A program made the translations under genes and the position numbers. A stretch of DNA of 37,013 nucleotides from NCBI GenBank assembly GCA_020718045.1, contig DYDD01000001.1:1-37013 (forward strand). Direction: 5' to 3'. Below, piece after piece: positions 1-37,013 of the stretch (positions are counted from its first letter, which is position 1; each line of letters opens with the position of its first letter). The stretch is from Fibrobacter sp. Lineage in GTDB: Bacteria; Krumholzibacteriota; Krumholzibacteriia; LZORAL124-64-63. The notes under the pieces were generated by a model. It had not been told where the DNA came from and made no database searches. It saw only the letters and a program-made list of their open reading frames with translations.

Positions 1-674
1 CCGAACTGCGCCGGCTGCGCCGCGACACCGCACCGGGGCTGGCCCGCGCGGCGCAGGACCTGATCCGGCCGCTGGCCCTGCCCGACCTGGCGCTCGAATT
101 CCGGGTGACGCCCCGCCTCGATCCTGCGGGCGCCCTGCCGGTCGACGGCGCCCCCTGCCGCGTGCAGGCCGACGGCGCCGACGACGTGGAGCTGTTCATC
201 CGCACCAACCTCGGCGAGAAGGCGGCGCCGGCGGCGGCGATCGCCTCGGGAGGGGAGAAGTCGCGCCTCCACCTCGGCCTGACCGTCCTGCGCCGCCGGG
301 ACGAGGAGCCGCCGCTGCTGCTGTTCGACGAGATCGACGCCGGTCTGGGCATGGACAACGCCCTGCCGGTGGCGGGTCTGCTGCGGCGGCTGTCGGCCGG
401 CGCCCAGGTGCTCTGCATCACCCACCTGCCGACGATGGCGGTCCACGGTTCCCTGCACTGGCTGGCGAAGAAGAGCCGGGTCGGCGGGCGCACGCTGCTG
501 GACGTCGCGGTGCTGGACCCGGTCCGCCGCGTGGACGAGATCGCGCGGCTGCTCGGCGGCGCCGGGGTCGAGGGCGGCGCCGAGACCCAGCGGTCCTACG
601 CCCGCGATCTGCTGCGCGACGCCGGGCGCGAGATCCCCGCCGAAGCCCGCAGCGGCCGGGCAAATGCGGGTTGA
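1..674 (+). CDS. recN: DNA repair protein RecN, C-terminal part (5' end outside window)
   Basis: SGGEKSRLHLGLTVL signature, LLLFDEIDAGL Walker B and VLCITHLPTMA; open at the left edge, ends at 674. Confidence 0.88.
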   Translation, partial: ELRRLRRDTAPGLARAAQDLIRPLALPDLALEFRVTPRLDPAGALPVDGAPCRVQADGADDVELFIRTNLGEKAAPAAAIASGGEKSRLHLGLTVLRRRDEEPPLLLFDEIDAGLGMDNALPVAGLLRRLSAGAQVLCITHLPTMAVHGSLHWLAKKSRVGGRTLLDVAVLDPVRRVDEIARLLGGAGVEGGAETQRSYARDLLRDAGREIPAEARSGRANAG

Positions 675-715
675 CCCCTGAACTTCCAGCGGCGATACTA
701 GCTGCCGCTCAACGT

Positions 716-792
716 GCGCCCGTAGCTCAGCTGGATAGAGCGCTTGCCTCCGGAGCAAGAGGTCGTGGGTTCGAATCCCGCCGGGCGTACCA
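716..792 (+). tRNA. tRNA-Arg (anticodon CCG), CCA encoded
   Basis: Acceptor GCGCCCG/CGGGCGT, anticodon arm CTTGC-CTCCGGA-GCAAG, T-arm GTGGG-TTCGAAT-CCCGC, encoded CCA. Confidence 0.95.
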
Positions 793-811
793 GAACTCGA
801 ACGACGGCTAG

Positions 812-843
812 GGGTTTCTGAACGGACCGGAGACCCTTCTTCT
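812..843 (+). terminator. Intrinsic terminator after tRNA-Arg
   Basis: GGGTTTC-N11-GAGACCC stem (one G-U) followed by TTCTTCT. Confidence 0.55.
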
Positions 844-892
844 ATGGCCGGACCCGGCCGGCCGCGCCAGGGATTCACGCTGGAGGAACAGC

Positions 893-1246
893 TTGAGCGA
901 CGACGGCCACCCCTACCGATCGCGATTCGCCGAGGAGTCCGACGCCTTCCCGCTGCGCCAGTCGTTGCGCTGCCGCGACGAGCTCGTCCAGCGCAGCGTC
1001 AAGACCGCCCTGGCGGTCATCCTCGTGGGGCTGCTGATCAGTTTCGGCCTATCCGCGCACCGCCTGTTCGACCACCATCGTGCCAGGGCCGGCGTCTGGG
1101 GTGAGGTTCTGCTGCTGGGGTTGGTGGTGGTCACGCTGGCCTTGACGGTTCGCCGCATCGTTACTAACTTGTTGGAAATAAAAGAGCTACTCGGTGAATG
1201 GCGCCTCTGGCGCACCCGGGCGCGGACCGGCGGGGATCAGGGCTGA
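893..1246 (+). CDS. Small membrane protein of unknown function
   Basis: 117 aa ORF with two hydrophobic segments (TALAVILVGLLISFGLSA; VWGEVLLLGLVVVTLALTV); upstream GGAGGAACAGC; TTG start. Confidence 0.55.
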   Translation: MSDDGHPYRSRFAEESDAFPLRQSLRCRDELVQRSVKTALAVILVGLLISFGLSAHRLFDHHRARAGVWGEVLLLGLVVVTLALTVRRIVTNLLEIKELLGEWRLWRTRARTGGDQG

Positions 1247-1252
1247 TCCCCG
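1231..1252 (+). terminator. Hairpin overlapping the stop codon of the preceding ORF
   Basis: CGGGGATCA-GGGC-TGATCCCCG perfect 9-bp stem followed by GTTTGTGG. Confidence 0.4.
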
Positions 1253-1260
1253 GTTTGTGG

Positions 1261-1276
1261 TGGCACTTTCCTTGCT
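1261..1276 (+). promoter_or_regulatory. Sigma54 (RpoN)-type -24/-12 promoter
   Basis: TGGCACTTTCCTTGCT: GG (1262-1263) and GC (1274-1275) separated by 10 nt, matching TGGCAC-N5-TTGC. Confidence 0.75.
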
Positions 1277-1330
1277 TTCTACGGTCCGGCCGCATCGGTA
1301 CGCCTGCCGCGGACGTCTGAACAGAAGAGG

Positions 1331-2632
1331 ATGGGGATGATGATCCAGGAGAAATTCGAGCAGCGCACCGCGCATCTCGCGGTCATCGGACTCGGCTACG
1401 TGGGCCTGCCCCTGGCGATCGAGTACTGCAAGGCGGGCTTCAAGGTCACGGGCATCGAACTGGACGAGGTGAAGGTCGCGGCCCTGAACCGGGGCGACAG
1501 CTACATCATCGACGTGCCCGCCGCCGACGTGAAGGCCGCCGTCGACGCCGGCCTGCTGCGGGCGACGACCGAGCCGGACGTGCTGGCCCAGTGCGACAGC
1601 GTGAACATCTGCGTGCCGACGCCGCTGAGCAAGACCCACGACCCGGACATGAGCTTCATCCAGTCGGCCGTCGACGTCATCGCGCCGCGCCTGCATCCCG
1701 GGATGCTGGTCATCCTGGAGAGCACCACCTACCCGGGCACGTGCGAGGAGGTCATCCTGCCGCGGCTGCACGAGGGCGGCCTGGTGGTCGGCAAGGACTT
1801 CCACCTCGCGTTCTCGCCGGAGCGCGTCGACCCGGGCAACCCGGTCTACCAGACCCGCAACATCCCGAAGGTCGTCGGCGGCGTGACGCCGGCCTGCACC
1901 GCGGCGGCCGCGGCCCTCTACGGCCAGGTCATGGACCGGGTGGTCCCGGTCAGCAACGCCCGCGTCGCCGAGACGGTCAAGCTGCTCGAGAACACGTTCC
2001 GCAGCGTGAACATCGGCATGGTCAACGAGATCGCCCTGATGTGCGACTCGATGGACATCGACGTCTGGGAGGTCATCGACGCCGCGTCCACGAAACCCTT
2101 CGGCTTCATGCCGTTCTACCCCGGCCCGGGCCTGGGCGGCCACTGCATCCCCATCGACCCCTTCTACTTCTCGTGGAAGGCCCGCCAGTTCGGCATGGAG
2201 GCCCGCTTCATCGAGCTGGCCGGCCAGGTCAACGGCGGGATGCCGCGGCACGTGGCCGGCCTGGTGGCCACCGCGCTCAACAGCGTGGAGCGCTCGGTGA
2301 AGGGGAGCCGCCTGCTCTGCGTCGGCGTGGCCTACAAGCCCGACATCGACGACGTGCGGGAATCCCCGGCCTTGGATATCATGGAGCTCCTGCACAAGCG
2401 CGGCGCCCTGGTCTCCTGGTACGACCCGCACGTGCCGGCGCTGAACGGGTTCGAGGAACTGTCCCGCCTGACGGACTGGAACCTGAAGGCGCTGAAGGAG
2501 TTCGATGCGGCGGTGATCGTCACCCCGCACCGGGCCGTCGACCATGCGCTGCTGCTGGAGACCGGCAAGCCGGTCATCGACACGCGCAACGCCCTGAAGG
2601 GGCACCGGAGCGAACACCTGTTCAAGCTCTAG
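1331..2632 (+). CDS. Nucleotide sugar dehydrogenase (UDP-N-acetylglucosamine 6-dehydrogenase / WbpA type)
   Basis: Rossmann VIGLGYVGLPLA, ESTTYPGTCEE, AFSPERVDPGN, GPGLGGHCIPIDP. Confidence 0.9.
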   Translation: MGMMIQEKFEQRTAHLAVIGLGYVGLPLAIEYCKAGFKVTGIELDEVKVAALNRGDSYIIDVPAADVKAAVDAGLLRATTEPDVLAQCDSVNICVPTPLSKTHDPDMSFIQSAVDVIAPRLHPGMLVILESTTYPGTCEEVILPRLHEGGLVVGKDFHLAFSPERVDPGNPVYQTRNIPKVVGGVTPACTAAAAALYGQVMDRVVPVSNARVAETVKLLENTFRSVNIGMVNEIALMCDSMDIDVWEVIDAASTKPFGFMPFYPGPGLGGHCIPIDPFYFSWKARQFGMEARFIELAGQVNGGMPRHVAGLVATALNSVERSVKGSRLLCVGVAYKPDIDDVRESPALDIMELLHKRGALVSWYDPHVPALNGFEELSRLTDWNLKALKEFDAAVIVTPHRAVDHALLLETGKPVIDTRNALKGHRSEHLFKL

Positions 2633-2651
2633 ACGGGAACACGGTGGGAAC

Positions 2652-3590
2652 ATGAAGACATGCCTGGTGACCGGCGGCGCCGGTTTCATCGGCTCGCACC
2701 TCGCGGCCGCCCTGGTGGCGCGCGGCGACAAGGTCACGGTCCTGGACAACCTGTCCACCGGCAAGCTCGCCAACCTGGCGGCCGTCCGCGACGCGATCAC
2801 GTTCGTGGAGGGGTCGATCACCGATCCCGAGACCGCCCGGCGCTGCTGCCGGGGCGTCGACGTCGTCTTCCACGAGGCCGCGCTGGCCTCGGTGCCGCGG
2901 AGCGTCGACGATCCGGTCACGTCGCACCTGCACAACGTCGACGGCACGCTGAACATGCTGGTCGCCGCGCGCGACGCCGGCGTCAAGCGCCTGGTCTACG
3001 CGGCCAGCAGCTCCGCCTACGGCGATTCGCCCAGCCTGCCCAAGCGCGAGGACATGCCCTACGACCCGATGTCCCCTTACGCCGTCCAGAAGTACGTGGG
3101 CGAGCTGTACCTCTCGGTGTTCGCGAAGCTGTACGGCCTGAGCTGCGTCGGCCTGCGCTACTTCAACGTGTTCGGACCGCGGCAGGACCCGCAGAGCCAG
3201 TACGCGGCCGTGGTGCCCATCTTCATCACCCGCCTGCTGGCGGGGGAGGCGCCCGTCATCAACGGCGACGGCACCTTCTCGCGCGACTTCACGTACATCG
3301 ACAACGTGGTGCACGCGAACCTCTGCGCGGCCGACGCTCCCGACCCCGGCGGCCGCACCGTGAACGTGGCCTGCGGGGACCGCTTCTCGCTCAACGAGCT
3401 GTACGCGCTGATCCAGCGCCACGCCGGCTCGGATCTGCCGGCCATCTACGGCCCCGCGCGCGCGGGCGACGTGCCGCACTCCCAGGCCGACATCTCGCTG
3501 GCGCACGAGGTGATCGGCTACGAGCCGCAGATCGATTTCGCCACCGGCCTGGCGCGCACCGTCGCCTGGTACCGGGAGCAGCTGGCCTGA
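2652..3590 (+). CDS. NAD-dependent epimerase/dehydratase (UDP-glucose / UDP-GlcNAc 4-epimerase type, extended SDR)
   Basis: VTGGAGFIGSHLAAAL, SSSAYGDSP, YAVQKYVGE, LRYFNVFGPRQDP. Confidence 0.9.
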   Translation: MKTCLVTGGAGFIGSHLAAALVARGDKVTVLDNLSTGKLANLAAVRDAITFVEGSITDPETARRCCRGVDVVFHEAALASVPRSVDDPVTSHLHNVDGTLNMLVAARDAGVKRLVYAASSSAYGDSPSLPKREDMPYDPMSPYAVQKYVGELYLSVFAKLYGLSCVGLRYFNVFGPRQDPQSQYAAVVPIFITRLLAGEAPVINGDGTFSRDFTYIDNVVHANLCAADAPDPGGRTVNVACGDRFSLNELYALIQRHAGSDLPAIYGPARAGDVPHSQADISLAHEVIGYEPQIDFATGLARTVAWYREQLA

Positions 3591-3623
3591 GCCGTCCGGC
3601 ATTGCCGGAACGGGAGGAACCCC

Positions 3624-4583
3624 ATGAACCGTCGCACCGTCTGCCTGCTCGCCGTCCTGTTCGTCGCCGCCGCGACCGCGGCCCCGGCGCAGACGACGGC
3701 CATCCCGGCCCAGCCGCCCGCGGCCTACCGCCTCGGCAGCGGCGACGTGGTGCAGCTGAACGTCCTGCAGCAGCCGACGCTCGACCGCAGCCTCACCGTG
3801 CGGCCCGACGGCACCGCGGTGGCGCCCCTGGTCGGCGAGGTGGCGGTGGCGGGGCTGACCCTGCGCGAGGCCGAACAGCTCGTGCTGGAGAAGCTGCGCC
3901 TCTTCAACCGCGAGATCTCCGACGTTTCGCTGACCGTGATGCAGTACAACGCCCTGCGCGTCTATGTCCTGGGCGCTGTCGCGAATCCCGGCAGCTACAC
4001 GTTCGAGACGGTGCCGTCGCTCTGGGACGCGCTGCGCGCCGCGGGCGGTCCCGCACCCGACGCCAACCTCACGCAGGTGCGCGTGGTGGCCGAAGGGACC
4101 GGCGAGACCACGGCCGCGGTCCACGACATCAGCGGCCTGCTCACAGGCAGCGGTCCGGCGACCCCGGTCACGCTGCGGGCCGGGGACACCGTCATCGTGC
4201 CCGGGAACGCGGCGGCGCAGGTGGCGCCGGCGCAGGGCGTCCAGGTCTTCGGCGGCGTGGCCGCGCCCGGGACCTACCTCATCAACGAGCCGACGCGCCT
4301 GATGAGCGTGCTGATGCTCGCCGGTGCGCCGGTCGATGCCGGCGACCTCGAACAGGTCTGGTGGATCCACGCCGACCGGCAGGGCCGCCACACCTCGCAG
4401 CCGGTGGACCTCGTCGCCTTCCTACAGCGGGGCGACCTCGCGGGCAACCCCCTCATCCACCCCGGGGACACGGTCCAGGTGCCCCAGCATGCGCCGGGGT
4501 TCTTCCGGGTCATCTACCCGATCATCCTGGGCACGATCTCGACGGCGGCCGCCGTGTCGATCGCCTTGAACCGCCTCAACTGA
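3624..4583 (+). CDS. Polysaccharide export protein (Wza-like, Poly_export/SLBB)
   Basis: Signal peptide; YRLGSGDVVQLNV...LDRSLTVRPDGTAVAPLVGEVAVAGLTLREAE; SLBB-like VFGGVAAPGTYLI; C-terminal hydrophobic helix. Confidence 0.87.
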   Translation: MNRRTVCLLAVLFVAAATAAPAQTTAIPAQPPAAYRLGSGDVVQLNVLQQPTLDRSLTVRPDGTAVAPLVGEVAVAGLTLREAEQLVLEKLRLFNREISDVSLTVMQYNALRVYVLGAVANPGSYTFETVPSLWDALRAAGGPAPDANLTQVRVVAEGTGETTAAVHDISGLLTGSGPATPVTLRAGDTVIVPGNAAAQVAPAQGVQVFGGVAAPGTYLINEPTRLMSVLMLAGAPVDAGDLEQVWWIHADRQGRHTSQPVDLVAFLQRGDLAGNPLIHPGDTVQVPQHAPGFFRVIYPIILGTISTAAAVSIALNRLN

Positions 4584-4591
4584 TCTCCGAA

Positions 4592-4628
4592 CGGAAGCCC
4601 GCATCCGGCAAGGGGATGCGGGCTTCCG
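4592..4628 (+). terminator. Intrinsic terminator-like hairpin after the export gene
   Basis: CGGAAGCCCGCATCC-GGCAAGG-GGATGCGGGCTTCCG, perfect 15-bp stem; no clear T tract. Confidence 0.6.
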
Positions 4629-4676
4629 CCTTCCCGCGGATCCAACCTCAAGCTGCGCGCTCCGGGACCGATAATC

Positions 4677-4705
4677 TTGATTGTCGGCGCCGTTTCCTGT
4701 ATGAT
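4677..4705 (+). promoter_or_regulatory. Sigma70-type promoter
   Basis: TTGATT-N17-TATGAT directly downstream of the 4592-4628 hairpin. Confidence 0.55.
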
Positions 4706-4784
4706 CGTTGCATCCTCGCCCGAGGGGAGTGTGACGTCGCAGGTGTGTTCGGCGCGTCACCAGTGGGGAAGCGAGGCTCCTCCC

Positions 4785-5567
4785 GTGAGAGTCGAGAACG
4801 ATCCGTTCCAGGCCGAGGCCCGGCACGACCGGCGACCGCTGCGGACGTCCTTGGTCGGCGACGGGCTGCTCGAGCCCCCGTCCGGCCGCGACGACCAGCT
4901 CGTCACCGAGCGGGCGGTCGCCTACGCGCGGGGGATCAAGCGCGGGACCGATGTGGTGATCGCGGTCGCGTCGCTGGCGGTGTTCGGGGCGTGCCTGCCC
5001 CTGATCGCCCTGGCGATCAAGCTCGACTCGCGCGGCCCGGTGTTCTTCCTGCAGTCCCGCATCGGCATCGACCGCCGCCAGCGCCGCTCGCCCTGCCCGT
5101 CCTACCCCGAGCGCCGGCGCGTCGTCTATCCCGGCCGTCCCTTCCGGATCTTCAAGCTGCGCACCATGCGCCAGGACGCCGAGGCGCACGGGCCGCAGTG
5201 GGCCTCGAAGCACGACGGCCGCGTGACCCGCGTCGGCCGCGTCCTGCGCAAGACCAGGCTGGACGAGTTCCCGCAGTTCGTGAACGTGCTGCGCGGCGAG
5301 ATGAGCGTCATCGGGCCTCGACCCGAGCGGCTCTGCTTCATCCGCCAGCTCGAGAACGACGTGCCCTGCTACCACGACCGACTGATCGTGCTGCCCGGCA
5401 TCACCGGCCTCGCCCAGGTGATCAACGGCTACGACACCGACGTCGACTCGGTCCGACGCAAGGTCGCCCTCGACCGTCAGTACATCGGCAGCCTCAGCCT
5501 GAAGACCGACCTGCGGATCCTGGCCCTGACCTTCCGGGTCCTGCTCGAGGGCGAAGGCGCCCACTGA
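4785..5567 (+). CDS. Initiating sugar (undecaprenyl-phosphate glycosyl-1-phosphate) transferase
   Basis: Bacterial sugar transferase: KRGTDVVIAVASL, GPVFFLQSRIG, FKLRTMRQDAE, LRKTRLDEFPQFVNVLRGEMSVIGPRPE, LPGITGLAQV. Start uncertain (GTG 4785 preferred; the track start at 4677 overlaps the promoter). Confidence 0.87.
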   Translation: MRVENDPFQAEARHDRRPLRTSLVGDGLLEPPSGRDDQLVTERAVAYARGIKRGTDVVIAVASLAVFGACLPLIALAIKLDSRGPVFFLQSRIGIDRRQRRSPCPSYPERRRVVYPGRPFRIFKLRTMRQDAEAHGPQWASKHDGRVTRVGRVLRKTRLDEFPQFVNVLRGEMSVIGPRPERLCFIRQLENDVPCYHDRLIVLPGITGLAQVINGYDTDVDSVRRKVALDRQYIGSLSLKTDLRILALTFRVLLEGEGAH

Positions 5568-5667
5568 ACGAATCCCCTGCGTCCCCGCGCCGCCAACTCG
5601 GTCTTGCCAGGAGCGCCCCGCCCCTCGATAATCGCGCCGTGACCCGCCGCATTCCGCCGGAGGTGAG

Positions 5668-7089
5668 ATGTCCGCCCAGCTGCTCGTGGTCGACGACCAG
5701 GCCTCCATCCTGCAGTTCCTGCGGCAGACCCTCGCGAGCGAGGGCCACACCGTCGGCACGGCCGCCAGCGGCGAGGCAGCCCTGTCGGCCGTCCGCGAGC
5801 TGATCCCCGACCTGGTCCTGCTCGACATGGTCCTGCCCGACCGCCACGGCCTGGACGTCCTGCGGGAGATCCGCGCCCTGTTCCCGCGGATGTGCGTGAT
5901 CATCATGAGCGCCCACATCGACCTTGAGACGGCGGTCGACGCCATGCGCGCCGGCGCCTTCGACGTGATCCGCAAGCCGTTCAAGATCGAACAGCTGTCG
6001 CTGGCCATCAGCCGCGGGCTCGAAGCGACGCGGGACGCCGCCGAACTCGCCGCCCTGCGGCGCCGCGGCCAGGGCTTCGCCAGGACGCCGGGCATGGTGA
6101 TGAGCATGGCGCCCGCGATGCAGGAGATCTACGCGACGGTCCGCAAGATCGCGCAGGGGGAACGGACCTCGGTCCTGATCGAGGGCGAGTCCGGCGTCGG
6201 CAAGGACGTGCTGGCCAACCTCATCCACGTCAGTTCCCCGCGCGGCGGCAAGGCGTTCCTGGAGATCAACTGCGCCGCCCTGCCGGAGAAGCTGCTCGAG
6301 AGCGAGCTGTTCGGGCACGAGCAGGGCGCCTTCACCGACGCCGGGCAGCTGAAGCAGGGCCTGCTGGAACTCGCCCACCACGGCACGGTGTTCCTGGACG
6401 AGATCGGCGAGATGGCCCCGACCCTGCAGGTGAAGCTGCTGCGCGTCATCGAGCGCCAGACGTTCCGGCGCGTGGGCGGGCTCAAGGACATCACGGTGGA
6501 CGTGCGCATCATCTCCGCGACGAACCGCGACCTGGCGGCCATGGTGCGCGAGGGAACGTTCCGGGAGGACCTGTACTACCGCCTCAAGGTGGTCCCGTTG
6601 CGGGTGCCGTCGCTGCGCGAGCGCCCCGAGGACATCCTGCCGCTGGCGGACCATTTCCTGCGCATGTACGCGCTGCAGTTCCACAAGCGCCCGGCCGGCC
6701 TGGCGCCGGACGCCGTCGACGCCCTGCTGGCCTACGCCTGGCCGGGGAACATCCGCGAGCTGCGCAACGTCATCGAGCGCGCCGTGCTGCTGGGGGAGGG
6801 GGAGGCCATCGACGCGGCCCAGCTCAACCTGACCGAGGCGAAGTCGGTCGCCACGCCGCCGGCCGAAGGGCTCACCGCCCTGCTGGGCGGCCCCTGGCCC
6901 GCGGAAGGGCTGCACCTGGAGGAGACGCTGGCGCGGGCCGAGGAGCGTTGCGTGCGGCAGGCGCTGGCCCTGGCCGGCGGCAACCAGACGCGCGCCGCGG
7001 AGCTCCTGGGCATGAATCGCGATAAGTTAAGATACAGATTGAAGATGTACAAGATCAATGAGGAAGAGCGTGAACCTGCGGAACGGTGA
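5668..7089 (+). CDS. Sigma54-dependent response regulator (NtrC/AtoC type: REC-AAA+-Fis HTH)
   Basis: Receiver VVDDQ...LLDMVLPD...K; AAA+ GESGVGKDVLA, GAFTDA, ATNRDL; C-terminal NQTRAAELLGMNRDKLRYRLK. Confidence 0.95.
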   Translation: MSAQLLVVDDQASILQFLRQTLASEGHTVGTAASGEAALSAVRELIPDLVLLDMVLPDRHGLDVLREIRALFPRMCVIIMSAHIDLETAVDAMRAGAFDVIRKPFKIEQLSLAISRGLEATRDAAELAALRRRGQGFARTPGMVMSMAPAMQEIYATVRKIAQGERTSVLIEGESGVGKDVLANLIHVSSPRGGKAFLEINCAALPEKLLESELFGHEQGAFTDAGQLKQGLLELAHHGTVFLDEIGEMAPTLQVKLLRVIERQTFRRVGGLKDITVDVRIISATNRDLAAMVREGTFREDLYYRLKVVPLRVPSLRERPEDILPLADHFLRMYALQFHKRPAGLAPDAVDALLAYAWPGNIRELRNVIERAVLLGEGEAIDAAQLNLTEAKSVATPPAEGLTALLGGPWPAEGLHLEETLARAEERCVRQALALAGGNQTRAAELLGMNRDKLRYRLKMYKINEEEREPAER

Positions 7090-7108
7090 TTTCCTGGAGA
7101 TCGGCACC

Positions 7109-7618
7109 ATGATGCCGATCGTGTGGGCGGTCTTGGCGTCCCTGGCGGTCGTGGCCGGCGGCTGCGGCGTCTACTCCACGAGCAGTGGGCGCGTCGACGA
7201 GTCGCTGCGCCTGGTCAACGTGCCCTACCTCGAGAACGCCACCGCCGAACCCAGCATCGAGATCGAGCTGACCGAGGCCATCATCACCGCCCTGCAGGAC
7301 GACAACACGCTGCGCGTGGTCGGTCCCGATGCCGCTCACACCGAGCTGGCCGGGCGCGTGGTCGGCTACAAGCTCCGCGAGGCGTTCACCTCGGCCACCG
7401 GCGGCAACATGCAGGTCGACGAGTACCAGGTGCAGATCTCCGTCGAGCTGACCATGCGCCGCCTGGACGGCGGCGAGAACGTGTTCACCCGCAAGCGTCT
7501 CAACGGCAGCGGCAACTTCATCCTGGGCGACGGCGCCACCAGCGAGCTGACAGCACGCCGGGAAGCCGCCGCGGAAATCGTGCGCGAGGTCCTGGGCCTG
7601 ATCGTGGAGGATTGGTGA
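7109..7618 (+). CDS. lptE: LPS assembly lipoprotein LptE family
   Basis: Lipobox VVAGGC; GVYSTSSG...VNVPYLENATAEPSIEIELTEAI; located between the regulator and holA. Start inferred from the signal peptide. Confidence 0.75.
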   Translation: MMPIVWAVLASLAVVAGGCGVYSTSSGRVDESLRLVNVPYLENATAEPSIEIELTEAIITALQDDNTLRVVGPDAAHTELAGRVVGYKLREAFTSATGGNMQVDEYQVQISVELTMRRLDGGENVFTRKRLNGSGNFILGDGATSELTARREAAAEIVREVLGLIVEDW

Positions 7619-8649
7619 TGGCGAACTGGGGCGGCCGCAGCGACGGGCCCGATTTCGCCAGCCTGCGCCGCGAACTGGCGGCGGGCAGCTTCCGGCCCGT
7701 GTACCTGCTCGCCGGCGAAGACACGCACCGCGCCGCGAGCATCGTCGAGTACCTCGTGAACAAGCTCCTGGGCGCGTCGGGCTCGGCCTTCAATTCCCAC
7801 GTCTTCGACGGCGAGCAGGCGGGTTGCGACCGCATCCTCCAGCAAGCGCGGAGCTACCCGATGTTCGGGGACCGCCAGGTGATCTGGGTGAAGCGGGCCG
7901 AGCACATGGTCGGCGACGTTGCCGCCGAGCAGGCCCTGCAGCGATACCTGGCCGAACCGGTCGCAGCGACCACCCTGATCCTGATGTCCGAAAAGGTGGA
8001 CGGCAGGAAATCCTGGGTCAAAGCCTGCAAGACGGCCGGCTTCCATTTCGAGATGGCCCCGCCGAGCGGTCGCGATCTCGTGGACTGGACCGTGCGCCGG
8101 GCCAAGGACAAGTCGTTGCCGCTGGCGCTCGAACTGGCCGAGATGCTGGTCGAGCTCGTCGGCGACGACTTGCACGCCCTGGACGGCGAGCTGGACAAGC
8201 TGGCCCTGATCGCCGCCGAGGCCAAGGGTGGGCTGGACGAGGCGTCGTTGCGGGCCGTCATCCTGGAGCAGCGGGCGATCGACCCGTTCGAGCTGGTCAA
8301 GCAGCTCGGGCCGGGACGGCAGCGCGAGGGCCTGGCGGCGTTCCACAGGTTCCTGTCGGAAGGCCGGTCGGCATTCGAGCTGGCACCGCTGCTGATCTGG
8401 CGCGTCAAGCAGGTGGCCCAGGTGGCGGCGTTGCGCGCCGAGGGCCAGCCAGAGAAGGCGGTGCCGGGATTGCTGGGCATCACGCCGTTCGCCGCCCGCC
8501 AATCCGCGGAGACGGCGCGGGCGTGGGGTGACGCCACGGTGGAGCGGGCGTTGCGGGCGTGCCACCGCTGCGAGGCGGCGATGAAGAGCAGCCCGTTGGA
8601 GCCCGAGACGATCCTCGAGCGGGCCATCCTGGAAATCTGCGCCGCGTGA
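7618..8649 (+). CDS. holA: DNA polymerase III subunit delta
   Basis: FRPVYLLAGEDTHRA, YPMFGDRQVIWVKRAE, GDDLHALDGELDKLAL; start overlaps the lptE stop (TGATG). Confidence 0.88.
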   Translation: MANWGGRSDGPDFASLRRELAAGSFRPVYLLAGEDTHRAASIVEYLVNKLLGASGSAFNSHVFDGEQAGCDRILQQARSYPMFGDRQVIWVKRAEHMVGDVAAEQALQRYLAEPVAATTLILMSEKVDGRKSWVKACKTAGFHFEMAPPSGRDLVDWTVRRAKDKSLPLALELAEMLVELVGDDLHALDGELDKLALIAAEAKGGLDEASLRAVILEQRAIDPFELVKQLGPGRQREGLAAFHRFLSEGRSAFELAPLLIWRVKQVAQVAALRAEGQPEKAVPGLLGITPFAARQSAETARAWGDATVERALRACHRCEAAMKSSPLEPETILERAILEICAA

Positions 8650-8664
8650 GCCGGAAGATTATCA

Positions 8665-8692
8665 ACTTAACATAATATACATTATGCGCAAT
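8665..8692 (-). other. dif: dif site (XerC/XerD chromosome dimer resolution site)
   Basis: Minus strand ATTGCGCATAATGTATATTATGTTAAGT; 24 contiguous nt (TGCGCATAATGTATATTATGTTAA) identical to E. coli dif as I recall it (GGTGCGCATAATGTATATTATGTTAAAT). Confidence 0.88.
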
Positions 8693-8765
8693 CAGTGAAG
8701 CGAGAGCCGCAAGGCGCTGTGGGGCTGCGGTTTGGCGCCCCCCTCACGGCTGGGAATCGGTGGTT

Positions 8766-9119
8766 CTAGTGGATGGGCACCCGCTGCGCGAATTCCTCGA
8801 GGAACGGCAGGTTCCAGGTCTCGCCGGCCAGGGCGCGGGCGAAGCCCAGTGCGGAGATCCCCAGGCAGGCCAGCAGGCCCACCAGGTGCAGGGCGATCGA
8901 GAGCAGCATGCCAAGCAGCGGGATGCGACCGAGGCTGGCGTCCACGATCCCCAGCACGAGCAGCAGCACGACCTCGGCGGCGAGCAGGGTGAAGCCCTGC
9001 CGGCAGTGGCGGGCCAGGAACTCCCCCTTGTGCTCCACCATCAGGATGGGCAGCACGACCAGCGCGCTGGCGTAGCAGGCGGCGCCCCACCAGCGTTCCG
9101 TGGCGGTCGGTTCGTTCAT
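8766..9119 (-). CDS. DUF4870/Tic20-like small membrane protein
   Basis: 117 aa with hydrophobic segments and FLARHCRQGFTLLAAEVVLLL; AAAGGA upstream of ATG. Confidence 0.65.
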   Translation of the reverse strand: MNEPTATERWWGAACYASALVVLPILMVEHKGEFLARHCRQGFTLLAAEVVLLLVLGIVDASLGRIPLLGMLLSIALHLVGLLACLGISALGFARALAGETWNLPFLEEFAQRVPIH

Positions 9120-9284
9120 GGCGTTCCTTTCGGGGCGGCGGACGACGCTCGCAGTGTAGCGGATCGCCGCGGCGATGAGAAGCGGGGAACGCGCCGCTGC
9201 TTGAGGCGGGGCGGGATCGATGGTAGCCTGCTGCGTCGGCCGTCAGTTGCGGGATCACGGGGATTCGAGGAGGCGACCGCTCGC

Positions 9285-9677
9285 ATGAGGAATCGACGCC
9301 GGACGATCGAAGGCGAACGGATCCTGGAACTGGTGCCGCGGACCTTGGTCGGTGCGCGCGAGACGCCGATCGACGGGGCCTCGCAGGTCGTCCTGTTGGA
9401 ACCGCGGTTTCACCACGGTTCGCTCTCGCGTTGGCTGCAATCCCGCTTGCCGCCCGAACGGGCCCACGTCGAGGTGCGCCTCGAAGCCTTCGGTAGCACG
9501 ATCTGGCGCCTGCTAGACGGCCGCCGCAACCTCGCCGAGATCATGCGCGGGTTCGTGGCCGCGCATCCGGAACAAGCCGACCAGGCCAGCGAGCGCGTCT
9601 GGCTCTTCCTGCAGGAATTGGAGCGGCACGGATTCGTGAGCCTCCGGCAGGAGACCACTCCCCCCGACCCGCGTTGA
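9285..9677 (+). CDS. PqqD-like domain protein (stand-alone RiPP-recognition-element fold)
   Basis: FGSTIWRLLDGRRNLAEIMRGFVAAHPEQADQASERVWLFLQELERHGFVSL is a PqqD-type pattern. Confidence 0.65.
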   Translation: MRNRRRTIEGERILELVPRTLVGARETPIDGASQVVLLEPRFHHGSLSRWLQSRLPPERAHVEVRLEAFGSTIWRLLDGRRNLAEIMRGFVAAHPEQADQASERVWLFLQELERHGFVSLRQETTPPDPR

Positions 9678-9752
9678 ACAATCGTGAGAAAACGTGGTGA
9701 CGTGATGATGTGGGCGGCATCATCGTGCAAATGCGTCGGCATGGCGAAGCGG

Positions 9753-9829
9753 TGGTACCCCAGACAGGGCTCGAACCTGCGACCCCCGGTTTAGGAAACC
9801 GGTGCTCTATCCAGCTGAGCTACTGGGGT
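9753..9829 (-). tRNA. tRNA-Arg (anticodon CCT), CCA encoded
   Basis: Minus strand ACCCCAG...CCGGT-TTCCTAA-ACCGG...CTGGGGT-A-CCA. Confidence 0.94.
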
Positions 9830-9923
9830 ACCCGGTCCGTTCCAGGGCGAGTGCTTCGGTTGGGACGAGGTCCCTGGCGAGCGGGACCGTCCCATCGCAC
9901 CGGTGAAGGCCGGAATCGGCAAC

Positions 9924-10448
9924 CTAGCCGTGCTCCGGAAATTTGACAAGTGAAAAGACCCGATCTTCGGCCAGCCTCTCGCGCCCTCCCAGGCCTTCCA
10001 ACTCGACCAGGAACAGGTGCCCGGCCACGACGCCGCCCAGACGCCGCACCAGCGCGGCAGCCGCGGCGGCGGTGCCGCCGGTGGCCAGCAGGTCGTCGAC
10101 GATCAGCACGCGCTCGCCGGACGCGATCGCGTCGCGGTGGACCTCCAGCGTGGCGGTGCCGTATTCGAGCGCGTAGCTCTCGGCGACTGTGTCGGCGGGC
10201 AGCTTGCCGGGCTTGCGCATCGCGACCAGGCCCTTCCCCCACTGCCGGGCCAGCGGCGCCGCGAACAGGAAGCCCCGGGATTCCAGGGCGGCCAGGCGGT
10301 CGCAGGGCACGTCGTGCACCAGGGCGGCCATCCCGTCCAGGGCGGCGCGGAAGGCCGCGGGGTCGTTCAGGACCGGCGTGATGTCGCGGAACAGGATGCC
10401 CGGCTGGGGGAAATCGGGCACGGCGCGGATGACGCGGCCGAGGTCCAT
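9924..10448 (-). CDS. apt: Adenine phosphoribosyltransferase
   Basis: DFPQPGILFRDITPVL, ESRGFLFAAPLA, VLIVDDLLATGGTAAAA. Confidence 0.95.
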   Translation of the reverse strand: MDLGRVIRAVPDFPQPGILFRDITPVLNDPAAFRAALDGMAALVHDVPCDRLAALESRGFLFAAPLARQWGKGLVAMRKPGKLPADTVAESYALEYGTATLEVHRDAIASGERVLIVDDLLATGGTAAAAAALVRRLGGVVAGHLFLVELEGLGGRERLAEDRVFSLVKFPEHG

Positions 10449-10473
10449 CGCTGATCTCCGATCCGCAAGCTGG

Positions 10474-11154
10474 TCAGCGCAGCAGGCGCGAGGGGTCGAC
10501 CGCCTCGCTCTTGACCCGCAGTTCGATGTGGAGGTAGGGCTCCCGGCCCTCGACGGGTGCGCCGCTGCGGCCCAGGGACTCGCCCTTCAGGACGATGCGG
10601 CCGGTCTCGATGGCCAGGGCTGCCGGGTCCAGAGGTCCCAGGACCGTTGTGAAGCCGCCGCCGTGGTCGATGATGGCCAGGGTGCCGTACCCGGCCTGCT
10701 CGCCCAGGTAGCGCACGAGGCCGTTGGCAGGGGCCAGGACCTCCCCCCCGGCGGCGTAGGCGATGTCGGTGCCGGTGCGCCGCGCCACGATCGAGCCGTT
10801 CTGGGCGCCGAAGGGGCGCAGCACGCGGCCCGGCCGGCCCTCGAAGGGGTGGCGCCAGGAGACCTTGTCCGGCGCGACCTTCTGAAAAGGCGCGCTGATC
10901 TTCAGGACTTGGCCGACGTGGACGATGTCGCCGGCCAGCTCGTTGTGGCGGCTGATCTCGGCCACCGAGGTGCCGCAGCGGGTTGCGATCCTGCCCAGCG
11001 AGTCGCCGTTGCGCACGATGTAGCTGCCGTCGGTCGCGGCCGCCAGGGAGCCGGCAGACAGCAGGACCCACAGGATCGCGATCGGGATGCGCCGAGACGG
11101 AAGAATCGGGACCGGGCGGCGCGCCGATTCGGCGCGTGGCGTGGGCAGGTGCAT
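10474..11154 (-). CDS. LysM / M23-family murein hydrolase-like protein (NlpD/EnvC type)
   Basis: LysM YIVRNGDSLGRIATRCGTSVAEISRHNEL; M23 fold GTDIAYAAGGEVLAPANGLV...GYGTLAIIDHGGGFTTVLGPL...GREPYLHIELRV. Confidence 0.83.
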   Translation of the reverse strand: MHLPTPRAESARRPVPILPSRRIPIAILWVLLSAGSLAAATDGSYIVRNGDSLGRIATRCGTSVAEISRHNELAGDIVHVGQVLKISAPFQKVAPDKVSWRHPFEGRPGRVLRPFGAQNGSIVARRTGTDIAYAAGGEVLAPANGLVRYLGEQAGYGTLAIIDHGGGFTTVLGPLDPAALAIETGRIVLKGESLGRSGAPVEGREPYLHIELRVKSEAVDPSRLLR

Positions 11155-11413
11155 GGGCGGCAGTCCTCCGTGGCTGGTCGTCCTGGGAGGATGATGTCTG
11201 TGAACGGCGACGAAGGCAATAAGTAATCCCCGGTTTCTCAGATCCAACTCTGGGAATCAGGTGCCGATTTCTCGTGATCGCCCCCAACCGCCAGCGCGGC
11301 ATTGCACCCAGCACGCCTCTCCCCTCTCCCATGCCGCAGGACTAAGGGCCACCCGACTGAATGGTGCTTCCACCTCGAGCTGGACAGCATTGGTTCAACG
11401 TCCTGTTTTATTA

Positions 11414-11443
11414 TTGACATCCACGTGTTCAGGGTGGTGTAAT
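11414..11443 (+). promoter_or_regulatory. Sigma70-type promoter of the Moco operon
   Basis: TTGACA-N18-TGTAAT; RBS GAGGAGG (11475-11481) precedes ATG 11488. Confidence 0.55.
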
Positions 11444-11487
11444 CACCAGACCGAACGGCATGGTCATGCATATCGAGGAGGCCGGTG

Positions 11488-11682
11488 ATGCAGAAGGAAG
11501 CCAGGCTCGATCAGATCCTAGCGCAGACTTGCGCTCAGAGCCGCGAGGGCAAGTCGACGTTGGCATGCGTGGACGCCTTCGCCATCGCCGCACGGTTCGC
11601 CATGCCGATCGAGACGTTCGGCCAGCTCTGCAACGAACGCGGTATCAGGATCGTGCAGTGCCAGCTCGGCTGCTTCTCATGA
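11488..11682 (+). CDS. Cys-rich small protein with C-terminal CQLGCF motif
   Basis: 64 aa, five Cys, RBS GAGGAGG, stop overlaps the next start (ATGA). Confidence 0.75.
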   Translation: MQKEARLDQILAQTCAQSREGKSTLACVDAFAIAARFAMPIETFGQLCNERGIRIVQCQLGCFS

Positions 11683-12056
11683 AACCGGGGAACGACGTCG
11701 CTACGAACCGCCCGCGCCCGGATTTCCGCCTCTGGCTGGCAGGCGACGACGAGTCGTCGCCCTTCGGCTACGGACGATGGCGGCTCCTGCAGACGATCGA
11801 GCGCGAAGGATCGCTGCGCGGTGCAGCAGGGTGCCTCGGGATCAGCTACCGCAAGGCGTGGGGCGACCTCAAGGCTACCGAGCGAGCGCTCGGCGTCAAG
11901 CTCATCGAGTCGCGTCGCGGCGGTCCGGCCGGTGGCGACACCCGTTTGACGCCGGTGGGCAGGGCCTGGCTTCGCGCCTACGAAGTCTTCCGCTCACGGG
12001 TCGCGCGGGCGGTCTCTCGCGCCTTCGACGCCAGCTTCCGGGACCTGATCGCATGA
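11679..12056 (+). CDS. ModE-like winged HTH regulator lacking the Mop domain
   Basis: YGRWRLLQTIEREGSLRGAAGCLGISYRKAWGDLKATERALGVKLIESRRGG...LTPVGRAWL: ModE N-terminal HTH; only about 125 aa. Confidence 0.83.
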   Translation: MKPGNDVATNRPRPDFRLWLAGDDESSPFGYGRWRLLQTIEREGSLRGAAGCLGISYRKAWGDLKATERALGVKLIESRRGGPAGGDTRLTPVGRAWLRAYEVFRSRVARAVSRAFDASFRDLIA

Positions 12057-13258
12057 CAGAGCCCCGCGCCATGCTCGCGTTCGAGGAGGCACTCGCGATC
12101 GTGCTCGCGAGCGCCCGCTTCCTGGGCGACGAGCAGGTGCCGCTTCTCGATGCAGCCGGCCGCGTGCTCGCCGCCGACATCGTGGCTGACACCGACCAGC
12201 CGCCCTTTGCCAAGTCGGCCATGGACGGATTCGCCTGCCGACGGACCGACCTGCCCGGTCCGTTGACGGTGATCGAGACGGTCGCCGCCGGCGCCGTGCC
12301 GCGGGAGACGGTGGCGCGCGGACGCTGCACCCGCATCATGACCGGCGCGCCGCTGCCCCCCGGCGCCGACTGCGTGGTCAAGTTCGAGGACACCGAAACG
12401 CTGTCCGACGGGACCGTGCGCTGCGTGAGGAACGTCGACAAAGCCAACATCAGCCGGCAGGGCGAGGATGTGCGGTGCGGCGACATCGTGCTGGAGCGCG
12501 GCATGCGGATCGCGGCTCCGCATATCGCGGTCCTCGCCGCCGTGGGCGTCTCCCAGGTGCCGGTGGCGCGTCGACCCGGCGTGGCCATCATCGCGACCGG
12601 AGACGAGCTGATCGCGGTCGACTCCCGGCCCGGACCCGGTCAGATCCGCAACAGCAACGGGCCGCAGCTCACGGCGCAGACGGTCGCGGCGGGCGCCGTG
12701 CCCAGCGTCCGGGCGCCGGTGCGCGACGAGGCCGCCGCGCTGCACGAGGCGCTCGCGGCGGCACTCGCCGACAGCGAGGTCGTCGTGCTCTCGGGCGGAG
12801 TTTCGAGCGGCGACTTCGACCTCGTGCCGCAAGCGATGCGGGACTGCGGCCTGGAGATCCGGTTCGACCGCATCGCCATGAAGCCCGGCCGGCCCACGAC
12901 CTTCGCCGTCAAGGACGGGGCCTGGTGCTTCGGCTTGCCGGGCAATCCGGTCGCAACCTTCCTGCAGTTCGAGAACCTGGTCCGACCGCTCCTGGTGAGG
13001 CTGATGGGCGGCGACCCCGCACCGCGGACCTTCCTGGCGACGTTGGCCGAGACCGTCAGCCGCCGCGACACCACGCGCCAGGCCTGGCTGCCGGTGAGGC
13101 TGACTGCGGACGGCGGGGCGCGACCGTTCGACTATCACGGCTCGGCGCATATCCATGCCCTCTGCCGTGCCGACGGGTTCATCGTGCTGCCCGCAGGCGC
13201 GACCCGTATCGAAAAGGGAGCGCTGGTCCATGTACGACCGCTACCAGCGATGCATTGA
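12053..13258 (+). CDS. moeA: Molybdopterin molybdenumtransferase MoeA
   Basis: FAKSAMDGFAC, IMTGAPLPPGADCVV, IIATGDELI, LSGGVSSGDFD, MKPGRPTTFA, GLPGNPVATF. Confidence 0.94.
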   Translation: MTEPRAMLAFEEALAIVLASARFLGDEQVPLLDAAGRVLAADIVADTDQPPFAKSAMDGFACRRTDLPGPLTVIETVAAGAVPRETVARGRCTRIMTGAPLPPGADCVVKFEDTETLSDGTVRCVRNVDKANISRQGEDVRCGDIVLERGMRIAAPHIAVLAAVGVSQVPVARRPGVAIIATGDELIAVDSRPGPGQIRNSNGPQLTAQTVAAGAVPSVRAPVRDEAAALHEALAAALADSEVVVLSGGVSSGDFDLVPQAMRDCGLEIRFDRIAMKPGRPTTFAVKDGAWCFGLPGNPVATFLQFENLVRPLLVRLMGGDPAPRTFLATLAETVSRRDTTRQAWLPVRLTADGGARPFDYHGSAHIHALCRADGFIVLPAGATRIEKGALVHVRPLPAMH

Positions 13259-14027
13259 CTATCTGCGGATCAGCGTCACCGATCGCTGCAACCTGCGCTG
13301 CATCTATTGCATGCCGGCCGACGGGGTCGCGTTGTGTCGCCATGATGACCTGCTCTCGTATGACGAGATCGCGGCGTTCGTGCGCGTGGCGGTCAGGCTG
13401 GGCATCTCGCGGGTTCGCCTGACGGGTGGCGAACCGCTGATCCGCCGCGATCTGGTCTCTCTGGTGGCGCTGCTTGCCGCGATCGACGGCCTCGACGACC
13501 TCGCCTTGACGACCAACGGCCTCCTGCTGCCGCAACAGGCCGGCGGCCTCGCAGCCGCCGGTCTGCGACGCGTGAACGTCAGCCTCGATGCGCTCGACCC
13601 CGATCGTTACGCGGCGATCACCCGCGGCGGCGACGTGTCGCTCGCGTTGGCCGGCATCATGGCCGCCCGCGACGCGGGACTCCGGCCCATCAAGCTGAAC
13701 TGCGTCATCCGACATAGCCCTGACGAACCGGATGCCCGGGACGTGGCCGCGTTCGGCTGCCGGGTCGGCTGCGAGGTGAGATTCGTGCGGCGGATGGACC
13801 TGGGGACCGGGGTGTTTTCGAAGGTCATCGGCGGCGTGGGCGGTGACTGCCCGCGATGCAACCGCCTGCGTCTGACTTGCGACGGGCACTTGCGGCCCTG
13901 CCTGTTCAGCGATCTCGCGTACGACGTGCGCGCGCTCGGTGCCGAACCGGCGTTGCGCCTGGCGGTCGCGGCCAAGCCGGCGGCAGGCGGCTGCAGTTGC
14001 GCGACCATGCACACGATCGGAGGTTGA
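13230..14027 (+). CDS. moaA: GTP 3',8-cyclase MoaA, compact form
   Basis: Radical SAM CNLRCIYCMP, RLTGGEPLIRRDL, C-terminal cluster CPRCNRLRLTCDGHLRPCLF, terminal IGG; 265 aa. Confidence 0.87.
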   Translation: MYDRYQRCIDYLRISVTDRCNLRCIYCMPADGVALCRHDDLLSYDEIAAFVRVAVRLGISRVRLTGGEPLIRRDLVSLVALLAAIDGLDDLALTTNGLLLPQQAGGLAAAGLRRVNVSLDALDPDRYAAITRGGDVSLALAGIMAARDAGLRPIKLNCVIRHSPDEPDARDVAAFGCRVGCEVRFVRRMDLGTGVFSKVIGGVGGDCPRCNRLRLTCDGHLRPCLFSDLAYDVRALGAEPALRLAVAAKPAAGGCSCATMHTIGG

Positions 14028-14028
14028 T

Positions 14029-14484
14029 ATGGACCGCCTGACTCACGTCGATGAAAGAGGCCGCGCGCGGATGGTCCCCGTCGGCGGCAAGTCGTCGGTG
14101 CGTCGCCTGGCCAGGGCCCGCGGTCACATCACGCTGTCGGCGGCAACCCGGGCGCTGATCGCCGACGATGCCGTCAAGAAGGGCGACGTGCTGGCGACGG
14201 CTGAAATCGCCGGAACCATGGCCGCCAAGCGCACCAGCGAACTGATACCGCTCTGCCATGGCTTGAATCTGGGCCACGTTCGCGTCGTGGCGGAACTCGA
14301 CGCCGACGGCGTGAGGATCGAGAGCGAGGCCGCCTGCACCGGCCCTACCGGAGTCGAGATGGAAGCCTTGACCGCCGTGACGATCGCGCTGTTGACGGTC
14401 TACGACATGTGCAAGGCCGTCGATCATGCGATGGCCATCGGCGACGTGGTCCTGGTCGACAAGCACAAGGCGGATCCGACATGA
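14029..14484 (+). CDS. moaC: Cyclic pyranopterin monophosphate synthase MoaC
   Basis: AGTMAAKRTSELIPLCHGLNL, ACTGPTGVEMEALTAVTIALLTVYDMCKAVD. Confidence 0.95.
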   Translation: MDRLTHVDERGRARMVPVGGKSSVRRLARARGHITLSAATRALIADDAVKKGDVLATAEIAGTMAAKRTSELIPLCHGLNLGHVRVVAELDADGVRIESEAACTGPTGVEMEALTAVTIALLTVYDMCKAVDHAMAIGDVVLVDKHKADPT

Positions 14485-15443
14485 ACGTCGACGATGCCGG
14501 GGCCGCGGACATGATCGTCGAGGGACGTCTAGTTGCGGTCAACATCGCCGACCGCAAGGGCGTGTGCAAGACGCCGGTCGCCCGCGCGCTCGTCGATATG
14601 AGCGGCGTCATCGGCGACGCGCACGCCGGTCCGTGGCAGCGCCAGGTGAGCCTGCTCGCCGAGGAGAGCATCGTCCGCTTCGGCGAGTCTGCCGGACGTA
14701 CGTTCCTGCCCGGCATGTTTGCCGAGAACCTCACGACCCGCGGCTTTGATCCGGGCGACGTCTCGCTGTTGGACCGCTTCCAGATCGGCACCGTCGTGCT
14801 GGAAGTTGCACAGATCGGCAAACGCTGCCACGGCGACGGCTGCGCCGTCTTCCGGGAAGTGGGACGCTGTGTGATGCCCAGCGAGGGCATGTTCTGCCGC
14901 GTGCTCGCGGGCGGTGGGGTCGCACCAGGCGACCGAGTCGTGCAGATCCAGCGTCGTCTGCGTTGCCAGGTGGTCACCCTGAGCGACCGCGCCAGCCGCG
15001 GCGATTACGAGGACCGCAGCGGTCCTCGCGCCCAGGTCCTGCTGCGCGACCACTTCGCCGCAACCCGCTGGCGGTTCGACGTGCAGGGGATGGTCCTGCC
15101 CGATGACGCTAGCCGGCTGCGGGACATGCTCATGGCCGCAGCGCCTGCCTGCGACATCATCGTGACCACGGGTGGTACCGGGATCGGACCACGCGACATC
15201 ACCCCCGATGTGGTGGTCGATCTTGCCGATCGTTTGTTGCCCGGTGTGATGGAGTCGATCCGCGTGGAGTTCGGCGCCAAGAATCCCGGCGCGCTGCTCA
15301 GCCGATCCGTGGCGGCGGTGATGGGCCGGACGCTGGTCTACACGCTGCCGGGCAGTGTGCGCGCCGTCGAGGAATACCTGGGAGAGATCCTGAAGTCCCT
15401 CGAACACGCCATCTGCATGCTGCACGGCCTGGACACGCACTGA
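14481..15443 (+). CDS. MOSC domain fused to MogA/MoaB-type molybdopterin adenylyltransferase
   Basis: N-terminal MOSC (GDAHAGPWQRQVSLLAEESI, GMFAENLTTRG, GKRCHGDGCAVFREVG); C-terminal MogA/MoaB (TLSDRASRGDYEDRSGP, TTGGTGIGPRDITPDVV, LPGSVRAVEEYL). Confidence 0.9.
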   Translation: MNVDDAGAADMIVEGRLVAVNIADRKGVCKTPVARALVDMSGVIGDAHAGPWQRQVSLLAEESIVRFGESAGRTFLPGMFAENLTTRGFDPGDVSLLDRFQIGTVVLEVAQIGKRCHGDGCAVFREVGRCVMPSEGMFCRVLAGGGVAPGDRVVQIQRRLRCQVVTLSDRASRGDYEDRSGPRAQVLLRDHFAATRWRFDVQGMVLPDDASRLRDMLMAAAPACDIIVTTGGTGIGPRDITPDVVVDLADRLLPGVMESIRVEFGAKNPGALLSRSVAAVMGRTLVYTLPGSVRAVEEYLGEILKSLEHAICMLHGLDTH

Positions 15444-15444
15444 A

Positions 15445-15465
15445 CCGTGAAGGCGTGGCTCACGG
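15445..15465. terminator. Hairpin between convergent Moco operons
   Basis: CCGTGA-N9-TCACGG in the 16-nt gap, reaching into the stop codon of the minus-strand gene; no T tract. Confidence 0.3.
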
Positions 15466-16608
15466 GGACGGCCCGCCGGTTCCCGGACTCAGCCGCGTCG
15501 CGCGCCACGCGGCGATGTCCTCGCGCGTGTTGAGGTTGCAGTACCAGCCGGGAGGCCCGAACGGCACGTACCGCACGCGGACACGGCGGAGTAGAGAGAT
15601 GATGCGTTGCGGACCTGCCCGCAGGAGATCCTCTGCCGCCGGCACGATCGACTTGCGGTAGACCGCGAGCAGCGGTTCGGTGCGACCGTCGGGTAAACGT
15701 GGCATCACCACATCGACATCGTCCGCTCGCGAGACGAGTTCGAGCAAGAAATGAGGATCCAGTTCGGGGATGTCGCAGGCCGTCACGAAGCAGCGGTCGT
15801 GCGAAGCGCGCGCCACGCAAGACAGGATCCCCATCAGCGGCCCCAGTCCTCGAACGCGGTCCGGTACGATGGGCAGATCCAGAAAGGCGTACTTCGCGGC
15901 TTCGTTGGCACCGATCAGGAGTTCCGGAAAGTAGTCGAGTTGCGCCGCGATATGGGCGATGAGCGGCCGTCCCCCCGCGTCGCAGAGGCTCTTTTCCGCT
16001 CCCATGCGACGGCTGGAGCCACCCGCGAGGATCGCTGCCGTCGCCTCGGGGCGCAGCACCCAGCGATCGCCGGCTACGGCGATTCGTTCCGGCTCGAAGT
16101 CCCGACCGGGGTCATGATAGACGCTGACCTGGTCCGCATGGCGGGCGACCGCTGCGCAGGAGGGCTTGGTTGTGGGATCATCCGCGCGGCGCACCACCAC
16201 GAACAGCCCCGGCACGACGGCCAGCCTCGCCGAATTCGACTCGCAGACCACGAGGGAGTCCGTGGCGATGCGCGCCAGCAGAGCGGCCATCCCCTCGGTG
16301 AGGTTCTCCTTCCGGACACGCAGCCAGAACACCTGCGCCGCGCCGGCTCGCAGCAGGCGGGCCGTATCCTTGGGCTGGTCGGACCACTGTTCCTCGGTCA
16401 GGACATAGGGTCCCGGCAAGGAACCGCAGATGCCGCAGCCGTCGCCGCCACGCGGGCAGATGCCGTGGCGATCGTGGACACAGGTGACTTTGACCGCCAC
16501 GATGCGATGCTGGAGCGCATGACGTCGCACCACTGCACAGGCGAACGCCGTCTTGCCGGCGTCCCGATGCGCCGCCCCGATCAGCAACATGCCGGGCCAG
16601 GCGATCAT
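15460..16608 (-). CDS. MobB-like P-loop domain fused to MobA (molybdopterin-guanine dinucleotide synthesis)
   Basis: N-terminal LLIGAAHRDAGKTAFACAVV P-loop; C-terminal ATAAILAGGSSRRMGAEKSL, GLGPLMGILSC, FVTACDIPELDPHF. Confidence 0.87.
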   Translation of the reverse strand: MIAWPGMLLIGAAHRDAGKTAFACAVVRRHALQHRIVAVKVTCVHDRHGICPRGGDGCGICGSLPGPYVLTEEQWSDQPKDTARLLRAGAAQVFWLRVRKENLTEGMAALLARIATDSLVVCESNSARLAVVPGLFVVVRRADDPTTKPSCAAVARHADQVSVYHDPGRDFEPERIAVAGDRWVLRPEATAAILAGGSSRRMGAEKSLCDAGGRPLIAHIAAQLDYFPELLIGANEAAKYAFLDLPIVPDRVRGLGPLMGILSCVARASHDRCFVTACDIPELDPHFLLELVSRADDVDVVMPRLPDGRTEPLLAVYRKSIVPAAEDLLRAGPQRIISLLRRVRVRYVPFGPPGWYCNLNTREDIAAWRATRLSPGTGGPSP

Positions 16609-16675
16609 ACGGCGCCCGGCTCGGGGTCAACCGAGATGCGGATCGCACTCGACTGCCGGGGGACGGCAGCATCCT

Positions 16676-17731
16676 TCATAGGTAGCTCCTGACCGCCGAA
16701 ACCTTGAAGTACACCCAAACCTCGCGTCCCGGCGCCAACTCCAGTTCGTCCACCGAACCCCGCGTGACAACCGCGGAGATCCTCACATCAGCACAGGCGA
16801 CCGTGACCAGGAAGCCGTACTCGAAAGGTTGCAAGTCCACGATGTGGCCGGGATATCGGTTGCGGGCCGAGGTCGTCGGTTCGGACACGCCGAGCAGCAC
16901 CTGGCCGGAGGGAATCGCGAGAAACGTTCCCGGCACGACCGCTTCCGGCGTCTGGATCACCAGCTCCCCCACCCGACATGACGTTCCGCTGCCTCCGGTG
17001 ACCCGCAACAGATTGACCGTACCGGCAAACTCCGCGATGAAAGCGCAGTGCGGCTGCTGCAGGACCTCGTCCACGGCGCCCGCCTGCACCGCCCGGCCCT
17101 GGTCCATGACGGTCAAGGCGCCGGCAAGCGACAACGCATCCTGCACGTCGTGCGTAGCCACGATGACGGTGGTGCCGAGCGTGCGGTTGATCGCCAGGAT
17201 CAGCTCGCGCAGGCTCCGGCGCAGCGAGGGGTGCGACGAAGAAAACGGTTCGTCAAGCAGCAGCAGGTCCGGCCGTACGGCGACGGCCGCCGCGAGCGCG
17301 GTCCGCTTCCGTTCGCCGCCCGATAGCGAGTCGTGTCGGCGATCGGCGAGGTCCACGAGTTGCAAGAGGTCGAGCGCCTGAGCGGTGCGCTCGCGCAGCT
17401 CGGTTCCGCGGATGCCCCGGGCCCGCAGGCCCCAGCCCACGTTCTGCCGAATTGAGCCGCGCAGCAAGGTCGGCTCCTGCGGAACCGTCGCGGTTCGGCG
17501 GCGAACAGCCAACCGTGCCCGGCTCCGGGAAGGAACCGGCTGTCCGTCGACAAGGATCAGGCCCGAGGCGGGCTTCGTCAGCAGTCCCGCCAGCCGCAGC
17601 ACCGTCGATTTGCCGCAGCCGGTCGCACCCATCACGGCATGGATCGTGCCGCTGGCGACGTGCAGGTCGAGGCCCTGCAGACTGGCGCTGCGGTCATAGC
17701 GATGGTGTACCTCGACCAATTCAAGTTCCAC
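16676..17731 (-). CDS. tupC: Tungstate/molybdate ABC transporter ATP-binding protein
   Basis: Walker A GATGCGKST, LSGGERKR, LLLLDEPFS; C-terminal TOBE-like region; GTG start with GGGAGG RBS. Confidence 0.87.
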   Translation of the reverse strand: MELELVEVHHRYDRSASLQGLDLHVASGTIHAVMGATGCGKSTVLRLAGLLTKPASGLILVDGQPVPSRSRARLAVRRRTATVPQEPTLLRGSIRQNVGWGLRARGIRGTELRERTAQALDLLQLVDLADRRHDSLSGGERKRTALAAAVAVRPDLLLLDEPFSSSHPSLRRSLRELILAINRTLGTTVIVATHDVQDALSLAGALTVMDQGRAVQAGAVDEVLQQPHCAFIAEFAGTVNLLRVTGGSGTSCRVGELVIQTPEAVVPGTFLAIPSGQVLLGVSEPTTSARNRYPGHIVDLQPFEYGFLVTVACADVRISAVVTRGSVDELELAPGREVWVYFKVSAVRSYL

Positions 17732-18410
17732 GCGAGAGCCTCCCGGCGACGTTTGCCAGAAAAGTGACCGCCAGCGCAACCACCAACAGCATGATTCCCA
17801 GCGCGACGGCTTCGGCGTTGTCGCCGCGGCCGATGCCGAGGGAGATCGCGGTGGTCAGGGTGCGCGTGTGGCCACGGATATTGCCGCCGACCATCATCGC
17901 GACGCCCACCTCGGAGACCGCCCGCCCGAACGCCATGAGCACGACGGTGGCCCAGGCATGCCTCGCCTGCTGAACCACGACCAGGGCAGCCTGCAGGCGA
18001 CTCGCGCCAAGGCCCAGGGCGGTGTCGCTCACTCCGCTCCCCACTCCCCGCAACGTGGTGATCGCCAGTCCCATGACGACCGGCGCGATCAACAGCGCTT
18101 GCCCGGCCACGATGGCCTGGGGCGTGAACAGGAGGCCGAGGCCGCCCAGCGGCCCGCTGCGCGAGAGCACGAGGTACACCAGAAGGCCGATGAGCACGGT
18201 CGGCACGCTGTAGAGAGTCTGCACGAGACCGATCAGCGCGCCCTTGCCGCGAAAGCTCGTGAAGTGGATCGTGGCCGCCAGAGGCCCGAACAGCAGGCAC
18301 GACAGCACAGTCGCGCTGCTCGAGAGCAAGAGCGTCCGCAAGGTGATGTCCATCACCTCGGGATCCAGGGCCGCTATCCGTCGGACGGCTTCGACAAGAA
18401 GCTCTCTCAT
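17721..18410 (-). CDS. tupB: Tungstate ABC transporter permease
   Basis: TupB-like: TLYSVPTVLIGLLVYLVLSRSGPLG, FGRAVSEVGVAMMVGGNI; about 230 aa. Confidence 0.87.
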   Translation of the reverse strand: MRELLVEAVRRIAALDPEVMDITLRTLLLSSSATVLSCLLFGPLAATIHFTSFRGKGALIGLVQTLYSVPTVLIGLLVYLVLSRSGPLGGLGLLFTPQAIVAGQALLIAPVVMGLAITTLRGVGSGVSDTALGLGASRLQAALVVVQQARHAWATVVLMAFGRAVSEVGVAMMVGGNIRGHTRTLTTAISLGIGRGDNAEAVALGIMLLVVALAVTFLANVAGRLSRGT

Positions 18411-19285
18411 CGCGTCGGATCGCTGCCGCAATCCGTGCCGGCGCACGGCGTGAATAGTCTCGAGCCGGGGCTCTCGCAGCCGTAAGCGCCGATCAGGTCC
18501 TGGCCGGCATCACCCGTCAGGAAGGCGGACAACGCCGCCGCGCCTTCGGGGTTGGCGGCCCTGGTGCAGACGATCACGGCGTACACGTTCAACAGGGCCT
18601 CGCCCCGGATGACGATCGGCATGAGGTCGAGGTCGTCGCGGTAGGCAAGGAACGTGCCGTTGTCGGTCAGCGTGTAGGCGCCGAGCTGCGCGGCCATGGA
18701 CAAGGTGGAACCCATGCCGAGGCCGGCTTCGACGTACCAGCGGCCGGAGTCGCGAATCCTGACGGGATCGAGCCCGGCGGCCTTCCAGATGGACCTCTCG
18801 CGGGTGTGGGTGCCGGAGTCGTCGCCGCGGGAGACGAACGGATGCGTCGCCTTCTCGGACAACATGCGGAAGGCGTCTTCGGGCGAGAGGTCGCCGATTT
18901 CTGCGGGGTCGGTCGCAGGCCCGACGATCAAGAAATAGTTGTACGCGAACGCGACCCGCTCGCGGCCGTGCCTAGCAGCGATGAACGCCGCCTCCTGGGT
19001 CGGGCTGTGCGTCACCACGACGTCGACATCACCGCTGGCCCCCCATTCCAGGGCGCGTCCGGTGCCGGCGCAGATGAGGTCGAGATCGCACGCGGCCCCG
19101 GCCTCGAAGGCCGCTTCGAGAACCTCCCACAGTCCCGTGTCATAGAGACTGGTGGTGGTGGCGACCCTGACTCGTGGGGTCTCGGGTTTCGCCTGGGCCG
19201 GAGCGTGCGCTGGCAGGACGACCACGGACAGCAGCAGGAGGGCCGAGAGCATACGCCCCGGACCGGCGATCGACGAGCGCGTCAC
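18407..19285 (-). CDS. tupA: Tungstate ABC transporter substrate-binding protein
   Basis: Signal peptide; VATTTSLYDTGLWEVL, GTGRALEWGASGDVDVVVTHSPTQE, FAYNYFLIVGP; GTG start with AAGGAG RBS. Confidence 0.88.
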   Translation of the reverse strand: MTRSSIAGPGRMLSALLLLSVVVLPAHAPAQAKPETPRVRVATTTSLYDTGLWEVLEAAFEAGAACDLDLICAGTGRALEWGASGDVDVVVTHSPTQEAAFIAARHGRERVAFAYNYFLIVGPATDPAEIGDLSPEDAFRMLSEKATHPFVSRGDDSGTHTRERSIWKAAGLDPVRIRDSGRWYVEAGLGMGSTLSMAAQLGAYTLTDNGTFLAYRDDLDLMPIVIRGEALLNVYAVIVCTRAANPEGAAALSAFLTGDAGQDLIGAYGCESPGSRLFTPCAGTDCGSDPTR

Positions 19286-19351
19286 GGCTATCTCCTTACC
19301 GGCCGAGCGGGTATCCCCGCCCCCGGCGGAAACCGGAGAAGTGGACAGCAA

Positions 19352-20155
19352 CTATTCCATTTCCTCGCGACGGATCTTGTCCTTCCTTTCCGCAAGCTTG
19401 GTCAAGCCCAGGGCTACCGAACCGAGCACGACCGCCCCGGCCCCGGAAATGCCGCCGAGGGCGGGGCGTGTTTCGCGGTGCAGCGACCCGATCACGCCGA
19501 TGCCGGACTGGGGATTCTCCGGGAAACCCTCGTACTCCCTCCCGTAGGGAAGAACGTACAGGACGGAGCTGCCGCCCCCTTCCCTCAGACCGTACAGGAT
19601 CCCCTTCTTGTGTTTCCTGACACGCGCCCGGCCGATCCTCACCAACTCCTCCCTTTCTCCGAACAGGGTCGCTCCGGAGGGGCACGTGGTGACACAGGCG
19701 GGTTTCTTGCCGACCTTCTGTCGATCCATGCACATGGTGCATTTGCGGGCGATCGCGTACTCCTCGGAGAGCTTCGGGGCACCGAAGGGGCAGTTCTCGA
19801 CGCAGGTTCCGCAACCGAGGCAGAGCGCGGGATCGATGGAAACGACTCCGTACTCGTTGCGGGTGGCCGCCTTGGGTTCCGCGGGGCAGAGGCTGACGCA
19901 GGTCGGGTCCGTGCAGTGATGGCAGCGGCGCTGGGTGAAGGCCCAGACCAGCTTGCCGTCCAGGATGGTTTCCTCATGCATCTGCAAGAGGAGCCAGGTG
20001 TTGGCCGAGATCCATTTCGGGTTGGTGTAGGATGGCCCCTCGAACCAGCCGGAGCTTTCTCCTTGCAGGCCGTTCCACTGTTTGCAGGCCACCTGGCAGC
20101 CCCGACAGCCGGTGCAAAGCAGCGGATCGTAGAGAATGGCAGGATTCTTCAACAT
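19352..20155 (-). CDS. fdhB: Formate dehydrogenase beta (4Fe-4S ferredoxin) subunit with C-terminal membrane helix
   Basis: CTGCRGCQVACKQWN, CHHCTDPTCVSLCP, CLGCGTCVENCPFG, CTMCMDR...CVTTCPSGA; hydrophobic GAGAVVLGSVALGL near the C-terminus. Confidence 0.9.
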   Translation of the reverse strand: MLKNPAILYDPLLCTGCRGCQVACKQWNGLQGESSGWFEGPSYTNPKWISANTWLLLQMHEETILDGKLVWAFTQRRCHHCTDPTCVSLCPAEPKAATRNEYGVVSIDPALCLGCGTCVENCPFGAPKLSEEYAIARKCTMCMDRQKVGKKPACVTTCPSGATLFGEREELVRIGRARVRKHKKGILYGLREGGGSSVLYVLPYGREYEGFPENPQSGIGVIGSLHRETRPALGGISGAGAVVLGSVALGLTKLAERKDKIRREEME

Positions 20156-23151
20156 CAGGCCGTCCCTCCCTTCTGCACGTTGCAGAGGAAGACTTTGTAC
20201 TCCGGAATGGAGGTGTTGGCATCTCCCCAATGCCCGGTCAACCGGTTGGCCGGCGCGCCGGTGCTTTCGCCGATGAAGCCGAAATGCCAGGGCAGGGCGA
20301 TGCATTCCACCGACCGGTCGTTGACCCGGAAAGGCTGGATACGCCGGGTGACGTGGGCCCTGGCCTCGATGCGGCCTCGGGGACTCGACACCACGACCGA
20401 GTCCCCGTTCTTGATGCCGAGCCGCTCGGCAAGTTCGAGGGACATCTTGACGAACATGGCCGGCACCAGCTCATTGAGCAGGGTGATGTTGCGAGTCATC
20501 TGACCGGCTTGCCAGTGCTCCGACAATCGGTGGGTGGTGGCGATGATGGGATATTTTTCGAGGAACTCCTCGAAGTTCTCCGCGTTCTGCGTCGGGACCT
20601 GAAAGAGGACCGCGGCCGGGTTGTTCTGCGTCGAGGAGAGTCTGTTGCGCATGACGCTCTCCATCGGCTCGTAATGCTCCGGCAGCGGGCCGTCCACCAT
20701 TCCGCTGGTGGCGAAGAGACAGGCGACTCCTTCGGGGCGCATGATGAAGGGGCGCTTGTCCTGCGGGGGCCAGGGGCCGTCGGGGACATCGCCCAGCCAG
20801 CCGCCCTTCCCTTCATTGGCTGTGGGATCCCACTTGACCACCCACTTGTCGGGATTCCACGGCACTCCGTCGGGGTCGCACGAGGCCCGATTGTAGATGA
20901 TCCGCCGATTGACAGGCCAGCACCAGGCCCACTTGGGGTAGAGGCCGATCCTGTTGGCGGCGTCGGTCGGATCCCGCCGGGCCATCATATTGCCGGCGTC
21001 GGTGTAGCTCCCGGCATAGATCCAATTTCCGCAGACCGTGGTCCCGTCATCCTTCAACGCTGCGAAACTCGGGACCTGTTTCTTGGTGGTGTCGTCGTAG
21101 CCGTTGATCTCCCTGGCGACCTTGTGAACATCGATTCCCTCCTCGCCGCCCTCGTAGTCCCAGGCCAGGTTGACGATAGGATCGGGGAATCTGCCGCCTT
21201 CAGTGCCGTAGAGGCGTTTGAGCTCCCGGACCAGATGGTCCAGGATCCACAGGTCGGATTCGGCCATGCCCAGTGGTTCGACGGCCTTGTAGCGCCACTG
21301 GGCCCAGCGGCCGGAATTGGAGATGGACCCTTCCTTTTCGAAAGAAGCCGAGGCCGGCAGCAGGAAGACCTCGGTCCGGACGTCGGCCGGCGGGCCGCCA
21401 TACGGGTGATGCCAGAAGTTGGCCGTCTCCGTCTGCCACAGGTCCACAGCGACCAACCAGTCCAGGTTGGCGAGGGCCTGGGTTTCCCGATTGGTGTCGG
21501 GACCGCCCACGGCGGGGTTCTGTCCGAAGAAGAACGCCCCTTTGATCCGACCCTTGTCCATGTCCTCGAAGATGGCCATGTGCGAATGGTTCCCGCTTCG
21601 CTTGGGCAGCCAGTTGAAGCAGAAGTCGTTTTCCTTGGTCGCGGCGGCGCCGTACATGGCCTTCAGGTGGGAAACGATGTACTTGGGATAGTTCTGCAAC
21701 CAGTTGGCGCTGGTAGGATCCTTGGTGGCCGGGGTGCAGCGCTTGATGTAGTCGGCCAGGAGCTGGTCGGCTGCGATGGGAGTCTGCAGGTAGCCCGGCA
21801 GGATATGGAACAGAAGGCCGAAGTCCGTTGAACCCTGGACATTGGATTCGCCGCGCATCGCGTTGATGCCGCCGCCGGCGATGCCCATGTTGCCGAGCAG
21901 GGTCTGCAGGATGGCCCACGCGCGAACGTTCTGTGAGCCGACGGTGTGCTGGGTCAGACCCATGGCGTAGAGCATGGTTCCGGACTTGCCGGGTTGCCCG
22001 GTTTCGCAGAAGGCTTCGGACACGGCCAGGAAATCCTTCATCTCGCAGCCGCAGACATCGGCCACGGTCTCCGGGGTGTACCGGGCCACGTGGGCCTTCA
22101 GCACCTGGAACACGCAGTCGGGGGCCTGCAGGGTCGGGTCGGACCTGATCTGGCCGGCCTCGTCCTTCTGGTAGGCCCAGGAAGTCAGGTCATAAGCTCT
22201 CTTCTCGGCATCGAAACCCGAGAACAAGCCGTCGGTCAGCTTGAAGTCCGGGCTCAGGAGGAAGGAGGCGTTGGTGGCCCACTTGACGTAGGCCTCGTGG
22301 TACTTCTTGTTCTTGAGGGCGTAGCGGATCATGCCGTTGACGAAGGCGATGTCCGTACCCGGTCTGAGTTTGCAGTAAAGGTCCGAGCGGTTCGCGCTGC
22401 GGGTGAAGCGCGGATCGATGGTGATGATCCTGGCTCCGCGTTTCCTGGCCTCCAGGATGTGCTTGAAGGCTATGGGGTGATTGGAGGCCGGGTTGGATCC
22501 GGCGATCATGACGACATCGGCATTGGCGATGTCGTTCCAGTGATTGGTCATGGCTCCACGGCCGAACGATGCCGCCAGACCGGCGACAGTGGACGAGTGT
22601 CATATTCGGGCCTGGTGCTCGATGTTGATCAATCCCAGCGCCCGCATGGCCTTGCCGAGAACGTAGGCCTCCTCATTGTCCAGGGCGGCGCCGCCGAAAC
22701 AAGCGATGCCGGTGGTGCGGTTGACCACCTTGTCGCCGTCCTTCTCCTGGAAGGAAGCGTCGCGGGTGGCTTTCACCCGCTTGGCGATCTCGCGCAGGGA
22801 CCAGTTCCAGGGCTTCGGCACGAACTGCACGGACCCCGGCGCCCGGTAGAGGACCCGGGTCATGCGATAGGGATTCTCGAAGATCCGACTCAGGGCGGCG
22901 CCCTTGGAACAGAGCGCTCCCTGATTGATGGGGTGGTCGGGATCGCCTTCGGTGTTGACCACCTTGTCGGCGTTGACGGTGACGATGATCCCGCAACCGA
23001 CGCCGCAATAGGGGCAGATGGTGGTGGTTTCCTTCCCGGTCTTGATCCGGTCGGGCAACGGTACGGCTCCGCTCACCTTGGGTAGACCCAGCGTGCCCAC
23101 GGCCGTGACGGATCCCAGGATCTTGAGCACTTCCCGGCGACTAAGCGTCAT
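20155..23151 (-). CDS. fdhA: Formate dehydrogenase alpha subunit, selenocysteine-containing, Tat-exported (UGA at 22600-22602 read as Sec)
   Basis: Track ORFs 22600-23202 and 20155-22551 are in the same frame, separated by TGA; junction EHQARI-U-HSSTVAGLAASFGRGAM; CPYCGVGCG...CSKG cluster; Tat motif SRREVLK. Confidence 0.93.
22571..22587 (-). promoter_or_regulatory. Bacterial SECIS element
   Basis: GTCGCC-GGTCT-GGCGGC hairpin beginning 12 nt after the UGA; GGUCU loop starts 18 nt after the UGA. Confidence 0.85.
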
Positions 23152-24028
23152 GTTGCTTCCTTTCAACAGCGAGTTGCAAGGGCAGCGAAACGAGGTGGTC
23201 ATGGAGGGGGAACGGCGAGTCGGACTCAGGATGCATGGTGATCGGGAGAATGGTGCGGCATGCGGTGCAAAAGTCGATCCGATGGTGTTCTGAATGGTCC
23301 TGATAGAGGTAGCCTAGGGATTCCTGCCGGGTGTTTTCGCAGAAGGAGCATCTCAGCCGGGGGACCGTCCAGGGGAACTGGCATCTCCCGCAGATCAGGA
23401 TCTTGTGGCGGGACCGATGGTGGAAATACCCGTGGTAGGGTCGGCCGCCGCAGACCGGGCAGTGTTTTCTTCGCCAATCCTCCTGGCGGAAGCCGGCCAG
23501 TACCTGGCGGGCGAATGCATAGAGGAAGGGCTGGATGATGAAGCCGCCGAACAGCAATTCCGGCCGGGAATCGTTGGTCTTCGCTCGGAAATAGAGTCGG
23601 GCCCAGCGGATCTGTTCGTCGGGGCCCAGGTCCAGCAGGCGCAGCAGGTCTCCCAGCGCTTCCAGATCGGAGAAAGGCGGGGAGCGGAAGAGGCGGAGCA
23701 GTCGACGATGCTGCTGCTGAAGCGGGGCAGCTTCCCACTGGATCATGGTCTCGTCCAACAGGGGAATACCTGCATTCAGTCCCATCCTGTCATCCGTGGT
23801 GGACAGGACCGGTGAAATGACCGATCGCCAATTGGCGGCGGCCCGTGGGTAGGTATGCCATACCGCACGCAGGACCGAGTAGACGGTGGGGTCGATGACT
23901 GCTGGCGCCGTGCAGTCGAAGCGGCGTGCAGCATCGGCGAGCGCCGGCATCCGGATACGTACTTCCCGGGATGTTCGCATCGTCATCCGATGGTGATCGG
24001 TGTCCCTGATGTGTTCAGTCCGATTCAT
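23141..24028 (-). CDS. fdhE: Formate dehydrogenase accessory protein FdhE
   Basis: CPVCGGRPYHGYF, ICGRCQFPWTVPRLRCSFCENTRQESLGYL, DFCTACRTIL; GGAGG RBS; stop overlaps the fdhA start region. Confidence 0.88.
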   Translation of the reverse strand: MNRTEHIRDTDHHRMTMRTSREVRIRMPALADAARRFDCTAPAVIDPTVYSVLRAVWHTYPRAAANWRSVISPVLSTTDDRMGLNAGIPLLDETMIQWEAAPLQQQHRRLLRLFRSPPFSDLEALGDLLRLLDLGPDEQIRWARLYFRAKTNDSRPELLFGGFIIQPFLYAFARQVLAGFRQEDWRRKHCPVCGGRPYHGYFHHRSRHKILICGRCQFPWTVPRLRCSFCENTRQESLGYLYQDHSEHHRIDFCTACRTILPITMHPESDSPFPLHDHLVSLPLQLAVERKQHDA

Positions 24029-24082
24029 CACCGCCTCCATCAAGGAAGCCACCGGCAATTGATAATTAATTAACCGATTGTT

Positions 24083-24110
24083 AGTATAGGATGCGCGTCC
24101 TTAAATGCAA
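24083..24110 (-). promoter_or_regulatory. Sigma70-type promoter of the fdhE-fdhA-fdhB operon
   Basis: Minus strand TTGCAT-N16-TATACT in an AT-rich intergenic region. Confidence 0.5.
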
Positions 24111-24267
24111 CTACATAATCATCATTCATCACCTAAGATAAAAAGGATTGGAATCAAGAATTGGCTGTCGATGTCGGGATTCGGTCGTGGACGTAGGCCG
24201 CTCGTCCTACCACCGTTCCTGAGGCAGGACCCTCGACCGATAGGCTCGAATCACGTCGTCGAATTCA

Positions 24268-24285
24268 TTGTGTATATTTTCACAA
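24268..24285. promoter_or_regulatory. CRP/FNR-family-like operator
   Basis: TTGTGTATATTTTCACAA; TGTGT-N6-TCACA vs the CRP consensus TGTGA-N6-TCACA. Confidence 0.55.
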
Positions 24286-24399
24286 CATGCTAGTGTCGGC
24301 CGCGTTGCGTCCGGAGTCCTGCACAGGACACGGGCGGAACCAGTCAGTGCACAGTCGCCACGGTACACACTCCGACGCCTCACATCCCAGGAGGAAGCG

Positions 24400-24699
24400 A
24401 TGCTTCACGGCCCTGCCCGACACGCCGGCCCGGATCCCGCAAGCGGCTACAAGACCCGGCTCGGCGTGGTGATGTTCATCATCTACTGCGTCGTGTACAC
24501 CGGGTTCGTCATGTTGAACGTCCTGTCCGAGGGCCGGACGATGCAGGTGATCGTCTTCGGCGGCTTGAACCTCGCGGTGGTCTACGGCTTCGGTCTAATC
24601 GTCTTCGCTCTGGTCCTGGCACTCATCTACAATCGCCTGTGCACCCAGAAGGAACGCGAACTTTCAGGCTGCGACGGCGCAGAGGAGGTCGGCTCGTGA
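24400..24699 (+). CDS. DUF485 family membrane protein
   Basis: About 99 aa, two TM segments, VVMFIIYCVVYTGFVML...GFGLIVFALVLALIYNRLC; AGGAGG RBS; precedes an ActP-like symporter. Confidence 0.8.
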   Translation: MLHGPARHAGPDPASGYKTRLGVVMFIIYCVVYTGFVMLNVLSEGRTMQVIVFGGLNLAVVYGFGLIVFALVLALIYNRLCTQKERELSGCDGAEEVGS

Positions 24700-26570
24700 A
24701 TCTGCACGGCACTCCCCTGTCCATCATCATCTTCGCGCTGTTCGTCGCGGCGGTGCTGTTCCTGAGCTTCTTCTTCGCGCGCAAGGCGAAGTCGGCCGCC
24801 GGCTACTACGCCGCCGGCGGCCAGATCCACTGGGCGGTCAACGGGATCAGCTTCGCCGGCGACTACCTGTCGGCCGCGTCGTTCCTGGGCATCTGCGGCA
24901 TGATCGCCACCCTGGGCTACGACGGCTTCCTCTATTCCATCGGCTACCTGGCCGGCTGGGTCGTGGCGCTGTTCGTGGTGGCCGAGCCCATGAAGCGCAT
25001 GGGGAAGTTCACCTTCACCGACGCCCTGGACGCCAAGTTCGACAGCCGCGGCATCAAGCTGACCGCGGCCATCTCGACGCTGGTGGTGTCGATCTGCTAT
25101 CTCATCCCGCAGATGAACGGCGCCGGCTCGCTGGTGGAGCCGCTGCTCGGCCTCCCCCACTGGGTGGGCGTGATCCTGGTGGGCGCCATCGTGATCGTGA
25201 TCGTGTCGGCCGCCGGCATGACCTCCACGACGTACGTGCAGTTCCTCAAGGGCGGCCTGCTGCTGATCTTCTCCACCATCCTGGTGGGCTTCGTGCTCTC
25301 GCGCGGCCTGAGCACCGAGCCCGTGGGGCTCGACGACGGCGCTCCCGGCGGCGAGATGACCGTGCAGGCCACAGAGAGCCAGCTCCAGGAGCAGGGGTAC
25401 GCGCTGCTGCACACGACCGGCAGCCTGCTGAAGTACGACCGCGACGGAGCGACCACCTGGTGGAAGCGCGAGGCCGACGGCACGCTCTGGCGGGCGCAGT
25501 GGAGCAGCGGGGACCAGGTCAATGGCGTGGCGGGCGGCGTGCTGGAACCCGTCGGCCGCTTGCGGCAAATCGGTGGAATGAGTGCAGCGGAAGCCGCTGA
25601 CGGCACCGGCGCGGTGGGCCCGCTGGCCTTCCTGGCCCACCTGACGCACCCCGACACCCGCGTCGAGCAGTGGCAGAAGCAGGCCGTGACCGACGAGAAG
25701 GGCGCCAAGTACGCGGTCTACTCGCCGAAGACCGTCTCGGGCACCGACGAGATGAAGCCGGGCGTGAAGTTCAAGGTGCACACCACGACCGAGAAGCTCA
25801 ACTTCGTGTCGCTGATGATGGCCCTGTTCTTCGGGACCGCGGCGCTGCCGCACATCCTGATCCGCTACTATACCGTGCCGAGCCCGGCCTGCGCCCGCAA
25901 GTCGACGATCGTGGCCATCGCCTCGATCGGGTTCTTCTACGTCCTGACCCTGTTCCTGGGCCTCGGCGCGGCGGTCAACGGCACGGTGAACCCGGCCGAC
26001 AACAACATGTCGGCGCCGCTGCTGGCGATGTCGTTCGGCGGCGTGCTGTTCGCCGTCATCTCGGCCATCGCGTTCGCGACCGTGCTGGGCACCGTCGCCG
26101 GCCTGATCGTGGCCGCCTCGGGCGCGGTGGCCCACGACCTGATGGATCGCTTCGGCCGCATGGAGCTGACCGACCGCCAGAAGGTGCGCGCCGGCAAGAT
26201 CGCGGCCTTCGCCGTGGGCATCGTGGCGATCGTGCTGGGCATCGTCTTCCGCGGGGTCAACGTGAGCTTCCTGGTCGGCTGGGCCTTCGCCGTGGCGGCG
26301 TCGGCCAACCTGCCGGCCATCCTGATGCTCCTGTTCTGGAAGCGCACCACCGCGGCCGGCATCGTGGCCTCGATCATCGTGGGCATCGTTTCCTCGCTCG
26401 GCATCATCCTGACCGGGCCGGAGATGTTCGCGGGCCCGTACGGGCTGACCGCCGAACAGGCCTGGCACCCCCTGGGGCAGCCGGGGATCATCTCGATCCC
26501 GCTGAGCTTCCTGGCGCTGATCGTGGTGTCGCTGGTGACGAAGAACCGGCGGGTCGCCGAAGCGGCTTGA
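24696..26570 (+). CDS. Sodium:solute symporter (ActP-like) with a large soluble insertion
   Basis: FARKAKSAAGYYAAGGQIHWAVNGISFAGDYLSAASFLG, LIPQMNGAGSLVEPLLG, MALFFGTAALPHILIRYYTVPSP; GTG start overlapping the DUF485 stop. Confidence 0.9.
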   Translation: MNLHGTPLSIIIFALFVAAVLFLSFFFARKAKSAAGYYAAGGQIHWAVNGISFAGDYLSAASFLGICGMIATLGYDGFLYSIGYLAGWVVALFVVAEPMKRMGKFTFTDALDAKFDSRGIKLTAAISTLVVSICYLIPQMNGAGSLVEPLLGLPHWVGVILVGAIVIVIVSAAGMTSTTYVQFLKGGLLLIFSTILVGFVLSRGLSTEPVGLDDGAPGGEMTVQATESQLQEQGYALLHTTGSLLKYDRDGATTWWKREADGTLWRAQWSSGDQVNGVAGGVLEPVGRLRQIGGMSAAEAADGTGAVGPLAFLAHLTHPDTRVEQWQKQAVTDEKGAKYAVYSPKTVSGTDEMKPGVKFKVHTTTEKLNFVSLMMALFFGTAALPHILIRYYTVPSPACARKSTIVAIASIGFFYVLTLFLGLGAAVNGTVNPADNNMSAPLLAMSFGGVLFAVISAIAFATVLGTVAGLIVAASGAVAHDLMDRFGRMELTDRQKVRAGKIAAFAVGIVAIVLGIVFRGVNVSFLVGWAFAVAASANLPAILMLLFWKRTTAAGIVASIIVGIVSSLGIILTGPEMFAGPYGLTAEQAWHPLGQPGIISIPLSFLALIVVSLVTKNRRVAEAA

Positions 26571-26615
26571 CATGCCGGCCGGTGCAATCGGTCATCCTCA
26601 CGAAGAAGGGAGTGC

Positions 26616-27677
26616 ATGATGACCAGGTCCAATACTCTCCTGCGCGTGACGCTGCTGCTGCTGGCGGTGGCGGCGGCACCCGCGACTGCCGGCCCCCGTT
26701 GGGACTACGAAGAGGGCGCCTCGCTCCAGTTCGCGATGCTGGGGCAGTTCCACGCCGCCATGGCGGAGGGGGCTGCGGACGATCACGACCTGTACCTGCG
26801 CCGGGGTCGCCTCATCTTCTCGGGACAGATCGCCGACGGTGTGAAGTTCTTCGCCGAAACCGACAACGACAACGCCGGGCGCAGCGGCACGACCGGCGTG
26901 GCCTCCGATCTGCAGGACCTCTTCGTCGACCTGCGCCTCGGCGGCGACCACTGGCTGGAAGCCGGGTTGATCCTGCTGCCGCTGTCCTTCGAGAACACGT
27001 CTTCGGCCGCCACCCTGCTGGGCCTGGACTACAACGTCGAGGTGATCAAGCTTACCAACTCCTTCGTCTGGCGGGACCAGGGGCTGATGTTGCACGGTCT
27101 TTTCGGCAAGCAGATGGCCTACCGGGCGGGCGTCTTCGACGGGTACGAGGACGGCTCCGGGAAGAATCCCGAGGCCGCGCCCCGCTTCACCGGCCACCTG
27201 GAGTATGCGGCTGTGGGGGCCGCGCCGACCGCCTGGTTCCATGGTCAGGAGCGCCTGGGCGCCGACTCCTACCTGCTGCTGGGCACGGGGATCGACTACC
27301 AGGAGCGGGCCAGCCGCGTCGGCTTCGTGTCCGGGTCGTCTCCGGGGTGGATGATCAATAGCCGGGCCTTCGTGGTCGACATGCAGGCCGGATTCGTGCT
27401 GGAGGAGATGTTCGGGACGCTCAACGCCGGCTGGTACGACTGGGACAACGTCAATTTCGCGGGCAGTACCTGGTTCGCCGAGGCGGGCCTTCGCCGCGAT
27501 CGCGTGCAGCTGACGGGCAAGCTCGCCGTGAGCGACAACGACAGCGGCGTCACGATCCAGAACCTGACGGCGGGCCTACACTACTTCCGGGTGAAGCACA
27601 AGCTCCGCTACGGTCTGGAGTTCAGCACCGGGGACAGCCCGAACCAGCTGTTGGCGGGCCTGCAGTTCCTGCTCTGA
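26616..27677 (+). CDS. Outer-membrane porin (OprO/OprP phosphate-selective-like)
   Basis: Signal peptide; LYLRRGRLIFSGQIADGVKFFAETDND, LEAGLILLPLSFENTSS; beta-barrel pattern ending in LQFLL. Confidence 0.75.
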   Translation: MMTRSNTLLRVTLLLLAVAAAPATAGPRWDYEEGASLQFAMLGQFHAAMAEGAADDHDLYLRRGRLIFSGQIADGVKFFAETDNDNAGRSGTTGVASDLQDLFVDLRLGGDHWLEAGLILLPLSFENTSSAATLLGLDYNVEVIKLTNSFVWRDQGLMLHGLFGKQMAYRAGVFDGYEDGSGKNPEAAPRFTGHLEYAAVGAAPTAWFHGQERLGADSYLLLGTGIDYQERASRVGFVSGSSPGWMINSRAFVVDMQAGFVLEEMFGTLNAGWYDWDNVNFAGSTWFAEAGLRRDRVQLTGKLAVSDNDSGVTIQNLTAGLHYFRVKHKLRYGLEFSTGDSPNQLLAGLQFLL

Positions 27678-27724
27678 TCAGGAAAGCGGTGACAGACGGT
27701 GATTATGGGGGGCAGGTCACAGCG

Positions 27725-29791
27725 ATGAAGCGTCTGACGCTACGCACGGGCCTGCCAGCCCTCTTGGCCGTCGGCCTCTTCTCCGGCGTGGTCTTCTTCC
27801 ACTTCCTGCCCACCCTGGGCCGCGCGGTGATGGACCAGAAGCGCCTCATGATCCGCGAGCTGACCGAATCGTCGTGGAACATCCTGGCCCGCTACGAGGC
27901 CGAGGAGCGCGATGGCCGCCTCTCGCGCGAGCAGGCCCAGGCCGCCGCCATCCTGCAGGTCCGCAGCCTCCACTACGGCCAGGAGGGCAAGGACTACTTC
28001 TGGATCAACGACCTGCAGCCGCGGATGATCGTCCACCCCTACCGCCCCGACCTCGAGGGCGGCGACCTGTCCGCCTTCGCCGACCCGCACGGCAAGCTGA
28101 TCTTCGTCGCGATGGCCGACGTCGTGCGGCGCGAGGGCGCCGGCTACGTCGACTACATGTGGCAGTGGAAGGATGACCCCGCGCGCATCGTGCCCAAGCT
28201 GTCCTACGTCAAGGGCTTCGCGCCCTGGGGCTGGATCATCGGCACCGGCGTCTACACCGACGACGTCGACCGCGAGGTGGCGGCGGTGGCCGGGCGGCTG
28301 CAGGCGGCGGCCCTGCTGATCCTCGCCGCGGTGACGCTGCTGCTGGTCTTCCTGCTGCGTACCAGCTTCCAGGCGGAGCGCGGCCGCTTGCTCACGGCCG
28401 CCGCCCTGAAGACCTCCGAGGAGAAGTACCGCTCGCTGGTTGAGTCGGCCGGCGAGTCGATCTTCATGTCCGTGGGCGACGAGGGGCTCTTCGCCAACGC
28501 GAGCATGCTGAAGCTGGCGGGCTACGACCGCGAGGAGTTCGCGCGCCTGGACGCCGGGAAGCTGGTGCTGCCGACGGCCGCCGAGCTGGAGAGCGGGCGC
28601 CGGCACTGGCGGGCGGTGGCCGACGGGGACCGCGCGCCCCTGCGCTACGAGGCCGAACTGGTCACGCGCGACGGCGGCGGCGTGCGGGTCATGCTGTCGC
28701 TGTCGCGCGTGGTGCTGCAGGGCCGGCCCGGGTGCATGGCCGTGGCCACCCGCCTGGAGCAGCCGCACGAGCTCGATCTGCAGGCGGCGCGAAGCAGCGA
28801 CGACCTGGCGGCGGCGAACCGGCGCCTGGCGACCATGGCCGGCCTCATGATGAACCACGGGGCCGACGCCCTGCAGGTCAGCCGCATGCTGTCGCAGAAC
28901 GCGGACACGGCCGTGCGCAAGGGCGTGGAGCTGGCGATCGCCGAGCTGGGGCCGCCGCCGTCGGACTTCGACGTCATGCTCATGGGGAGCCTCGGGCGCG
29001 CCGAGGTGAGCCTGCTGGCGGACCAGGATCACGCCATCATCTACCCGGACCTGGAGGCCGGCGCGGAGGCTGCGGCGCGCGACTATTTCCTGCGCCTGGG
29101 CGTGCGGCTCTCCGCGATCCTGGACGCCGCGGGCTACCCCTACTGCAGGGGCGGCATCATGTCCGGAGAGCCCCGCTGCTGCCAGCCGCTTTCGGGCTGG
29201 CGGCAGACGTTCGCCGCCTGGATCCACACCCTGGAGGCCGACGACCTGCTGCAGGCGAAGATCTTCTTCGATTTCCGCGGCGCCCTCGCGCAGGACGGGC
29301 TCGTGACCGAGCTGCGTGCGAGCCTGGCGACCGAGATCGCGAGCGAACCCCGCTTCCTGCACCTGCTCGCGCGCAGCGTGCTGCAGTACGAGCCGCCGCT
29401 CAACGCGTTCGGCGGCTTCGCGCTGGAGAAGGGCGAGGCGGACCGCGCCACCTTCGACGTCAAGGGCGTCATGGCGCAGATCGTCGACTACGTGCGGTTG
29501 CGCGCCCTGCAGCACGGGGTCGCCGCCACCGCCACGGCGGACCGGCTGGCCGCCCTCGCGTCGGCGGGCAAGATGCGCGCCGAGACCGCCGTCGAACTCG
29601 CCGAATCCTACCGCTTCCTGATGGACCTGCGGCTGCAGCACCAGTCCCGGCGGATCCTCGAACGCCTCGAACCCGACAACCGGCTCGAACCGGACGCGCT
29701 CGACCCGGCGACGCGCCGGACGCTGAAGTCCGTGTTCGCCCACATCAAGGCGCTGCAGACCTTGCTGGACCACGAGTTCCGGGGGGGCTGA
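27725..29791 (+). CDS. Membrane sensor nucleotidyltransferase: Cache - PAS - DUF294 NTase - DUF294_C
   Basis: Cache: GKDYFWINDLQPRMIVHPYRPDLEGGDLS...YVKGFAPWGWIIGTGVYTDDVD between two TMs; PAS: KTSEEKYRSLVESAGESIFMSV; NTase: MGSLGRAEVSLLADQDHAIIYPD; helical C-terminal region. Confidence 0.83.
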   Translation: MKRLTLRTGLPALLAVGLFSGVVFFHFLPTLGRAVMDQKRLMIRELTESSWNILARYEAEERDGRLSREQAQAAAILQVRSLHYGQEGKDYFWINDLQPRMIVHPYRPDLEGGDLSAFADPHGKLIFVAMADVVRREGAGYVDYMWQWKDDPARIVPKLSYVKGFAPWGWIIGTGVYTDDVDREVAAVAGRLQAAALLILAAVTLLLVFLLRTSFQAERGRLLTAAALKTSEEKYRSLVESAGESIFMSVGDEGLFANASMLKLAGYDREEFARLDAGKLVLPTAAELESGRRHWRAVADGDRAPLRYEAELVTRDGGGVRVMLSLSRVVLQGRPGCMAVATRLEQPHELDLQAARSSDDLAAANRRLATMAGLMMNHGADALQVSRMLSQNADTAVRKGVELAIAELGPPPSDFDVMLMGSLGRAEVSLLADQDHAIIYPDLEAGAEAAARDYFLRLGVRLSAILDAAGYPYCRGGIMSGEPRCCQPLSGWRQTFAAWIHTLEADDLLQAKIFFDFRGALAQDGLVTELRASLATEIASEPRFLHLLARSVLQYEPPLNAFGGFALEKGEADRATFDVKGVMAQIVDYVRLRALQHGVAATATADRLAALASAGKMRAETAVELAESYRFLMDLRLQHQSRRILERLEPDNRLEPDALDPATRRTLKSVFAHIKALQTLLDHEFRGG

Positions 29792-29796
29792 GCGCG

Positions 29797-30534
29797 ATGG
29801 CGACCGGCGACGGCTCGATCCTGCTGCTCAGCGACGTCCACGCGCATTACGGGGTCGTCGACGCGCAGGCGGCCCACGCCCGGGAGACGCGCGGCCGTCC
29901 CGTCGAGCGGGTGCTGGTGCTGGGGGACTTCGGCCTGTTCGGCGCCGAACTGCACCGCCACTTCCGACGCGGCGGTCGCCGGTTCGCGCACCCCACGGCC
30001 TTCATCGAGGGCAACCACGAGGACTTCGCGTCGTTCGAGCGGCTGGTGCGCGACTACGCGGACGTCGTCACCCACCTGCCCCGCGCCTCCCGGTTGAGCC
30101 TGGGCGACTGGAACTGCCTGTGCGTCGGCGGCGCGCGCTACATGGATGCCTGGTCGACCCCGTGCGGCAGCGAGATCCGCGAGCGGGACATCGACGCCTG
30201 CCTGGCGCACGCTCCCGGCAGCATCGACCTGGTGATCAGCCACGACTGCCCCACGGGCATCGGGGTGACCAGCGAGGTCGCGCTCGCCCATCTGGGCCCG
30301 CCCGGCGTGGCCGGCCTGGCGCGCGTGGCGGCGCACCTGCGGCCGCGCTGGTGGGTCTTCGGGCACCACCACCGCTGGCATGAGAGCGAGCACGACGGGA
30401 TCCGCTACCTGGGGTTGCCCCAGAGCTGGCAGGGCTACGCGCTGCTGGAGCCGGGGGGCGAGGTGCGGCGCGTGGAGCACGAGATCAAGCTGCCGGGCCG
30501 GCGCGGGTGGCGTCGGCTGATCGGCTTGAGGTAG
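29797..30534 (+). CDS. Calcineurin-like metallophosphoesterase
   Basis: SDVHAHYG, VLGDFGLFG, EGNHEDF, VISHDCP, FGHHHRW. Confidence 0.85.
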   Translation: MATGDGSILLLSDVHAHYGVVDAQAAHARETRGRPVERVLVLGDFGLFGAELHRHFRRGGRRFAHPTAFIEGNHEDFASFERLVRDYADVVTHLPRASRLSLGDWNCLCVGGARYMDAWSTPCGSEIRERDIDACLAHAPGSIDLVISHDCPTGIGVTSEVALAHLGPPGVAGLARVAAHLRPRWWVFGHHHRWHESEHDGIRYLGLPQSWQGYALLEPGGEVRRVEHEIKLPGRRGWRRLIGLR

Positions 30535-30550
30535 TTTCCTCCGCGACGGC

Positions 30551-31420
30551 TCACTCCACCGCCTCGATCAGAGCCTGGAAGTACGCCGGCATCTCGTGCC
30601 GCGGGTACCACGCCAGCGCGACCTCCCGATCCAGATGACGCCCCGGGCAGAGGTCGATCAATCGACCCTCGGCCAGCCACGGCGCGGCGACATCGGCCGA
30701 CAGGACCGAGTAGCCGAGACCCGCGGCCACCAGGGAGGCCAGGGCGTCCGGGTTGTTGACCAGGTGGCGGCGGCGGCGGCGGACGTCCGCCAGAAGCCCG
30801 TGCCCGCGCAGGAAGGAGAAGGTGGCGTCGTCGGAGGCGTCGAAGTCGATGATGCGCTCGTCGCTGACGATGGCGGGCAGCTCCCTCCCCGACCAGTCGG
30901 CGGGGCCGACCAGCAGCAGGCGATCGGGTTGCAGGCGTTTGGCGTCCAGCTCGTTCACCACGTCGTCGCGCGCCAGCACCGCCAGCTGGGCGACGCCGGT
31001 CTTCAGCTGGTTGAGCGCCGAATCCCGGTCGTCCAGGTGGAAGGTCAGCGCGAGACCGGGGAACTGCGGCAAGACGCCGGCGACGCCGGGGATCACCCGG
31101 CTGCGCATCAGGCTCGACGGACCGGTGATCGCGATGCGCACGTCGGCGACGTCGGCCCCGCGGCGGATCAGCGACAGTAGTTCGCCCTCCAGGTCCGTCG
31201 CGCGCTGGCCGTAGCGCAGCAGAGCCTCGCCTTCGGCGGTCGGGCGCATGCCCTTGCGCGAACGCACGAACAGGGTGCAGCCGAGATCGCGCTCCAGGCC
31301 GCGGACGCGCTGGGTGACGCCGGTCTGGCTCAGGCCGATCTCGCGGGCGGCGCCGTGCACGGTGCCGTGCCTCGCGACGGCCAGGAAGGCCGTCATGGCC
31401 GGATGCAGTAAACTCATCAT
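30551..31420 (-). CDS. LysR family transcriptional regulator
   Basis: N-terminal HTH FLAVARHGTVHGAAREIGLSQTGVTQRVRGLERDLGCTLFVRSRKGMRPTAEGEALL. Confidence 0.93.
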   Translation of the reverse strand: MMSLLHPAMTAFLAVARHGTVHGAAREIGLSQTGVTQRVRGLERDLGCTLFVRSRKGMRPTAEGEALLRYGQRATDLEGELLSLIRRGADVADVRIAITGPSSLMRSRVIPGVAGVLPQFPGLALTFHLDDRDSALNQLKTGVAQLAVLARDDVVNELDAKRLQPDRLLLVGPADWSGRELPAIVSDERIIDFDASDDATFSFLRGHGLLADVRRRRRHLVNNPDALASLVAAGLGYSVLSADVAAPWLAEGRLIDLCPGRHLDREVALAWYPRHEMPAYFQALIEAVE

Positions 31421-31508
31421 GAGTCATCAATAACTGATATCATTCAATTATTCAAATCAATTGTCGTGGCCTATCTTGCCTCCTCATCCGGCAGCGACAG
31501 GAGGCGTC

Positions 31509-32782
<1,274 letters not shown>

Positions 32783-32786
<4 letters not shown>

Positions 32787-34021
32787 GCACGCTGTGGCGC
32801 CGCGAGGACCCGCCGGACCCATGGCTGCAGGAGTTCCTGGCCGGCGACGACCACGTGCTGGACCGCGAGCTGCTGCGGCACGACTGCCGGGCCTCGCTCG
32901 CCCACGCCCGCATGCTGCGGCGCATCGGCGTGCTGGAGGCCGGCGAGTTGGCCGACCTGGAGGCCGGGCTGGCGGAGATCGACGACCTTGCGGCGCGGGG
33001 CGAGTTCGTGCTGACGGCTGCCGACGAGGATTGCCACACGGCCATCGAGAACCACCTGACCCGCCGCTGCGGCGAGGCCGGCCGCAAGATCCACACCGGC
33101 CGCTCGCGCAACGACCAGGTGCTGACCGCCCTGCGCCTGTGGGAGAAGGAGCGGATCGACCGGCTCCTGGACGCCTTGACCGCCCACATCGGCGTCCTGG
33201 ACGCCCGGCGCGCCGCCCAGGGCCGGGCCGCGCTGCCGGGCTACACGCACATGCAGCCCGCGATGCCGACCACGGTGGACGTCTGGCTGGGCAGCTACGC
33301 CGACGCGGCGCGCGACGACCGCGAACTGCTGGCGCTGGTGCGCCGCCTGGTCGACCGCAGCCCCCTGGGCACGGCGGCCGGCTTCGGCGTGCCCGTGCTG
33401 ACGCTGGACCGCGCGGGCACGGCCGCCGAGCTGGGCTTCGCCGGCATCCTGGAGAACCCCCTGCACGCGCAGCTCAGCCGCGGGCGGCTCGAGTCGCTGC
33501 TGCTGGCGGCCTGCAGCCAGACGATGCTGGCCCTGGGACGGCTGGCCGGCGACCTGCTGCTGTTCTCCACGCGCGAGTTCGGGTTCGTGGAACTGCCGCG
33601 CAGCCTCTGCACGGGCAGTTCCCTGATGCCGCAGAAGCACAACCCCGACGTCCTGGAGCTGATCCGCGCCCGCTTCCACGTCGTGGCCGGCGAGGAGTCC
33701 AAGGTGCGCGCCATGACGGCGGGCCTGATCTCGGGCTACAACCGCGACGTCCAGCTCACCAAGGGCCCCCTGTTCGCCGGCGTCGCGGCCACGCTCGACA
33801 GCCTGCGGGCCATGGGCCTGGTGCTGGGCGGCCTGCGCATCGACACCGCCCGCTGCGCCGCCGCGATCACCGACGAGATGCACGCGACGGAGCGCGCTCT
33901 GCAGCTGGTGGCGGCGGGCGTCCCCTTCCGCGACGCCTACCTGCGTGTCGCCGCCGCGACCGCCGCCGGCGCCCCGGCGCCCGTGGCTCCCGATCCCCAG
34001 TCGAAAGGCCCTCCGGCATGA
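32783..34021 (+). CDS. argH: Argininosuccinate lyase
   Basis: [47 protein letters not shown]. Confidence 0.95.
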
Positions 34022-35538
34022 GCAGCACCTGGCACGACCTGCAGCGGATTCGCGCCTGCGCCGGCGACCACGCGACCGTCGGTCTGAACGATGCGGCGCT
34101 GGCGCCCTTCCTGGACGACGCGGACCTGGAGCGCGCCGCAGCGCGGGCCCGCTCGGCGCTGCAGCGACTGCCCGTCACGCACCCCTTCGCCGCGGCGGCC
34201 GCGGAGGACGCGCTGTGCGCCGACGTCCAGTCCGCCTACCTGAACTTCTACGGCGACGAGGCGCGCAGCCCCTACGTGCCGCTCGCGGCCTGCGGCCCCT
34301 GGATCGTGACCCTGCACGGCGCCGTGCTGCACGACAGCGGCGGCTACGGCATGCTGGGCCTGGGGCACGCCCCCCCGGCCGTGCTCGCCGCGCTGGCGGA
34401 GCCCTGGGTGATGGCGAACGTCATGACGCCCAGCCTCAGCCAGAAGCGCTTCGCCGACCGGCTGCGGGCCGAGATCGGGCGCACGCGCGGCGGCTGCCCC
34501 TACGACCGCTTCATCTGCCTGAACAGCGGTTCGGAATCGGTGACCATGGCCGCCCGCATCACCGACCTGCACGCCTACCGCATGACGCAGCCCGGCGCTC
34601 GCCACGCCGGCCGCAGCCTGCGCTACCTCAGCCTGAGCGGCGGCTTCCACGGGCGCACCGACCCCGCGGCGCGCGTCTCGGGCTCGACGCTGGCGACGTA
34701 CCAGCGGACGCTGGCCTCGTTCCGCGACCGCGACCAGCTCGTGCTGACCGACCCGAACGACGAGGAGGGATTGCGGGCGACGTTCGCGGCGGCGGCGCGC
34801 GACGGCGTCTTCTTCGAGGGCTTCTACATCGAACCGGTGATGGGCGAGGGCGAACCGGGGCTGGCGCTGACGCCGCGGTACTACGACCTGGCGCGCCGGC
34901 TGACCCGGGAACACGGGACGCTGCTGGTCTGCGACTCCATCCAGGCCGGATTCCGGGCGACCGGCGACCTCAGCCTGGTCGACTACCCGGGTTTCGGCGC
35001 CTGCGAAGCGCCCGACCTCGAGACCTTCTCCAAGGCGCTCAACGCGGGGCAGTACCCCCTGTCGGTGCTGGCGCTGTCGGCGGCGGCCGCGGAGCTCTAC
35101 GTCACCGGCGTGTACGGGAACACGATGACCACCGCGCCGCGCGCCCTGGAAGTCGGCTGCGCCGTGCTGGACGCCGTCGACGAATCCCTGCGCTCCAACA
35201 TCAGGGAGCGGGGCGCGCAGTTCCTGGCCGGCCTGACCGCGCTGGCTGACGAGCTGGGCGACGTCGTCGTCGGCGTGCGCGGCACGGGCTTGATGCTGTG
35301 CCTGGAGCTGTCGCCCGAGTTCTGTCGAGTCACGGGCGCCGCGGGCGTCGAACAGGAGCTGCGCCGGCGCGGCGTCCACATGATCCAAGGCGGGAGCAAC
35401 GGGCTGCGCTTCACGCCGCATTTCGGGATCACGGCCGGCGAGGTGGAGCTGATCCTGGGGCAGGTGCGGGAGGTGCTGCTGGGCCGGATGGAGTGCGGGT
35501 CGGTCGTCGGCCAACTCAAAAGGAACGGGCCGCCCTGA
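34018..35538 (+). CDS. Class III PLP-dependent aminotransferase
   Basis: LGLGHAPPAVLAAL, FICLNSGSESVTMAARI, GGFHGRTDPAAR, LLVCDSIQAGF, TFSKALNAGQYPLSVL; start overlaps the argH stop. Confidence 0.85.
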   Translation: MSSTWHDLQRIRACAGDHATVGLNDAALAPFLDDADLERAAARARSALQRLPVTHPFAAAAAEDALCADVQSAYLNFYGDEARSPYVPLAACGPWIVTLHGAVLHDSGGYGMLGLGHAPPAVLAALAEPWVMANVMTPSLSQKRFADRLRAEIGRTRGGCPYDRFICLNSGSESVTMAARITDLHAYRMTQPGARHAGRSLRYLSLSGGFHGRTDPAARVSGSTLATYQRTLASFRDRDQLVLTDPNDEEGLRATFAAAARDGVFFEGFYIEPVMGEGEPGLALTPRYYDLARRLTREHGTLLVCDSIQAGFRATGDLSLVDYPGFGACEAPDLETFSKALNAGQYPLSVLALSAAAAELYVTGVYGNTMTTAPRALEVGCAVLDAVDESLRSNIRERGAQFLAGLTALADELGDVVVGVRGTGLMLCLELSPEFCRVTGAAGVEQELRRRGVHMIQGGSNGLRFTPHFGITAGEVELILGQVREVLLGRMECGSVVGQLKRNGPP

Positions 35539-35550
35539 GGCGGCCCGTTT
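35524..35550 (+). terminator. Intrinsic terminator overlapping the aminotransferase stop codon
   Basis: AACGGGCCGCC-CTGA-GGCGGCCCGTT then TCCTTC. Confidence 0.75.
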
Positions 35551-35562
35551 CCTTCATCATCG

Positions 35563-35640
<78 letters not shown>

Positions 35641-35747
35641 ACCAGATCCGTGGTCCGCGATCGTCCCCCCGGCCTCGGCCGGGGACCCGCGAAACAGACG
35701 CACAAGATGCACCCCCGCCCCCGGAAACGCAAGGAGAGCTTCCCCCC

Positions 35748-36398
35748 TCATTCCCCGTCGAGCCGCTGCACCCCGTCCAGCATGGGCACGAACCGGCAGG
35801 CCACCGACCGCTCCACGATCGGCTCCCCCCCCACCTTGCGGTACCGGTAGAGGATCTGCTCGTCGTCGTCGCCGATGGGCAGGACCAGCACCCCGCCCTC
35901 GCGCAGCTCGTGGAAGAGCAGCGACGGCAGGCGCGGGGGGCAGGCCGTCACCATGACGGCGTCGAAGGGGCCGGCCTCGGGCTGGCCGGCGCCGCCGTCG
36001 GCAGCCCGGACCACGACGTTGGCGCAGCCGAGGTCCTCGAGGGTCTTGGCGGCGCGCAGGGCCAGGGCCTCGATCCGTTCCACGCTGACCACCTCGCGGG
36101 CCAGCCGGGACAGGATCGCCGCCTGGTAGCCCGAGCCGGTGCCCACCTCCAGGACGCGCTCGTCGCCCTTGAGCTCCAGCAGGGCGGTCATCAGGCCCAC
36201 GATGAAGGGCTGGCTGATGGTCTGGCCGTGGCCGATGGGCAGGGCGCAGCCCTGGTAGGCGCGGTGGTGCAGCAGCCGGGGCACGAAACGGTGGCGGGGC
36301 ACCTCGCGCATCGCGGCGAGCACGGCCGGGTCGGTGACGCCGGCGTCGCGGATCTGCTCGTCCACCATGCGACGGCGGGCGACGGCGTAGTCCCTCAT
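35748..36398 (-). CDS. pcm: Protein-L-isoaspartate O-methyltransferase
   Basis: MVDEQIRDAGV, VPRHRFVP, PIGHGQTISQPFIVGLMT, VLEVGTGSGYQAAIL. Confidence 0.93.
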   Translation of the reverse strand: MRDYAVARRRMVDEQIRDAGVTDPAVLAAMREVPRHRFVPRLLHHRAYQGCALPIGHGQTISQPFIVGLMTALLELKGDERVLEVGTGSGYQAAILSRLAREVVSVERIEALALRAAKTLEDLGCANVVVRAADGGAGQPEAGPFDAVMVTACPPRLPSLLFHELREGGVLVLPIGDDDEQILYRYRKVGGEPIVERSVACRFVPMLDGVQRLDGE

Positions 36399-37013
36399 CG
36401 CGCCCCCGCCGCCGTGCCGAGCGGACCGCCGAGGTCCAGGGCGCCCATGCGGGCCAACAGTTCGGTGTGCGTCAGGTCGACGCGCAGCGGGGTGATCACC
36501 ACGTAGCCCTCCTGCAGCAGCACGGCGTCGGTGTCGGGGATCTGCTCCCAGGTGGGGCCGCGCCCGCCGATCCACAGGTAGGGGCGGCCGCGCGGGTCGG
36601 TCTGCTCGGTGATGACGTCCTTGTAGCGGCGGCTGCCCAGCGGGCAGGTGCGGATGCCGCGCACCTCGGCGGCCGCGACGTCGGGGATGTTCACGTTCAG
36701 CAACGCGTGGCGCGGCAGCGGCAGGGCCAGCAGGGCGTCGAGGTGGTGGCGCACGAAGGCCTCCGCCGCACCCCAGTCGCGCGGGTGCCACGAGGCGCAG
36801 GACAGGGCGTAGCTGGGGAAGCCGAGGATCGCGCCCTCGAGCGCGGCGGCCACGGTGCCGGAGTAGGTGACGTCCTCCCCCATGTTCGCGCCGTGGTTGA
36901 TGCCGCTGATGACCAGGTCGGGCGGGTCGTCGCGCAGGAGGTGCTCGACCGCGACCAGCACGCTGTCGGTGGGCGTGCCGGTGACCGCCCAGCGGCCGGG
37001 CCCGCAGTCGAGC
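36395..37013 (-). CDS. surE: 5'/3'-nucleotidase SurE (N-terminus outside window)
   Basis: TGTPTDSVLVAVEHLL, PDLVISGINHGANMGEDVTYSGTVAAALEG; frame open through the right edge. Confidence 0.93.
   Translation of the reverse strand, partial: LDCGPGRWAVTGTPTDSVLVAVEHLLRDDPPDLVISGINHGANMGEDVTYSGTVAAALEGAILGFPSYALSCASWHPRDWGAAEAFVRHHLDALLALPLPRHALLNVNIPDVAAAEVRGIRTCPLGSRRYKDVITEQTDPRGRPYLWIGGRGPTWEQIPDTDAVLLQEGYVVITPLRVDLTHTELLARMGALDLGGPLGTAAGAR

Follow-up and report, generated by a model that had tools for sequence, protein, structure and literature searches.

What does a membrane receptor that carries a nucleotidyltransferase domain do with a phosphoesterase encoded five base pairs downstream? 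Nucleotidyltransferases (NTases) of the DUF294 type are widespread. In Pseudomonas and other model bacteria they adjoin acetate symporters, and nucleotidylylation has long been predicted as their mode of action. The literature searched reports no activity, product or target for any of them. The window analysed here, a stretch of 37,013 nucleotides assigned to Fibrobacter sp., holds the single DUF294 gene of its 3.24 Mb source assembly. The sequence-only reading of this DNA had proposed a Cache-PAS-DUF294 protein followed, after a 5-bp gap, by a calcineurin-like metallophosphoesterase (MPE); open reading frame positions and Pfam/NCBIfam searches confirmed the coordinates, the gap and the architecture. 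The features of the locus are as follows.

24400–24699, + strand: DUF485-type small membrane protein, paired with the symporter (likeness judged by eye)
24696–26570, + strand: Na+/solute symporter, ActP/MctC-like (GTG start; Pfam SSF, 8.4e-67)
26616–27677, + strand: outer-membrane porin, Porin_O_P-like (Pfam, 3e-7)
27725–29791, + strand: sensor NTase gene, 688 aa, sCache_2-PAS-DUF294-DUF294_C (ATG start; Pfam/NCBIfam, AlphaFold2 model)
27830–28288, + strand: extracytoplasmic sCache_2 sensor, residues 36–188 (Pfam, 5.5e-38)
28412–28747, + strand: PAS domain, residues 230–341 (NCBIfam TIGR00229, 8e-8)
28823–29233, + strand: DUF294 domain, a predicted nucleotidyltransferase, residues 367–503 (Pfam PF03445, 4.9e-37, 127.3 bits)
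28985–29029, + strand: predicted NTase catalytic motif GSLGRAEVSLLADQD, residues 421–435 (invariant residues in alignments)
29348–29779, + strand: DUF294_C, a substrate-binding-like helical domain, residues 542–685 (Pfam PF10335, 6e-37, 127.1 bits)
29797–30534, + strand: calcineurin-like MPE, 245 aa (ATG start; Metallophos 7.1e-10, Metallophos_2 1.7e-8)

The genes for the DUF485-type protein, symporter, porin, NTase and MPE follow one another on the same strand, with 45 bp between symporter and porin, 47 bp between porin and NTase, and the NTase stop at 29791 shortly before the MPE ATG at 29797. The symporter bears an insert of about 130 aa and matches the NCBIfam MctC model at 1.5e-133, under that model's cut-off. 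Its small partner looks like a family of neighbouring genes whose representative at locus L021 matches PF04341, and a Pfam scan of a slightly out-of-frame stretch of the window gene gave no match. Symporter and porin had both been read as operon context for the NTase. The symporter link held, an SSF-type gene being present near the NTase in 58 loci; the porin, found in the same order at loci L002, L016, L119 and L122, occupies that place solely in the window's genus and was dropped as a core component. Also dropped was the LysR gene at 30551–31420, which has the opposite orientation and precedes an argG-like gene (31461+); its homologue at locus L114 adjoins an argG-like gene without any MPE, which counts against membership. 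A scan for RNA elements or riboswitches upstream of the genes found none, returning three tRNAs only, and the promoter and terminator scan gave matches at chance level.

The NTase displays a hydrophobic helix, the sCache_2 domain, a second hydrophobic helix, the PAS domain, DUF294 and DUF294_C, in that order. DUF294 and DUF294_C both score above their curated Pfam cut-offs in the expected order, sCache_2 and the two Metallophos matches of the MPE also exceed theirs, and support for PAS is weaker (Pfam PAS_9 under its cut-off; NCBIfam sensory_box at 32.4 bits, with 22.9 needed). Neither a cNMP-binding domain nor a CBS pair was detected by Pfam in the window protein; long Cache forms elsewhere have CBS and lack the cNMP domain, and a classical protein at locus L113 has both. 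The catalytic pattern GSLGRAE...DQD had been called intact, and it is: Gly421, Ser422, Arg425, Glu427, Asp433, Gln434 and Asp435 are invariant among 49 Cache-type proteins, and the same residues are invariant in a 34-sequence set that includes classical cNMP-CBS-DUF294 proteins. No degenerate homologues were seen, and a degenerate NTase was rejected because the catalytic residues are invariant across relatives. Judged from these residues, the DUF294 domain is an intact predicted nucleotidyltransferase.

Structure prediction, which the sequence-only reading had proposed for the NTase site, gave a full-length AlphaFold2 model with a mean pLDDT of 88.4. The closest solved structures to its NTase half are GlnE (1v4a, E = 2.9e-10; 3k7d, E = 2.1e-8) and DrrA, whose entry 6yx5 is the best NTase structural match. 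Both GlnE and DrrA are protein adenylyltransferases. By sequence, the NTase half had no credible match in the PDB, and the Pfam GlnE profile (PF03710) reached 19.3 bits (8e-4) against a cut-off of 24. The likeness to GlnE is thus one of fold, extending over the NTase and helical domains as seen in the structural matches, with a weak sequence link to the Pfam family; the window protein differs from GlnE in having a single NTase domain, a membrane sensor and a separate putative eraser.

The Cache domain aligns over its whole length with 4k08 and 5g4y, and the Cache part of the AlphaFold2 model superposes on both (TMt 0.92 each). In 5g4y, the PscD domain of Pseudomonas syringae, C2/C3-carboxylates are contacted by Tyr90, Trp92, His103, Phe126, Tyr143, Trp145 and Lys156 (PMC5062169). 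All seven have identical equivalents in the alignment (Tyr91, Trp93, His104, Phe127, Tyr144, Trp146 and Lys158), and these are invariant in 49 relatives except Trp93, which is at least 90% conserved. A carboxylate-type pocket, as previously suggested, is thus borne out at the level of sequence. Given this PscD-like pocket and the neighbouring symporter, the NTase probably senses acetate or another short monocarboxylate outside the cell. The sCache_2 chemoreceptors PscD, McpP and Adeh_3718 share the same seven contact residues; their output is chemotaxis signalling, whereas that of the window protein would be a nucleotidyltransferase.

The MPE carries all of the calcineurin-like metal motifs (D-x-H, G-D, G-N-H-(E/D), H and G-H-x-H), and the residues Asp13, His15, Asp44, Asn73, His74, His149, His190 and His192 are invariant among 27 homologues, in agreement with the conserved metal sites first noted in this gene. 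Its model (pLDDT 91.6) lies nearest to Dbr1, followed by the class III phosphodiesterases Rv0805, LpxH and GpdQ, with all of which it shares the fold and the metal motifs of the calcineurin-like superfamily; as far as the model goes, its nearest structures are mostly phosphodiesterases. Identification of the MPE as Dbr1 itself was rejected. By sequence it matches Dbr1 marginally, with E = 0.024 along 67 residues, the protein has 245 aa versus about 350 for Dbr1, and the structural matches to Dbr1 show 16–18% identity at TM 0.6–0.7, with TMt of 0.47–0.49 to the Entamoeba-type entries.

To place this pair in a wider context, we compared 80 loci from public genomes, 71 of them with enough flank, in which homologues come mostly from metagenome assemblies and neighbours were called with a simple ORF finder and purpose-built profiles. 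The sequence-only reading had allowed that the Cache-DUF294 architecture might already be common and characterised. Common it is, occurring in more than 70 species genomes; in the literature searched it is not characterised. Directly downstream of the NTase, an MPE of the window's type (class A) is present at 33 loci that span about ten phyla, overlapping the NTase gene or within about 25 bp of it, where adjacency at L023 and at L002/L005 was read across a split or merged frame and two further class A genomes, G134 and G136, are left out of the adjacency counts. The groups represented are Krumholzibacteriota/Latescibacterota, Polyangia, Lentisphaerota, Planctomycetota, Riflebacteria, Thermodesulfobacteriota, Verrucomicrobiota and Spirochaetota, among others, so the MPE as a conserved neighbour, a point on which the first reading had staked itself, stands.

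Presence and absence follow the same pattern. Of the 58 relatives of the window's genome that were compared, all 16 with a Cache-type DUF294 protein give a strong class A match; at comparable score, 0 of the 42 others do, the sole weak match there reaching 65 bits, and the four genomes that have the classical type only all lack class A. In a second phylum (40 genomes), each of the 13 class A genes directly follows a DUF294 domain, and a class A MPE accompanies 13 of the 14 full DUF294 genes. Metallophos genes number 5–17 per genome (195 in 20 genomes totalling 78 Mb, about one per 400 kb), so a Metallophos neighbour would be expected by chance in about 0.5% of cases. The pairing of NTase and MPE is not due to chance.

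Class A is one of several occupants of this position. The Cache-type NTase usually adjoins a gene of a phosphoesterase superfamily, the family differing between bacteria: across the 71 loci, the partner is class A in 33, class C in 10, class B in 8, class D in 7, an AP_endonuc_2 protein in 7 and a PHP protein in 1, with no such gene in 5, counts that overstate independent events because the labels on the NTase tree are clade-bound. On that tree, B and C each form a single clade, A forms one clade apart from a nested Geobacter branch, and the classical type is separate; read in this way, the tree suggests about four to six independent partner exchanges. In the Geobacter branch, the phosphoesterase neighbour is missing and a histidine kinase and response regulator are found there. 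The arrangements differ too: class C is convergent with the NTase gene at a distance of 3–106 bp, class D lies upstream of it on the same strand, and class B sits just downstream of the symporter gene. Profile comparison of class A with B, C and D gave probabilities of 2, 30 and 41%, and B and C are each closer to D (96 and 92%).

Of 32 genomes in which the partner is different or missing, none has a class A MPE, as judged with a query that scores above 330 bits wherever a full-length gene exists. Class D occurs in only 3 of 198 Bacteroidota genomes, and in all three it immediately precedes a DUF294 gene, with which it shares contig and strand (in G168 and G199 with long, Cache-sized frames, in G317 with a frame that ends at the contig edge). 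Class C is less exclusive, with distant relatives that occur in other genomes without the NTase. The PHP partner is closest to a nucleoside bisphosphate phosphatase and to RNase RNM. The chemistry of the AP_endonuc_2 partner is ambiguous because epimerases, CbiR and Nfo resemble it equally, and it could be a sugar isomerase instead of a phosphodiesterase.

The classical cNMP-CBS-DUF294 proteins keep comparable company. A DEDD 3'-5' exonuclease lies directly beside the DUF294 gene in 26 of 28 complete Bacteroidota loci, and annotated plasmid records from Vibrio, Hymenobacter and Pseudomonas aeruginosa agree with this. The records from Ruegeria, Paracoccus and Shinella place it one or two genes away, and of the eight records one (Skermanella) lacks the exonuclease. 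Several of them have a DUF4212 or DUF485 gene and a symporter just upstream. No description of the DUF294-exonuclease pairing was found in the open-access literature searched, and neither it nor the other phosphoesterases in the slot figured in the sequence-only reading. The classical type, for example Pflu5625, thus resembles the window NTase in its catalytic and C-terminal domains and their invariant residues, in the company of DUF485/DUF4212 and SSF symporter genes, and in having a phosphodiester-cutting enzyme adjacent. However, it is soluble with cNMP and CBS input, whereas the window NTase is a predicted membrane sCache-PAS receptor without CBS, and its neighbour is a DEDD exonuclease, whereas that in the window is an MPE. 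Pflu5625 belongs to the CrbS/R acetate regulon of P. fluorescens, and its deletion has a negligible effect on growth on acetate (PMC5715377). DUF294 NTases are already known but uncharacterised; what is new here is the membrane Cache-PAS input, with or without CBS, together with the MPE partner. The new and surprising part is that the phosphodiesterase slot is filled by unrelated folds across both DUF294 types.

Because a GlnE-type NTase repeatedly adjoins phosphodiester-cutting enzymes of different folds, reversible nucleotide modification best explains these observations. In the resulting model, the NTase would be a one-component membrane receptor. Its sCache_2 domain would bind a C2/C3 monocarboxylate such as acetate in the periplasm, and the transmembrane helix and then the PAS domain would relay the signal to the GlnE-like nucleotidyltransferase. 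The ligand-triggered enzyme would attach an NMP to its target, which is most likely to be a Tyr, Ser or Thr of a protein in the uptake or activation pathway for acetate or monocarboxylates, and the adjacent MPE would be a dedicated phosphodiesterase that takes the nucleotide off again. We give this reversible switch, a carboxylate-gated "writer" with a dedicated "eraser," an even chance of being correct. Computation yields the domains, the conserved pocket and active sites, and the exclusive genomic pairing directly; from these we infer the nucleotide, the target and the direction of writer and eraser. The symporter or an acetate-activating pathway as target is a guess, made because an SSF gene is present in 58 loci and Pflu5625 lies in the CrbS/R regulon.

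Two precedents agree with this reversible switch. SidD deAMPylates what DrrA/SidM has modified; its gene adjoins that of the AMPylase, and its fold is that of a metal-dependent phosphatase (PMC12409994). For SelO substrates, the deAMPylase is a ribonuclease, RNase Z (PMC12663964). The Legionella pair resembles the window in placing a GlnE-type NTase gene beside a metal-dependent phosphoesterase gene, but DrrA/SidM and SidD are secreted effectors acting on host Rab1, and SidD has a PPM fold, whereas the sensor locus in the window is of a housekeeping type and its enzyme is calcineurin-like. Against the model, the DEDD exonuclease RNase T of E. coli leaves a SelO substrate AMPylated, so that nucleases are not deAMPylases in general. 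The Geobacter branch without a phosphoesterase, the unlinked class C relatives, the possible sugar isomerase among the partners, the silence of the searched literature on any DUF294 activity and the negligible Pflu5625 phenotype also count against it.

In the main rival, the ligand-bound NTase produces a nucleotide that serves as second messenger, or tails RNA 3' ends, and the MPE or exonuclease degrades the product. The partners are indeed nuclease- or phosphodiesterase-like (DEDD, Dbr1-like MPE, PHP near RNase RNM, AP_endonuc_2), and the best-known substrates of DEDD and Dbr1-like enzymes are nucleic acids, so that the modification may fall on RNA or on a small nucleotide. CBS or cNMP domains in relatives could read such a signal, and DUF294_C shares a clan with the HEPN/MNT proteins (PMC3710099). 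We nonetheless consider a messenger or RNA tailing unlikely, since the NTase half resembles the protein adenylyltransferases GlnE and DrrA, and the 50 best structural matches listed for it include neither a cyclase nor an OAS-type enzyme; a messenger would also lack a conserved receptor or effector gene at these loci, where the symporter is the common neighbour.

Gene order gives no direction, and classes B, C and D are oriented differently relative to the NTase, so the MPE could itself be the output, either modified by the NTase or acting on a pathway metabolite, with only regulation in common. This seems quite improbable to us, as the unrelated folds in the slot share phosphodiester chemistry and would hardly share one modification site. 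A catalytically idle NTase domain, serving as a signalling scaffold only, would accord with the silence of the searched literature on DUF294 activity, but the catalytic Gly, Ser, Arg, Glu, Asp and Asp show no variation over about ten phyla and both architectures, and we hold this to be very doubtful indeed. Each MPE class does fall largely into one clade of the NTase tree, as if the neighbours stood together by chance or shared descent alone. That explanation has almost nothing left to it, given that the adjacency holds in many phyla, that the class A MPE is missing where the NTase is absent, and that other phosphoesterases substitute for class A.

In its broadest form, reversible nucleotidylylation would be one logic for both DUF294 types. 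Proteins would be modified in answer to extracellular acetate-like acids, the eraser gene would have been exchanged between families of nucleases and phosphoesterases that are unrelated to each other (calcineurin-like MPEs, the DEDD exonuclease, perhaps PHP and AP_endonuc_2), and the widespread classical DUF294-exonuclease pairs beside ActP-type symporters would work in the same way. We advance this generalization tentatively, at somewhat below an even chance. For experimenters, the conserved phosphodiesterase partner points to phosphodiester removal and supplies a reagent, and the carboxylate pocket offers a likely ligand. The pairing suggests an uncharacterised reversible switch for the use of short acids and, if this is true, a ligand-gated, reversible AMPylation-type switch would join bacterial membrane signalling, together with two or more new families of erasers.

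The sodium/solute symporter gene that lies in a same-strand run with the Cache-DUF294 putative nucleotidyltransferase (NTase) and the metallophosphoesterase genes differs from ActP of L136 (L numbers denote loci from public genomes) by ~130 additional residues between two transmembrane segments, with 199 residues separating landmarks that are 67 residues apart in the L136 protein.

Window 24696-26570 (+), ActP/MctC-like symporter

This insert is common to all aligned symporters linked to a Cache-NTase, from Bacteroidota to Elusimicrobiota. In six Bacteroidota loci (L037, L048, L053, L066, L069, and L080), a Crp-like regulator is encoded between the Cache-DUF294 gene, or its metallophosphoesterase, and the symporter genes.

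No phosphoesterase was found among the neighbors of the Geobacter-type Cache-DUF294 branch (L035, L039, L046, and L062), where the Cache-DUF294 gene is followed instead by genes for a histidine kinase, which bears the same Cache domain, and a response regulator.

Elsewhere in the window, a gene on the opposite strand has its reading frame split by an in-frame TGA. The gene is probably not broken, with the TGA likely to encode selenocysteine.

Window 20155-23202 (-), formate dehydrogenase-like gene

A GC-rich hairpin-like stretch (ATATGACACTCGTCCACTGTCGCCGGTCTGGCGG) follows this TGA.

Near classical, soluble DUF294 genes in the window's own family, we found a PAS domain fused to an exonuclease (RNase_T) with a hydrophobic stretch at its N-terminus; in this arrangement it is the putative eraser that carries a sensor domain.

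L112:8289-9698 (+), PAS-exonuclease fusion; homologues in L108, L113, and L114

Longer Cache-DUF294 proteins of ~970 aa, in L029 and others, carry one or two PAS domains and two CBS domains ahead of DUF294.

L029:5962-8883, example of the longer Cache-DUF294 form

These PAS-CBS forms connect the membrane Cache-DUF294 proteins with the classical type.
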